This document shows positions 1 through 64,000 of a stretch of DNA of 64,000 nucleotides, piece by piece. Source of the DNA: Sphingomicrobium sp. XHP0239 (lineage in GTDB: Bacteria > Pseudomonadota > Alphaproteobacteria > Sphingomonadales > Sphingomonadaceae); the NCBI RefSeq assembly GCF_039555325.1, contig NZ_CP154608.1:1488001-1552000 (forward strand), written 5' to 3'. How positions within the stretch are numbered: position 1 is the first letter of the stretch; each line of letters begins with the position of its first letter. A program made the translations under genes and the position numbers. The notes under the pieces are model-generated. The model was not told the origin of the DNA. It ran no database searches and saw nothing but the letters and a program-made list of their open reading frames with translations.

Positions 1-3337
<3,337 letters not shown>

Positions 3338-3357
3338 GCGAACAAGGAAAAGACAAG

Positions 3358-7704
<4,347 letters not shown>

Positions 7705-7736
7705 GGGCTTCAGTCCCGACTTCGCCGGCAAAATAG

Positions 7737-7772
7737 AAAAGGGCCCCGGAGAGACGATCTCCGGGGCCCTTT
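7737..7772. terminator. Bidirectional intrinsic terminator after rpoBC
   Basis: A perfect 12-bp GC-rich stem (7741-7752 with 7758-7769) encloses a 5-base loop, with AAAA before and TTT after. It lies between the convergent rpoC and the entericidin gene at 7797, so it can end transcription from both sides. Confidence 0.9.
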
Positions 7773-7796
7773 CTTCGTTCCGACTTGGCGGACGGA

Positions 7797-7940
7797 CTAG
7801 CAATCCTGTCCGTTGATGACCTCTTCACCGCACTCGCCGGCCGACTTGATGTCCTCGCCCAGCCCCTGCACCGCGTTGCAGGCGGCCAGGGCCAGCGCGG
7901 CGACGGTAAGAGCCGAAAGTCTCGCGATCGTTCGTTTCAT
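7797..7940 (-). CDS. Entericidin-like small lipoprotein, copy 1
   Basis: A 47-residue predicted lipoprotein. A short basic N-terminus and hydrophobic stretch lead to a lipobox (LALAAC) at Cys20, followed by NAVQGLGEDIKSAGE, the typical mature sequence of the entericidin A/B family (small cell-envelope lipoproteins, in Enterobacteria an antidote/toxin pair). The tail has two further cysteines (GECGEEVINGQDC), which classical entericidins lack as far as I know. Start chosen at the ATG at 7940 because GAGGAAGC sits just upstream and the signal peptide begins there; an upstream in-frame extension has no signal-like features. A close paralogue is encoded 136 bases upstream on the same strand. Function here is inferred from family only. 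Confidence 0.8.
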   Translation of the reverse strand: MKRTIARLSALTVAALALAACNAVQGLGEDIKSAGECGEEVINGQDC

Positions 7941-8017
7941 TGCTTCCTCGCTACTCGGTGAAACTTGTGATCGCGACGCTGCGGGGAACCGCCTTGCGCC
8001 AAGCTGAACCCGAAACG

Positions 8018-8042
8018 AAAAAGGCCTCGCCGCGAAGGCAAG
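8018..8042 (-). terminator. Weak terminator-like hairpin between the two lipoprotein genes
   Basis: On the minus strand a short GCCT/AGGC stem with an 8-base loop (8024-8039) is followed by five T. The stem is only 4 bp, so termination is uncertain; it would separate the upstream lipoprotein gene (8077-8217) from the downstream one. Confidence 0.3.
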
Positions 8043-8076
8043 CCCTTTCCGCTCCCGAACGAACGGGAAAGCGAGA

Positions 8077-8217
8077 CTAGCAGTCGCGCCCGTCCAGCAC
8101 GTCCTCGCCGCACTCGCCGGCCGAGGAAATATCTTCGCCGACACCCTTCACGGTGTTGCAGCCCGAAATCGCGAACGCACCGCCGAGAAGCGCGGCCAAC
8201 ATCATCTTGCGAAACAT
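8077..8217 (-). CDS. Entericidin-like small lipoprotein, copy 2
   Basis: A 46-residue predicted lipoprotein with a lipobox (AISGC) at Cys20 and a mature part NTVKGVGEDISSAGECGEDV ending in DGRDC. It matches the paralogue at 7797-7940 at most positions after the lipid-modified cysteine, including the two extra cysteines. ATG start at 8217 has an excellent AAAGGAG seven bases upstream. Too short to stand out as a long reading frame, but the start site, lipobox and paralogy together make it convincing. Likely anchored in the envelope; toxin or antitoxin activity is not shown by sequence. Confidence 0.82.
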   Translation of the reverse strand: MFRKMMLAALLGGAFAISGCNTVKGVGEDISSAGECGEDVLDGRDC

Positions 8218-8291
8218 CACTCATTCTCCTTTTTGATGCGCGAAGAACGATACGGTGGCGTAATTGGTTTCCGCGGCGCGATAAAATGACG

Positions 8292-9086
8292 TCAGACCGC
8301 GACCGGCGCCTTGATGTGCGGATGCGGGTCGTAGCCTTCGAACGAGAAGTCGGCGGGCTCGTAATCGAACAGGCCCTGCCCACGGTCCTCGATCCGTAGC
8401 CGTGGCAGGTCGCGCGGTTCGCGCGTCAGCTGTTCGCGCGCCTGGTCGAGATGATTGGAGTAGAGATGCACGTCCCCCCCCGTCCACACGAAGTCGCCCA
8501 CCTCCAGCCCGGTCTCGCGTGCCAGGATGTGCGTCAGCAGCGCGTAACTGGCGATGTTGAACGGGACACCGAGGAACAGGTCGGCGCTGCGTTGATAGAG
8601 CTGCAGGCTCAACTTCCCGTTCGCCACGTGCGTCTGGAACAGGCAATGGCACGGAGCCAGCGCCATCTGCGACAACTCCCCCGGGTTCCATGCGCTGACG
8701 ATCTGGCGGCGGCTCGCCGGGTTCTGGCGGATCTGCTCGACCAGCCCCTCGATCTGGTCGATCGCACCGCCGACGGGTGTTTCCCAGCGTCGCCATTGCT
8801 TGCCATAGACAGGGCCGAGGTCGCCGTTCTCGTCGGCCCATTCGTCCCAGATGCTGACCTTGCGATCCTGCAGCCAGCGGACATTGGTGTCCCCGTTCAG
8901 GAACCACAGCAGCTCGACGATGATCGAACGAAGATGAAGTTTCTTGGTCGTCAGGAGCGGAAAGCCTGCGCCGAGGTCGAACCGCATCTGCGCTCCGAAA
9001 ACACTCAGCGTCCCGACCCCCGTGCGGTCGTCCTGCTCGGCCCCGTCGTCGAGCACCCGTTGCATGAGATCGAGATATGCGCGCAT
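8292..9086 (-). CDS. thyA: Thymidylate synthase
   Basis: Converts dUMP and methylene-tetrahydrofolate to dTMP and dihydrofolate. It is 264 residues, the usual length of the ThyA family. The catalytic cysteine is Cys146 in LAPCHCLFQ, and the dUMP-binding [10 protein letters not shown] and the substrate Asn/His/Tyr segment ([11 protein letters not shown]) are present. Its ATG shares one base with the TGA of the upstream methyltransferase gene (TGATG at 9084-9088), which suggests translational coupling. It is the last gene of the amiC-mrcA-prfB-methyltransferase-thyA run; unlike many genomes, no folA follows. Confidence 0.97.
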
Positions 9087-9778
9087 CAGTTACACGGCTC
9101 GATCGAGCGAGGTTCGGGCAGGTCGCCGTCGATCCGGAAAGTCGCGAAATAGGCGTTGCCGCCTTCGAGCTGCGTCATGTCGACCCGTGACAGGCCGAGC
9201 GCTCCGAATTCGCAGTCGAGCAAGTCGGGCGGCATCCCGTGCCGCTTCACCGGACGGTCCGCGTCCACCACCACGATCAGCCCGTCGTCGTTCAGCGATT
9301 GGCGAAGGTTCCAGAGGAACTGATAGGGCTCGGTCACTTCGTGATACATGTGGACGAGGAAGATGCGGTCGAAACTCTTGCGCGGCAAGCGCGGATCGTC
9401 GCCCTCGCCCAATCCGACCAGCACGTTCGCTAGCCCCTCGCGCTGAACCCGCTGGGCTAGCGCGTCGCGCACCGAAGGCTGGATATCCTGCGCGACGACC
9501 CTTCCCGACGCTCCGACGCGCGGGCTCAGCCGGACGGTATAATATCCCTCGCCCGCACCGATGTCGGCGACGTTCATGCCTTCCTCGATGCCGGCCAGCT
9601 CCATGACCTGTTCCGCCTCGCCCATCCGGTCGCGTGCATCTTCGGTCGAAAAGCGATCCGACACGATCGAGGCGACGGGACGGTTCAGCGTCGGAAACCC
9701 GTCCTCGTCCACTCGCGGTCCGCGGTCGCAGGCGACGAGCGCGAGTAGCGGCAGCATCGCCGCGATCGCTCTAGGCAT
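9086..9778 (-). CDS. Class I SAM-dependent methyltransferase with a lipoprotein-type N-terminus
   Basis: A 230-residue protein with a Rossmann SAM-binding motif I ([15 protein letters not shown], near residues 70-84) and a typical motif following strand 4 ([12 protein letters not shown]). The substrate cannot be read from sequence. The N-terminus looks like a lipoprotein signal ([19 protein letters not shown]), which would place it in the periplasm, where SAM is not expected; related sphingomonad proteins share this oddity as far as I recall. Start chosen at the ATG at 9778, which overlaps the prfB stop (ATGCCTAG) and has GAGG nine bases upstream; 9787 is an alternative. It lies between prfB and thyA. 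Confidence 0.82.
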
Positions 9779-10904
9779 CGTCGTCATCCTCGACCTCGAC
9801 CGTCTCGCCCGTGACGCGCTGCGACAGCGCTGCGGCCATGAACTTGTCGAGATCGCCGTCGAGAACGTCGCCCGGCGCGGTCGACACGACACCGGTACGA
9901 AGATCCTTCACCTGCTGATACGGCTGGAGAACGTAGCTGCGGATCTGATGCCCCCATCCGATGTCCGTCTTGGTCGCGTTGGCCGCGTTCGCCTCTTCCT
10001 CGCGGCGCTGCAACTCGGCTTCGTACAGGCGCGCCTTCAGCTGCTTCATCGCCTCGGCCTTGTTCTTGTGCTGCGAGCGCTGCGACTGCGATGCGACGAC
10101 GATGTTGGTGGGGACGTGCGTGATCCGCACCGCGCTGTCGGTCGTATTGATATGCTGCCCGCCCGCACCCGACGCGCGATAGGTATCGATGCGCAGATCG
10201 CTTTCCACGATCTCGATGTCGATGTCGTCGTCGACCTCGGGATAGACCCAGACGCTGGAGAAACTCGTGTGGCGCCGCGCGCTGCTGTCGTAGGGACTGA
10301 TGCGCACCAGCCGATGCACGCCGCTTTCCGTCTTGGCGTAGCCATAGGCATTCTCGCCCTTGAGAAGCAGCGTCGCGGACTTGATCCCCGCCTGTTCGCC
10401 GGCATGGTGATCGACCAGTTCGACCTTCATGCCGCGCCGCTCGGCCCAGCGGGTGTACATGCGCTGGAGCATCTCGGCCCAATCCTGACTCTCGGTCCCG
10501 CCAGCGCCCGCATTGACTTCGACATAGGCATTGTTGCCGTCGGCTTCGCCTGCGAGCAGCGCCTCGACCTTGTCCTTCTCGGCCCGCTCGGCAAGTTGTC
10601 CGAGAGAGGTCAGCGCCTCGCTCACCATGCCATCGTCGCCCTCGGCCTCCGCCATCTCGATCAGTTCGAGCGTGTCGCTGAGTTCGGTTTCGATCCGCCG
10701 CGTCGCGCCGATCGCGCCGTCGAGGCGCGTGCGCTCACGCATCAGCTCCTGCGCCTTTTTGGGGTCCGCCCACAGGTCAGGGTCCTCGGCGGCGGCGTTC
10801 AGTTCGTCGAGACGCTTCTGTGCCTTGTCCCAGTCGATGAATCGACGAAGGAGTTCGGTAGCGGCGTTGATCTGGTCGGCGTGGGCTTGCGCTTCGGCGC
10901 GCAT
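9771..10904 (-). CDS. prfB: Peptide chain release factor 2
   Basis: Recognises UGA/UAA stop codons and triggers peptide release. It is 377 residues with the catalytic GGQ at residues 248-250. The codon-recognition tripeptide is SPY (residues 203-205) instead of the enterobacterial SPF, a variant I believe is common in alphaproteobacteria. The reading frame is continuous from the ATG at 10904 (AGGAA upstream), so the autoregulatory UGA frameshift near codon 26 known from E. coli is absent. It follows mrcA by 35 bases, as part of the amiC-mrcA-prfB order widely seen in alphaproteobacteria. Confidence 0.97.
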   Translation of the reverse strand: MRAEAQAHADQINAATELLRRFIDWDKAQKRLDELNAAAEDPDLWADPKKAQELMRERTRLDGAIGATRRIETELSDTLELIEMAEAEGDDGMVSEALTSLGQLAERAEKDKVEALLAGEADGNNAYVEVNAGAGGTESQDWAEMLQRMYTRWAERRGMKVELVDHHAGEQAGIKSATLLLKGENAYGYAKTESGVHRLVRISPYDSSARRHTSFSSVWVYPEVDDDIDIEIVESDLRIDTYRASGAGGQHINTTDSAVRITHVPTNIVVASQSQRSQHKNKAEAMKQLKARLYEAELQRREEEANAANATKTDIGWGHQIRSYVLQPYQQVKDLRTGVVSTAPGDVLDGDLDKFMAAALSQRVTGETVEVEDDDDA

Positions 10905-10939
10905 GGGAAATTCCTGGAATGGGGTGCTGGGATGCAGCC

Positions 10940-13519
10940 CTAGTAAATCCCGCCCTCCCTTTGCAAGAAATCGCTCTCGTCGGGGGGCGGCGGTGCGGCG
11001 GGTTCGGGGGCCTGGCGAACGACCCGCGGACGGGGGGCGGGCGCCGGTGCTTCGTCTTCTTCCTGCTGCGGACGTCGCGCGCGGAACGAACGACGCGGCT
11101 CGGTCTGCGGCTGGAACGCTTCCCATATAACCGCGCTGTTCTTGACCTCTTCGGTCGGGAAGGCACCGTAGACGCGCTCGCCCGAACGACGATCAATACG
11201 AACCATACGGATGCCCTCGGGCGCAACGAACGGGGTCTTGGGCGCATCTGCGAGCGCCTTTTCCGCGAACATGCGGAATACCGGTCCGGCGATCGAACCG
11301 CCCTGCACCCAGCTTCCGCCCATTTCGCGGTTGTCGTCATAACCGATATAGGTTCCGGTCACGACGTCGGGGGTTCCGCCGACGAACCAGACGTTGGTCG
11401 GCCCGGTGGTGGTCCCGGTCTTGCCGAACAACGGGCGATCGAGACTTGCAAGGCTCTGCGCCGTCCCGCGAGTCACCACGCCTTCAAGGATATGCACCAT
11501 CTGGTAGGCGGCCATCGGATCGACCAGCTGGCGCCCGCGCCGCGGCGGACGCGGCATCGGCCCGCCGTCCCAGTCGGCCGCGTTCAGGCCTTCCATCGCC
11601 TCACCGCGATTGTCCTCGCGATAGATCACTTCGCCTTCGCGGTTCTGGACATAGTCGATCAGGCTGGGACGAAGCTCGCGCCCGTGATTGGCCATGATCG
11701 AATAGGCATTGGTCAGGCCCAGGACCGTCACTTCGCTCGCACCGAGCGCGGTAGAGAGGAACGGTTCGGGCTCGCCGAGGCCGAGTTTCTTCGCGTTGGC
11801 GACGACCTTGCCGATGCCCGTGTCGCTGGCGACGCGGACGGTCATCAGGTTGCGCGACTGCTCGACCCCCCAGCGCATCGTCTTGGGCCCCGAATAACGG
11901 CCGTCGAAATTGCGGAAACACTTCTCGCCCAGGTTCGCGCCCTGCCAGACGCAGAACGGCCCGTCGACGATGGTCGAAGCGGGGGTGTAGCCGTTTTCCA
12001 GTGCGGTCAGGTAGACGATCGGCTTGAACGACGAACCAGGCTGGCGCTGCGCCTGCGTGGCACGGTTGAAGCTGGACCCGCTGACGTCGAACCCGCCCTG
12101 CATCGCCAGGACGCGGCCGGTGTCCACTTCCTGCGCGACGAAGGCGCCGCCGACCAACGGGATCGACCGCAGCGCGTACCGGTTGTTGCCCTCTTCCTTG
12201 ACGGTGATGATCATGCCCGGCGCGAACTGGTCGAAGGCGATGCCGCCGCCGCCGCGCACCGGCATGTTGGCCTCTCCGCGCGAAATGGTGGCGGTCTCGC
12301 CGCCCACGAACCCGATCGTCGCGCTCGACCCGCCCTTCTCGAGCACCACGGCCTTTTTCCAGTCCCCGAACCCGGTGCCGACCTGCGCGATGCGCAACTG
12401 GCTTTCCCAGTCCTGGTCCATGTCCACCGTCAGCCCGAGGTCGCGCCAGCCGCGCGGCCCGTCGAACCGGGCCAGCGCTTCGCGCAACGCCTCGGCCGCG
12501 GCGTCCTGCATCACCGGTTTCATCGAGGTCCGCACCCACAGGCCGCCCGAATAGATTCCGTTCTCGCTGTCCTCGGCGTCCTCGCCGAACCGCTCCAGCA
12601 GGTCGCGGCGCACTTCCTCCAGGAAATAGCCGCCGCGTTCCACGAACGCCTGGCTGGATCCTTGTGGGATCGCGCTCAACTCGACCCCAGCGGCACGTGC
12701 ACGCTCGCCCTCGGAGATATAGTCGTTCGCCGCCATCTGGTTGAGCACGTAATTGCGCCGCGCGGTCGCGCGTGCCTTGTGGCGAACGGGATGATAGTTG
12801 CTCGGGCCCTTGGGGATTGCGGCAAGGTAGGAAACCTCGTGCAGGTCCAGATCGGCGACGTCCTTGTCGAAATAGGCGCGGCTGGCCGCCTGCACGCCAT
12901 AGGCGTTCCGCCCGAGAAAGATCTCGTTGAGATAGAGTGCGAGGATCTCTTCCTTGGTCAGCGTGTCTTCGATCCGAAAGGCGAGCACCGCCTCGCGAAT
13001 CTTGCGCAGGATCGAATAATCGTCATCGCCCGACAGGTTTTTGGCGACTTGCTGGGTGATGGTGGACGACCCGCGCGATCGCCCGCCGCCCGTTACCGTC
13101 TTTACCGTGAATTCGCCGATCGCCGCTACCAGGCCCGGATAATCGATCCCGCCATGCTGGAAGAACGTCTTGTCCTCGGCCGAAATGAACGCCTCGACTA
13201 CTTGGTCGGGATAATCGTCGTAGGACAGTTCGACGCGCCGCTGCCGGGCATAGGTGCCGATCGGCTCGCCGTCGTAACCGCGAACGATGGTCGGCAGATC
13301 GGGGCGATAGGCAAGGATTTCCTCACGGCTCATCGTATTGGCCGCCGCCACCACGAACAACGCGATCAGCACTGCAAATCCCGCGAACATCGCGATGACG
13401 GCCCATCGCACCCAGCGCTTCTCGCGCCACGGGTCCAGACGGCTGTGCACCGCATTGTTGAACGGCACGAGGTTCGGGAGCCGGTCGGCGAGCGCGGCAA
13501 AGTCGGGTTGGCGAAACAT
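10940..13519 (-). CDS. mrcA: Penicillin-binding protein 1A (bifunctional glycosyltransferase/transpeptidase)
   Basis: Inner-membrane enzyme that polymerises glycan strands and cross-links peptides of peptidoglycan; 859 residues. One membrane helix lies near residues 40-60 (WAVIAMFAGFAVLIALFVVA). The glycosyltransferase 51 domain follows with EDKTFFQHGGIDYPGL. The transpeptidase domain shows the three penicillin-binding motifs: SSFK (catalytic serine), SRN and KTG (FGKTGTTTGPTNVW). The C-terminus is Pro/Arg-rich and low in complexity. Start chosen at the ATG at 13519; a TTG further upstream would add an unsupported 26 residues. It lies 58 bases downstream of the amidase gene on the same strand, so both are probably co-transcribed. 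Confidence 0.96.
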   Translation of the reverse strand: MFRQPDFAALADRLPNLVPFNNAVHSRLDPWREKRWVRWAVIAMFAGFAVLIALFVVAAANTMSREEILAYRPDLPTIVRGYDGEPIGTYARQRRVELSYDDYPDQVVEAFISAEDKTFFQHGGIDYPGLVAAIGEFTVKTVTGGGRSRGSSTITQQVAKNLSGDDDYSILRKIREAVLAFRIEDTLTKEEILALYLNEIFLGRNAYGVQAASRAYFDKDVADLDLHEVSYLAAIPKGPSNYHPVRHKARATARRNYVLNQMAANDYISEGERARAAGVELSAIPQGSSQAFVERGGYFLEEVRRDLLERFGEDAEDSENGIYSGGLWVRTSMKPVMQDAAAEALREALARFDGPRGWRDLGLTVDMDQDWESQLRIAQVGTGFGDWKKAVVLEKGGSSATIGFVGGETATISRGEANMPVRGGGGIAFDQFAPGMIITVKEEGNNRYALRSIPLVGGAFVAQEVDTGRVLAMQGGFDVSGSSFNRATQAQRQPGSSFKPIVYLTALENGYTPASTIVDGPFCVWQGANLGEKCFRNFDGRYSGPKTMRWGVEQSRNLMTVRVASDTGIGKVVANAKKLGLGEPEPFLSTALGASEVTVLGLTNAYSIMANHGRELRPSLIDYVQNREGEVIYREDNRGEAMEGLNAADWDGGPMPRPPRRGRQLVDPMAAYQMVHILEGVVTRGTAQSLASLDRPLFGKTGTTTGPTNVWFVGGTPDVVTGTYIGYDDNREMGGSWVQGGSIAGPVFRMFAEKALADAPKTPFVAPEGIRMVRIDRRSGERVYGAFPTEEVKNSAVIWEAFQPQTEPRRSFRARRPQQEEDEAPAPAPRPRVVRQAPEPAAPPPPDESDFLQREGGIY

Positions 13520-13577
13520 CGGCGACGTTCTAGCGCGCGCAGTTTGACCGCACAATGAACCGTTTGGTCGATATGGA

Positions 13578-14465
13578 TCAGGACGAACGGCGGGCAAGGT
13601 CCGCTTCGATCGCCGAGGCCAGCGCCTCGGCCAGCGGTGCGCGGCCTTCCTTGCTGCGAAGGCGAGCCTCGTCCTCGCGGTTCGAAAGATAACCAGCCTC
13701 GACCAGAACGCCGGGCACCTGCCCGAAACGAAGCACGTAGAAATTGGCGAACTGGTGCGGCGTGGGACGCAGCGGCACGCCGCTCCCCTCCCCCGCCCGC
13801 CGCAGGATGGCGCGAGCGAAGGCCGCGCTCATCGCCATCTGGTCGCGTAGTGCCAGGTCGGTCAGCAGGAATTCGACCGGCGCGTTGGCATCGGACAGCA
13901 CGCGGCCGACGCGCTCCGCCTCCGCGGCGGCAAGTTCGGCCGCCTCGGTCGTGGATGCGATGTCGGCCAGCGAATAGACGGTCACCCCCGTCGCCCCCGC
14001 ATTGGGCGCAGCATCCATATGGATCGACAGGAACAGGTCGGGCGAAAGCCGCCGCGTCAGGTCGGCGCGCTGATCGAGGCTCAACGTCGTATCGCCCTCG
14101 CGGGTCAGCGCGCTGCGAACGCGCCCGCGTTCCTCCAGAATGGCCTGGACCTCGCGCGCCAGTGCCAGCGTCAGCGCTTTCTCGCTCGCCCCGCCCACGC
14201 CCTGCGCACCCCCGTCGCGCCCACCATGTCCCGGATCGATAAGCACGAGCGGCGCATCGGGCGAACGCGCCTCGTGGATCGTTATGTCGTCGAGCGGCAC
14301 CTGCAAGTCGACGCGCAGACCCCCGCGCCGCGCTTCGCCGATGACGGCCGACGATGCTTCCGTCCGATCATCGCCCGGCGTCTCCGTCGCGGTGGACAGC
14401 CACCACAACAGCCCCGCCACGACGACGAGCGCAACGGCGAGAAGGAAAACGAAACGGCGCGGCAT
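13578..14465 (-). CDS. amiC: N-acetylmuramoyl-L-alanine amidase (Amidase_3 family)
   Basis: Zinc amidase that splits the amide bond between muramic acid and the stem peptide during cell separation. An N-terminal membrane anchor or signal (FVFLLAVALVVVAGLLWWL) is followed by the catalytic domain with LVLIDPGHGGRDGGA (first zinc His), a glutamate in the next helix, FLSIHMDA (second zinc His), and a late VLVEAGYLSN carrying the catalytic Glu. The start is not certain: ATG 14465 opens directly on the anchor but has no clear ribosome site, while ATG 14525 adds 20 polar residues. It heads the minus-strand run into mrcA and is divergent from rne. Confidence 0.93.
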   Translation of the reverse strand: MPRRFVFLLAVALVVVAGLLWWLSTATETPGDDRTEASSAVIGEARRGGLRVDLQVPLDDITIHEARSPDAPLVLIDPGHGGRDGGAQGVGGASEKALTLALAREVQAILEERGRVRSALTREGDTTLSLDQRADLTRRLSPDLFLSIHMDAAPNAGATGVTVYSLADIASTTEAAELAAAEAERVGRVLSDANAPVEFLLTDLALRDQMAMSAAFARAILRRAGEGSGVPLRPTPHQFANFYVLRFGQVPGVLVEAGYLSNREDEARLRSKEGRAPLAEALASAIEADLARRSS

Positions 14466-14801
14466 GAACGCGGGTTTAGCATGACGCGGAAAAGCATGGC
14501 GATGCTTATTGTCACTGTTTGGCATGGATGCTACGCCTCGGTTTCCTGCAACGGCTCCACACGGGCGCTGTTTCGGGAACGAGGAACGGCCATTCCGGCC
14601 CGACCCGAACCCAACGAGGTTGACGCTACATGAGCCCGACGACAGCCCTCAGCGCGATTGCCCACCGGCCGCGCGGCGCGTCGCTCATGCACGCAGCAGC
14701 AATTTTTCACACATCTGCGCCCGCCGACCGCACGGTCCCGGGCGCTTTTTCAATGCCACCGCGATGCGTAGCGACGCCGCCCGGTGGCCGGAGAACGTCC
14801 A
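14466..14801. other. Divergent amiC/rne intergenic region
   Basis: About 336 bases between amiC and rne. It must hold promoters for both directions, but I see no convincing sigma-70 hexamer pair. The only clear structure is the terminator-like hairpin at 14717-14750. Open frames that start here on the plus strand have no family features and overlap rne out of frame. Confidence 0.6.
14717..14750 (+). promoter_or_regulatory. Terminator-like hairpin in the rne leader
   Basis: GCGCCCG (14717-14723) pairs with CGGGCGC (14739-14745), with an inner GACC/GGTC stem, and is followed immediately by five T. It points toward rne and lies about 50 bases before its start codon, so it could be an attenuator or the structured 5' UTR through which RNase E levels feed back on rne mRNA, as known in E. 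coli. The regulatory role is inference. Confidence 0.55.
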
Positions 14802-17336
14802 ATGTCCACGCGCATGCTCATCGATGCGCGCCACCCGGAAGAAACCCGGGTCGCCGTAGCCGATGGAAACCGAATCCAGGAATTTGATTTCGAAAGTGCC
14901 GAGCACAAGCAGCTCAAGGGGAATATCTATCTAGCCAAGGTCACGAGGGTCGAACCCTCGTTGCAGGCCGCGTTCGTCGATTATGGCGGCAACCGGCACG
15001 GCTTCCTCGCCTTTTCGGAAATTCACCCCGACTATTACCAGATCCCGAAGGAAGATCGCGACTCCCTGCTTGCCGAAGAGGCCGAGCATGCGGCGGAGGA
15101 ACAGCGGCTGCGCGAGGACGAGGACGACGATGTCGGCGAAGAGCCCGATGTCGAGGAAGAAGGCCTCGCCTCCGACGCCTCGCCCGTCGACGAGACCGCG
15201 GTCGAACAGGTCCGCAATAAGCGCCGCGCCCTGCGCCGTCGGTACAAGATCCAGGACGTCATCCAGCGCCGTCAGGTGCTGCTCGTCCAAGTCGTGAAGG
15301 AAGAACGCGGCAACAAGGGCGCCGCGCTCACCACCTATCTGAGCCTTGCGGGCCGCTATTGCGTCCTCATGCCCAATACCACGCACGGTGGAGGCATCAG
15401 CCGCAAGATCTCGAACGGCGCGGACCGCAAGCGGTTGAAGCAGATCATGTCCGACCTGAAGCTGCCCAGCAGCATGGGTCTGATCGTGCGGACCGCGGGG
15501 CTGTCGCGCACCAAGACCGAGATCAAGCGCGACTTCGACTATCTCGCGCGCCTGTGGGACGAAATCCGCGAAAAGACGCTGAAATCGGCCGCGCCCGCGC
15601 TCGTCTATCGCGACAGCGACCTCGTCAAGCGCGCGATCCGCGACCTTTATAGTCGCGAAATCGACGAGGTGCTGGTGGAAGGCGAGGACGGCTACAAGGC
15701 CGCTCGCCGCTTCATGAAGCTTCTGATGCCCAGCCACGTGCGACGGGTGAAGAATTACGAGGACCCCACGCCCATCTTCCAGCGCTACGGGATCGAGGAC
15801 AGCCTGACAGGCATGTACCAGCCGCTCGTGCAGCTCAAATCGGGCGGATATCTGGTCATCAACCCGACCGAAGCACTGGTGTCGATCGACATCAACTCGG
15901 GTCGCTCCACCAAGGAGCACAACATCGAGAACACGGCCTTCCAGACCAACCTGGAAGCGGCCAAGGAAATCGCCCGTCAGCTGCGTCTTCGCGACATGGC
16001 CGGCCTCATCGTCATCGACTTCATCGACATGGAACAGAACGGCCATGTGCGCAAAGTCGAGAAAGCGATGAAGGATGCGCTCAAGAACGATCGCGCGCGG
16101 ATCCAGGTCGGGCGCATCTCGTCGTTCGGCCTTCTGGAAATGAGCCGCCAGCGCCTGCGCACCGGCGTGCTCGAAGCATCGACGCACAGCTGCCCACATT
16201 GCGACGGCACCGGCCTGATGCGCACCGCATCCAGTTCGGGTCTCAGCGCGCTGCGCATGATCGAGGACGAAGCCGCGCGCGGCAAGGGATCGACGATCAT
16301 CCTGTGCGCCGGTCGCGACACGGCCATCTTCCTCTTGAACAAGAAGCGCGCCGAACTGGCGGAGGTCGAGGAACGCTACGGCGTGACGGTCGAGGTCGAG
16401 ATCGACGAGGAATATGAAGGCGCGAAGATGCGCGTCGAATCCAAAGGCCCCAAACCCGATCGTCGCTTCGAGAACAAGCCGATCGTCGACACCCCCTCCC
16501 CCCGCGACGAGGACGAAGATCTCGACGACGAGATGGACGAGGACGACGAAGACGAGGACGTTCAGAAGGACGACCGCTCCGACGCCGAGGAAGAGGATGG
16601 CGACGGGGACGGTGATGATCGTCCCAAGCGTCGCCGTCGTCGCCGAGGAGGCCGCGGTCGACGTCGCGGCGGGCGCGGTCGCGGCGAACAGCGCGATCAA
16701 CAGGGCGATGGCGATTCCGATGCTTCGGACGACACCGACGATTCCGGATCCGACGATCGCAAACGCGGCAAGGATGCCGACGATGATCGCGACGAGAAAC
16801 CGAAACGCGCGCGCCGTCGTCGAAAGGCGGACGACGAGGCGTCGGCCAAAGGCGACGATGATCGTGGCAGCGACGGAAAGGACGAGGGCGACAGCGACGA
16901 AAAGCCCATGACCCGTCGGCGTCCGCGCGCCAAGGCGAAGGACGAGGATACGGATGTCTCGGCCGACAAGCCCAAGCCGAAGCGGAGCCGCGCCAAGAAA
17001 CCAGACGCCGACACGGACACGGCGACCGACGACGGCGACGATGCCAAGCCCGCGCCAAAGCCTCGGCGTCCGCGCGCCAAGAAGGTCGAGGACGCTCCCA
17101 AGCCCAAGACGAAGCCGAAATCGTCGAAGGGCCCCAAGGAGCCCGCACTCGGCAGCGCCACCAAGGCGGCCGGGAACGAACCGGAAGCCGCTCCCCCTCC
17201 GGCCGACGACTCCTCGAAAGCCAAGAGTCCCTCGAGGAGCGCCAAGTCCGCATCGGACGCTTCCGACACGACGAACAGCGAACCCGCCAAGGACGAAGCG
17301 CCCCGCCGCGGTTGGTGGCAGCGGACCTTTGGCTGA
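14802..17336 (+). CDS. rne: Ribonuclease E/G family endoribonuclease
   Basis: Main endoribonuclease of mRNA decay and rRNA/tRNA processing, scaffold of the degradosome; 844 residues. The S1 RNA-binding domain (GNIYLAKVTRVEPSLQAAFVDYGGNRHGFL) is near residues 40-75 and is interrupted by an acidic insertion, as is usual in alphaproteobacteria. The catalytic part has VSIDINSGR with the magnesium-binding aspartate, VIDFIDM, and the zinc-link cysteines HSCPHCDGTG. From about residue 580 the protein is low-complexity, alternating acidic and Arg/Lys/Pro-rich segments, which fits a disordered degradosome-scaffold tail. ATG 14802 has GGAG ten bases upstream. A terminator follows at 17346. Confidence 0.96.
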   Translation: MSTRMLIDARHPEETRVAVADGNRIQEFDFESAEHKQLKGNIYLAKVTRVEPSLQAAFVDYGGNRHGFLAFSEIHPDYYQIPKEDRDSLLAEEAEHAAEEQRLREDEDDDVGEEPDVEEEGLASDASPVDETAVEQVRNKRRALRRRYKIQDVIQRRQVLLVQVVKEERGNKGAALTTYLSLAGRYCVLMPNTTHGGGISRKISNGADRKRLKQIMSDLKLPSSMGLIVRTAGLSRTKTEIKRDFDYLARLWDEIREKTLKSAAPALVYRDSDLVKRAIRDLYSREIDEVLVEGEDGYKAARRFMKLLMPSHVRRVKNYEDPTPIFQRYGIEDSLTGMYQPLVQLKSGGYLVINPTEALVSIDINSGRSTKEHNIENTAFQTNLEAAKEIARQLRLRDMAGLIVIDFIDMEQNGHVRKVEKAMKDALKNDRARIQVGRISSFGLLEMSRQRLRTGVLEASTHSCPHCDGTGLMRTASSSGLSALRMIEDEAARGKGSTIILCAGRDTAIFLLNKKRAELAEVEERYGVTVEVEIDEEYEGAKMRVESKGPKPDRRFENKPIVDTPSPRDEDEDLDDEMDEDDEDEDVQKDDRSDAEEEDGDGDGDDRPKRRRRRRGGRGRRRGGRGRGEQRDQQGDGDSDASDDTDDSGSDDRKRGKDADDDRDEKPKRARRRRKADDEASAKGDDDRGSDGKDEGDSDEKPMTRRRPRAKAKDEDTDVSADKPKPKRSRAKKPDADTDTATDDGDDAKPAPKPRRPRAKKVEDAPKPKTKPKSSKGPKEPALGSATKAAGNEPEAAPPPADDSSKAKSPSRSAKSASDASDTTNSEPAKDEAPRRGWWQRTFG

Positions 17337-17345
17337 GTCTGATCG

Positions 17346-17377
17346 GACGCCGCGGACTTCGGTTCGCGGCGTCTTTC
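17346..17377 (+). terminator. Intrinsic terminator after rne
   Basis: A perfect 9-bp stem (GACGCCGCG at 17346-17354 with CGCGGCGTC at 17365-17373) is followed by TTT. It lies between rne and the M48 peptidase gene. Confidence 0.75.
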
Positions 17378-17414
17378 AGCACCCGTTCATGCCCCGACGG
17401 GCACGCCACCCGGC

Positions 17415-18782
17415 ATGACGCGCGCTTCCCGACCGATCGCCACCGTGCTGGCGATGCTGTTCCTCAGCCTTTCGCTTCTCGCCCGCCCTGCTGCGGCTCA
17501 GACCTTCCTTCGCGACGCCGAGACCGAGGCGATGTTCAACGCCGCGTCCGACCCGCTGGTCGAGGCGGCGGGCATGCGTCCCGGCAATGTCGAATTCGTG
17601 TTGCTCGACGATCCGTCGATCAACGCCTTCGTCGCGGGCGGCCAGCGCGTCTACGTTCACTCCGGACTGATCATGGAAGCCGACCATGTCGGTCAGTTGC
17701 AGGCAGTGCTCGCGCACGAACTCGGCCATGTCGAGGGCGGACATATCCTTCGTGCCAAGGGCGGGGTCCAGGACGCGACCGCCGTCTCGATCGTCTCGCT
17801 GATCCTCGGCGGGCTGGCCGTCGCGGCGGGCAACGGTGAAGCCGGCCTCGGCGCGATCGCGCTGGGTCAGCAGGTCGCGATGAGCCGCTTTCTCGCCTTC
17901 AGCCGCACGCAGGAAAGCTCCGCCGACCAGGCGGGCGCACGCTATCTCATGGACGCGGGCGTGTCCGGTCAGGGCTATATCGAATTCTTCAAGAAGCTCC
18001 AGAATCAGGAGTATCGCCTCAATATTCCGCAGGAAGACAGCTACGCGCGCACGCATCCGCTGACCCGCGAACGCATCCAGGTCCTGCGCGAGGCGCTCGA
18101 GGACGATCAGGCGTGGGACCGGCCCCCCGATCCCGAGCTCGACGCCCGGTTCCAGCGCGTGAAGGCCAAGCTCATCGGCTATCTCGACCCGCAGCGTGCG
18201 CTTCGCGACTATCCGCATGGCGACACCAGCATCGCGGGCCGCACCGCGCGGGCCTACGCCTATCATCAGGGCGGCTATCCCGACGAGGCGGCGGTGGAAA
18301 CCAGCGCGCTTCTCGAAGCCCGGCCCGACGATCCCTTCCTGCTCGAACTGCATGGTCAGATCCTGCTGGAGAACGGCGCGGCCGCCGATGCGCTCGGACC
18401 GCTGCGTCGCGCCGTCGAACGCGCCCCTGACCAGCCGCTCATTGCCACCACGCTCGGCCACGCGCTCGTCTCGCTGGAAGACCGCGAACTCCTCCCCGAG
18501 GCCGAGCAGGTATTGCGCGGCGCGGTGGCGCGCGACCGCACCAACGGCTTCGCCTGGTACAACCTCGGTGTCATCTACGATCGCAACGGGGACGATGCGC
18601 GTGCCGCGCTCGCGTCCGCCGAACGCTTCCAGATCCTCGGCCAACACAAACTCGCGCTGGCGTCCGCGCGCCGCGCAATGGGCGGGATCGAGCAACAGGG
18701 ACCCGATTGGATTCGCGCGCAGGACATCGCCCTGACCAGCGAACATGAACTGAAACGAGCAGGCATCGAAACCGACCGATGA
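17415..18782 (+). CDS. M48 family metallopeptidase with C-terminal TPR repeats (BepA/YfgC-like)
   Basis: Predicted periplasmic zinc protease, 455 residues. A signal peptide (ATVLAMLFLSLSLLARPAAAQ) precedes the catalytic domain with HELGHVEGGH (HEXXH zinc site, near residues 99-108) and a later glutamate in SRTQESSADQAGARY. The C-terminal half consists of helical tetratricopeptide repeats (for example GRTARAYAYHQGGYPDEA). This is the BepA layout, a protease/chaperone of outer-membrane protein assembly. The stop overlaps the start of the DsbA-like gene by four bases (ATGA at 18779), so the two are translationally coupled and probably share a role in envelope protein quality control. Confidence 0.9.
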   Translation: MTRASRPIATVLAMLFLSLSLLARPAAAQTFLRDAETEAMFNAASDPLVEAAGMRPGNVEFVLLDDPSINAFVAGGQRVYVHSGLIMEADHVGQLQAVLAHELGHVEGGHILRAKGGVQDATAVSIVSLILGGLAVAAGNGEAGLGAIALGQQVAMSRFLAFSRTQESSADQAGARYLMDAGVSGQGYIEFFKKLQNQEYRLNIPQEDSYARTHPLTRERIQVLREALEDDQAWDRPPDPELDARFQRVKAKLIGYLDPQRALRDYPHGDTSIAGRTARAYAYHQGGYPDEAAVETSALLEARPDDPFLLELHGQILLENGAAADALGPLRRAVERAPDQPLIATTLGHALVSLEDRELLPEAEQVLRGAVARDRTNGFAWYNLGVIYDRNGDDARAALASAERFQILGQHKLALASARRAMGGIEQQGPDWIRAQDIALTSEHELKRAGIETDR

Positions 18783-19486
18783 ACAAATCGACCCTTCTTG
18801 CCGGCCTCGGCGGCGGTATCGTCGGCGCCGGCCTTACCGCAGCCGTCATCATCACCGCCGCGCCCTCGCTCATGGGCGAACGGCTCGTGCGCCAGAGCCT
18901 CGTCGAAAATCCCGAAATCCTGATCGAGGCCAGCGACGCGCTTCGCCTTGCGGAGATGCGCCCCGTTCTCGATGGCAACCGCGACGCCCTCGAGACCGCC
19001 TTCGCCTCCAGCGCGATCGGCGCGTCGGCCGAGGATGCCGATGTCGTTATGGTCGAGTTTTTCGATTACGCCTGCGGTTACTGCCGCCAGGCGAAGCCTG
19101 AGATCGAACGACTGGTCTCCGAGGATCCCGGCCTTCGCGTCGTCTATCGCGAACTTCCCGTGCTGGGCGAGAACAGCGTCGTCGCTGCCCGCGCCTCGCT
19201 TGCTGCCAGCAAGGCGGGCAAGTTCAAGGCGTTCCATGATGCCATGTACGCGGCCGGTCGCCCCGGCGAGGAGAGCATCGACGAAGCGCTCGCCGCCGTC
19301 GGTCTGACGCGCGAAGGCCTATCCGATCCCGCGATCGAGGCCGAACTCAACCAGAATTTCGAACTCGCCAATGCGCTGGGCGCCAGCGGAACCCCCACCT
19401 TCGTCATCGGCGACACGATCATTCCGTCGGCCGAAGGCTACGACGCCTACAAGGCCGCCATCGCCAAGGCTCGCGACGAGGCCTAA
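18779..19486 (+). CDS. DsbA-family thiol:disulfide oxidoreductase
   Basis: Periplasmic or membrane-anchored thioredoxin-fold protein of 235 residues. A glycine-rich N-terminal membrane segment is followed by an extra N-terminal helical region and then the thioredoxin domain with active site FFDYACGYCRQAK (CGYC) and the cis-proline loop ASGTPTFVIG. CGYC and the N-terminal extension resemble ScsC/Com1-type proteins, which can act as isomerases or oxidases; which one cannot be settled here. Coupled to the M48 peptidase gene upstream. It converges with rlmE, sharing four bases. Confidence 0.9.
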   Translation: MNKSTLLAGLGGGIVGAGLTAAVIITAAPSLMGERLVRQSLVENPEILIEASDALRLAEMRPVLDGNRDALETAFASSAIGASAEDADVVMVEFFDYACGYCRQAKPEIERLVSEDPGLRVVYRELPVLGENSVVAARASLAASKAGKFKAFHDAMYAAGRPGEESIDEALAAVGLTREGLSDPAIEAELNQNFELANALGASGTPTFVIGDTIIPSAEGYDAYKAAIAKARDEA

Positions 19487-20169
19487 GCCTCGGCGTCGAC
19501 GGACGGTCCGCGGAACCCTTTCGCCACCACATACCACTCGCTCGACCCCTTGCGGCTGGCCGGCGGCTTGGCATGCTTCACGCTGTCGAAGTTCTTGTTG
19601 AGCAGGTCGACCAGCGCCTTGTCGGCACCACCCGCCAGCACTTTCGCCACGAACGCTCCGCCGGGACGCAGGACGTCGAGCGCGAAGTCCAGCCCCGCTT
19701 CGACCAGCCCCATCGTCCGCAGATGGTCGGTCTGCTTGTGCCCGATCGTGTTGGCCGCCATGTCGGACAGCACCAGGTCGGCCGGTCCGCCCAGTTCGTC
19801 CTTCAACCGGTCGGGCGCTGCATCGTCCATGAAATCCATCTCCAGCAGCACGGCACCCTCGATCGGGTCGGTCGGCAGGATATCGATCCCCACGACCTTC
19901 GCGTGCGGCACCTGCTGGCGCACCACCTGTGTCCAGCCGCCCGGTGCATGGCCGAGATCGATCACGTTCTTCACGCCCTTCAGCAGCGCGAACCGTTCGT
20001 CGAGTTCGATCAGCTTGTAGGCGGCGCGGCTGCGATAGCCGTCGGCCTTCGCCTTTTTGACGTAAGGATCGTCGAGCTGCCGCTGCAACCAGCGGGTCGA
20101 TCCCGCCGTACGCCGCCGCGCGGTCCGCACCCGCTCCTTGCCGCCACCGCGTCCGCGTCCCCTGCTCAT
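19483..20169 (-). CDS. rlmE: 23S rRNA 2'-O-ribose methyltransferase (RlmE/FtsJ)
   Basis: Methylates the ribose of U2552 in the A-loop of 23S rRNA using SAM; 228 residues. After a basic Arg/Gly-rich start it shows the FtsJ fold: YRSRAAYKLIELDE with the first catalytic lysine, the SAM site VIDLGHAPGGWTQVV, LSDMAAN (catalytic Asp), GGAFVAKVL (Lys) and SSEWYVVAKG (Glu), completing the K-D-K-E tetrad. ATG at 20169 overlaps the stop of the upstream ppx-like gene in an ATGA arrangement. Confidence 0.96.
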   Translation of the reverse strand: MSRGRGRGGGKERVRTARRRTAGSTRWLQRQLDDPYVKKAKADGYRSRAAYKLIELDERFALLKGVKNVIDLGHAPGGWTQVVRQQVPHAKVVGIDILPTDPIEGAVLLEMDFMDDAAPDRLKDELGGPADLVLSDMAANTIGHKQTDHLRTMGLVEAGLDFALDVLRPGGAFVAKVLAGGADKALVDLLNKNFDSVKHAKPPASRKGSSEWYVVAKGFRGPSVDAEA

Positions 20170-21215
20170 AGCGAATAGCCGTCGCGCGCCATCAGGCTGC
20201 GCAAGATGCCCTCGCGGATCCCGCGATCGGCAATGCCCAGCTTCACCGCGGGCCAGATATCGAGGATCGCCTCGAGGATCGCGCATCCCGCCACCACCAG
20301 GTCGGCACGCTCCGACCCAATGCAGGGCAGTGCCGCACGGCCCGAAAAATCGGCCTGCGCGATGTGCTGGGTGATGTCGCGCATCGAGGATACGGGAACG
20401 TGCAACCCGTCGACCGCCCGCCGGTCGTAGGCGGGCAATTCCAGATAGACGCTCGCCAACGTCGTGACGGTACCGCTGGTGCCGAGCAAACGGATGTCGT
20501 CGCGATCCTTCGGAAGCCATTCGGCGAACCGCGCGAACCCCTCGCGCGCGCGCCGCCGCATGCGCTCGTAGGCTGCGACCCGATCGGGCCCTTCCAGATT
20601 CTCGCGCCCCTCGCTGTCGGTCAGGCTGACAACGCCCCACGGCGCCGACCACCAGGCGCGGATCTTGGGCAGGTCGTCCTGCGGCTCGACCAGAACCAGT
20701 TCGGTCGATCCGCCGCCAATGTCGAAGATCACCGCCGGACCCTTGCCCGGCCCCAACAGCTTGTGACAGCCCAGCACCGCCAGCCGCGCTTCTTCCTGCG
20801 GCGCGATGATGTCGAGACAGATGCCCGTCTCGCGCTTTACCCGTTCGACGAAATGACGTCCGTTCGCGGCGCGGCGACATGCCTCGGTCGCGACCGACCG
20901 CGACAGCGTGACGTTGCGGCGACGCAGCTTTTGCGAACAGACCGACAATGCGCTCACTGCCCGGTCCATCGATTCCTGGCTCAACCGCCCGCTGGCGGAC
21001 AGCCCCTCGCCCAGCCGCACGATCCGACTGAAGGCGTCAATGACGGTAAAGCCCTCGCGCTCGTCGGGCCGCGCGATGAGCAAGCGACAATTGTTGGTGC
21101 CGAGATCGAGCGCGCCATAGCTGGCGTTGGCCGCGCGGCGCGCGGGACGTGGGGGGGAGCCTCGGGACCGCGCATCGCGGCGCGGGGGAGACGGTTTGGC
21201 GGCATCCTGCGCCAT
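20166..21215 (-). CDS. Ppx/GppA family phosphatase
   Basis: A 349-residue member of the exopolyphosphatase/guanosine pentaphosphate phosphohydrolase family (ASKHA fold). The phosphate-binding motifs are YGALDLGTNNCRLLIA near residue 33 and VIFDIGGGSTELVLVE near residue 163, with LLGTSGTVTTLASV later. It is short (PpxGppA N-terminal domain only), lacking the C-terminal HD-like region of E. coli Ppx, as is typical of alphaproteobacteria. Whether polyphosphate or pppGpp is the substrate cannot be told. Overlaps rlmE by four bases, a pairing frequent in this group. Confidence 0.92.
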   Translation of the reverse strand: MAQDAAKPSPPRRDARSRGSPPRPARRAANASYGALDLGTNNCRLLIARPDEREGFTVIDAFSRIVRLGEGLSASGRLSQESMDRAVSALSVCSQKLRRRNVTLSRSVATEACRRAANGRHFVERVKRETGICLDIIAPQEEARLAVLGCHKLLGPGKGPAVIFDIGGGSTELVLVEPQDDLPKIRAWWSAPWGVVSLTDSEGRENLEGPDRVAAYERMRRRAREGFARFAEWLPKDRDDIRLLGTSGTVTTLASVYLELPAYDRRAVDGLHVPVSSMRDITQHIAQADFSGRAALPCIGSERADLVVAGCAILEAILDIWPAVKLGIADRGIREGILRSLMARDGYSL

Positions 21216-21413
21216 AATATTAAACTACTTTCAATACGACACCGCGCATCCAAATATCGCGCGCGGCTGACCTGTCCCCTTTCTAGCGCCAATCGGGCGA
21301 AAAGTGCAATGGAGCACAATCGCTTGGCCTCATCGGCATGTTGACAGGCCGCGTGCGCGCCCCTAATTGCCGCGGCCACGCACTCGCACCGGCTCACCGC
21401 CGGCCGCCGCGAT

Positions 21414-21487
21414 TGCCCCATCGTCTAATGGTAAGACTACGGACTCTGAATCCGTCAATCGTGGTTCGAATCCACGTGGGGCATCCA
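21414..21487 (+). tRNA. tRNA-Gln (CTG anticodon)
   Basis: 74 bases including an encoded CCA. The acceptor stem TGCCCCA pairs with TGGGGCA, the D arm, anticodon stem ACGGA/TCCGT and T arm (GTGGTTCGAATCCAC) fold normally, and the anticodon loop CTCTGAA gives CTG. Its 3' end is the attachment site of the integrated element that follows. Confidence 0.95.
21472..21487 (+). repeat. attL: 16-bp core repeat in tRNA-Gln
   Basis: CCACGTGGGGCATCCA, the 3' end of tRNA-Gln, recurs exactly at 31973-31988. The two copies bracket the integrase-containing element, so this copy is the left attachment site, with the intact tRNA kept on this side. Confidence 0.9.
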
Positions 21488-21518
21488 CTTCTTAGTCATT
21501 TTCCCAATACTCCCTATG

Positions 21519-21563
21519 GGTTAGCCCTCTTAGCTGTCTAACTTTTCGACGGGGTTAGACACT
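21519..21563 (+). repeat. Candidate integrase arm sites, left end
   Basis: GGTTAGCC (21519-21526) and GGTTAGACACT (21553-21563) lie just inside attL. The same two words occur on the same strand just inside attR (31929-31936 and 31877-31887). Such paired short repeats near both ends are what arm-type integrase or excisionase sites look like; binding is not shown. Confidence 0.5.
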
Positions 21564-22585
21564 TCACTCCCGTATGCCTTCTCCATCGCGCTATCAGCGC
21601 GCTCGGCATTTCCATCGTCCCCGGCGTATCGGCGATACTCGCGAACAGTCTTATGGCCGGTGATCGCCATTCCTTCTTCATCGCTACAGCCCGCCATCCT
21701 GAGGCGTCGTGCCGCGGCCTTCCGCAATCCATGCGCTGAACAGTGTGGTAGGTCGGCGGCGATGCAGGCGCGCTTCACGAGATTGTAGAAGCCCTTGGCA
21801 GTGAACGCACCGCCGCCTTTATTCTCTAGCACCAGCGTTTCGCCTAGCGGTCCCGCGTCCAGCGCCTCGCGCAATGGCTTAACGATAGGCACGTCCACGG
21901 CGTTAGCCGTCTTGCTTTGGCGAAGTCGGATGCGGCCATCGGCAATTCCCTTCCGGCTCAGGAATCGCACGTCTCCGCTTCGCTGAGCACCATACAGCAG
22001 CAAGGCGAAGGCAAGCCGTGATTTTGTGCCTACAGGATGCTTATTCTCGAACTGGGTAAGCTCAGCTTCCGTCCAGCGATGATAGCCCTCGCTATCGGTC
22101 TTTGGTGCACGAGTGTCTTTTACGGGGTCGAATGTCCCAGGCACCAGCCGCTCGCGCCGCGCTATGATAAAGAGCTGAGTGAGCAACTTCCTTAGGCGTG
22201 CAGCCGCATGTGGCTTGTGCCGCATTCCATTCATTACGCGCTGGATGCGCTGAGCGTCGAAGACTCGTATTGCATCGTCGCCGAAGCGAGCACGGAACCG
22301 CTCTAGGACGCCCCGATAGACGCCTTGCGTTGCGGGTCGAAGGTCTTGAAAGGCGGTGTCCGAATAGTAGCGCGCAATGGCATCGGAAACGCTTCCGGGC
22401 TTGATCCGACCGACACCCACTTGCAGCGTCTCTTGCTCCAGGCAGGCGGCATATTCGCGCTCGAATGCCTTCGTGCCAAAAGGTGCTTTGAAATAGTGCG
22501 CGGGATAGCCCTTGCGGCGGAAGCGATATCGAACCTTGCCGTGTCGGTCGGGAAAGCTCGTCACATAGGGCGGCTTCCTAATCAC
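21530..22585 (-). CDS. int: Tyrosine-type site-specific integrase
   Basis: Integrates and excises the element at tRNA-Gln. About 351 residues: an N-terminal arm-binding part, a SAM-like core-binding helix domain and the catalytic domain. Catalytic residues are visible: Arg in LLYGAQRSGDV, Lys in RLRQSKTANAV, His and Arg in SAHGLRKAAARRL, His in ITGHKT and the nucleophilic Tyr in EYRRYAGD. I chose the GTG at 22585 because it overlaps the upstream stop in a GTGA arrangement; TTG 22597 is also possible. The gene ends about 40 bases from attL, so its 3' end and attL-proximal repeats are intertwined. Confidence 0.93.
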   Translation of the reverse strand: MIRKPPYVTSFPDRHGKVRYRFRRKGYPAHYFKAPFGTKAFEREYAACLEQETLQVGVGRIKPGSVSDAIARYYSDTAFQDLRPATQGVYRGVLERFRARFGDDAIRVFDAQRIQRVMNGMRHKPHAAARLRKLLTQLFIIARRERLVPGTFDPVKDTRAPKTDSEGYHRWTEAELTQFENKHPVGTKSRLAFALLLYGAQRSGDVRFLSRKGIADGRIRLRQSKTANAVDVPIVKPLREALDAGPLGETLVLENKGGGAFTAKGFYNLVKRACIAADLPHCSAHGLRKAAARRLRMAGCSDEEGMAITGHKTVREYRRYAGDDGNAERADSAMEKAYGSEVSNPVEKLDS

Positions 22586-22779
22586 GACGCGGCCCAATCA
22601 TCTAGGCGATCGTCTAGGTCGTCATTGCAGGAAGCCACCCCTTCCGCTGGCCGGGTCATAGTGAAATCGAAATTGCCCAGTGCATCGACGCGACCCTTCA
22701 AGACGACGCCATGCGCGGCAACTGTCGTCGCCATGCGCTCGAGGTCGTCTTTCGAGATAAGAGCTTTGCGTCCTGCCAT
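22582..22779 (-). CDS. Small protein of unknown function between portal and integrase genes
   Basis: 65 residues, ATG at 22779, five bases after the portal stop and overlapping the integrase start by four bases. It is a mixed-charge, probably soluble protein with an acidic C-terminus (CNDDLDDRLDDWAAS). The tight packing suggests a real gene of the capsid operon. No family recognised; an excisionase or a capsid-completion factor are both conceivable, but there is no helix-turn-helix I can point to. Confidence 0.6.
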   Translation of the reverse strand: MAGRKALISKDDLERMATTVAAHGVVLKGRVDALGNFDFTMTRPAEGVASCNDDLDDRLDDWAAS

Positions 22780-22783
22780 GAGC

Positions 22784-23956
22784 CTATTCTACCGATTCGC
22801 TGTTCGGGGTTGTAGGTTCGCTCGCTCCACGCGGGTTCCAGCCTTCCACCTGGCGCACTTCGTCCGGGTCGAGCACGCCCGTCTCCAGCGCAATCTTGTG
22901 CGCGTTCCAGCGGGTTTCGGGATCTCCGCGCAAGAAGCCGGAAAGGTCCAGCTCCAGCTCGTAAGGGCCATTGGTCGGGAACAGGGACCGGGCAAACTCC
23001 GCCTCGATCTTGCGCGCCCAGGGGGCAAGGCAGAAGGTCGCGAACCAAAGGCCTGCCTGTGCGGCATTCGTGAACGTATTGTTTTCGTAGGACTGCACGA
23101 TCGGCGGGGGCACTTGGAACAGTCGGCAGATTTCGACGACGCCGAACTTGCGCGTCTCCAGCAACTCCGAATCCTCCGGGCTGATACTGATGGCTTTCCA
23201 GTCAAGCCCGCCTTCCAGCACGATCGGGCGGCCCGCATTCTTCGCGCCCATGAACCGATCGGCCAGCTTTTCACGAATGTAGTTTGCTTGCTCGGCATTC
23301 AATTGATGATCGCTTTTCAGCGCGCCCGTAGGAGCCGCGCCGTTCGCAAGAAAGCTCCGCGCCCATTCGTCTGCGGCATGGACGCCGGAAACCGTCTCAG
23401 CGGCCCTTGAAAGCCGCGACACACCGATCTTACCGTCGTTCGTCCGATCGCGAAGGTGCAGCACCTCACCTTCCAGCAGCCGCGTCGAGCGGCCCTTGCC
23501 GTCCGATACGTCATAGGCCAGCCGCCCGGTGGAAAGCTCCTGCACCGTCACCATGCTCCACGGATGATAGCGTAAGCCCGAAACCTGCCCGTTTCCGCCG
23601 CGCTCGATCTCGAGCAGGCCGTTTCCGGTCAGCAGCGCCGACGCAATCCAATGCTCGATGCCGTCGCACCATGTCATCGCAGGGTTCATCCCGCCGCGCA
23701 CAAGGCGGCTCAGCGGGTGCGCGAGATGCTCCAGCCGATTGTCGCCCTCGATGCGATAAACTCGCGCCGGGACGTAGGCGAGCGCGGTGGCGATCGCCGT
23801 CGTGCAGGCCAGCACCGTCGAAAGGTTCTCGGCTGCTCGGGCGCTGAGCGCCGCGTGATAGCCCGTCATCGGCGCGAGCGCCTGCCAGCTCGGGTCGAGC
23901 GGAGACGTGTCTGAGCGGCGTTCATAGCCCAATAGGCCCGCCATTCGATCGATCAT
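22784..23956 (-). CDS. HK97-family phage portal protein
   Basis: Forms the dodecameric ring at one capsid vertex through which DNA is packaged. About 390 residues, which is short-normal for HK97-type portals. Typical segments: LSTVLACTTAIATALAYVPARVY near the N-terminus, LLTGNGLLEIERGGNGQVSGLRYHPW, EVLHLRDRTNDGKIGVSRL, and the stem/clip region with ICRLFQVPPPIVQSYENNTFTNAAQAGLWF. Two starts are possible, 23962 and 23956; the latter gives the ATGA overlap with the protease stop that is usual in this element. It is transcribed after the capsid and protease genes, the reverse of the common HK97 order. Confidence 0.92.
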   Translation of the reverse strand: MIDRMAGLLGYERRSDTSPLDPSWQALAPMTGYHAALSARAAENLSTVLACTTAIATALAYVPARVYRIEGDNRLEHLAHPLSRLVRGGMNPAMTWCDGIEHWIASALLTGNGLLEIERGGNGQVSGLRYHPWSMVTVQELSTGRLAYDVSDGKGRSTRLLEGEVLHLRDRTNDGKIGVSRLSRAAETVSGVHAADEWARSFLANGAAPTGALKSDHQLNAEQANYIREKLADRFMGAKNAGRPIVLEGGLDWKAISISPEDSELLETRKFGVVEICRLFQVPPPIVQSYENNTFTNAAQAGLWFATFCLAPWARKIEAEFARSLFPTNGPYELELDLSGFLRGDPETRWNAHKIALETGVLDPDEVRQVEGWNPRGASEPTTPNSESVE

Positions 23957-24495
23957 GCCCATTGCCGCGCCTCCGCCAGCCGTAGGGCGCGAGTGCGATG
24001 CAGCGTCTTGTCGCCGGCCTGTCGAGCACGAAGCGCAATCTCGGTGCCCTCATAGGCAGGCCATGCCGACACAACGCTGATTTCCTTGAGGCCAATCAGG
24101 CTCAGCGTTCGCACGTCGCCGTTCCAGCTTTCGCCGCCCTCGGGCACCGTGAAACCAAAGCTCATGCCGCCAAGGTCGCCGCGCTCCGCAAGCGCCAGCA
24201 CGTCGCGGCCCGGTTGCGTGTCGGGAAGCTGGAGCGTGAAGGCGAGGCCCTTGTCATCCTCGCGTAGCTCCAGCGTGCCCGTGCGGGTGCGGCCCAGCAC
24301 CTTGCCGCTGTCATGGTCGAGCAGCGCCAGAATATCGCCAGACAAAGCGGCCCTGAAAGCACCGGGCACAATTCGCTCCCGAAACCGTCCAAGGTCCGCC
24401 TCGCTGGAAAAGGTGGCGGCATAACCCTCCAACTTGCGGCCTGAGGTCCGCAAGTCGGTGGCAAAACGCCGTTCGAGGGTTGCCGCCGCGTTCAT
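23953..24495 (-). CDS. HK97-family prohead maturation protease
   Basis: Serine protease that trims scaffold and capsid N-termini during head maturation; 180 residues, the usual size. The family signature is clear: LEGYAATFSSEADLGRFRERIVPGAF, ILALLDHDSGKVLGRTRTGTLEL with the catalytic His in the LLDHD segment, and GMSFGFTVPEGGESW with the catalytic Ser, followed by LIGLKEISVVSAWPAYEGTEIALR. ATG 24495 overlaps the stop of the 49-residue gene upstream (ATGA). Its presence with a full capsid gene implies this element builds and matures its own capsid. Confidence 0.94.
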   Translation of the reverse strand: MNAAATLERRFATDLRTSGRKLEGYAATFSSEADLGRFRERIVPGAFRAALSGDILALLDHDSGKVLGRTRTGTLELREDDKGLAFTLQLPDTQPGRDVLALAERGDLGGMSFGFTVPEGGESWNGDVRTLSLIGLKEISVVSAWPAYEGTEIALRARQAGDKTLHRTRALRLAEARQWA

Positions 24496-24641
24496 TCGGG
24501 CACCACCTCGAACTCCGCCGAAACCTTGAAGGTCACGGCATCGCCAGCCTTATTCGGTTCGGCCTTGTCCACCGTAAAGCCTGCCCGCTGGAGGTTCTTC
24601 ACGGCCCGCTCGATCTGGCGGGTGTCGATCGCCCGCGCCAT
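24492..24641 (-). CDS. 49-residue protein between capsid and protease genes
   Basis: ATG at 24641 overlaps the capsid stop (TAATG) and its TGA overlaps the protease start (ATGA), so it is embedded in a coupled translation chain. The sequence begins MARAIDTRQIERAVKNLQRAG, likely an amphipathic helix, and ends in a beta-like acidic part (VTFKVSAEFEVVPE). No family recognised. Position suggests a capsid-assembly helper or decoration factor, which is inference only. Confidence 0.65.
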   Translation of the reverse strand: MARAIDTRQIERAVKNLQRAGFTVDKAEPNKAGDAVTFKVSAEFEVVPE

Positions 24642-25852
24642 TATGCGTTCACTCCGGTAGCGGAGACGAAGCTGGCAGGACGGCGCACGCCGAAGTCCAC
24701 CGTCGCCATCGCCCGGATCAAAATGTTGCCTTTGGCGTAGCTCGTTTCGGCAAACGGATTGACCAAAATGTCGAGCTGGCTCCAGATGCCAATCAGCAAG
24801 TCGCGGAAGTCGCCATAGACCAGCCCGTTGTCGTCGCCGTCGCCGCGATCGGTCGGCACCTGATTGGTGAAATAGGCAGGCTCGTCATGGAAGGTTTCGG
24901 AAACGGGGATAGCCCGCCCGTCCGCCGTGCGAAGTTTCATCGCCAGAGCGCGAACGCCATTGGTCGAGACGAAAGCACGGCTGTCGCCAATGTTCGCCAC
25001 GTCCGCCGCCGCGATCATATCGGCAGTGATTGTGAATAGATCGGTCGAGAATGGCACGGTCGGCACGTTAGGGTCGTTCAGGATGCCAAGCGGCTCCGCT
25101 CCCGTCCCGCTGCCCGCGATCGCCGCACGGTCGATCTCCAGCGCAATGTCGCGACTCATCATCTGGCGCACCAGTCCTTCGACCTGGGGCGAGGATTGCT
25201 GGAGCAGCTGGCGTGAAAGCTCGGTGATGACGCCCACGTGATGCGGGGTCAGGGTCAAGCTGTCGAAGGTCGCGTTGCCAGTCGGCAGCGCCTCGTCCTC
25301 ATTTATCCAGCCGACGTTAGGGCTGCCCGTCTCGCGGGGAATAACCACGTCGCCAGTCAGTCCGGTCAGCGTCGTCGCGCCAAGGCGCGAGACGATCGCC
25401 GTGTTGGTCAGCGCCGATGTGAAGAGGTCAGGCCTGAAGCTCTCCGGGGCAACCGCCGCTGCCGTTGCTGTGGTCGAAGCTGCCCGCTGCTCAAAAACCT
25501 CGGTGGCGACGTAAACGCCCCTGGCAGGCCCGCCCGCACGTTCGGCAAGCATGGCTTGTTCGCGTTCGACCTTCGCCTTGTCGCGCACGGCCATGCCCGC
25601 GCCGTAGCGTAGCGTTTCGACGACGTTTTGATTGCGAAGCTCGGCAAATTCGCCGTTATCGTCGCCAGCAATGACCCGCCCCTGTTCGGTGCGCTCCGCT
25701 GCCTCGATCTTCTTGGCCCGATCCAGCTTCGCGTCGAGCGTTCGCAGCTCCGTTTCCGCCGTCTCGAATGCGGTGTTGTCATCATTTGTGTGAGCGGTCG
25801 TCATGCGGTCCATGATCGCCGCCCGCTGTTCCACCAGGTCCGCAGTTTTCAC
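24641..25852 (-). CDS. HK97-family phage major capsid protein
   Basis: Builds the icosahedral shell; 403 residues. The first 100 or so residues are a charged coiled-coil delta/scaffold domain, expected to be removed by the neighbouring protease. The HK97 fold follows: LFTSALTNTAIVSRLGATTLTG, VVIPRETGSPNVGWINEDEALP, LTPHHVGVITELSRQLLQQSSP (spine helix), AIAGSGTGAEPLGILNDP and a C-terminal NPFAETSYAKGNILIRAMATVDFGVRRPASF. The start is GTG at 25852 with AGAAGGA eight to nine bases upstream. A GC-rich hairpin lies 21 bases before the start. Confidence 0.95.
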   Translation of the reverse strand: MKTADLVEQRAAIMDRMTTAHTNDDNTAFETAETELRTLDAKLDRAKKIEAAERTEQGRVIAGDDNGEFAELRNQNVVETLRYGAGMAVRDKAKVEREQAMLAERAGGPARGVYVATEVFEQRAASTTATAAAVAPESFRPDLFTSALTNTAIVSRLGATTLTGLTGDVVIPRETGSPNVGWINEDEALPTGNATFDSLTLTPHHVGVITELSRQLLQQSSPQVEGLVRQMMSRDIALEIDRAAIAGSGTGAEPLGILNDPNVPTVPFSTDLFTITADMIAAADVANIGDSRAFVSTNGVRALAMKLRTADGRAIPVSETFHDEPAYFTNQVPTDRGDGDDNGLVYGDFRDLLIGIWSQLDILVNPFAETSYAKGNILIRAMATVDFGVRRPASFVSATGVNA

Positions 25853-25872
25853 GTTGTCATTCCTTCTAACTG

Positions 25873-25894
25873 GCGGGGGCGCTGAGGCCCCCGC
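25873..25894 (-). promoter_or_regulatory. GC-rich hairpin before the capsid gene
   Basis: GCGGGGGC and GCCCCCGC form a perfect 8-bp stem with a 6-base loop just upstream of the capsid ribosome site. No T-run follows on the minus strand, so it is more likely a 5' mRNA-stabilising or translation-control structure than a terminator. Confidence 0.45.
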
Positions 25895-26009
25895 GCTGAG
25901 CCAGCCGACAGCCTCACGGCGTTGGCATTCGGTTCGACCCGGAGCAGCGTCGTGCGTGCTCCTGTGTCAGCGTCGTGCATGACGCGCCCGGTCGAGAGGC
26001 GGGTTCGGT

Positions 26010-26483
26010 TCACTCGATTTCGTCCGAAGGGTCGCGGAACGTCGAGGTTTCTTCGTCGATGTAATGCGCCACCATGTCACGCTCTTTGCCGATGCGGAAA
26101 GTAGTGACCTTGCGAATGTCCGTGCCGCTGAGCAGCACGTCGTCCCATTCGTCCGCAGCCGGAACGTCATGCGAGAGCATCGCGTGCCCGCTGCCGATGT
26201 AGCTTTCCACGTAGCTAATGGCCCGTGCATCTGGGTGAACTTTCGCGAGGTTCCCGATAGCGCAGGCAATGCGACCAGCACCCTCCACGGTGTAGCCGTC
26301 TCCCATAAGACGCTTGAACAGCATCAACGTCAGAAGGTCGTCCGGGTCGAACAGTCGTGCTCGACCGGGAACGGTCGCTGGAGCGCACGCATACTGACCA
26401 GCCGCAATATATTCGTTCAAGCGATCGCGGTTTAGACCGACGATGCGGCACGCAATCGCAGTGGAGACTCGGGGTGTGGCCAT
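26010..26483 (-). CDS. MerR-like helix-turn-helix protein, probable element regulator
   Basis: 157 residues. The N-terminal 75 residues read as a MerR-type winged helix: VSTAIACRIVGLNRDRLNEYIAAGQY, then a basic wing (GRARLFDPDDLLTLMLFKRLM) and DGYTVEGAGRIACAI. The C-terminal half has no known effector domain. ATG 26483 has AGAGGA upstream. A cluster of inverted TCTTGG/CCAAGA motifs lies immediately upstream at 26506-26540, the expected place for a self-regulated operator. It is placed between the terminase and capsid genes. It could also be a DNA-binding small terminase, since none is otherwise seen. Confidence 0.72.
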   Translation of the reverse strand: MATPRVSTAIACRIVGLNRDRLNEYIAAGQYACAPATVPGRARLFDPDDLLTLMLFKRLMGDGYTVEGAGRIACAIGNLAKVHPDARAISYVESYIGSGHAMLSHDVPAADEWDDVLLSGTDIRKVTTFRIGKERDMVAHYIDEETSTFRDPSDEIE

Positions 26484-26505
26484 TCTTCAATCCTCTTGTT
26501 TCTTC

Positions 26506-26540
26506 CCAAGAGGTAGCACGGCTCTTGGATTTGTCCAAGA
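26506..26540. promoter_or_regulatory. Candidate operator of the MerR-like regulator
   Basis: Three half-sites alternate: CCAAGAG (26506-26512), CTCTTGG (26522-26528) and TCCAAGA (26534-26540). TCTTGGA-TTTG-TCCAAGA is a perfect 7-bp dyad. It lies 23-57 bases upstream of the regulator start codon. Operator function is inferred from symmetry and position. Confidence 0.5.
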
Positions 26541-26547
26541 ACTTTTT

Positions 26548-26910
26548 TCACGTAGCCCATGGGTCTAGTGGTCCTTTGGTCTGATCGTCGCCATATCGCG
26601 GAATAACGGTGTGATTGTAGAGGCCTCCCGTATCGGCAGCGCCGCTGTCAGAAAGTGGGCAGCCGGGGCCGGACGGCATGCGATGCATCATGGGGTCGCT
26701 TGTGTTGATGCCGTCCTCGTCATGGACGCCGGAGGGATCGTCCTCTTCCAAGTCGGGATCGAAGTTTTCGGCGTCGGGGTCGCCGTCGATCGCGTCGAGC
26801 ACGGCAATCAGCACCTCGACCGCGCTGGCGATCGTGTCGCGGTCGAAATCGACAAAAGGATTCGGGGTGTTGTGATGGGCGGATTCCGCCCTAAGGATGG
26901 CCTCAGCCAT
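26548..26910 (-). CDS. Unknown acidic protein
   Basis: About 120 residues from ATG 26910 (AGCTGCGTC upstream, weak ribosome site); longer starts are possible. The middle is strongly acidic (DGDPDAENFDPDLEEDDPSGVHDEDG) and the tail is Gly/Pro/His-rich with low predicted structure. No family recognised. It lies between the regulator and the plus-strand unknown gene; its composition suits a disordered binding protein. Confidence 0.55.
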   Translation of the reverse strand: MAEAILRAESAHHNTPNPFVDFDRDTIASAVEVLIAVLDAIDGDPDAENFDPDLEEDDPSGVHDEDGINTSDPMMHRMPSGPGCPLSDSGAADTGGLYNHTVIPRYGDDQTKGPLDPWAT

Positions 26911-27009
26911 GACGCAGCTCCTTGATAGCTCGTTGGGGTTAGAGGCGGCTCGGCGCGCCAACGCCGGGTCGTCTCGCTTTCAATAACGCACGAATGCAGG
27001 GGAAGGTCA

Positions 27010-27474
27010 ATGATCGACGCAAAGCAGCTTAAATCGCTTAAGATACAGGATTGCAACCCGGGCGACCTCGTTCTGGCCAACCAGCATACGTCTGGTGCGA
27101 CGCCTGGATTAGTGGCGAAAGACGGAGACGGACTGGGCGTGTTATGGTTTGGCAGAAACGAGGGAGACAATTATTCCTTTCGGCCCATGCAATCTGGGCA
27201 AACGGCCTTCCTAGTAGTTTCAGATTGGCGAATTAAGGTAGAGATCGACTCGTACACGTCACCCTTTAAAGGCGATTATGAGCCTGGGAGTGTGGCGATC
27301 GACGACGGCAAAATCTGCCTTATCGGCACTCGTGGTCATTCGACCTGTCTCTATTCGATCGACGGTCAACGAATGGATGATGTGAAAGCGGACTTCATGT
27401 TCTCTGAGTGGAGCGTTGTCATCGGCGAAGGGCCAGAAACTGTTCAGCTCTGGCCTTTGAAAGCCGAAGACTAG
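27010..27474 (+). CDS. Unknown soluble protein on the opposite strand of the element
   Basis: 154 residues, ATG 27010 preceded by GGGGAAGGTCA. Mostly beta-strand-like with aromatic and glycine turns (LGVLWFGRNEGDNYSFRPMQ, KICLIGTRGHSTCLYSIDG), no signal peptide. It runs against all surrounding genes and its stop overlaps the terminase stop by four bases. The AT content is visibly higher than that of its neighbours. Opposite orientation, own leader and different composition are the hallmarks of an accessory ('moron') gene. No family recognised. Confidence 0.65.
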   Translation: MIDAKQLKSLKIQDCNPGDLVLANQHTSGATPGLVAKDGDGLGVLWFGRNEGDNYSFRPMQSGQTAFLVVSDWRIKVEIDSYTSPFKGDYEPGSVAIDDGKICLIGTRGHSTCLYSIDGQRMDDVKADFMFSEWSVVIGEGPETVQLWPLKAED

Positions 27475-29063
27475 AGCACACGCACCGAGTCCAGCGTCAG
27501 ATAGTTGGTCGGCTCCTCGATTGCCGCCGCGCCAACGGCCATGATGCTCGCCACGATCCCGTCGATGCGGTCGAGGCTCTTAGCCTTCGTCGGCTTCCGG
27601 TTGCCTGCCGGGTCCGTTTCGACAATGACGTTGCCCGCCTGCCAGCGCAGCAGCGGATTGTTATTGTGCTGGAGCTTGCGGGTCAGCAACGCCGTCTCGA
27701 AGGCATCCACCGCCGCCGCATAGCTCCTGAAACCGGGCACAAAGTCCACTAGCGGCAGGTCAATGCCTTCGTCGCTCAGCAGCTTCTTGAGCCGTGCCAT
27801 CTGCCAACGGTCAAAGGCGATGGCCTCAACCTGATAGCGGGTGCGAATGTCGGCAAGCTGGAGCGCAATGGCGAGGTCGTCGCGAGCGTTGCCTACGGTC
27901 GTCTCGGCCCAGCCGTCCGCCGCCCATCGGTCGTAGGGCACCCGGTCCGTCTCGACGCGCTTGGAAATCGTGTCGCGCGGGAACCAATGCCACGCGAGCA
28001 GCTTGCCCTGGTCGGGAAAATAGAGCGCCAGCGCGGTCAGATCCTTCGTGCTCGACAGGTCCAGACCGCCAAAGCACCGCTCCCCTTCCAGCTCGGCAAT
28101 GTCGAACGGCTCCCCATTCGCATCCCAGTCCGCCTGCTCGATAAAGCGGCCCTCGGCTGCCACGCGCTGATTGAGCTGGAGCAGGCGAAAGCTCGGCTCG
28201 AATGAAGGCGAGCGCATCGCCCGCGCCGCCGCGTCGGCAAACTGCTCCTCATTCAGAAACTCGCCAAGCGCCGGGTTCGCCGCCGCCCACGCCTCGCGAT
28301 CGTCCAACGCGCAGTCCTCGAGGGCCGCGTGCAGTTGCGTGTAGATCGTCGGCACTGGTTCCGCGTCGAGCATTTCACTAAAAAAGTGGAGGTCTTCGGC
28401 GGCTTGCGTCGAAATCGTCACGCCCAACGCGGATCGCCGCTTGCCCATGCCAGTGCTCAAATTGTCCCACAGTTCGCGGCTCCGCCACTGCGCCACCTCG
28501 TCGGCAATCCAGAATGACGGCGCGAGACCATGCGCCTTCCGTGCGTCCGACGTGAGCGCACGCCAACGGGAATTGCTTTCCTCGTCGGTGATTTCCTTGT
28601 GCCAGTCTCGGATGTTTACCCGCGCCGCCATCCATGGCGTGGCCTCGATGTAGGCCCTCGTTTGATGATACAGGACACCCGCCTGCTCGCGATCGAGCGC
28701 GGCTGCATAGCACTCACCATACGGCTCCTGGCATGGCCCTAGCAGGTGCGCGAGGCTCAGGCCCGATAGCAATGCGCTCTTACCGTTGCCCCTCGCCACG
28801 CTCAGTGCCGCCAAGCGCACCCGTCGCTCCCCGTCATCGGTGCGGGGGCCATAGACGCCCCGCACGAACTGGCGCTGAAACTCCAGCAGCTCCAGCCGCT
28901 CGCCAGCCTTCAAGCCGGAGACGATCGGCAGCGTTTCGAGGAACGCCATTACCCGCTCGGCCTCGGGCATCCCATCCTTGTCCCAAGAATGCGAAACGCT
29001 CGCCGCGTCATATGCCTGAGCCGCCGCACGCAGCTTCCCCGCACCGGGGCCGCGCTTACCCAT
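27471..29063 (-). CDS. terL: Phage terminase large subunit
   Basis: DNA-packaging motor and headful/cos nuclease; 530 residues. The ATPase domain has the adapted Walker A SVARGNGKSALLSG near residues 88-99 and Walker B SFWIADEVAQW near 183-192, then the coupling motif TISTQAAED. The nuclease domain shows CFGGLDLSSTKDLTAL (first metal Asp near 335) and a late SLDRIDGIVASIMA with the final aspartate. This is the HK97-like (Terminase_1) group. The start MGKRGPGAGKL is typical of this family. No small-terminase gene is obvious upstream; an HNH nuclease gene is. Confidence 0.95.
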   Translation of the reverse strand: MGKRGPGAGKLRAAAQAYDAASVSHSWDKDGMPEAERVMAFLETLPIVSGLKAGERLELLEFQRQFVRGVYGPRTDDGERRVRLAALSVARGNGKSALLSGLSLAHLLGPCQEPYGECYAAALDREQAGVLYHQTRAYIEATPWMAARVNIRDWHKEITDEESNSRWRALTSDARKAHGLAPSFWIADEVAQWRSRELWDNLSTGMGKRRSALGVTISTQAAEDLHFFSEMLDAEPVPTIYTQLHAALEDCALDDREAWAAANPALGEFLNEEQFADAAARAMRSPSFEPSFRLLQLNQRVAAEGRFIEQADWDANGEPFDIAELEGERCFGGLDLSSTKDLTALALYFPDQGKLLAWHWFPRDTISKRVETDRVPYDRWAADGWAETTVGNARDDLAIALQLADIRTRYQVEAIAFDRWQMARLKKLLSDEGIDLPLVDFVPGFRSYAAAVDAFETALLTRKLQHNNNPLLRWQAGNVIVETDPAGNRKPTKAKSLDRIDGIVASIMAVGAAAIEEPTNYLTLDSVRVL

Positions 29064-29199
29064 GACGGTCGCTCGGTAAAACTAATTGACGAAGCGGGAC
29101 GAGGGGCGGTCCTAGTCGCGCAGCCCTGAGCGATATTTTTTCTAGCGTCGGACGTGACTGACTGTCACACGTCGTCAGTTCAAAATGCGGAGTATAGCG

Positions 29200-29601
29200 A
29201 TGAGCGTAAGATTTGCGCTGGGCGCAACGATCGCGTCGATAGTGCTCGCGGCACCAGTATGGGCTGCTGAGTGGGAATACGTCGGACGAATTAACACGTC
29301 CGAGGGCTGGGAATTTTATAGCGTCGATAAAACGTCGGTAAGGCTGATCGGAAACCAACGAACCTTTTGGACGAAGGTCGAGCTGATCACGCCTGATCGT
29401 GATGAAAGCTATACTGCTCGCAAATCGTTCTGGCGCCTCGATTGCAGGCAATGGACGATGGCCGCCGTCTCCGAGGTGCGTTATGACGCCGCCGGAAATG
29501 TAGTCGCCAGCGTCACCGATGAAATTTCGCTGCGTCCGATAGTCCCCGAAACGATCGGAGAAGCTGTCGCAGAATATGCGTGCAAAGCGCCTCATCGTTG
29601 A
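29200..29601 (+). CDS. Secreted Adhesin_E-like protein, accessory gene
   Basis: 133 residues with a signal peptide (FALGATIASIVLAAPVWAAE) and a mature part WEYVGRINTSEGWEFYSVDKTSVRLIGNQRTFWTKVEL, which follows the pattern of the surface-adhesin E-like family (W...G....YYVD..S....G...VW). Start chosen at ATG 29200 because GGAG lies nine bases before it; ATG 29185 is the alternative. It is opposite to the packaging genes and wedged between terL and the HNH gene. An exported protein in a capsid satellite is likely cargo that alters the host envelope, for example to affect phage adsorption; that role is inference. Confidence 0.7.
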   Translation: MSVRFALGATIASIVLAAPVWAAEWEYVGRINTSEGWEFYSVDKTSVRLIGNQRTFWTKVELITPDRDESYTARKSFWRLDCRQWTMAAVSEVRYDAAGNVVASVTDEISLRPIVPETIGEAVAEYACKAPHR

Positions 29602-29912
29602 CCACCCCACGGGTGCCGCTCGTCAAGCGGGTTGCCGTCCGCATCGCATCCACGCCGGGGCTTGTCTGAGCGCACCGCACCAGCTTCTGCTCCCCGTGCC
29701 GTCTTTGCCGAATGACAGGACGGACATAAACAGCGCAGGCCATCGAGCGCCGGGAAGGCTGGCCCGCCGTCGCTGATGGCATGGACATGATCGACGTGCT
29801 TGGCAGGCCGCATTATCGAGATTGCCTTGCAGTCCTCGCATAGCGGCTGCTGAGACAGCTTCAGCTTGCGGAGCCGCTGCCATTGCGCGGTGTTGTAGGG
29901 CCAATCAGCCAT
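29592..29912 (-). CDS. HNH endonuclease next to the terminase
   Basis: 106 residues. The fold is a zinc-held HNH: LCEDCKA (first Cys pair), HVDHVHAISDGGPAF (catalytic His-Asp-His), and LRCLCPSCHSAKTARG (second Cys pair plus the final N/H region). HNH proteins beside TerL are part of the packaging machinery of many HK97-like and cos phages, where they help terminase cut. It overlaps the stop of the 70-residue gene upstream by eight bases. Confidence 0.92.
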   Translation of the reverse strand: MADWPYNTAQWQRLRKLKLSQQPLCEDCKAISIMRPAKHVDHVHAISDGGPAFPALDGLRCLCPSCHSAKTARGAEAGAVRSDKPRRGCDADGNPLDERHPWGGQR

Positions 29913-30117
29913 GCTCCGGCCCCGCCACGGCGATGATGTGAAGGCCCTTGAGCGTGCCCGCCAGCTTTACGGCTCGCGGACGCGGAACGCCCTTGGCCCT
30001 CAGCAGCCTCTCGATCTCGCGGACCTGTAGCGGACGGCTGATTGCATCGAGCACGCGCAACGCCGCGGCCTTCTCGGCAGGCGTCATCGCCGCCACCATT
30101 GTATGAAGATCAATCAT
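29905..30117 (-). CDS. Small helical protein of unknown function
   Basis: About 70 residues from ATG 30117, which overlaps the end of the RepA-like gene. Ala/Leu-rich with a C-terminal part (LQVREIERLLRAKGVPRPRAVKLAGTLKG) that could be a helix-turn-helix. No family recognised. Its place directly before HNH and terL is where a small terminase would be expected, which is a testable guess. Confidence 0.55.
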   Translation of the reverse strand: MIDLHTMVAAMTPAEKAAALRVLDAISRPLQVREIERLLRAKGVPRPRAVKLAGTLKGLHIIAVAGPEHG

Positions 30118-31450
30118 GGCCTGGCCCGCTTTCATCGAGAGTGGCGGGGGCACTCAAGGCCCCGCCCTCTATATCTTTAGATATAGGGGTGTGTGTGAGC
30201 GCACTCGGCGCAAGAGGCTCAGCGCGGTCAGCGCAGGGTGTCAGCGCGGGGTCAGCGCAAAGGTCAGCGCACTTTATCAGCAAGCCCTCGCGGTCCTTTC
30301 TGCCGACGTTGCAAACCACTCCCCGCTCGATCGCGCCGATGCGGAAGAGGCGGTCCATCGCTGCTGCCAGTCGCTTCTTTCCGATGCCTTTCGCCTCGGG
30401 CATTTCGGCAAATACGGCCGGAGCAAAAGTGCGGCTGTATTCGCTGTCTGAGACAGGCCGCTGCTGGCGATTGCGAAGCTCAAGGCAACGAATGAATGCC
30501 GCATTATCCGCGCTCGCCTTCACCGTCTCGGCAAGCTGCTCCTGAAAGCTTTCCGGCAGGTCAACGTCGAGCACGTAGGCCCATTCATGCCAGCGGAAGC
30601 GGGCGGCTTCTCCGCCCTTCCCATAATTCAACTTGGGATTGCTGAGCACGCGAGCGTCCCGATCGAGCACCACGCCGTTCTCATCATGCACCAGCTCCAG
30701 GGTCGCTTGCGAGCGCACTGCATTGAGCCAAGCCGTCGAGCCAGAATAGCTATCGCCGCTCTTGTTCGGGTGCCCGATCAGGACGATCGCCGCGCCCGTC
30801 TCGCCTGCCAACCGATTGAGCAGGTTCACGAACTGCGTCACGTCGCCACGGTCGTTCTCGTTGCCGTCGAACAGGTGTGCGACGTTATCGAGGAAAACCA
30901 GCTTGGCGTCGGTTGCCCGCATCGTCCGGGCAAGGTCGTTGTAGAGCGCGGTCGTCACCCGACGCTCGCCAATGTCGTGAGCGGCAGGCTCGACACGCAC
31001 GCCGATGACATTATCCAGCTCGCCTCGACGGCTCACAAGATGCAGCCGATCGGCAAGGCTCGCCATATCCACGCCCAGCGCCTCGCAGATGTGCTGCTGG
31101 CGCCAGTGAAGCTGCTCGGCGTCGTCTTCGCAGGTGACGTAGAGGGAAGCAGTCGGCTGAACGCCCAATCCAAGACAGGGGATGCCCGCCGCCGCGCAGG
31201 TCGCGAGCTGTTGCGCGAGCAGGCTCTTGCCCGACGCACCCGCTCCCGTGAACAATGTCACTTCGCCAGCCGGAACTACGCCCTCGACCGCAAAAGCCTT
31301 GGGCACGGCCCGCACCGCGCTCAGGGCGCGTAGGTCGAGCGTTGCTAGTGAGCCTTGTGCAGCTTTGCGCGGGGTGCCGTTTGGATTGTCGTTGTCGATC
31401 GCGAGACGGGCAATCGCGGCCCGTTCTTCGGAAGTGGGGCCAAGGTTCAT
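30110..31450 (-). CDS. RepA-like AAA/RecA-fold replication ATPase
   Basis: 446-448 residues. Walker A is FTGAGASGKSLL (near residues 70-80) and Walker B KLVFLDNVAHLFDG (near 185-197), with EDDAEQLHWRQQ between them and GHPNKSGDSYSGSTAW after. This pattern is that of RSF1010 RepA-like hexameric helicases (AAA_25), common as the replication protein of plasmids and phage satellites. The C-terminal 50 residues are low-complexity Cys/Ala/Asp repeats because the DNA there is a series of TCAGCGC repeats. ATG 31450 overlaps the upstream stop (ATGA); 31456 is possible too. Confidence 0.85.
   Translation of the reverse strand: MNLGPTSEERAAIARLAIDNDNPNGTPRKAAQGSLATLDLRALSAVRAVPKAFAVEGVVPAGEVTLFTGAGASGKSLLAQQLATCAAAGIPCLGLGVQPTASLYVTCEDDAEQLHWRQQHICEALGVDMASLADRLHLVSRRGELDNVIGVRVEPAAHDIGERRVTTALYNDLARTMRATDAKLVFLDNVAHLFDGNENDRGDVTQFVNLLNRLAGETGAAIVLIGHPNKSGDSYSGSTAWLNAVRSQATLELVHDENGVVLDRDARVLSNPKLNYGKGGEAARFRWHEWAYVLDVDLPESFQEQLAETVKASADNAAFIRCLELRNRQQRPVSDSEYSRTFAPAVFAEMPEAKGIGKKRLAAAMDRLFRIGAIERGVVCNVGRKDREGLLIKCADLCADPALTPCADRAEPLAPSALTHTPISKDIEGGALSAPATLDESGPGHD
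30166..30189. repeat. AT-rich inverted repeat next to iterons
   Basis: CTATATCT (30169-30176) and AGATATAG (30179-30186) form a perfect dyad around TT, flanked by CCC and GGG. It is the most AT-rich spot in this GC-rich gene and directly adjoins the TCAGCGC repeats, as in the melting region of an origin. Confidence 0.5.
30196..30270 (+). repeat. Iteron-like TCAGCGC repeats, candidate replication origin
   Basis: TCAGCGC occurs exactly at 30219, 30228, 30241, 30252 and 30264, with a TGAGCGC variant at 30196; the fuller consensus is GGTCAGCGCA. Spacings are 9-13 bases, close to one helical turn. They fall in the 3' end of the RepA-like gene beside an AT-rich dyad. Together this is a plausible replicon origin recognised by a protein of the element. 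Confidence 0.6.
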
Positions 31451-31758
31451 TGCCATGCTCCTTCCGCGTCCGTTTGTTCGGCTTGCACCGCCGTCAGCAT
31501 GAGGCGGTTGCAGAGCTTCACGATGTTATCGAGCACGGCTAGCGTGGTCGGCGCGTAGATGGTCCCGGTGGCATAATCTGAGGCCATCCAGGCGAGCGTC
31601 CGCGCTTGATCGCTTTTCGTGCTGGCGATCATCGAGGCCGCGCAATTCTTGAACGTGCGGAGCTTCGCCCGGAGCGCATATTCCTCGGGGCCAACCTCGG
31701 CAGACATGAAGTGCCGAATGTCGTCGAGGGGCTTGGCGATCGGGGTGTGAGCGGTCAT
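31447..31758 (-). CDS. Unknown protein upstream of the RepA-like gene
   Basis: 103 residues from ATG 31758, whose first bases overlap the upstream stop. Mostly helical (EEYALRAKLRTFKNCAASMIAS, TTLAVLDNIVKLCNRLMLTAVQ), no signal or membrane segment. Translationally coupled on both sides, so it belongs to the replication operon. No family recognised. Confidence 0.6.
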   Translation of the reverse strand: MTAHTPIAKPLDDIRHFMSAEVGPEEYALRAKLRTFKNCAASMIASTKSDQARTLAWMASDYATGTIYAPTTLAVLDNIVKLCNRLMLTAVQAEQTDAEGAWQ

Positions 31759-31970
31759 TGCACGCCCTCCCCGTTCCATGTAAGATGCACCTGCTTTTCC
31801 GCCGTCATGGAATTGCGCGCCCTCGCCTCGGTGCCAGCCGACGCGGGGGCTTTTCGTTGGTCGGGTGGGTCGAAAAGGTTAGACACTCGAAAACTGACGC
31901 CCTTGGCAAATCTGGGCGACAGCGTTCCGGTTAGCCTTTTCAAGTGCTTAGTATCATTTGGTTTGTTCAT
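31755..31970 (-). CDS. Small basic protein starting at the right end of the element
   Basis: 71 residues if the ATG at 31970 is used; this codon lies only two bases inside attR. An ATG at 32024 would begin outside the element. The sequence is basic and low in structure (MNKPNDTKHLKRLTGTLSP). It contains both right-end candidate arm sites within its DNA. The 4-base overlap with the next gene supports translation, but no ribosome site is visible, so confidence is modest. Confidence 0.4.
   Translation of the reverse strand: MNKPNDTKHLKRLTGTLSPRFAKGVSFRVSNLFDPPDQRKAPASAGTEARARNSMTAEKQVHLTWNGEGVQ
31877..31936 (+). repeat. Candidate integrase arm sites, right end
   Basis: GGTTAGACACT (31877-31887) and GGTTAGCC (31929-31936), both exact copies of words found just inside attL (21553 and 21519). 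They lie 36-96 bases inside attR. Confidence 0.5.
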
Positions 31971-31972
31971 GC

Positions 31973-31988
31973 CCACGTGGGGCATCCA
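31973..31988 (+). repeat. attR: 16-bp core repeat
   Basis: CCACGTGGGGCATCCA, identical to the tRNA-Gln 3' end at 21472-21487. Flanking bases differ, so the duplicated core is 16 bp. Beyond it the backbone resumes with the TonB receptor gene. Confidence 0.9.
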
Positions 31989-32061
31989 GCGTTTTTCCTC
32001 ATTCAGCCAGCCCTGCCGCTTCACGATGAGCTTGCGGAAGCGACAGGGGCGGACAGCATCC

Positions 32062-34185
32062 TCAGAAGTCGATCGAGAGCGATGCCTTCGCGGTCCGCGG
32101 CGCGCCCTGAAGGAGTGCCGGATTGAAGGCGTCGAAGGCGCTTGCCCAATAGGCCTCGTCGGTGACGTTATCGATGGTCGCCCGCAGCGTCAGCGGCGCA
32201 TCGCCGACCGCAAAGACGTATCGCGCGCCGATGTCGAGGACGGTCCAGTCGTCGAGTTGCAGCGTGTTGGCGATGTTGGCCTGCTGTTCGCCCGTGTGCG
32301 TGACGCGTCCCGTGAGCGTCAGCCCGGGAAGCATGCTCACGTCCCACTCGACATTGGCATTGGCGGCGAACTGCGGCACTCCGGGCGCCTCCGATCCGTT
32401 GTCGAAGGTGGCGTCGGCGACAGCGAACCCGGTGATGATCCGCAGACCCGGCAGGGGCTCTCCGTTGAGCGTGAACTCTATTCCCTCGTTGCGCTGCTCG
32501 CCGATGTAGGCGAAGCGCGTACCGCCCGCTCCGTCATCCTCGAAACCTTCGCCCGGACGTTCGATCCGGTAGAGCGAAAGCGTCGCGAACAGGGCCGGAT
32601 CGAAAAAGAATTTGCCCCCGATCTCGTATTGGGTCGACATGCGCGGCGCCAGTACGGCGCCGGGGTTGGAAATCTCCGCATCGATCGGCGCGACCGCGCC
32701 TTCCTGCAACGCCTCGATGTAGTTGGCATAGACCGACAGGCCCTCGACCGGCTTCACGACAACGCCCGCCACCGGCGTGACGGCGCTTTCCGAATATTCG
32801 GTGTCGAGCGCACCGCCGAAATAGCTGAAGCGTTCGATGTCGATATGCTGGTAGCGCCCGCCCGCCGTCAGCAGGACCTTCCCGTCCAGCAGGTCGATCG
32901 TGTCGGACGCGAACAGGCTCTTCAGCCTCCGCTCGGTAATCGGAAAAGGATCGTCGAGATCGCCGCCGGCAAAGGCAATCGGTTGCAGGACGACCTGTTG
33001 CGGGTCGTACAGATTGGTGTCGAACGGCGAATAGAATTCGTAGGCGGTGCGGTCCTGCTGCCAGATCATACTCCCCCCGACGTTCAGCGTATGCGCGACG
33101 CTGCCGGTATCGAAACCGGCGCGCAGCCCGATCTCGACCGCCTTGCTGTCCTGTTCGTACGGAATGAAGGAATGGAAGCCGCTCGACGCTTCCCCGGTGG
33201 TCGCATCGGCGACCTGGATCCCGCCATAGATGCCTTCCTCGTCGCCGCGCCGTGCACCCGCCTTGGCGTAGAACAGCGTTTCGGGCGCCAGATCGACTTC
33301 CAGATCGAGCGTGCCGAACACGTCGGCCAGTTCGGTATAGGTATAATCCTGCGCGTAATTGTCGCTTGCGTCCGGGACGTCGGGAATCGCGTCCGCCAGC
33401 AATGTGACCTTGGGCCGAAGGCTCTCGACCCGCACGTTCTGGTAGGCAAGGTCGAGCGCGACCCGGAACCTGCCACCGTCATAGTCGACTGCACCGCCGA
33501 TCACGCGCGCGGCGCGGTCCTCGCGGTCGATCGCCACCTCGCCGTCGCGATAGGCGCCGTTGATCCGCACGCCCAGTTCGTCGCCCGATCCGAAGCGCCG
33601 CGCCACGTCGAAGCTGCCACCGATATGGCCGTCGCCCACGAACGTCGCGGTCGCGCGCGTTCGATCCTCGACCGCGCGCTTCAGGAGCAGGTTGACGCTA
33701 CCGCCGACGCCCGATCCACCGGGTGCCGCACCGTTGAGGAAGGCCGACGATCCGTTGAGAACCTGAACCTGTTCGAACAGTTCGGGGGCGATCAACTGGC
33801 GCGGTGCGATACCGTACAGTCCATTGACCCCGACATCGTCGCCGAACAGCGAGAACCCCCGTATGACGAACTGCTCGGCCGCATTTCCGAATCCGTAGGT
33901 GGTGCGGACCGTGGGATCGTTCTCCAGGACCTCGCCGATCGTCAGCGGCTGCTGGTTGTAGATCAGCGTTTCATCGAAAGCCCGGATGTTGAAGGGCAGA
34001 TTCTCGGCCGGCTGGTCGCCGAGCGCACCGGCGTCACCGCCGTTGACGACTTCGGTCGCATTGTCGCGCTGCGCGGTGATGATGATCGTCTCGCTGGATG
34101 GATCGTCGGCCTCCTGCGCGGCAGCAGGCGACGCAAGAACGGTGGCCAAGGCGACAAGGGAACAGGCGGAAAGACGCATCTTCAT
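32062..34185 (-). CDS. TonB-dependent siderophore receptor
   Basis: Outer-membrane beta-barrel importing ferric siderophores; 707 residues. A signal peptide (LSACSLVALATVLASPAAAQ) precedes the plug domain with ENDPTVRTTYGFGNAAEQFVIRGF and the NGSSAFLNGAAPGGSGVGGSVNLL strand typical of siderophore receptors. The barrel ends in LLQGAPRTAKASLSIDF with a C-terminal phenylalanine, the usual assembly signal. Start ATG 34185 with AGGA ten bases upstream. It lies downstream of the PepSY gene and a small membrane protein gene on the same strand, all below a Fur-box-like site, so it should be induced by iron limitation. Confidence 0.93.
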   Translation of the reverse strand: MKMRLSACSLVALATVLASPAAAQEADDPSSETIIITAQRDNATEVVNGGDAGALGDQPAENLPFNIRAFDETLIYNQQPLTIGEVLENDPTVRTTYGFGNAAEQFVIRGFSLFGDDVGVNGLYGIAPRQLIAPELFEQVQVLNGSSAFLNGAAPGGSGVGGSVNLLLKRAVEDRTRATATFVGDGHIGGSFDVARRFGSGDELGVRINGAYRDGEVAIDREDRAARVIGGAVDYDGGRFRVALDLAYQNVRVESLRPKVTLLADAIPDVPDASDNYAQDYTYTELADVFGTLDLEVDLAPETLFYAKAGARRGDEEGIYGGIQVADATTGEASSGFHSFIPYEQDSKAVEIGLRAGFDTGSVAHTLNVGGSMIWQQDRTAYEFYSPFDTNLYDPQQVVLQPIAFAGGDLDDPFPITERRLKSLFASDTIDLLDGKVLLTAGGRYQHIDIERFSYFGGALDTEYSESAVTPVAGVVVKPVEGLSVYANYIEALQEGAVAPIDAEISNPGAVLAPRMSTQYEIGGKFFFDPALFATLSLYRIERPGEGFEDDGAGGTRFAYIGEQRNEGIEFTLNGEPLPGLRIITGFAVADATFDNGSEAPGVPQFAANANVEWDVSMLPGLTLTGRVTHTGEQQANIANTLQLDDWTVLDIGARYVFAVGDAPLTLRATIDNVTDEAYWASAFDAFNPALLQGAPRTAKASLSIDF

Positions 34186-34217
34186 TCGAAAATATCCTGT
34201 GGTGTTGGAAAAGGGAT

Positions 34218-34418
34218 TCAGCCGCGCCGGGCCCATGCCCGGGCGAGCGCGAACAGCGGGATGCCGAGCAGGATCCACGCCATCGTGTCGCGGATACCGC
34301 CGCCGGTTAGACCGACCACGAGACCCACGACCGTCGCCAGAAAGAGCGCGACCGGAATGGCGAGGATGCGCGCGAACGATGCGCGCGGCTGACGGCGCTG
34401 ACGGGCGGGCGGGATCAT
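34218..34418 (-). CDS. Small membrane protein in the iron-uptake unit
   Basis: 66 residues with a basic N-terminus and two predicted membrane helices (ILAIPVALFLATVVGLVVGL and AWILLGIPLFALARAW). Its ATG overlaps the PepSY gene stop by four bases. Short two-helix proteins of this kind accompany PepSY-domain iron reductase-like proteins in several proteobacteria; its role is unknown. Confidence 0.7.
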   Translation of the reverse strand: MIPPARQRRQPRASFARILAIPVALFLATVVGLVVGLTGGGIRDTMAWILLGIPLFALARAWARRG

Positions 34419-35590
34419 GCGACGACCTTTTCGCGCTTCGATCGGACGCGCCTAGCACCCGCCACGATCTCGTCGACACGGCGATCGACATGGCCGGGGC
34501 GGCGCCGCAACCACAGCCGGAGCCCGGTCCAGAGCACCCAGATCGTCAGAAGCGTCATCGTCGCCCAGATCAACTTGAGGACAAGGCCACCGTAGTCGCC
34601 GAAGTGAAGAGGCTTGGAGAGCATGAGCGCCTGGTTGAGCGCTGGCATCGCGCGAGCGTCGGTAAGTTCGCCCGTTCGCGCATCGACCAGCGCGGGGGTC
34701 AGGAGGTTCTGCGTCAGCGGTCGGTCGCCCTGAAAGAAGATCGCGTAATGCTGCGGCGTGCTCCAGGCCCCTCCGGGGAAGCCGATGAATTGCGGCGATC
34801 GACCCTGGAGGGCAGCCTGGGCGCTGCTCATCGCGGTATCCAGCGACCCGTACAGCGACGGGTCGAGCGCAGGCTGGTCGGCATATCGTGCGGTCATGGC
34901 CGCCAGCTCGCCATTCTGCCACCGTTCGGTCAGCGGATCGGCAAGAGCGTTGATGATCCCGGTGATGCCGACCACCAGCATCCAGCCGAGCGCGACGATC
35001 CCGACAAGGTTGTGGCGATCGAGCGTCCGCACCCGCGGGCTCCGTCGTTCGCGCAGCGTGCCGAACGGCAATCGCCGCATGAAGGGAGCATACAGCACGA
35101 CACCGGACACGAGCGCCAGCACGAACAACACGCCCATCGCGCCGAGGAACAACATGCCCGGCAGGCCGAGAAAGAGATCGGTATGCAGAGTCAGAACGAA
35201 GTTCATGAACCCGCCGGTCGGCGCCGGACCGAGCGCCTCGCCCGTCGCGCGGTCGAAAAACAGAAGCGTCATTTCCGAACCCGCTGCATCGGGTGACGGC
35301 CCGGTGGTCACGGTAAGCAGCGGACTGTCCTGACTGAACGCCATGAACAGCGGCACCTCGCCCGGCCGCTCCGACAAGGCGGTCGCCAGCATCATGTCCA
35401 GCGATCGGCCATCCGCCGCCGAAGCGGGACCGACGAGCGACGTTTCGTAATCCTCGCCCAGTAACCCATCGATCTCGTCGTGAAAGATGAGCGGAAGCCC
35501 CGTGACGCACAGCATCAACAGGAATGCGGTCGAGACGAGGCTCGTCCATTTGTGGATCAGGAACCAGGATTTGATGGTGCGCCGTTTCAC
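34415..35590 (-). CDS. PepSY-domain membrane protein (iron-uptake associated)
   Basis: About 391 residues with four membrane helices: one at the start (WFLIHKWTSLVSTAFLLMLCVTGLPL), two in the middle (LGAMGVLFVLALVSGVVLYA and LVGIVALGWMLVVGITGI) and one near the end (LVLKLIWATMTLLTIWVLW), around periplasmic PepSY regions. Members are linked to reductive release of iron from siderophores. Start: I prefer GTG 35590 because the homologous start MKRRTIK-like begins there and the Fur box at 35623 almost touches the alternative TTG 35620. First gene of the unit PepSY, small membrane protein, TonB receptor. Confidence 0.87.
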   Translation of the reverse strand: MKRRTIKSWFLIHKWTSLVSTAFLLMLCVTGLPLIFHDEIDGLLGEDYETSLVGPASAADGRSLDMMLATALSERPGEVPLFMAFSQDSPLLTVTTGPSPDAAGSEMTLLFFDRATGEALGPAPTGGFMNFVLTLHTDLFLGLPGMLFLGAMGVLFVLALVSGVVLYAPFMRRLPFGTLRERRSPRVRTLDRHNLVGIVALGWMLVVGITGIINALADPLTERWQNGELAAMTARYADQPALDPSLYGSLDTAMSSAQAALQGRSPQFIGFPGGAWSTPQHYAIFFQGDRPLTQNLLTPALVDARTGELTDARAMPALNQALMLSKPLHFGDYGGLVLKLIWATMTLLTIWVLWTGLRLWLRRRPGHVDRRVDEIVAGARRVRSKREKVVA

Positions 35591-35622
35591 CGGTCGACCG
35601 ACTAGAGAGACGATCCGCAACC

Positions 35623-35641
35623 GTCAATGATAATCATTCTC
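35623..35641. promoter_or_regulatory. Fur box
   Basis: GTCAATGATAATCATTCTC matches the 19-bp Fur consensus GATAATGATAATCATTATC at 16 positions. It lies upstream of the PepSY/TonB-receptor unit and between it and the divergent gene at 35744, which fits iron-dependent repression of the receptor unit. Confidence 0.8.
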
Positions 35642-35743
35642 AATAGCAACTACCTCGAAAAGCCCACCCGACGGTATCGCCGAGCCATCCACCATCTGCC
35701 TCGACGCAACTTTGGGCGGCTCCGGACCATTAGTGTCGCGCTT

Positions 35744-36559
35744 ATGAAATCATCCTTTCTTTCCGATCCCGACAACGGCCCCGCCTGGGACATGATCGCC
35801 GCCGACGGCCCCGTGATGGCGACCGCCATCCACGCGGGCCATCACGTCCGCCTCGAGCTTCAGCCGTGGCTTTGTATCGACGTGCCCGAACGCCTGCGCG
35901 AGGAAGACCCGATGACGGACTATTTCGTCACCGTCGGCGATACCGTCGTGCGCGCCAATCGGTCGCGCTTCGAATGCGATCTCAACCGCCCGCGCGAGGG
36001 GTGCATCTCCAACGACCCCGAGGACACGTGGGGCCTCACCATCTGGCGCGACGACCTTCCCGAAGAACAGATGGAGCGCTCGCGCCGGCTGCACGACGAT
36101 TTCTATGCGGCCGCCACCCGCCGCATCGACGCCATGATCGCGCAGCATGGTCGCATCCTGCTGCTGGATCTTCACAGCTACAATTATCGCCGTGACGGGG
36201 CGGAGGGCGAGCCCGCCCCGCTCCCGAACAACCCCGACATCGACCTTGGCGTCACCACGCTCGACCGCCCCGTCTACGGAGACCTCGTCGACCGCTTCGC
36301 GCGCAAGCTGCGCAGCGTTCCGATCGACGGACGCACCCCCGACGTGCGTGAAAACAAGCGGTTCGAGGATGGTGGCAACTTCCCCGAATGGCTCCATGCC
36401 CGTTACGGCGAAGACGCGTGCATCATGACGCTGGAATACAAGAAGATCTTCATGGACGAATGGGGACGCAGCGCCGACATTCTCGCGCTCCAGTCGCTGC
36501 GCCACGGCCTCTCCCTGGCGGTCGCCGACGCGCGGGCGTGGCTCGCGGAGACGCGCTGA
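35744..36559 (+). CDS. N-formylglutamate amidohydrolase family protein
   Basis: 271 residues, a zinc-dependent hydrolase of the FGase/HutG-like fold. Conserved segments: ATAIHAGHHV (zinc His), LLLDLHSYNYRRDG (metal ligands), ENKRFEDGGNFPEWLHARYGEDACIMTLEYKKIFMDEW (Glu base). The classical reaction gives glutamate and formate, but no histidine-utilisation gene is nearby. It is instead joined (TGATG overlap at 36557-36561) to the QEGLA gene and then to an ATP-grasp gene, a recurrent trio, so the true substrate may be an amidated or peptide-linked product of the ATP-grasp enzyme. Start ATG 35744 chosen; upstream sequence is not protein-like. Confidence 0.85.
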   Translation: MKSSFLSDPDNGPAWDMIAADGPVMATAIHAGHHVRLELQPWLCIDVPERLREEDPMTDYFVTVGDTVVRANRSRFECDLNRPREGCISNDPEDTWGLTIWRDDLPEEQMERSRRLHDDFYAAATRRIDAMIAQHGRILLLDLHSYNYRRDGAEGEPAPLPNNPDIDLGVTTLDRPVYGDLVDRFARKLRSVPIDGRTPDVRENKRFEDGGNFPEWLHARYGEDACIMTLEYKKIFMDEWGRSADILALQSLRHGLSLAVADARAWLAETR

Positions 36560-37746
36560 TGGTAGTGGGGGCGCGATACGAACTGTCGCCGGCCGCGCGC
36601 GAGGTCGATCGGACGTTGAGCCGGATCGACGCGACGCTCAACTGGCTTCACTATTTCATGCCGACCAACATCGCCGAGGTGCACAAGGGCTTCTTCGCCA
36701 GCGGATGCCAGTCCCTGCCTGCGGTCGAGTATCCGCCCATCGACATCGATCTCGACGAACAGCGCGCCACGCTACTCGGCCTGCCCGTCCACGACATCGA
36801 CGACCCGCTGATCGAAGTCTTGCTGATCGAGAAGCAGCGCGAGCTCGACCGCCAGATCCAGCTCATCCGCATGCGCGGAAAGGACGGCATCGCGCAGGCC
36901 TCGATCGACCTGTTCGGATCAGTCGGCGACCGGATGCGCGAACGCGCCGAACAGATCCTAGCCCATGTTCCCGACGCGCGAGAGCCCGATCTCGACTGCG
37001 ATTGCGACCAGTTCCGCGATCGGGCGTGCGAGGAATTCGCGGCCCTTGCCGCACGCGGAACCGACTTCAACCAGACCGCCATCGTCAACGAGAACGAGGG
37101 CACCGGCCTCTTCACGGAGGATGGCAATCTCAACATTCCCCGCGACTTTCGCGTCGCCTGCGACCGGATGGTGCCGTTGATCCAGCACGAGGTCGGCACG
37201 CACAGCGTCACCCGTCACAACGGCGCGCGCCAACCGCTCAAGACCCTTGCCCTCGGCCTCGCCGACTATGACGTGCTGCAGGAAGGGCTGGCGGTCATGG
37301 CCGAATATCTTTGCGGCTTCCTCCCGCCGCGTCGCCTGCGCATGCTCGCCGCGCGCGTCATCGCCGCCGACCTTGCCGTCCGCGGCTTCTCGCCCGCCGA
37401 CATTTACACCTCGATGCGCGAACAGTGCGGCATCGGCGAGGAAGACGCTTTCGACACCATGCTGCGATCCCTGCGTGGCGGCTGTTTCACCAAGGACGCG
37501 CTTTACCTCAAGGGCCTCGTCGAACTGGTCGCCTATCTCCATCACGGCGGCAATTACGAGATCCTCTTTCTCGGCAAATTCTCGCTCAAGCAGCTGCCCA
37601 CGCTTGAGAAGCTGGTCGATCGCGGGCTGCTCGAGAAGCCCGACCTCCTCCCCACCTATTTCGACGACGAGGTAGCCATGGCGCGGCTCGAGACCGTTCG
37701 CCGCGCCGACATCGTCGACCTCTATCAAGAAAGACCCGCCCCATGA
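36559..37746 (+). CDS. QEGLA-motif HEXXXH metallohydrolase (DUF1704 / 'flavohemoglobin expression-modulating' family)
   Basis: 395 residues. The signature HEVGTHSVTRHNG places metal ligands at His210 and His215 with catalytic Glu211, and VLQEGLAVMAEYL carries the family-defining QEGLA at 241-245. DUF1704 is the family that in animals includes the MATCAP tubulin carboxypeptidases, so peptidase or isopeptidase activity is plausible; the bacterial function is unknown and the annotated link to flavohemoglobin is weakly grounded. Overlaps the FGase-like gene by one base and the ATP-grasp gene by four, so all three are made together. Confidence 0.88.
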   Translation: MVVGARYELSPAAREVDRTLSRIDATLNWLHYFMPTNIAEVHKGFFASGCQSLPAVEYPPIDIDLDEQRATLLGLPVHDIDDPLIEVLLIEKQRELDRQIQLIRMRGKDGIAQASIDLFGSVGDRMRERAEQILAHVPDAREPDLDCDCDQFRDRACEEFAALAARGTDFNQTAIVNENEGTGLFTEDGNLNIPRDFRVACDRMVPLIQHEVGTHSVTRHNGARQPLKTLALGLADYDVLQEGLAVMAEYLCGFLPPRRLRMLAARVIAADLAVRGFSPADIYTSMREQCGIGEEDAFDTMLRSLRGGCFTKDALYLKGLVELVAYLHHGGNYEILFLGKFSLKQLPTLEKLVDRGLLEKPDLLPTYFDDEVAMARLETVRRADIVDLYQERPAP

Positions 37747-38783
37747 AAATCGCCATCGTCGTCAATCGCGTCGCGACCGAACAGGAAGATTATTCCTCCT
37801 CCCGCCTCGCGCGCATCGCCCTCGCGCGCGGACACGACGTCGCGCTCGTCGAGCTGGGGCGTTTCATCTACGACGCGACCGGAAGCATCTGCGCGCACGC
37901 CGTCGTCGCCCCGCAGAAGAAGTTCAAGTCCGACGCCGACTATATCGAGGCTATCCAGGACATCGAGCAGGAACGCATCAACCTCGACGACTATGACGTG
38001 ATGCTGCTCCGCTCCGATCCCGCCGACGAGCTCAGCGAGCGTCCCTGGGCCCCCGCCGCCGCGCTCCTGTTCGGTCAGCTCGCCGCCAAGCAGGGCCCGA
38101 TCGTCCTCAACGATCCGAGCTATCTCACCGACGCCGTCAACAAGACCTATTTCCAGCATTTCCCGGAGGCAGTGCGGCCCAAAACGGTCATCACCCGCTC
38201 CGAGGACGAAGTCCGTGCCTTCCTCGACGATGAAGGCGGCAAGGCGGTCATCAAGCCGCTCCAAGGGTCGGGCGGTCAGGGCGTCTTCGTCCTCGACGAG
38301 GACAATCGCCAGAACCTCAGCCAGACAGTCGAGGCGGTCACCCGCGACGGCTACGCCATTGTCCAGGAATATCTTGCCGGTGCCGCCGACGGCGACGTGC
38401 GCATGATCACGCTGAACGGTAGGCCGCTGGTGGTCGACGGCACCTACGCTTGCCTGCGCCGCTACAACGAGAGCGACGATGCGCGCTCGAACATCTCAGC
38501 CGGCGGCAGCAGCGAGATGATCGAACCGACCGACGAGATGCTCGCCGTGGCCGAACTGGTCGCGCCCAAGCTGATCGCCGACGGCATGTATCTCGCCGGT
38601 CTCGACATCGTCGGCGACAAGATGATGGAAGTGAACGTCGATACCCCGGGTGCGATCAGCTACATGGACGATGCCTCGGGCAAGGATTTCACCGGCGCCA
38701 TCCTCGACGACCTCGAACGCAAGGTGCGCCTGCGCAAGGAATATGGCGGCCGCCTTTCGAACCGTCAGCTCGCCATGATCTGA
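37743..38783 (+). CDS. ATP-grasp ligase, glutathione-synthase-like
   Basis: 346 residues. An N-terminal GshB-like domain is followed by the ATP-grasp fold: KAVIKPLQGSGGQGVFVLD (nucleotide-binding lysine and glycine loop), YAIVQEYLAGAADGDVRMITLNGRPLVVDG, and the magnesium-binding end LDIVGDKMMEVNVDTPGAIS. It is too divergent from GshB to assume glutathione synthesis and sits in the FGase-QEGLA cassette (ATGA overlap at 37743), so it probably joins an amino acid or peptide to a carboxyl group. A ligase together with two hydrolases suggests a make-and-remove modification cycle (inference). Confidence 0.87.
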   Translation: MKIAIVVNRVATEQEDYSSSRLARIALARGHDVALVELGRFIYDATGSICAHAVVAPQKKFKSDADYIEAIQDIEQERINLDDYDVMLLRSDPADELSERPWAPAAALLFGQLAAKQGPIVLNDPSYLTDAVNKTYFQHFPEAVRPKTVITRSEDEVRAFLDDEGGKAVIKPLQGSGGQGVFVLDEDNRQNLSQTVEAVTRDGYAIVQEYLAGAADGDVRMITLNGRPLVVDGTYACLRRYNESDDARSNISAGGSSEMIEPTDEMLAVAELVAPKLIADGMYLAGLDIVGDKMMEVNVDTPGAISYMDDASGKDFTGAILDDLERKVRLRKEYGGRLSNRQLAMI

Positions 38784-38905
38784 TGTCGATCCAGCGTCGA
38801 ACGCGGCGCTCGCGACTGATCGATATCAGCCCGAACGTCCCTTCGTTGCGGGAACGTTGCCGACCCGATTGGGGTTGAGGCCACGAAGGCAGTCGGAGGG
38901 CGTTC

Positions 38906-40615
38906 ATGGTCGGAGCAGCGATGAAGCCGGCCGTGGCGTGGCTCAAGACCTACTCCGGCAGCGCCTTCGTGAAGGACTTGATCGCCGGGCTAGTCCTTTC
39001 GATCCTGCTGGTGCCGCAGGCGATGGCCTATGCCCAGCTCGCAGGCCTCCCGCCCGAGACCGGCCTTTTCGCGGCACTCTTCCCGCCGATCCTTTATGCT
39101 ATTTTCGGATCGAGCCTCTACGTTTCGCTCGGCCCCGTCGCGCTGGTCTCGCTGATCGTCGCCGATGCGACCGCAGGCAGCGATCCCGCGGGCGTCACCA
39201 TCATCGCTCTACAGGCAGGCGCGATCCTGTGCACCATCGGCGCGCTCGGCCTCGGCCGGCTCGTCAACTTCATCAGCGAACCCGCACTTCTCGGCTTCAC
39301 TGCCGCCGCCGCCGTGCTGATCGCGTTCAGCCAGCTTCCCACCCTCCTCGGCATCACGACCGATCGCGCGGGCGACCTTCCGACCGCTCTGTCCGGGCTC
39401 CTCAACTCGATCGGAGAGCTTGAAGGAACGACCGCCATCATCGGCATCGTCGCCACCGTTCTCCTGCTCATTCTCGGAAAATTCGCCGCCCCTGCCCTCT
39501 GGAAGATCGGGCTTCATCCCCCGTGGCGACAAGCGGTCGCCAAGTCGCTTCCCCTGCTGGTCATCATCGGTGCGGCGTTGCTCGCGGCGCGGCTCAACGA
39601 TGTCGCCACGGTCGAACCGATCAGCGGCGGTCTGCCGACCATCCCCTGGCCGCTGGGCGACCTCGACCTGTGGGTCGCGCTCCTCCCCAGCAGTCTTGCC
39701 GTGGCCGTCATCATTTTCGTCACCGCGACCGCCGTGTCCAAGTCTCTGGCGGGCAGCGATCGCCGCGCCCTCGATTCAAGCCGCGAGGCGTTCGCGGTCG
39801 GCGCGGGGAACATCGTCGCCGCCATGACCGGTGGCTATGCCGTCGGCGCCAGCCTGTCGCGCTCCGCGCTCGTCGAGGAGTCGGGAGCAGTCTCGCCGAT
39901 CGCTTCGGTGGTTGCCTCGGGCGTCGTCCTGCTGACCCTGCTGCTGCTCGCGCCGTTGCTCGCCTACCTGCCCACCACCGCGCTCGCCGCGCTGGTGATC
40001 AGCGCGGTCTTCGGCCTCATCAAGGTCCGCGCGATCCGGTCGGTGTGGCGGCACGACCGGCTCGAAGGCTGGATCATTATCGTCTGCTTCCTCGCCACCC
40101 TCGCCTTTGGCGTGCGTATGGGCCTTTTGATCGGCGCCAGCGTCAGCCTGATCCATCACCTGTGGTTCTCCTCGGTGCCGCGCGTCACGCGTGTGGGCAC
40201 CGACGACGGGGGAGTCTCGTTCCGATCCATCGACCGCGACGACGTCATGCTCGAAACGCTCCCCGTCCTCGTGCTGCGCATCGATCGTTCGATCTTCTTC
40301 GGCAATGCCGAATTCGTGGAGGACGAGATCAACAAGCTGATGGGCCGCCACGAAGAGGTCACGTGCCTTGTTCTCGACATGCGGGCGGTCAACGACATCG
40401 ACGCCAGCGGCGCCGCTATGCTCGACCGCCTCGCCCAGCGGCTGCGGCTCAAGCATGTCACGCTTCATTTCGCGGCTGTCCATCAACCGGTCTATCACCG
40501 GCTCTCCTCGCTCGCCGATACCGGGTTCAAGTGCCATCGGACTGTCGGCAAGGCCGTCGCCGACTGCGGCGTCGAGCTCGATCACTACGTCGAGCCGGCC
40601 GAGACCGAAGAATGA
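38906..40615 (+). CDS. SulP family anion transporter with STAS domain
   Basis: 569 residues. About eleven to fourteen hydrophobic segments form the transporter core, beginning with the SulP signature LIAGLVLSILLVPQAMAYAQLAGLPPETGLFAALFPPILYAIFGSS. A C-terminal STAS domain (about residues 435-555) contains VLVLRIDRSIFFGNAEFVEDEI and LVLDMRAVNDIDASGAAMLDRL. Substrate may be sulfate, bicarbonate or a carboxylate; sequence alone does not decide. Start ATG 38906 has GGAGGGC upstream. It stands alone, 122 bases after the ATP-grasp gene. Confidence 0.93.
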   Translation: MVGAAMKPAVAWLKTYSGSAFVKDLIAGLVLSILLVPQAMAYAQLAGLPPETGLFAALFPPILYAIFGSSLYVSLGPVALVSLIVADATAGSDPAGVTIIALQAGAILCTIGALGLGRLVNFISEPALLGFTAAAAVLIAFSQLPTLLGITTDRAGDLPTALSGLLNSIGELEGTTAIIGIVATVLLLILGKFAAPALWKIGLHPPWRQAVAKSLPLLVIIGAALLAARLNDVATVEPISGGLPTIPWPLGDLDLWVALLPSSLAVAVIIFVTATAVSKSLAGSDRRALDSSREAFAVGAGNIVAAMTGGYAVGASLSRSALVEESGAVSPIASVVASGVVLLTLLLLAPLLAYLPTTALAALVISAVFGLIKVRAIRSVWRHDRLEGWIIIVCFLATLAFGVRMGLLIGASVSLIHHLWFSSVPRVTRVGTDDGGVSFRSIDRDDVMLETLPVLVLRIDRSIFFGNAEFVEDEINKLMGRHEEVTCLVLDMRAVNDIDASGAAMLDRLAQRLRLKHVTLHFAAVHQPVYHRLSSLADTGFKCHRTVGKAVADCGVELDHYVEPAETEE

Positions 40616-40802
40616 ATCGGCCACATACTTCACCTCCAAGCAGCAACCTTCGTTCAAATTATTTGTCATCACAATGACTTAACTTTTCGCGGACAGTGAC
40701 TTGTCCGGGCTCCGAAACAATGTATCGTTGGATTTCACGCTTTTCAATTAACGGAAAGTAAACCCTCGCCGCCCTTCCGCTAGTTCAGAAAGCCGTTTTC
40801 CA

Positions 40803-42871
40803 ATGACCAGCCCCCATTCTGGACACGCGCGACTATGCGCGACCGTCGCAAGTTCGCTTGTCCTGCTGTCGGCGACGCCCGCCTGGTCCCAGGCGTTGCC
40901 CCCCGTTTCCGAAAGCGAAGAAGCCGACGACAACGACGATCGCCCAATCATCATCTACGGCCGTGCTATCGACCGGATCGGCGTGGCCCAGTCGGGAAGC
41001 CAGGGCACCGTCGGTTTCGCCGATTTCGAGAATATCCCGATCTCCCGCACCGGCGAGTTGGTCGAGAACGTTCCCGGGGTCATCGCAACCCAACATTCGG
41101 GCAACGGCAAGGCCAATCAATATTTCCTGCGTGGCTTCAATCTCGATCACGGCACCGATTTCGCGGGCTTCGTGGACGGCGTGCCGATCAACATGCGCAG
41201 CCACGGGCATGGCCAAGGCTATCTCGACTTCAATTTCATCATTCCCGAAACGATCGAACGGATCGACTATCGCAAGGGCCCCTATTTCGCCGATATCGGC
41301 GATTTCAGTGCGGCCGGAACCGTCGCGTTCCGCACCCGCGACCGCATCAATCCGTTCATCAAGGGCGAGATCGGGGCTTTCAATTTCCGCCGCGCGGTCG
41401 CGGGAAGCAGCATCGACGCGGGCCCGGGCGATTTGCTCGTCACCGGAGAAGCGCAATTTTACGACGGCCCCTGGGTTCTGGACGAAGATCTCGAACGCTT
41501 CACCGGCCTCGCGAAATATAGCGTGACCGACGACGACAAGAGCCTGTCCTTTCAGCTGAACGCCTACGACGCCCGCTGGACCTGACCGATCAGATCCCCG
41601 AACGCGCCGTCGAAAGCGGGCGGGTCGATCGTTTCGGATTTATCGACGATGATCTGGGCGGCAACACCACGCGGCTGGGCGCGGTCGCCAATGCCTCGTT
41701 CGGCGCGACCAACCTGTCCGCCTACGCGCACAGTTACGATTTCCGCCTCGTCTCCAACTTCACCTACTTTCTCGAAGACCCGATCGACGGCGACGAATTT
41801 GTGCAGATCGACGAGCGCGTCGTGCTTGGCGGGGCCGCCAGCCATCGCTTCGACTTCGATCCCGTCCGGCTGACCGTCGGAGCCGACCTCCGCCACGACG
41901 CCATCGAGCGCGTCGGTCTGTTCGAAAGCGTCGACGGGATGGCGGTGTCGCCCATCCGCACCGACAGCATCGACCAGACCGGCATCGGTCTCTATGCCAG
42001 CGCCGAAGTCGCGCTGACAGACCGCGTCCGCGCCATCGGCGGGCTACGCTACGACCGTCTGTCTTATTCGGTCGACGCCGATCTCGCCGCCAATTCGGGC
42101 GACGGCAGCGACGATCTGTTCGCACCCAAGGCATCGCTCGCGTGGCGCGTCCTCGACGAGCTGGAACTCTATGCCAACTACGGCCAGAGCTTCCACTCCA
42201 ACGATGCGCGCGGCGCGGCCATCGCCATCGATCCGACCAGCGGCGATCCCGCCGACCCCGTCCCGCTGCTCGCCCGCGCCGAGGGCGCCGAACTAGGCGC
42301 GCGCGTCGAACGCGGAACCTTGAGCGCCTCGTTGGTCGGCTATTGGCTGGAGTTGGACAGCGAACTGGTGTTCGTCGGCGATGGCGGAGCGACAGAGCCC
42401 AACGACGGATCGCGCCGCTACGGGATCGAGGCGGACCTGTTCTGGCAGGCGACCGACGAGATCGTCCTCGATGCCGCCTACAGCACCACCGACGCCCGCT
42501 TCATCGGCCCGCCCGATGGCGAGGACGACATTCCAGGCGCCGTCCCGACCGTCGTCTCGGCAGGCATCCGATATCAGCCGATCCAGCCGCTGTCCTTCAC
42601 CGCGCGTCTCCGCCACTTCTCGAGCGCGCCGCTGATCGAGGACGGGTCGGTCACGTCGGACCCCACCACGCTCGTAAACCTTGGTGCCTATTATGAACTA
42701 GGTGCGATCACGCTGGGTGCCGAATTGTTCAACGCCTTCGACAGCGAAGACGCGGACATCACCTATTTCTACGAATCGCGCCTCGCCGACGAGCCGGTCG
42801 GGGTCGAGGACCGCCACTTCCACCCCGTCGAGCCGCGCCAGTTGCGCTTCAGCATCGAAGCCCGTTTCTGA
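40803..42871 (+). pseudogene. TonB-dependent receptor interrupted by a frameshift
   Basis: Two frames together give a complete receptor of about 689 residues. Part 1 (40803-41585): signal peptide (CATVASSLVLLSATPAWSQ), plug with SRTGELVENVPGVIATQHSG and NLDHGTDFAGFVDGVPINMR. Part 2 (from 41586 in the next frame to 42871): the rest of the barrel, ending PRQLRFSIEARF. The break is at 41583, where TGGACCTGACCGAT puts a stop in frame; one additional base after ACCT (for example TGGACCTCGACC) would read W-T-S-T-D-Q-I-P-E-R straight through. All else looks functional, so this is a very recent mutation or a sequencing error. Confidence 0.85.
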
Positions 42872-42875
42872 CGCC

Positions 42876-42912
42876 AAAAGGGGGCCGGTGCCGTGAAGCA
42901 CCGACCCCCTTC
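42876..42912. terminator. Bidirectional terminator between TonB receptor remnant and wall hydrolase
   Basis: A 12-position stem with one mismatch (42880-42891 with 42898-42909) around a 6-base loop, AAAA before and TT-CC after. Serves the convergent genes on both sides. Confidence 0.75.
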
Positions 42913-42945
42913 CCTCTCTTGTAACGAGAGAGAGGCTCTCAGGCG

Positions 42946-43524
42946 TTACGCCTGGTAGAAGATGTGGACGCCGACCTTGTTCACTTCCTTGAACGCCAGC
43001 CGCCACGACGGGGCGACATAGTCGGCATGATACCAGAGCACGTCGCCGCGCACGATGTCGTGCGCATCGTCGATCGCGACCTTGGCCACCGCCTTGGCGG
43101 TTTCCCAGGCCTGGCGCTCATGAATCTTGGGGAACTGGCGGTCCACGACGAAGCTGAACTGCTTGTACTGCTTGACGACGTCGCACCAATTGTCGGGATA
43201 GCGGCTGCTCTCGGTGCGGTTGATCACCACGTCGGCGACCGCCAGCTGACCTTCGAGGCTTTCGCCGCGCGCCTCGAAATAGACCGCGTTGGCGAGGCAC
43301 CATTCTTGCTCGTCGAGCGCGACGTCGGCGATGCCGCGACGGTCTTCGACCAGTTCGGGAAGCGGCTTGGCGACATCGGCGGCCCGGTCGAGGAACGCCT
43401 CGCGGGTCTGATCGGAAAGCATGTCCGGCCCGCTCATCTGAGCATGAACCTGGGCACCCCCCGCGGTTGCAAGCAAAACGGCACCGATCACCGGCGCAGC
43501 GCCGGAGCTGAAAAGCGTCTTCAT
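42946..43524 (-). CDS. SleB-type cell wall hydrolase
   Basis: 192 residues with a signal peptide (VIGAVLLATAGGAQVHAQ). The C-terminal Hydrolase_2 domain has EWCLANAVYFEARGESLEGQLAVADVVINRTESSRYPDNWCDVV, with the catalytic Glu in YFEARGE, and ends in a conserved beta strand (VGVHIFYQA). Proteins like this are lytic transglycosylase-like cortex or peptidoglycan hydrolases; in sphingomonads they occur without sporulation and probably remodel the wall. Monocistronic, terminator at 42876-42912. Confidence 0.9.
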   Translation of the reverse strand: MKTLFSSGAAPVIGAVLLATAGGAQVHAQMSGPDMLSDQTREAFLDRAADVAKPLPELVEDRRGIADVALDEQEWCLANAVYFEARGESLEGQLAVADVVINRTESSRYPDNWCDVVKQYKQFSFVVDRQFPKIHERQAWETAKAVAKVAIDDAHDIVRGDVLWYHADYVAPSWRLAFKEVNKVGVHIFYQA

Positions 43525-43894
43525 ATTGTTATCATCTGTCGTGCGGCACGTGGAAATCCGCCCGCGGTCACGCTATATGCATGACCTCGCTCGCGGTCGG
43601 TTCCTGTCCGTCTTGCCCTCGCTCGACACCAACCCTCCACGGTGGTGCGAGCCCTCGCTCTCTCTCGTTACAGAGCCTATTTAGTTCCGACGATTTGAAA
43701 AAAAACCGCCTAAGCGACGAACCGTTGGAACCAACGGACGAAAACTGCAACACACTGAAATAGTTGAACAATTTTAGCTTTGAGTCCCGATTTTGCTGTC
43801 TGTTCGATGAATAGGACAGTCAGAAATGCAGTTCGGCGACGGCCCTGAACGGCTCGTCGCCTACTCCCACAATCTGAATCGCTCTCAGAACGGC
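43525..43894. other. Intergenic region between wall hydrolase and typA genes
   Basis: 370 bases. It contains an A-run (43697-43705), a perfect CCGTTGG-AA-CCAACGG palindrome (43722-43737), and a 15-bp CT-rich word (43658-43672) that is the exact inverted copy of 42920-42934 on the other side of the hydrolase gene. Short open frames here on both strands lack ribosome sites and family features. The hydrolase promoter should lie here; no clear hexamers seen. Confidence 0.5.
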
Positions 43895-45709
43895 CTAGTC
43901 GGCCTTCTTCGCCGCTTTCTTCCGCTCGTGTGGGTCGAGATGGCGCTTGCGAATCCGAACGACGTCGGGCGTGACCTCGACCAGTTCGTCGTCCTGGATA
44001 TAGGCGATCGACTGTTCGAGGGTCATCTTCCGGGGCGGTGTCAGGCGGATGCCCTCATCCTTGCCGGTCGAGCGGAAGTTGGTGAGCTGCTTCGACTTCT
44101 GCGCATTCACTTCGAGATCCTGCGGCTTCGCATTTTCCCCGATCACCATGCCCTGATAGAGCTTCTCGCCCGGGCTGACGAACAGGATGCCGCGATCTTC
44201 CAGCGCATTGAGCGCGTAGGCGATCGCCTCGCCCTTATCCATCGAGATGAGGACGCCATTCTGACGCCCCTCGATCTTACCCTTGTGGGGGCCGTACTTC
44301 TCGAACACGCGGTTCATGATCCCGGTGCCGCGCGTGTCGGACAGAAATTCGCCGTGATAGCCGATCAGGCCACGGCTCGGTGCGCTGAACGTCAGACGCG
44401 TCTTGCCACCGCCGCTCGGGCGCATGTCGGTCATCTCGGCCTTCCGCAGCGCCATCTTCTCGACGACCGTGCCCGAAAAATCATCGTCGACGTCGACGAC
44501 GACCGTCTCGTACGGCTCCTCGCGGCCCTCGGGCCCGTCGCGGAACAGAACGCGCGGGCGGCTGATCGACAGTTCGAACCCTTCGCGGCGCATGTTCTCG
44601 ATCAACACGCCGAGCTGCAGTTCGCCACGCCCCGCCACTTCGAACGCGTCCTTGTCGGCGCTCTCGGTGACCCGGATCGCGACGTTGGTCTCGGCTTCGC
44701 GCTCCAGTCGGTCGCGGATGACGCGGCTCTGCACCTTGTCGCCGTCCTGGCCCGCGTAGGGGCTGTCGTTCACGGCGAACGTCATCGACAGCGTCGGCGG
44801 ATCGATCTCGCGCGCTTCCAGCGGCTCGGTCATGTTCGGGGTACCGATGGTATTCGACACGGTCGCATCGACGAGGCCGGCGATCGCGATGATGTCGCCC
44901 GCCTTGGCGCTGTCGACCGGGACGCGCTCCAGACCGTCGAAGCTGAACAGCTTGGTGCAGCGACCGCTTTCGACCTTCTTGCCGTTGACGTCCATCGCGA
45001 GGATGGGGTCGCCCACGGTAAGCGTGCCCTGTTCGACCCGCCCCGTCAGGATGCGGCCGAGAAAATTGTCGCGATCGAGCAGCGTCGCGAGCATCTTGAA
45101 CTCGGCATCGACATCGAGGCCCGGTGCGGGGACATGCTCGACGATCCGCTCGAACAGCGGCGTCAGATCGCCTTCGCGTACGTCGTCGGTGAGCCCGGCA
45201 TAACCCGACCGGCCACTGGCGTAGAGAACGGGGAAGTCCAGCTGCTCGTCGGTGGCGTCGAGATTGAGGAACAGTTCGAAGACTTCGTCGAGCACTTCCG
45301 CGGCGCGCGCGTCGGGACGGTCGATCTTGTTGACCACCACGATCGGACGCAGGCCAAGGCCGAGCGCCTTGCCGGTCACGAACTTGGTCTGCGGCATCGG
45401 CCCTTCGGCCGCGTCGACCAGCAGGATCACCCCGTCGACCATCGACAGAATGCGTTCCACCTCGGCGCCGAAGTCGGCGTGGCCGGGCGTATCGACGATG
45501 TTGATGCGCGTGTCTCGCCACTCGACCGACGTGCATTTGGCGAGAATGGTGATCCCGCGCTCTTTCTCGAGTTCGTTCGAATCCATCGCGCGTTCTTCCA
45601 CGCGCTGATTTTCGCGGAACGTGCCCGACTGGCGGAAAAGCTGGTCGACCAGCGTGGTCTTGCCATGATCGACGTGCGCGATGATCGCCACGTTGCGTAG
45701 CTGCTGCAT
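43895..45709 (-). CDS. typA: Ribosome-associated GTPase TypA/BipA
   Basis: Translational GTPase of the EF-G family involved in 50S assembly and stress adaptation; 604 residues, standard length. GTP-binding motifs: G1 [16 protein letters not shown], the switch-[11 protein letters not shown]3 [17 protein letters not shown]4 [13 protein letters not shown]. Later EF-G-like domains include the family-typical [26 protein letters not shown] and [19 protein letters not shown] segment. The C-terminus ends in a basic stretch. Single gene between the wall hydrolase and the FadJ-type gene. Confidence 0.97.
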
Positions 45710-45794
45710 AATTTCAAAGTCCGGTTAGGGGGTTTGGGCGCCCACTAGCCGATTGTGCAGCGCAATAATAGTCCTTGCGTGACGATGGTGGTGG

Positions 45795-45821
45795 TCGCGA
45801 GGAGCCACGAGCTCCTCGCGA
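45795..45821 (-). terminator. Perfect 11-bp hairpin after the FadJ-type gene
   Basis: TCGCGAGGAGC (45795-45805) pairs exactly with GCTCCTCGCGA (45811-45821) around CACGA, eleven bases after the gene's stop. There is no T-run, so it may need Rho or act as an mRNA 3'-end stabiliser. Confidence 0.5.
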
Positions 45822-45831
45822 CGAGACCCGA

Positions 45832-47898
45832 TCAGCCCTTGGCGGTGAACTTCTCGCCCTTTTCCGCCTTGTCGAGCAGCAGCTGAGAGAAGCTGAATTC
45901 CTTGCCCATGCGGTCCTGCTGCTTCTTGAGGCCGTCCACGATCGTCTGCGGCCCTTCCTGATCGGCCCAGTACATCGGCCCGCCCTTGTAGACCGGCCAG
46001 CCGTAACCGTAGATCCACACGACATCGATGTCGCTCGCGCGCTGCGCCTTGCCTTCCTCGAGAATCTTCGCGCCCTCGTTGATCATCGGATAGATGGTCC
46101 GCTGGACGATTTCCTCGTCGGAAATCTCGCGCGTTTCGGTGATGCCTTCCTGGTCGCGGAAGTCCTGGATGATCGCGGCGGTCACGTCCGACGGGCTGGG
46201 GCGGCGCTTGTCGTCATAGTCGTAGAAGCCCGCCTGCTTCTTCTGGCCCCAGCGCTCCTTGGCGCACAAGGCGTCACGGATGCTTTCGATGCGTTCGGGA
46301 TCGCGGTGCCAGCCGATATCGACGCCGGCGAGGTCGGCCATCTGGAACGGACCCATCGGCATCCCGAAGTCCACGTGTACCTTGTCCACCTGGCTCGGCG
46401 TGGCTCCTTCGAGCAACAGCTTCTCCGCCTCCAGCTGGCGCGGAATGAGCATGCGGTTGCCGATGAAGCCGTAGCAGACCCCCGCGATGACGGCGACTTT
46501 CTTGATCTTCTTGGCAAGCTGCATCGCCGTCACGAGCACGTCGTCCGCCGTCTTGTCGCCTCGCACGACTTCCAGCAATTTCATGATGTTGGCAGGCGAG
46601 AAGAAATGCAGCCCGACGACGTCCTGCGGACGGCCCGTCGCAGCCGCTATCTCGTTGATGTCGAGATAGGAGGTGTTGGAGGCGAGGATCGCGCCTTCCT
46701 TGGCGATGCCGTCGAGCCGACCGAAGATTTCCTTCTTCACGTCCATATTCTCGTAGACCGCCTCGATGATCAGGTCGCACTTCGACAGTTCCTCGAAATC
46801 GAGCGTGGGGTGCAGTGCTCTCATCGCCTGTTCGACCTGCTCGGCGCTCATCTTGCCCTTGGCGGCGGTTGCTTCGTAATTCTTGCGCATCACGCCGGTG
46901 CCGCGGTCGAGCGCTTCCTGGTTCATTTCGACGATGGTCACGGGGATTCCCGCGGACAGGAAGTTCATCGAAATCCCGCCGCCCATCGTGCCCGCGCCGA
47001 TCACGCCGACGCGCTCGATCTTGCGGGGTTCGACGCTGTCGTCGACGCCTTCGATCTTGGCGGCCTTGCGTTCGGCGAAGAAGAAATATTGCCGCGCACG
47101 CGCCTGCGGTCCGCTCATCAGCTCCATGAACTTCTGGCGCTCGAAGCTGATGCCTTCTGCGAACGGCTTCTCGGTCGCGGCCTTGACGGTTTCGAGGTTC
47201 GCCTGAGGAGCCACATCACCACGGAACAGCTTGGCGTTGTTCTTCTTGAATTCTTCGAAGACGGACGGATCGACGTTCTCGACACGGTCCTGCCGCTCGC
47301 TCGAGCGGGGCAGCGGACGGGTGTCGGCAACGTCATGCGCGTAGGCCACCGCCTGCTCGATCAGGTCACCCTCGATGATCTTGTCAACAAGGCCCGCGTC
47401 GGCGGCCTGGTGCGCACTGATGGGCTTGCCCGTCACCGCCATCTGCAGCGCCAGTTCGGGCCCCGCGACGCGCGGTGCACGCTGCGTGCCCCCTGCGCCG
47501 GGAAGCAAACCGAGATTCACTTCGGGAAAGCCCAACTTCGCGCTCGGCAGCGCGACACGATAGTGACAGCCCAGCGCGATCTCGCACCCGCCCCCCAGCG
47601 CGGTGCCGTGGATCGCCGCGACGACGGGCTTCTCGCTCGCCTCGATCTTGTCGACCACGTCGGGCAGCCACGGCATGACCGGCGGCTTGCCGAACTCGCT
47701 GATGTCCGCGCCGGCGAAGAAGGTCCGGCCCTTGCAGGCGATCACGATGGCCTTCACGCCATCGTCGGCATTGGCTTCCTCGATCTCGCGGACGAGGCCC
47801 TGCCGCACGGGCGCGCTGATCGCGTTCACCGGCGGGTTGTCGGACCAGATGATGCGAACGTCGCTATGGTCTTCGCGGGTGATGGGATCGTCGCTCAT
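45832..47898 (-). CDS. Bifunctional enoyl-CoA hydratase / 3-hydroxyacyl-CoA dehydrogenase (FadJ-like)
   Basis: 688 residues catalysing two steps of beta-oxidation. N-terminal crotonase domain: [25 protein letters not shown] (oxyanion hole) and [11 protein letters not shown] (catalytic Glu). Then a dehydrogenase: NAD-binding [21 protein letters not shown], and [17 protein letters not shown] with the catalytic His/Glu, followed by two C-terminal helical domains. It closes a minus-strand run of acyl-CoA dehydrogenase, two SDRs and this gene, so it probably handles a specific substrate rather than general fatty acids. Confidence 0.94.
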
Positions 47899-47922
47899 AA
47901 GGGTGGTTCTCCTGGATTGGAA

Positions 47923-48678
47923 TCAGCTGGCGGTGCGGCCGTAGGCCTGCCGGGTGAAGGGGTGCGAGCTCGAAAGCCCGCCGTCGACCACCAACGCATG
48001 GCCGTTGACGTAGGATGCCTCGTCGGAGGCGAGGAACAGCGCGGCGGCGGCAATCTCTTCCGGTTCGCCCCCGCGCTGAAGGGGATTGAGCTGGCCGATA
48101 TGCTTCTCGACGCCCTTGTCGCGGACATAGTCGTAGATCGGCTTGGTCATCCCCGTTTCGATCAGGCCCGGGCAGATCGCATTGACCCGCACCCCCGAGC
48201 CGGTGAGCTGCTGCGCGCCGATCTTGACGAGGTTGATGACTCCCGCCTTCGACGCCGTATAGGCCGGTCCGCCCGCGCCCGATCGAAGCCCGGCGACGCT
48301 GGCGGTCGCGATGATCGACCCGCCGCCGCCGGCCTTCATCGCGGGCGCCGCATATTTGATCGCCATCGCCGGGCCGATCAGATTGACGCGCAGGATCTCC
48401 GCCCAGATCTTCTCGTCCTGGTCGAAGATTCCGTCAAAACCGCCCGATACGCCCGCATTGGCGAACATCACGTCGAGCCGCCCGTGCCGCTCGACCGTTT
48501 CCTGGACGAGCTGTTTGATACCGTCTTCCGACCCCGCGTCGACCTCGACATCGGCATTCCTGAGGTCGGCGCCGACGACCGTGGCGCCTTCGCCCCGGAA
48601 CAATTCGACCGTCGCGCGCCCGATACCCGATCCGGCCCCCGTGACGATCGCGACCTTGCCCTCGAGGCGCTGGCTCAA
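47923..48678 (-). CDS. SDR family oxidoreductase
   Basis: 251 residues. NAD(P)-binding [22 protein letters not shown] motif ([11 protein letters not shown]), catalytic Ser in IIATASVAG and YxxxK ([11 protein letters not shown]), then [15 protein letters not shown]. Start is TTG 48678, overlapping the stop of the preceding SDR (TTTGA) with a GGGGCGGGG stretch just upstream; no ATG fits. A hydroxyacyl-CoA or steroid/alcohol dehydrogenase role within the acyl-CoA cluster is likely; substrate unknown. Confidence 0.9.
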
Positions 48679-49451
48679 AGCCCCGCCCCCACGGTCGATC
48701 CGCCATCGACCACGATGCTCTGCCCGGTCATGTAACTCGACGCGGGCGAAGCGAGGAACACCGCGGCGCCCGCAATCTCCTCGGGCTCGCCGATGCGCTG
48801 CAATGGCATGTGACGGGTAATCTTCTTGAGCAGGTCGGGATTTTCCCACAGCGCCTTGGCGAAATCGGTACGGATGAGACCCGGGGCGATGCAGTTCACG
48901 CGAACCTTCTTCGGCCCGAATTCCGCCGCGAGGTTGCGTGCCAGCTGGAAGTCCGCCGCCTTCGACACGTTATAGGCACCGATCGTGGTGCTGGCCGTCA
49001 TGCCGCCGATCGAGGAGACGATGACGATCGAGCCGTCCTCGCGCTCCAGCATGCCCGGCGCGACCATCTGGATCAGCCAATGGTTGCTGATGACATTGTT
49101 CTGCAGAATCTTCTCGAACTGCTCGTCGCTGATCCCGCCCATCGGCCCGAAATAGGGGTTGGACGCGGCATTGCAGACGAGGATGTCGATCTGTCCGAAT
49201 GCGCCCTTGGCCTGGTCGACAAGCGACTGGAGCGCCGCCTTGTCGGAGATGTTCGCCGCGACCGCGATGGCGTTGCCGCCGGGCGCGTCGTTGATCCCCG
49301 CGGCGACTTCCTCGCAGGTTTCCTGCGTCCGGCTCGAGATGACGACATTGGCGCCGCGCTGCGCGAGGCTCTCCGCGATCGCCTTGCCGATGCCGCGGCT
49401 GGACCCGGTGACGATGGCGGTCTTGCCCGAAAGGTCGAAGGGATCGGTCAT
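48675..49451 (-). CDS. SDR family oxidoreductase
   Basis: 258 residues with [19 protein letters not shown] (cofactor), [24 protein letters not shown] (Ser), [11 protein letters not shown] (Tyr/Lys) and [15 protein letters not shown]. Resembles the SDR group of DHRS4/3-oxoacyl reductase-like enzymes. ATG 49451 overlaps the upstream acyl-CoA dehydrogenase stop (ATGA). The pair of SDRs with an acyl-CoA dehydrogenase suggests ring or branched-chain acyl-CoA breakdown. Confidence 0.9.
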
Positions 49452-50695
49452 CGGCTGATCTCCGCATGCTTGGCATATTCCATTCGGGCGATGCTGCGCG
49501 CGTGAACCTCGTCCGGACCGTCTGCGAGACGCAGCGTGCGGATGCCCGCCCACATCCCTGCGAGCGGCGTGTCCTGGCTGACGCCCGCTCCGCCGAACGC
49601 CTGAACGGCATCGTCGATGACCTTCAACGCCATCGTCGGTGCCTTTACCTTGATCATCGCGATCTCGGCCTTGGCCTCCTTGTTGCCGACGCGGTCCATC
49701 ATGTCCGCGGCCTTGAGGCATAACAGGCGCGTGCAGTCGATCTCGATCCGCGCATCGGCGACGCGCTGTTCCCAGACGCTATGTTCCGCGATCCGCTTGC
49801 CGAACGCCTCGCGGCTGTTGAGCCGCTTGACCATCAGTTCCAGCGCCTCTTCCGCCGCGCCGATGGTGCGCATGCAATGGTGGATGCGTCCCGGCCCGAG
49901 CCGACCCTGCGCGATCTCGAACCCGCGGCCTTCGCCCAGCAACAGATTCTCCGCCGGTACGCGCACCTTGTTCAACACGATGTCCATGTGCCCGTGCGGC
50001 GCATCGTCATAACCATAGACGCTGAGCGGTCGCTTGATCTCCACGCCCTCGGCGTCGAGCGGCATCAGGATCATCGACTGCTGCTTGTAGCGATGCTCGT
50101 CGGGATTGGTCTTGCCCATCACGATCGCCAGCTTGGCGCGCGGATCGCCCGCCCCCGACGACCACCACTTGCGTCCGTCGATGACATAGTCGTCGCCATC
50201 ACGGGTGATCGAACATTCGATATTGGTCGCGTCGGACGAGGCGACACCCGGCTCGGTCATCAGGAAGGCCGATCGAATCTTACCCTTCATCAGCGGATCG
50301 AGCCAGCGATCCTTGTGCGCGCGGGTGCCGTAGCGGTGCAGCACTTCCATGTTGCCCGTGTCGGGCGCGGAGCAGTTGAACACCTCGCTCGACCAGCTGA
50401 TCCGCCCCATCTCCTCGGCGCACAGGGCATATTCGAGGTTGGTGAGCTGCTCGCCTTCGAATTCGAAGCTCTCGTCGACATGCGACAACGCACCGCCCGG
50501 CGGCATGAACAGGTTCCACAGCCCCGCTTCGCGAGCCTTGGGCTTCAGATCCTCGATCACCTGCACCGGCTGCCAGCGGTCGCCGTCCGCGATCTGTGCG
50601 TGATAATCGGCGACTCGCGGGCGAACATGCTCGTTGATGAATTCGCGCACGCGACCACGAAAATGCGCCTGCTTTTCCGTAAGGTCGAAATCCAT
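49448..50695 (-). CDS. Acyl-CoA dehydrogenase family protein
   Basis: 415 residues, FAD-dependent alpha,beta-dehydrogenation of an acyl-CoA. Segments: [66 protein letters not shown] (ACAD11/long-chain-like) and [34 protein letters not shown] at the end. Start ATG 50695 with GGGAGAGC upstream. Divergent from the next two acyl-CoA dehydrogenase genes, with 91 bases between, so one control region may serve both directions. Confidence 0.94.
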
Positions 50696-50786
50696 TTTGC
50701 TGCTCTCCCGCCGCTCTTCCGGTTGCGCAATCATCGGTTGCGCTTCAAAACGGGAGCTAATTGACGCTTTGGTAAAGGACAAGGGC

Positions 50787-51941
50787 ATGGCCGACCTGGA
50801 GAGTTTTGCGCGCGACGTACGGAATTGGCTCGACGAACATGTGCCCGATTCCATGCGCACCCCCGCGACCAGCGAAAAGGACCTCGTCTGGGGCGGGCGC
50901 AAGCAGCAATTGTCGGATGACCAGCGCTCCTGGCTGGACGCAGCGGCCGGTCGCGGCTGGACCGTCCCCGACTGGCCCAGCGAATATGGCGGCGGCGGCC
51001 TGTCTCCTGAGGAAGCGAAGATCCTCAAGCGCGAGATGAGGAAGATGGGCGTGCGCACCCCGCTTTCCAGCTTCGGCATCTCGATGCTCGGCCCGGCACT
51101 CCTGAAATTCGGGACCGAAGAACAGAAGAAACGCTTCCTGCCCGAAATCGCGCGGGGCGAGATCCGCTGGTGCCAGGGCTATTCCGAACCCGGCGCCGGA
51201 AGCGACCTCGCGGGCCTGCGCACCAGCGCGGAGGACAAGGGCGACCATTATCTCGTCAACGGCCAGAAGGTCTGGACGAGCTACGCCGATCAGTCCGACT
51301 GGATCTTCTGCCTCGTTCGTACGTCGAAGGAATCGAAGCACGGCGGCATCAGCTTCCTGCTCTTCGACATGGAATCGGAGGGCGTGTCGACCAAGCCCAT
51401 CCGTCTGATCAGCGGCTATTCTCCCTTCTGCGAAACTTTCTTCGACGACGTGAAGGTCCCCAAGGACCAACTCGTTCACAACGAGAACGAAGGCTGGACC
51501 GTCGCCAAATATCTCCTCGGCCACGAGCGCGAGATGATCTCGGGCATGGGGCTGGGCGGCGGTGCCGGCAGCTCGATGCTGTCCGAGGCCATCTCCGATC
51601 CTGACCCGATCCTCGCCGCCGATCTCGTGCGCTTCGACGTCGACGCGCTCGCCTTCCAGGCGATGAGCGAAGCCTTCATCGACAAGCTCAAAGCGGGCGA
51701 GGCGCATCCCGCCGAACCCAGCATGATGAAATATGCCGGGACCGAGCTGAACAAGCGCCGCCATGAATTGGTCATGCAGGGCGGCGGGTCGGACGCCCTC
51801 GAATGGTCGTCGGAACGCAGCCGGGAGGGTAAGAAGCCACGCGAGTGGCTGCGAACCAAGGCCAACTCGATCGAAGGCGGCACCAGCGAAATTCAGCTCG
51901 GTATCGTTGCCAAGCACATCCTTGGCCTTCCGGGAGCCTGA
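50787..51941 (+). CDS. Acyl-CoA dehydrogenase family protein (first of a tandem pair)
   Basis: 384 residues: [21 protein letters not shown] (FAD/substrate loop), [23 protein letters not shown], and the C-terminal [27 protein letters not shown]. It is followed one base later by a second, shorter dehydrogenase gene. Such adjacent pairs often form alpha2beta2 heteromers in steroid side-chain and related degradation, where only one subunit holds the catalytic Glu. ATG 50787 with AAAGGACAAGGG upstream. Confidence 0.93.
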
Positions 51942-51942
51942 C

Positions 51943-53064
51943 ATGCTGAAGTTGAACGACGACCAGATCATGCTCCAGGACACGGTCCGCCCCTTCATGG
52001 CGGACGACGGGGCGATCGGAAAACAGCTTCGCCACTGGCGCGATAAGGATTGCAAGGACGGCTTCGGGCATGTCCTTTGGAAACAGTTCGCCGAACTCGG
52101 ACTGACCGGTATCCTCATTCCCGAAGATCAGGGCGGTAGCGGCCTCGGCCAGGTCGAGGCCAATGTCGTGCTCGAGGAAGTAGGGCGAAATCTCACCCCC
52201 TCCCCCTTCCTCACGACCGCCGTAGCGGCGGTCCGCGCGCTGGAAGGCACCGCCCACGCCGACGCGCATTTCCCCGGCATCCTGTCCGGCGACACCGTCG
52301 CCGCGCTCGCCATCGACGAAGGCGTACATCATGACCCGGCGGCCATCGCCCTCGAAGCGAAGCGTTCGGGCAACGGCTTCAGCCTGTCGGGCGCCAAGCA
52401 GTTCGTGGTGCATGGCGCCAGCGCCGACCTCATCCTCATCGCCGCCCGCACCGCCGGCAGCGTGGGGGAGGAAGACGGCATCACGCTCTTCGCCGTCGCC
52501 CCCGACGCCAAGGGCCTCGATATCGAAAACCTCGAAATGACCGATCATAGCAAGGCCGCCCGGCTCACTCTCGACGGGGTCGAAGTCGATGCCGATGCGG
52601 TGGTGGGCGAGGTCGACGGCGGTTTTTCCGTCCTCGAACGCGCTCTCTCGGCCGGGCGCGCAGGTGCCGCTTCCGAACTGACGGGCGTGGCCGCGGGTGC
52701 CTTCGCCATGACCAACGACTATCTGAAACAGCGCAAGCAGTTCGGACAGGAAATCGGTCGCTTCCAGGCGCTCCAGCATCGCGCCGCGCACCTGTGGGGC
52801 GAGGTCGAGATCGCCCGCGCCGTCACGCTCAAGGCCGCGCAGCTGATGGACGAGGAATCGGATCGCGCTTCGCTGTTCGTGTCGGTCGCCAAGGCCAAGG
52901 CGGGCAGCGTCTCGCGCCTCGCGGTGCAGGAAGCCATCCAGATGCACGGCGGCATCGGCATGACCGACGAACATGACATCGGATTCTACATGAAGCGGCA
53001 GGCGGTCGTCGACGAACTGTTCGGAAGCCCCAACTTCCATGCCCTTCGCGTGGCGGGCCGCTAG
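51943..53064 (+). CDS. Acyl-CoA dehydrogenase family protein (second of a tandem pair)
   Basis: 373 residues. N-terminal LNDDQIMLQDTVRPFMADDG, ELGLTGILIPEDQGGSGLGQVEANVVLEEVGRNL, a weakly conserved middle domain (GAKQFVVHGASADLILIAART), and DYLKQRKQFGQEIGRFQALQHRAAHLW plus AIQMHGGIGMTDEHDIGFYMKR at the end. Starts one base after the previous stop, so the two are coupled and probably co-assemble. Converges with the thioesterase gene with a 4-base overlap. Confidence 0.93.
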   Translation: MLKLNDDQIMLQDTVRPFMADDGAIGKQLRHWRDKDCKDGFGHVLWKQFAELGLTGILIPEDQGGSGLGQVEANVVLEEVGRNLTPSPFLTTAVAAVRALEGTAHADAHFPGILSGDTVAALAIDEGVHHDPAAIALEAKRSGNGFSLSGAKQFVVHGASADLILIAARTAGSVGEEDGITLFAVAPDAKGLDIENLEMTDHSKAARLTLDGVEVDADAVVGEVDGGFSVLERALSAGRAGAASELTGVAAGAFAMTNDYLKQRKQFGQEIGRFQALQHRAAHLWGEVEIARAVTLKAAQLMDEESDRASLFVSVAKAKAGSVSRLAVQEAIQMHGGIGMTDEHDIGFYMKRQAVVDELFGSPNFHALRVAGR

Positions 53065-53438
53065 CGCTCCAGAAGGAACGTCATCCGCGCGCTCGCGATC
53101 GGCTCCTCGCGCCGGTCCTGCCATGCGAAAGCATCGACATTGGCAATCCGCCTTCCGAGCCGTTCGATCACCGCGTCGGCGACCGTGTCCCGCGCCCGCC
53201 CGCCGCGCATGAAATCGGTCGTCACCGTTACCGGCTTGATGCGCACCGCCTCGTCTTCCAGCCGCTGCCGCAACGTCCCGAAAGCGGCGAACTCCAGCAG
53301 CGCGGCGATGGTCCCGCCGTGGAGATAGCCGGGTCGACCCGTCACATCCTCGTGGAACGGCATGGTGAACACCAACCGCCCGTCCTCGATTCTCGCCGAC
53401 AGGCGCAGCAATTCGGCATAGGGCGGCAGGTCCAGCAT
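53061..53438 (-). CDS. PaaI-like hotdog thioesterase
   Basis: 125 residues. The hotdog signature GYLHGGTIAALLEFAAFGTL and central strand KPVTVTTDFMRGGRARDTVADAVIERLGRRIANVDAFAW are clear. Predicted to hydrolyse an acyl-CoA thioester, plausibly to recycle CoA for the adjoining cluster. Stop overlaps the dehydrogenase stop by four bases. Confidence 0.87.
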   Translation of the reverse strand: MLDLPPYAELLRLSARIEDGRLVFTMPFHEDVTGRPGYLHGGTIAALLEFAAFGTLRQRLEDEAVRIKPVTVTTDFMRGGRARDTVADAVIERLGRRIANVDAFAWQDRREEPIASARMTFLLER

Positions 53439-53585
53439 CGCGCCCGCCTAGCGCATGGTGCGCCGCGCTGTCAGCCCTTTCCGCCAGCCCCGCGCACCGC
53501 GCGGAGAAGATGCGGCAGGAAACTTGCTCCGCGCACGGGCTTCGTATAGCGGACGGCGCATCAATTCCGATCCGAAGGCAGCGCC

Positions 53586-53816
53586 ATGAAAGCACGCGTC
53601 ACCATCACCCTGAAACCCGGCGTTCTCGACCCGCAGGGCAAGGCGGTGCATCATGCGCTCGGCGGTCTGGGGTTCGAGGGCGTCGAAGACGTTCGCGTCG
53701 GCAAGGTCATCATGCTCGACCTCGCCGACGGCACGGACGAGGATCGCATCGCGGCGATGTGCGAACAGCTGCTCGCCAATACGGTCATCGAGAATTACGC
53801 GATTGAGATCCTATGA
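53586..53816 (+). CDS. purS: Phosphoribosylformylglycinamidine synthase subunit PurS
   Basis: 76 residues, the small subunit of the three-part FGAM synthase that makes formylglycinamidine ribonucleotide in purine synthesis. Matches the family: [29 protein letters not shown] and a C-terminal [18 protein letters not shown] 53586 preceded by GGCAGCGCC. Its stop overlaps purQ by four bases. The usual partner purL is not in the window. Confidence 0.96.
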
Positions 53817-54478
53817 AATCGGCGCTGATCGTCTTTCCCGGTTCCAACTGCGATCGCGATCTCGAGGTCGCCTTCGCACAGGCGACGGGCACGCCGCCGA
53901 CGCGAGTGTGGCACCGCGAGACCTCGCTTCCCGACGGCGTCGATCTGATCGGGCTTCCGGGCGGCTTTTCCTACGGCGACTATCTTCGCTCGGGCGCGAT
54001 GGCGGCGCGTAGCCCCATCATGCGCGCGGTCGCCGAAGCGGCGGATCGCGGCGTCCCGACCATCGGCATCTGCAACGGCTTCCAACTTCTCACCGAAGCC
54101 CAGCTCCTTCCGGGCGCGCTGATGCGCAACGCCGGGCTTCACTTCATCTGCCGGACCGCCGAACTGACCGTCGAGAACGTCGCGACTCCCTTCACGCGCG
54201 GTTATGCCGAGGGTGAACGGATCCGCATCCCGGTCGCGCACCACGACGGCAACTATCAGGCCGACGAAGCGACGCTCGACCGCATCGAAGGCGATGGTCG
54301 CGTCGCCTTTCGCTACGCCGACAATGTCAATGGCTCGGCGCGCAGCATCGCGGGGATCGTCAACGCCAACGGCAACGTGCTCGGCATGATGCCCCACCCC
54401 GAACGCGCCTTCGAAGCCGCGCACGGAAACACCGACGGCAGACGCCTGTTCGAAGGGCTGCTCGAAACCGTCGGCTAA
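53813..54478 (+). CDS. purQ: Phosphoribosylformylglycinamidine synthase subunit PurQ
   Basis: 221 residues, the glutaminase subunit. Class I amidotransferase features: [19 protein letters not shown], catalytic Cys in [15 protein letters not shown], and the His-Glu pair in [14 protein letters not shown]. Translationally coupled to purS (ATGA). The tRNA-Arg gene follows 43 bases later. Confidence 0.97.
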
Positions 54479-54521
54479 TCCTCGCCACCACGGACCAATT
54501 CGGTTATCGGCAACTCCCAAC

Positions 54522-54598
54522 GCGTCCGTAGCTCAGTTGGATAGAGCGCGGGACTTCTAATCCTGAGGTCGAAGGTTCGAATCCTTCCGGGCGCGCCA
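54522..54598 (+). tRNA. tRNA-Arg (TCT anticodon)
   Basis: 77 bases with encoded CCA. Acceptor GCGTCCG pairs with CGGGCGC (one G-T pair), the D arm (GCTCAGTTGGATAGAGC) and T arm (GAAGGTTCGAATCCTTC) are canonical, and the anticodon loop CTTCTAA gives TCT at 54556-54558. The recombinase gene of the adjoining island reads into this tRNA from the other strand. Confidence 0.95.
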
Positions 54599-56209
54599 TT
54601 TACGTTCGAAGGTGGGCACTGTGCCTTTTTGCATGGTGCCCACCCGACCGACGCCACGGGCGATATCGTTCGTGCCTCCTTTAATCCTTATAATGTTCGA
54701 GCCCACTTCGACGCGTTCGACGATCATTCGTGCATAGGCTTGTCGCATGGCAGGGTCGTCACCCCGCAGCTTGTCCCGAAGCAGCTCGGCGAATTGCTCA
54801 ATCCGTTCACGAGTGACTCTTCGGTCCGAACTGGCCAGTTGCCGTTCCAGCAGCACGATGTCTGTCTTCACTTGAGCGAGTTGGGACGAGAGATCGCCAT
54901 GCTTTTTCGCAAAGATGGCGTCGCTCGATGAAAAATGACCGTCGGCCACAAGATCGAGCAACCGCTCGAGGCCAGCTTCAAGGTGGGTTTTGCGAGCGCG
55001 CAGCGACTTCAAGGTTTCGCGCCGGTCGGAGATGGCTTTATCGGAGTGGTCGAGCCATCCCGCAAGAAGAGCCCTCAAGCGGTCGGGCTGGAGAAGCCGA
55101 GCCTCGATTGCGTCGAGAACCGCTTCATCCAATTTAGGCATCGAAATGCGGTTGCCCTTGCATGCCGTTCCGCCAGCACGGGCCCTGTTTGAACAAGCGT
55201 AATATCGATATCGACCGCCTTTGCCGGTCGATAAGGTCATGCCGCCGCCGCAGCCGTCGCCCTCACACCCGCACTTCGCCAGTCCGATGAGAAGATTGCT
55301 GGTCGTTGTGACTCGCGCCGGGGTCATTGCGGGTCGTTGTTGGAAAAGGCGCGCCTGAACCGTTTGAAAGTCCTCTTCCGATACGATCGGTGGAACCGGG
55401 ATTGGGATCCACTCCTCCTTGGGTCGTGTCACACCCAGCTTGGAATCGCGCTTATTGTAGAAGGCGACTCCAACGTAGGCCGTATTCCGCAGTATCTTCT
55501 GTACGTTCGACAAATGAAATTTCTTACCGCGATGCTTGTAGCCGTTGTCGTTAAGCCAGGCTGCGAGACGTGTGATGCCCAGCGGCAGTTCGCCGGGCGG
55601 ACCGTTGAGATAGAGGCAGAAGATCTTCCGCACGATGAATGCTTCGTCTTCAAATACTTCGAGCTTCTTCTTGATCTTGCTGCCGCGCTTTTCCGCCTCG
55701 TATGTTCGATATCCAAGCGGCGGGGTCTGTCCGTTCCAGAAGCCCAGCTCGGCGTTCTTCAGCATCGCTCGTTGCGTATGCTTCGCCGTTTCGAGTGACT
55801 GGTATTCGTCAAACAGGGCGAGCATTCCCATCGCGAGGTCCGACGCTTCGTCGTCACCGAATTCCTGCGTGATCGAGACGATTCGCACCTGTGCGCGGCG
55901 AAGCTCCGCTCGATACTGCATAAAGTGAACCGCGTTGCGAAACATCCGCGATAGCGAATATGCGACAATGATATCGTAGGGCTTCTCGTCGGAAGTCGCC
56001 GCCACGATCATCCGCTGGAATTCGGGACGATTGTCATCGGTCGCCGACGCACCCGCATCGATCCTCGTTGCCACGAGTTCAGCGTTGTTCGCCTCGCACC
56101 ACTTTTCCACACGTGCGATCTGATCCGGGATGGACAGGTCGTTATCTGCCTGCCGTCCCGTCGATACGCGTGCGTAGGCGCAAACCTTCGGGCGGGTATC
56201 ACCACTCAT
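54557..56209 (-). CDS. Large serine recombinase
   Basis: 550 residues. N-terminal resolvase domain with catalytic Ser16 ([11 protein letters not shown]), [17 protein letters not shown], then the recombinase domain ([33 protein letters not shown]), a zinc ribbon ([11 protein letters not shown] ... [17 protein letters not shown]) and a coiled-coil ([24 protein letters not shown]). It should integrate and excise this island. The last 14 or so codons ([12 protein letters not shown]) are the antisense of tRNA-Arg and the TAG stop falls in the anticodon loop, so the C-terminus is host-supplied. ATG 56209 has GAGGAAA upstream. Confidence 0.93.
54611..54644. repeat. Perfect 9-bp inverted repeat beside tRNA-Arg
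   Basis: GGTGGGCAC (54611-54619) and GTGCCCACC (54636-54644) are separated by 16 bases including TTTTT, starting 12 bases beyond the tRNA end, inside the 3' part of the recombinase gene. A candidate recombinase-binding half-site pair at the island boundary. Confidence 0.45.
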
Positions 56210-56364
56210 TCTCGTTTCCTCTCGAACAGTTCATGCAATTCTCTTCCCAGAAGTCTGTCGACGAGCTCTAATTCAGCGGCTCCACAGGCAAAGCTTTCGG
56301 GAAGCAGGTCGACCACGCGCCGACCGCCACAATCTCCTTTCGTTTCTCCATCCCGATTGCTCAT
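56206..56364 (-). CDS. Small protein upstream of the serine recombinase
   Basis: 52 residues from ATG 56364; its stop overlaps the recombinase start by four bases (ATGA). The sequence is charged with an acidic/leucine-rich helical end ([22 protein letters not shown]). No family recognised. Start is uncertain: upstream TTG codons are preceded by GGGGATAGG, part of the repeated motif. Likely an accessory of the recombinase, such as a directionality or control factor, by position only. Confidence 0.5.
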   Translation of the reverse strand: MSNRDGETKGDCGGRRVVDLLPESFACGAAELELVDRLLGRELHELFERKRE

Positions 56365-56397
56365 GCGGAGCTTGTCGCACGATTCGGGGAGTCCAGT

Positions 56398-56414
56398 TTC
56401 CAACCTATCCCCTG
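56398..56414 (+). repeat. Copy 1 of the TTCCAACCTATCCCC motif
   Basis: TTCCAACCTATCCCCTG is identical at 60064-60080, and its 15-bp core is present inverted at 60104-60118. This copy sits upstream of the small gene/recombinase unit. Confidence 0.7.
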
Positions 56415-56482
56415 GAGGGTTCAACCTCTTGGAATGGTGAGAATTTCGTGCGTCACGCCAAGGCTTGGACGCGACAGTTTGG

Positions 56483-57091
56483 TCAAGTCGATTGGCTCAG
56501 GTGTTCCGACCAATGGCTATCGACCAAGTCCCTACCCTCGTCGGCAAGGAGCGGTCGAAGGAACTTCCCGAAGCCTGACGGCAGGAGTTGCCGTGCGAGC
56601 AACATGAGGTGAACATGAGGTACGCCCGGGCGCGAGGCCCGAGCCGGCACGTGCATGACAGCAATCGCCGGTGCGCCATATGTTCTCACGAGTGTCATCC
56701 CGAATGCGCGTCCTGTCTCCCATGCGCTATGAAGTTGGATGGGATCGCCTGGCTCGTCGACTTCCGGGAACCGCAAGGTCACGATGATGACGAGATCCTT
56801 GACCTCCCCGAAGCTCTGGTCGTCGTAGGCTTCGACGAGGCGCCGCGCCGTATCAAAATCGTCACTCGCCCCAACCGGCAGCAGGACGTCGTGCCGATAG
56901 CATGAAGGCAAGGGCCACGGTGCTGCCCAGTCTTTCGGTGCCGACACCGGGAAGAGGCGCTTCGCGACGAACCGCGTGGCGTTGAGGCCATTCGTGCCTT
57001 CGGCTCTTGCGACTCCGAACGACAGATTGGGGTGCGCGCCCATTACAGGATCGTAGTCTAGGCCCGGCGGCGCCTTGATCATACGAGCCAT
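56483..57091 (-). CDS. Unknown protein with an HUH-like histidine motif
   Basis: 202 residues, ATG 57091 sharing one base with the upstream stop. Near the end it reads AVMHVPARASRPGVPHVHLMLLARQL, a His-hydrophobic-His pair preceded by a further His, reminiscent of metal site motif III of MobA/MobL and replication HUH nucleases. I see no clear N-terminal catalytic tyrosine motif, so it may be a divergent or inactive relative. It is coupled to the next unknown gene and lies between the recombinase and relaxase genes. Confidence 0.6.
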   Translation of the reverse strand: MARMIKAPPGLDYDPVMGAHPNLSFGVARAEGTNGLNATRFVAKRLFPVSAPKDWAAPWPLPSCYRHDVLLPVGASDDFDTARRLVEAYDDQSFGEVKDLVIIVTLRFPEVDEPGDPIQLHSAWETGRAFGMTLVRTYGAPAIAVMHVPARASRPGVPHVHLMLLARQLLPSGFGKFLRPLLADEGRDLVDSHWSEHLSQST

Positions 57092-57597
57092 CAGGCGACC
57101 TTTCGCCCGAAGGTCAGATTGGCGATCAGCTTCGCTGCACGGCAAAGGCCATCGCTCCGCTCGTCGTCCGACGCAAACGGCGGGATGTCCGAGAGTTGCA
57201 ACCCTGTGCGGTTCAGAAGAAAATGACGGCCCGGATGGCGACCGACAAGCCAGGTGCGGTGCTTTCGATCGATGAAGAGCCGGTGACGCGTTGTCGCGTC
57301 GTTGTCTGTCGAGTAGACGCTGAAGATGACGTCATCGAGCACCTCGGGGAAGAAGCCGTGATGCGCGAGAAGGACGTCGATGCCGCCTTTCGACCCAACA
57401 AATTGCATGGCTCGATCGAAGGCCGGCGGAAGACACGGCGTCGTCGCAATCACCAAGTGAATGTCGGGAAGATAGAGGGCGCCGGCGGGAAGGCCGCGCC
57501 CGATCGTGTAGCCTCGAGCCTGCTCGATCAGGCAAAGCATCAAAGAGCTCATGCGCTCGCTGACGATTGAGGGTTTGAAGAGAGGGTTATTGTTCAT
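57091..57597 (-). CDS. Unknown island protein
   Basis: 168 residues, no signal or membrane segments. Contains VLLAHHGFFPEVLDDVIFSVYSTDND and RLFIDRKHRTWLVGRHPGRHFLLNRTGLQL, an alpha/beta pattern without a motif I recognise. Stop overlaps the start of the HUH-like gene by one base, so they are co-translated. Lies downstream of the relaxase gene on the same strand. Confidence 0.6.
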   Translation of the reverse strand: MNNNPLFKPSIVSERMSSLMLCLIEQARGYTIGRGLPAGALYLPDIHLVIATTPCLPPAFDRAMQFVGSKGGIDVLLAHHGFFPEVLDDVIFSVYSTDNDATTRHRLFIDRKHRTWLVGRHPGRHFLLNRTGLQLSDIPPFASDDERSDGLCRAAKLIANLTFGRKVA

Positions 57598-57698
57598 CGG
57601 GAAGCTCCGTGTTCGTTGATCGCTTCCCTCTGTTTTTCATTCCGAAGGAAGCTTGCTCCCTCCTTTCCATTCCATTTACGCGCCAGTGGCGCGCACCT

Positions 57699-59927
57699 TC
57701 ACCTTCCTCTTTGCTGGTTCATCATCTCCTGTAGCCGGCGCAGCCTCTCGAAATCCTCGTCAGCCGACGATGAAGGCTCGCTCGAAGGTGGAATCGGGGG
57801 CGTTCCCTTGGTCTCCTTCGATACCTCGGTCTGACGACGTTCGGGTTCTCTCGCGAATTCTTGGCCGGCATCAGCCTCGCTATTCGCCGGCCCGGCATTT
57901 TTTAGCTCAGCATCGGCCCGCCGTGGCGTTGACAGCGATTCTTTAGGCTGCTCTTCCGATTGCGGAGCCGAACTTTCTACCTGCTTGGTGGCTGACGCGG
58001 GACGGTCATTCTCTCCCATGGGATTTGATCGCACGTCGACGCTGCCCATCGGTCTCGGACGTGCCCTCATCATTTGAGTCTTGCCGGGTGCCGTCGATGT
58101 GGTCGCGTCAGGATCCGACGAACCAGCGGACCTGACTCGCAAATGCGCGCGAAGGCGCTGTTGTCGATCTCTCATGTCGAGGTCGACAGGCTGAGCGGCT
58201 CCGACCGGTTCTATCGTCGGAGCGGGCCTTGGCGAGGCAAAATTCTCCGACAGCGCCGATGGAGGGTTTTGGACCTCGTCGAGCATCTTGGCGGTAACCG
58301 TCGATCGGACCGGCCTCCGGCGGCTTGCTGCGACTGAAGAGGAATAGAGGTCTAGAACTTCCCGACTGCGCGATTGGGCAACCTCCAGCCGTCCAAGGGC
58401 CTCTGCTATCGAGGATCTTACTCGTTCCTTGATAGCATTCAGACGCACCTTCAGCATGGAATTAGCGGTGTCTACGGGGTTACCCTGATCTCCGCTGCGC
58501 GGAGATGTCGCCGATGCACCAGCTCGCATTCGATCTTCGAATGACGTCAATCTCGCCGAGAGGTGTTGGAGGAGGGCTTCGACCCTGACCCGGCGTGTCG
58601 TCAGGCGACCTTCAGGACCGAAGGGGCGCGCATTCTCCGATCGGACCTCGTCCTTCATTTTTAAGAGGCTGGAGAGTGTCCTAGCCGACGCTACACTTAG
58701 ACGTCGTCTGAGCTCCGATGAACGGATCGATCGCTCCATTCCCGCCAGTTTGTTCGAAAGATGCTCTTGGCACGAGTTCAATCGGGCATGTGAAGCGCTG
58801 GTTGCTCGGTCTTCGGTCGTGGCTACGAGCGTCAAGCGATCATGTAATGTTCGCGATATTGCTTCGATGCGCGGGTGAAGCCTCTGCAGGCTATCTCGCA
58901 TGTCCGCCACAAGTGATCGGAACCGATTCAAAAGCGCTAATCGGGTTTCATTGGCTTTGAGGCGCCGCATCGCCCAGGTTTTGATTTGACCATTCTTTGG
59001 CGGCGGGGACGGCATCCCTCGGGCGCGGTTGCTGAGCGGCGTGTAGGTCTTGGCAATCCGAGCGCGACGCAGATGCTCGTTGATCGTCGCCACCACCGCC
59101 CCGCGTCGACTGCGAATGCCGTCGGGGCAATTGATGTCGGCTTCCTTGGCCAGTCCGAACGACCATTCGAACGGTTCGAGGCGCTTCGCTGGTCGCAATG
59201 AGTAGATGAGGTGGCAATGATAGTTCCGCTGATCGCCTCCACGATCGGGCGTATGTAGCGCGGCAACCAATGGAAGCCCGCGCTCGCGAAAGAAGCCGCA
59301 GATCGCATCGACCGTTTCGCGCCGCTGCTGCGCGGTCATCTCGTAGGGAAGCGAGATGATTTCCGTACAGTAGACATTGGCATTCTTGCGATCGTGGCGT
59401 TCGACGTCTTCCAGTAAGCGGAAAAAAGCGACCAACTCGCTGCGGTCGTCGGCGATGTTCGACCACCAGCCGCGCTCTTCTTCTTCCAATGCGTCTTCGC
59501 GTGTGATGTAGCGGGCTGCGCGGACGGCCTCTCCCGAACGCCAAATCCGTTTGCCGCGCGCGCCAAGGCCCCTGGCGACGAAACTGAAATGCAGCGAGAA
59601 CTTTCCATCGGGACCGCGAGCGACGCTGGTTCCGACTGATCCTTCGAGGATCCCTTTGATGCGATGGTAGAGCTTCTTTGCTGTTTGCCGGCCGAGCCGT
59701 GGCCGATGGTTTTCGGGAACCCTAATCCGAATGCCATGTCGGCGAAGCCGTTGCAGCTCCCGCTCGTCCTGACGGATGCGGCGTCGATGTAGCCGATCCC
59801 GTGTAGCGTCGTCCCGGGCGGCAGCCCGACTCGCCATCGTATCGCGATAGCGAGCCGAGCGGACGGCCTGGAGAGCGTCTGCCAAAGCCGCATTTCGTGA
59901 TTTCAATGATTGGGACTCAAGCTGCAT
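57699..59927 (-). CDS. MobA/MobL-family relaxase
   Basis: 742 residues. A basic N-terminal region (Arg-rich up to residue 70) precedes the relaxase core: NVYCTEIISLPYEMTAQQRRETVDAICGFF, then VAALHTPDRGGDQRNYHCHLIYSLRP with His225 and the His237-Cys-His239 pair that hold the metal for nicking. The remainder (about 350-742) is long, charged and poorly conserved, partly coiled coil, ending in a Pro/Ser/Glu-rich tail. Nicks the island's oriT to start mobilisation. Start ATG 59927 preceded by ACAGGTCG; the open frame continues upstream but through the repeat region. Confidence 0.85.
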   Translation of the reverse strand: MQLESQSLKSRNAALADALQAVRSARYRDTMASRAAARDDATRDRLHRRRIRQDERELQRLRRHGIRIRVPENHRPRLGRQTAKKLYHRIKGILEGSVGTSVARGPDGKFSLHFSFVARGLGARGKRIWRSGEAVRAARYITREDALEEEERGWWSNIADDRSELVAFFRLLEDVERHDRKNANVYCTEIISLPYEMTAQQRRETVDAICGFFRERGLPLVAALHTPDRGGDQRNYHCHLIYSLRPAKRLEPFEWSFGLAKEADINCPDGIRSRRGAVVATINEHLRRARIAKTYTPLSNRARGMPSPPPKNGQIKTWAMRRLKANETRLALLNRFRSLVADMRDSLQRLHPRIEAISRTLHDRLTLVATTEDRATSASHARLNSCQEHLSNKLAGMERSIRSSELRRRLSVASARTLSSLLKMKDEVRSENARPFGPEGRLTTRRVRVEALLQHLSARLTSFEDRMRAGASATSPRSGDQGNPVDTANSMLKVRLNAIKERVRSSIAEALGRLEVAQSRSREVLDLYSSSVAASRRRPVRSTVTAKMLDEVQNPPSALSENFASPRPAPTIEPVGAAQPVDLDMRDRQQRLRAHLRVRSAGSSDPDATTSTAPGKTQMMRARPRPMGSVDVRSNPMGENDRPASATKQVESSAPQSEEQPKESLSTPRRADAELKNAGPANSEADAGQEFAREPERRQTEVSKETKGTPPIPPSSEPSSSADEDFERLRRLQEMMNQQRGR

Positions 59928-60026
59928 TCTTCGACCTGTTCTGCTTCTCGGGGGGGGGGTGGGTTGGTGGTGCTCGGGTCGCTTCGCGAACGAGAAACAC
60001 TTTATTGCGCACCACCCCCCTCTCAC

Positions 60027-60118
60027 TTCCGACCTATCCCTACCCGCCCCTCGAACTTGCGACTTCCAACCTATCCCCTGAACCGAGGGGGATTCGTGGC
60101 GTGGGGGATAGGTTGGAA
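60027..60118. promoter_or_regulatory. Repeat cluster in the relaxase/operon control region, candidate oriT or operator
   Basis: TTCCAACCTATCCCC (60064-60078) and its exact inverse (60104-60118) form a 15-bp inverted repeat with a 25-base spacer. A degenerate copy (two mismatches) is at 60027-60041. They lie in the 225-base gap between the relaxase gene (start 59927, minus) and the unknown operon (start 60153, plus). An 11-base G-run is nearby at about 59950. oriT regions commonly adjoin relaxase genes and hold such repeats; a repressor operator is equally possible. Confidence 0.55.
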
Positions 60119-60152
60119 TAGGGACCGGGGAAGATGGATTATCCATTCCCTC

Positions 60153-60809
60153 ATGACGAACGAATCGAACGAGCTGAACCCGGTCGCCGACGTGCTGAAG
60201 CGACTTGGTGAATCGCAAAGACTGATGGAAGGAGACATCGAGATAGTACGCGAGGGCATCTCCGAGCTACGCCGGCTATCGCAAGCCGCGTCCCATCGCC
60301 GAGGCGGAGCAGGATCGCGCGATGCGAAGAAATACGAGCTTGGTTCGGTGCTCTGGTTGCACGGTCTCGGCGACCTCGACGCGCAGACCCTGACCGGCTT
60401 GCTCGCGCATCCCGCACTGCTGTTGAGATGGCTCGGTCAGGAACTGATACGCGACGAGAGCGCTCCGGTCGTCGTGCTGGTGGCACGGCTTCTGTCGCAG
60501 CCCGGCAGGGCCGCATTCCTCAAGCAGTGGGGCCGGATCCTCGAGTGGCGGTACCGAAAGCCGCTCTACGACGCGACCGTGTCCTCTTTCTTGGAAAGCG
60601 GCCGAACCGGTCCGGATGAGGCATGGCGAAGCCGCGACATTAAGATCGAACAACAGGCCCTTATGGATACGCTAGCAGATTTACTCGAGATCGACGACCC
60701 TCAACTCAAGACGAGAGGCGAAGCTTTCGACTGGATCTATAAGTACGGCGGCAATCCGACTTATTGGCGCGAGCCACCCATTCCCGATGTTGGGGGGGGC
60801 GAGCAATGA
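60153..60809 (+). CDS. Unknown protein, first gene of the divergent island operon
   Basis: 218 residues, ATG 60153. An N-terminal helical part (LNPVADVLKRLGESQRLMEGDIEIVREGISELRRLSQ) is coiled-coil-like, followed by a Leu/Trp-rich domain (YELGSVLWLHGLGDLDAQTLTGLLAHPALLLRWLGQEL). Ends GGNPTYWREPPIP. No family recognised. The next gene overlaps it by four bases. Divergent from the relaxase, so it could be a mobilisation accessory or the start of an unrelated cargo operon. Confidence 0.65.
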   Translation: MTNESNELNPVADVLKRLGESQRLMEGDIEIVREGISELRRLSQAASHRRGGAGSRDAKKYELGSVLWLHGLGDLDAQTLTGLLAHPALLLRWLGQELIRDESAPVVVLVARLLSQPGRAAFLKQWGRILEWRYRKPLYDATVSSFLESGRTGPDEAWRSRDIKIEQQALMDTLADLLEIDDPQLKTRGEAFDWIYKYGGNPTYWREPPIPDVGGGEQ

Positions 60810-61018
60810 CCCAGGGACCCACGATAGATGATACTTTTGTGCGCTTCGAAAAAGTCGAACGGCAGTTGGAGAAGAAATTACAGGAGGCAGAGAAAGAGCA
60901 GGCTGAAGGTCGAACCGGTCTGCAGGCCATCATGGACGCTCAGGCGCTTTCACGCGAACTTAACTCGATCGGGATGACATTAACGCTCATGATCGATGAA
61001 GCGAGGAAAGCGTTGTGA
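60806..61018 (+). CDS. Unknown small coiled-coil protein
   Basis: 70 residues from ATG 60806 (ATGA overlap with the gene before, GTGA overlap with the gene after). Heptad-like stretch FEKVERQLEKKLQEAEKEQAEGRTGLQAIMD predicts a coiled coil. No family recognised; its embedding in a coupled chain supports that it is real and acts with its neighbours. Confidence 0.65.
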   Translation: MTQGPTIDDTFVRFEKVERQLEKKLQEAEKEQAEGRTGLQAIMDAQALSRELNSIGMTLTLMIDEARKAL

Positions 61019-62523
61019 AGGGAAAGGCGGTGTACGGGAACAAGAAGGAGAAGAAGAAGCAAAAGCGTACCCTTCGCGACCAAGAGACCAGAAAACTCCA
61101 TAAAGAGGCTAATAAGAAAAGAGGATTCCGCGACGCAAGTTTTGAGTCTCTGATCGACCCATTGGTGTCCGGTCTTGAGAGGAATGGTCGGAACTTCGAC
61201 GCGGCAGCTTTTTACCAATGGAAGCTTCATCAAATCCTATACGCGGACACGCCACCGGGTGAGTATGCGATGCGACTGTTCGACCCTTCGATCAAGAGCG
61301 TTCATGTTCTTGCTTTTGGATTGCTGACTCATCGGCTCGACACGATCCCGGACGAGCTTATTCCGCAGCAAGGAGATCTCGAAACGGACCTCCGGATTTT
61401 ATGCGAACGAATGATCACGCGCAATCGAGACGAGGGCCTGATCGAAAGGACTATCGAGGGCTGGGGCGGAAAATTATGGACTGAAACTGAGATGGAGAAC
61501 CATGTCGATCAATTGATCGACATTTTGCGTGTAGATCGACGACTGTATTTGTCGATCGTTTCCGGGCGGCATTGGGAGGTCGTGGAGGCCTTGGCGCACG
61601 ACGAAATCCCCAAGGCATTATCTCCAGAAGCAATCAAGCGTATCTTGTTCCGCCAAGGTCACCTCTGGTGCGCGCACGATGTCCAGCTGGTGGTTGCTCG
61701 GAACCGCTTCTACGAGAAATTCCTAGTGGAAGGTGTGGTCCAACACGACAAAGAGGTTTTGCGTGTGAAGACCTATGTTGACGCCTTCAAAGAGGCTTTT
61801 TCGCAGCTCGAAAGGTTCTGCGCCATTCAGAATTTTGAGGGTTCAGAAAGAAAGGCCGCGGAAGAAAAGTTCCTCGACAGTTTGGGAAAGTCCAAGCTCA
61901 AAGAACTCAAATCTTCGCTGGAGACGAGCGTTGCATCGACGTCGTTAGCCGATGACGCCGCGGTTTTTGTCAGGCTCGAAGAGATTGAACGCGAAATCGC
62001 TTCCCGCGTCGACAATCCGACATCGGAGCTTATGAAGATTCTGAGCGGCCAGACTGATCCCAATTCATTAACTACGACCTTTCACAAAAAGTTTTTCGGT
62101 TTCACGAACCTGAAAGCAACCGCGCTATGCGTGATGCGACTTCTGCAATTCGAGGTCGAAGGTGCGGGCATGATCGATTCGGCAGTTGAAGCAGCTCGAA
62201 AGGAAGGTACGCCTGTATTTGCGCCGATGGGGCGATTTTCAGACGGTGAGCAATTCTCTCAGAAAGGAAATCGCGCTGGGTCATCTCTGAAAGATCGTTT
62301 TACGGCACTCTTATGGGAAGTGCGACGGGTTCTGCTTGAAGATATCAACGAAAGTGGGGATGAGCCCATCAAGAAATCGTACGAGGAATTTAAGGCAGCG
62401 ATCGAAAATATTCGCGCATGCGAAAAAAAAGATGCGAAGGCCACCAAGTTTTATCGGGACGAGATACTCATGATCGACGTTCTTCCTGACCGAAGGTTCA
62501 AAAGACTCGAGCATTTGTTGTGA
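61015..62523 (+). CDS. Unknown large helical protein, last gene of the island operon
   Basis: 502 residues starting with GTG 61015, which overlaps the previous stop. The first 35 residues are very basic (KKEKKKQKRTLRDQETRKLHKEANKKR), which suggests nucleic-acid contact or a disordered tail. The rest is alpha-helical with many Leu/Glu/Lys and no nuclease, ATPase, TIR or membrane motif I can find. Codon use is clearly more AT-rich than the backbone, a sign of transfer. No family recognised; defence, regulation or mobilisation are all possible. Confidence 0.7.
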   Translation: MKGKAVYGNKKEKKKQKRTLRDQETRKLHKEANKKRGFRDASFESLIDPLVSGLERNGRNFDAAAFYQWKLHQILYADTPPGEYAMRLFDPSIKSVHVLAFGLLTHRLDTIPDELIPQQGDLETDLRILCERMITRNRDEGLIERTIEGWGGKLWTETEMENHVDQLIDILRVDRRLYLSIVSGRHWEVVEALAHDEIPKALSPEAIKRILFRQGHLWCAHDVQLVVARNRFYEKFLVEGVVQHDKEVLRVKTYVDAFKEAFSQLERFCAIQNFEGSERKAAEEKFLDSLGKSKLKELKSSLETSVASTSLADDAAVFVRLEEIEREIASRVDNPTSELMKILSGQTDPNSLTTTFHKKFFGFTNLKATALCVMRLLQFEVEGAGMIDSAVEAARKEGTPVFAPMGRFSDGEQFSQKGNRAGSSLKDRFTALLWEVRRVLLEDINESGDEPIKKSYEEFKAAIENIRACEKKDAKATKFYRDEILMIDVLPDRRFKRLEHLL

Positions 62524-62853
62524 TTTTGCCAAGTGTCTCAAGGGGCGCGCCCTCATCATAAGCTGCGCGCATGGTGCTGCGTAGAAACAGATTTTCCGCT
62601 TTCCACCCGTCATAGGCCAAAACTCAGCAACGAAAAACGCGCTGATGCCCAAAGGTCTGAACTTAGCTCTCGATACCAAAGCCAGCCACCCTAGCCTAGC
62701 GCCCGTTTCCGGCGCCGCTCTCTTTCTATGCTTCGGCTAAAGCCCCCATCCGCATGGCTGAAGTCGGAAGCAACCAAGCCCTCAGGCGAATGGTTCCTCT
62801 TTAGCTTTGTGACGCTCTAGGCTAGTCATTCGAGCTGCGCGAAGGGGAAAGCC
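62524..62853. other. Intergenic region before the methyltransferase gene
   Basis: 330 bases. An AGGGGCGCGCCCT palindrome near 62538-62550 follows the unknown operon; no T-run, so only a doubtful terminator. No promoter hexamers, RNA gene or credible open frame seen. The methyltransferase promoter should lie in its right half. Confidence 0.45.
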
Positions 62854-64000
62854 ATGCCGCGAGCCGCCATCATGTCGACCACCCATTCCATCACATCCCG
62901 AGCGGACAAGGTCCGGCGCGAGATTTCCCCGAGGCTGGACAGCAAACGCCGATCCGAGCTCGGACAATTTCTGACCCCGGAGCCTGTGGCGGTCGATATG
63001 GCGGCGATGTTCGGGGATTTGCCTGAGGAAGTCCGCCTCCTCGACGCTGGCGCTGGCGTGGGCTCCCTGACTGCCGCATTCGTTACCGAAGCCTTGTCCC
63101 GGGAGGGGCAGGCCCGGTCGATTTCGGTGACGGCTTTCGAGGTCGATCCGGCCCTGACCGAGCTGCTAGCGCAGACCCTCGAGGACTGTCGGGCGGCTTG
63201 CGAGAAAGCGGGGGTCCGATTCGCATCTCGCATTGTGGAGGGCGATTACATCCTGCACTCTGCTGAGCCGCTCCTTGAGGCGTTCGAAAACTTCAACTGC
63301 GCAATTTTGAATCCGCCCTATGCCAAGATCAACAGTGCCTCTCGCTGGCGTCTCGCCTTGCGGTCGCAGGGCATCGAGACCGTGAACCTCTACTCCGCTT
63401 TCGTCGCGCTCGCCCTGAACCAGCTCAGGCCTGGCGGAGAGCTCGTCGCCATTACCCCCCGCTCGTTCTGCAATGGGCCGTACTACCGACCCTTCCGGGA
63501 GCACCTGCTTGGGCTATCAAGTCTCGAGCGGTTGTATGTGTTTGAGTCGCGCAAGAAGGCCTTCAAGGACGATGCCGTCCTGCAAGAGAACTTGATTCTC
63601 CATCTGCGCCGCGGCGTGCCGCAGTCCTCGACCGTCCGGCTCGAGACTGATGGAGGAGACGCGCGGGAGGTTCCCATCGAGCAGGTCGTGCGACCCGGCG
63701 ATAAGCACCGCTTTATCCGGCTGACGCTCTCGAGCGAGGACGCGGCGCTGGCGGAGCGGGTGCAGGCGTTGCCCTGTACGCTGGCCGACCTCGACTTGCA
63801 GGTCTCGACCGGCCGCGTTGTCGATTTCCGAAGGCGTGAGGAGCTGCGCAAGGACGCGGGCGAGGGCACCGCCCCGCTGATCTATTCGTCGCATCTCCGG
63901 CACGGGGTTGTCCGCTGGCCTATCCCCGATTTTAAGAAGAGCAACGCCATTGCCATAACGCAGCGCGTGGAGCGGGAGCTCGTCCCGCCCGGCCGGTATA
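62854..64000 (+). CDS. Eco57I-like N6-adenine DNA methyltransferase, 3' end outside the window
   Basis: 382 residues are visible. Motif X/I region: SELGQFLTPEPVAVDMAAMF and RLLDAGAGVGSLTAAFV (SAM site), then AFEVDP, and the catalytic NPPYAKI near residue 155. This order (X-I-IV) is that of gamma-class adenine methyltransferases such as those of PstI/BsuBI- or Eco57I-type systems. A restriction partner would be expected just downstream, beyond base 64000. ATG 62854 has GAAGGGGAAAG upstream; ATG 62872 is less likely. Restriction-modification genes are frequent island cargo. Confidence 0.85.
   Translation, partial: MPRAAIMSTTHSITSRADKVRREISPRLDSKRRSELGQFLTPEPVAVDMAAMFGDLPEEVRLLDAGAGVGSLTAAFVTEALSREGQARSISVTAFEVDPALTELLAQTLEDCRAACEKAGVRFASRIVEGDYILHSAEPLLEAFENFNCAILNPPYAKINSASRWRLALRSQGIETVNLYSAFVALALNQLRPGGELVAITPRSFCNGPYYRPFREHLLGLSSLERLYVFESRKKAFKDDAVLQENLILHLRRGVPQSSTVRLETDGGDAREVPIEQVVRPGDKHRFIRLTLSSEDAALAERVQALPCTLADLDLQVSTGRVVDFRRREELRKDAGEGTAPLIYSSHLRHGVVRWPIPDFKKSNAIAITQRVERELVPPGRY

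Follow-up and report, generated by a model that had tools for sequence, protein, structure and literature searches.

The window, a 64-kb stretch of a bacterial chromosome, contains an intact integrated element of about 10.5 kb (positions 21472..31988) that is very probably a capsid-forming satellite: it would build and fill a small head of its own and obtain neck, tail and lysis functions from a helper. This dependence is deduced from the missing neck, tail and lysis genes. The element belongs to a large, little-described family whose members probably spread with tails borrowed from ordinary bacterial viruses.

Integration site and gene content

The element lies at the 3′ end of a tRNA-Gln(ctg) gene (21414..21487, plus strand, ARAGORN), the integration target, which was left intact. 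Perfect 16-bp repeats mark both ends: one consists of the last 16 bases of the tRNA gene (21472..21487) and the distal one, on the attR side (31973..31988), is an exact copy of the tRNA 3′ end. The att repeats reported in a preliminary description of this DNA were thereby recovered, and the 16-mer occurs in these two copies only on both strands of the window. The GC content of the element is 61.7%, compared to 63.3% for the rest of the window. The stretch comprising ppx and tRNA-Gln gave a strong match in 60 of 61 genomes of the genus (G336 yielded a trivial match only), and ppx adjoins tRNA-Gln in all six relatives that were read. In three of these six (L200, L202 and L203), the bases 3′ of the intact tRNA-Gln are GCGCTTTTCC, while those 3′ of the distal repeat in the window are GCGTTTTTCC, so that 9 of 10 bases are equal; the other three relatives differ. 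This correspondence indicates that the element was inserted into a previously unoccupied site and that the distal repeat is its far end. An empty site over a longer stretch was rejected: a single relative, G315, has the TonB/PepSY genes that follow attR close to its tRNA-Gln, but their order is inverted, and the empty-site case therefore stands on the 10 bases beside the repeat in three of the six relatives.

Open reading frames were called with a custom gene caller and assigned to families with Pfam, PHROG and NCBIfam. Along the minus strand, a 110-aa frame (31447..31779) is followed by an AAA_25 ATPase of primase/helicase type (30110..31456; PF13481, 6.5e-34; phrog_906, 1.2e-27), presumably the replication protein, which resembles phage primase/helicase ATPases. 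Next come an 82-aa frame (29905..30153), an HNH endonuclease of the packaging type (29592..29912; PF01844, 5.9e-08; phrog_2323, 4.4e-23) and, beside it, TerL with ATPase and nuclease parts (27471..29063; PF03354, PF20441; nuclease 3.8e-35, ATPase 1.4e-16; phrog_9, 3.5e-118). An acidic 137-aa frame with no function assigned (26548..26961) and a MerR-like HTH protein (26010..26483; MerR_1 PF13411, 3.1e-06) lead over to the head genes, namely an HK97-fold major capsid protein (24641..25852; Phage_capsid PF05065, 2.3e-35; TIGR01554), an S78 head-maturation protease (23953..24495; Peptidase_S78 PF04586, 9.6e-40; TIGR01543) and an HK97-type portal (22784..23962; Phage_portal PF04860, 2.2e-91; TIGR01537). 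The order ends with a 65-aa frame (22582..22779) beside a tyrosine recombinase, the integrase (21530..22597; Phage_integrase PF00589, 2.7e-12; phrog_1, 3.8e-33). Two plus-strand frames flank TerL, one on either side: a 154-aa frame without a family, possibly cargo (27010..27474), and an Adhesin_E-family frame (29185..29601; PF16747, 1.1e-12), likely cargo, for which tblastn gave no match in the relatives searched. Finally, an 89-aa minus-strand frame (31755..32024) crosses the distal repeat. Its start as listed falls beyond attR, and in our reading translation more probably begins at an internal ATG just within attR; a similar frame occurs at the same element edge in several relatives.

Integrase, portal, protease, capsid, TerL, HNH and ATPase are each a single open frame, as the preliminary description had held, and its gene list stands except for the label 'RepA-like', which it gave to the AAA_25 ATPase. 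Its further claim that tail and lysis genes are missing agrees with our searches, in which none of the 15 frames matched a tail or lysis family above the Pfam or PHROG cut-offs; a tape measure gene is likewise missing from the element. The sole tail-named match was that of the 82-aa protein to Phage_TAC_6 (E = 0.021), below the Pfam cut-off, and a tail assembly chaperone was rejected. The 65-aa protein also occurs in relatives that already have adaptor and closure; it is probably not a connector and possibly acts in excision or regulation. Profile searches of the PDB with the HTH and 82-aa proteins returned nothing useful (BURRH matches of about 1e-6 span 22 residues only). Defence cargo was discarded as well, the PADLOC matches being weak and confined to HNH and AAA.

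Connectors were sought with HMMs for adaptor (Ad1, phrog_40) and closure (Hc1, phrog_25) built from relatives. A six-frame search of the element gave no match to either, and Pfam and PHROG detected no connector family. TerS was not recognised as a separate gene. The HNH protein matches phrog_4581 ('terminase small subunit') at 5.7e-07, a match confined to its HNH part, and the longer HNH protein of one relative (L070) matches the same family at 4.6e-40. The MerR-like HTH protein, encoded between TerL and capsid, is a candidate late regulator or stand-in TerS; a MerR-type gene is likewise located between TerL and the head genes of Streptococcus phage Javan105.

Distribution and conservation of related elements

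A capsid search among 298 genomes of the bacterial family matched 15 genomes. Besides that of the window, 15 capsid places were obtained: 12 with capsid, protease and portal, one cut by a contig end (L030) and two without this block. At L033, a capsid gene of 36% identity lies inside a tailed prophage, one of whose proteins (1,067 aa) matches tape measures of phages; remote relatives are thus tailed. The capsid of L034 stands without a tblastn match to portal or TerL. Scanning GTDB genomes with a portal profile gave 70 loci, 29 of them in Sphingomonadales by record title; the others include other Alphaproteobacteria, Desulfovibrio and kin, one Salinisphaera and one Phycisphaerales. The same scan of IMG/VR gave 165 loci, the best 80 of which were kept (79 on contigs of at most 15.1 kb, one on a contig of 22.4 kb). 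Together with the window, this amounts to 151 sources.

A tRNA gene is situated just past the portal side in 67 of the 151 sources. For bounding, the 3′ end of this neighbouring tRNA was sought as an upstream repeat, which gave 51 matches; after removal of seven self-matches in truncated loci and one short viral fragment, 43 bounded elements were left (the window, 33 from GTDB and nine from IMG/VR), or 42 distinct ones, L137 being a duplicate of L050. In all 16 tRNA-adjoining loci that gave no repeat, the sequence upstream of the portal is shorter than 8 kb. The 42 distinct small elements share a core and occupy 15 tRNA isotypes, with repeats of 14–57 bp. Their median size is 10,489 bp (range 9,018–11,350 bp, sd 517 bp), a statistic that covers loci with a neighbouring tRNA and is blind above about 12.5 kb, since the flanks were 10 kb long. 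Such a tight range would fit the packaging of one unit genome per fixed small head. One relative, L186 on an IMG/VR contig, closes into a circle of 10,030 bp.

Among the 42 elements, the HMMs for capsid, protease and integrase matched 42 each, those for HNH, TerL and AAA 36, 35 and 28, respectively; the portal is present in all 42 by choice of query. The smaller genes are found in fewer elements (65-aa frame 19, 137-aa frame 17, 82-aa frame nine, MerR-like HTH six), and the cluster of the 110-aa frame spans five. The order capsid-protease-portal was found in 138 of 138 loci having all three genes, and TerL lies upstream in 104 of 106 loci. In five tailed phages that were read, the portal comes first, followed by the protease and the next head gene (labelled capsid in three of them); a prophage resident in the same chromosome, unlike these five, has its capsid before the portal.

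The core genes of the family are under purifying selection. Median dN/dS was 0.158 for capsid, 0.136 for protease, 0.093 for portal, 0.074 for TerL, 0.187 for HNH, 0.066 for integrase and 0.102 for the ATPase, calculated from up to 40 closest pairs per gene (six for the ATPase), all of them pairs of elements other than the window. Comparison of the window with its nearest relatives gave pN/pS values of 0.15–0.33 for head, packaging and integrase genes and 0.41–0.49 for the ATPase (dS of at least 0.9). In addition, TerL falls into two types, with an identity to the window of at most 60% in 57 and at least 65% in 48 of 105 loci and none between. The TerL type does not go along with capsid similarity (median capsid identities 48 and 51%), and some relatives with an 81–84% identical capsid have a TerL of only 48% identity. 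Since TerL types do not track the capsid, this points to module exchange within a live pool.

Known phages are only distantly related to the family. Among 50,697 phage records, the matches to capsid (58 records), TerL (1,588) and portal (1,549) were all below 60% identity, and the best identities among the matches listed (30, 15 and 15) were 35.6%, 37.0% and 35.7%, respectively; family members reach up to 88% (TerL). In a quick tree of 75 portals, 68 family rows fell on one side of a branch with an SH-aLRT of 93 (99 without the Bradyrhizobium row); this tree has very long outgroup branches, its rows were picked by portal similarity, and it covers portals of at least 250 aa and four of the IMG/VR loci.

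Possible tail donors, connectors and alternative readings

In HK97-type phages, the portal nucleates the head, the protease matures it, and TerL together with HNH cuts concatemers at cos. For the capsid-forming satellite proposed here, the integrase would insert the element at the tRNA-Gln 3′ end and, in the presence of a helper, excise it, and the AAA_25 ATPase would support its replication. HNH and TerL would then cut one unit of about 10.5 kb and pump it into a small head assembled from the element's own portal, capsid and protease. Since none of its genes can be recognised as a neck, tail or lysis gene, the filled head would have to attach to the adaptor, closure and tail that a helper siphophage provides, and be released when the helper lyses the cell.

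The preliminary description had suggested a check of the genome for a helper prophage with matching tails. An intact-looking siphovirus prophage of 30 kb (1,000,307–1,030,493, with 51-bp att repeats at tRNA-Met) was found in the same chromosome, which encodes TerS, adaptor, closure, neck, major tail, tape measure and endolysin. Judged from its genes, this prophage is a plausible helper and tail donor. The genome also contains a separate GTA-like cluster (L036). It is unlikely that an element of the same type takes its tails from this resident gene transfer agent rather than from a phage: the family adaptor HMM does match a protein in the cluster (1.4e-07), but it scores the resident prophage better (5.3e-11), as does the closure HMM (2.7e-10 versus 1.3e-03), and GTAs are expressed in few cells.

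Within the family, the adaptor HMM matched 14 and the closure HMM five of the 42 bounded elements; neither matched in 28, the window among them, which is an upper bound for connector-less elements, as HMMs can miss divergent connectors. One element counted as connector-less, L081, encodes a 223-aa protein that matches the head-tail adaptor family phrog_442 at 3.7e-09. Tape measure proteins were detected in the relatives L058 (Rhizobium sp. Root274; L153 is a copy of it), L134 (60% identical to that of L058) and L088 (the same locus as L031), and also in L034; tail genes are thus not entirely absent from the family. No tblastn match to TerL was obtained for L058, L134 and L088. At L136, an 807-aa frame right after the portal shows a partial match of 37% to a tape measure, and a 413-aa frame at the contig end resembles an integrase in our reading. 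Tail probes from the resident prophage and the GTA matched only L088 among the 151 sources, and these probes also missed the tailed prophage at L033. PF10145 matched nine of 25 genomes or records, yet not the tape measures of L058, L134 and L088 detected by PHROG or tblastn; seven of its 10 places are on contigs that differ in length from that of the family locus, two lie past the end of the latter contig and the remaining one lies at a great distance from the L058 element. Of the non-core proteins aligned (the first 150 of 187 selected), two matched phrog_12296 (tail fibre).

Taken by themselves, the 28 elements without a connector match could suggest that the element is autonomous, either tailless or plasmid-like, and uses its head genes for release along a tail-free route. 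We regard this as very improbable, because siphophage-type adaptors, closures and a few tape measures are sensible only with tails. For the capsid-forming satellite, we tentatively suggest a more specific picture, which the data favour less firmly: the elements may form a separate, Alphaproteobacteria-centred satellite lineage with a capsid-protease-portal block that is inverted in comparison with tailed phages and a unit of about 10.5 kb, in which the division of labour with the helper slides. Some members would bring adaptor and closure, many, including that of the window, have no recognisable connector and would dock a bare portal on the helper neck, and a few would have lost TerL but bring a tape measure, so that they use the helper's packaging motor and determine how long the borrowed tail becomes.

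The family profiles also matched solved structures: the portal profile 9lbn (9.6e-57) and RcGTA (1.2e-32), the capsid profile 8gta_A (3.1e-37), which we take to be a roseophage head, and RcGTA (4.8e-06). Capsid and portal are thus homologous to those of the RcGTA (6tba) and siphophage (8gta) heads. GTAs and siphophages encode their own tails, in which they differ from the window element. The RcGTA matches and the suspected small head could also be explained by a GTA-like device that has been domesticated and fills its heads with host DNA instead of its own. This is highly unlikely, since GTAs are characterised by the absence of integrase and att sites, the window element has both, and the exchange of modules and the variety of target tRNAs are in keeping with a selfish mobile element. 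Furthermore, the occurrence is patchy (a portal match at E ≤ 1e-40 in three of 61 genus genomes, namely its own, one of 66% and one of 33% identity), and the genome has its separate GTA-like cluster.

The preliminary description had named full-length tailed prophages as the sign of a deletion remnant; none with the same head block was found among the 151 loci, 108 of which are unbounded and only partly annotated. Least probable of all is a decaying tailed prophage at tRNA-Gln that lost its tail and lysis genes: tail genes are indeed absent and HK97-type genes are common in prophages, but the genes are open and under purifying selection, they are arranged in another order than in the tailed phages read, identities to phage records are all under 60% against up to 88% within the family (TerL), and an independent local deletion is ruled out by the existence of a whole family of equally small elements with the same core at different tRNA genes.

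Relation to known satellites

The preliminary description had called the element a cf-PICI-like satellite. This reading is supported as far as the satellite is concerned, and the strict cf-PICI label is weakened. According to the accessible portions of PMC10690885, PMC10803314 and PMC12409344, cf-PICIs, like the window element, are small islands that combine integrase, capsid, protease, portal, HNH and TerL; both sit at a chromosomal att site and bring their own integrase, and the window element, too, is without tail or lysis genes. Tails are known to come from the helper in cf-PICIs and would do so here. In contrast, the window element measures about 10.5 kb, versus a cf-PICI average of 14 kb (PMC10803314, in part), and has no recognisable TerS or head-tail connectors, in a comparison made by description. 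As connectors were tested and not found, we do not claim strict cf-PICI membership.

The hosts differ as well. They are mainly Alphaproteobacteria here, and primarily Enterobacteriaceae, Pasteurella, Morganellaceae and Firmicutes groups for cf-PICIs (accessible text of PMC10803314). Capsid-forming satellites are described from Enterobacteriaceae, Vibrio, Pasteurella and Firmicutes in the portions of the literature at hand. Sphingomonads are not named in the accessible portions of the cf-PICI texts PMC10803314, PMC10690885, PMC13230959, PMC13345588, PMC12409344, PMC12987554 and PMC12846349, and those of PMC8682789, PMC12946183 and PMC12486242 contain no description of such sphingomonad elements. 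None was found among the literature matches listed either (titles and abstract starts, with most subscription papers outside the coverage). If our reading is correct, the breadth of the family in environmental Alphaproteobacteria would make tail-borrowing a frequent way for genes to move among them, and such satellites would explain many 'defective prophages' of about 10 kb. The graded presence of connectors would provide natural material for finding out which contacts let a foreign head accept a phage tail.

Other satellites share parts of this organisation, as far as the accessible portions of the respective texts describe them. The Vibrio cf-PISP satellite-plasmid carries capsid, portal, protease, HNH and terminase and has no tail genes; it differs in being episomal, with plasmid genes, a size of 15.8 kb and a head-tail adapter and closure (PMC13230959), whereas the window element is integrated at a tRNA gene. 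The Streptomyces satellites MulchRoom and MiniFlayer also encode capsid and packaging proteins of their own and need a helper, but they are satellites of virulent phages with terminal repeats, low GC, scaffold, TerS and adapter (PMC10690885). The PLE of Vibrio cholerae encodes its own tape measure, as do a few relatives of the window element (PMC12987554 for the PLE); PLE virions contain the phage's capsid proteins, and the window element differs in this respect and in having no tape measure. PLE satellites assemble chimeric tails around a tape measure of their own, and putative tmp genes have been reported in some cf-PICIs (both PMC12987554, in part), so that an own tape measure appears as a known trend among satellites.

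Tape measure, HNH and Adhesin_E-family genes

Among the compact relatives of the element, tape measure proteins are encoded in loci L058 (5270-7288; L153 is a copy of this locus), L134, L136 (4508-6928), L031 (12527-14305; the same locus as L088) and L034 (6768-9299), and these proteins may reset the length of the borrowed tails. Using tblastn, we saw no TerL in the tape-measure-bearing L058, L134 and L088. Enlarged HNH proteins (275-285 aa) are encoded by the related loci L070 (3411-4238) and L050 (4241-5098). A terminase small subunit family match spans residues 5-263 of the L070 protein, which is perhaps an HNH-TerS fusion. In the window element, an Adhesin_E-family gene (29185-29601, + strand) is inserted between HNH and TerL; it had no match among the relatives searched and is possibly cargo.

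Candidate helper on the same chromosome

The element's own chromosome (G000:C1) also carries an intact-looking siphovirus prophage of 30 kb at tRNA-Met (1000307-1030493; L187, L035 and L188), a possible helper. Furthermore, it harbours a GTA-like head-tail cluster (362000-391900; L036 and L189).

Circular relative and tRNA-Gln site

The metagenomic contig of one relative, L186, is circular (10,148 bp, terminal repeat of 118 bp), which would fit a form that has been excised or is replicating. In the genus relatives G342, G341, G340 and G334, a 49-bp piece of tRNA-Gln was found again some kb from the intact gene, which suggests other islands at the same site.
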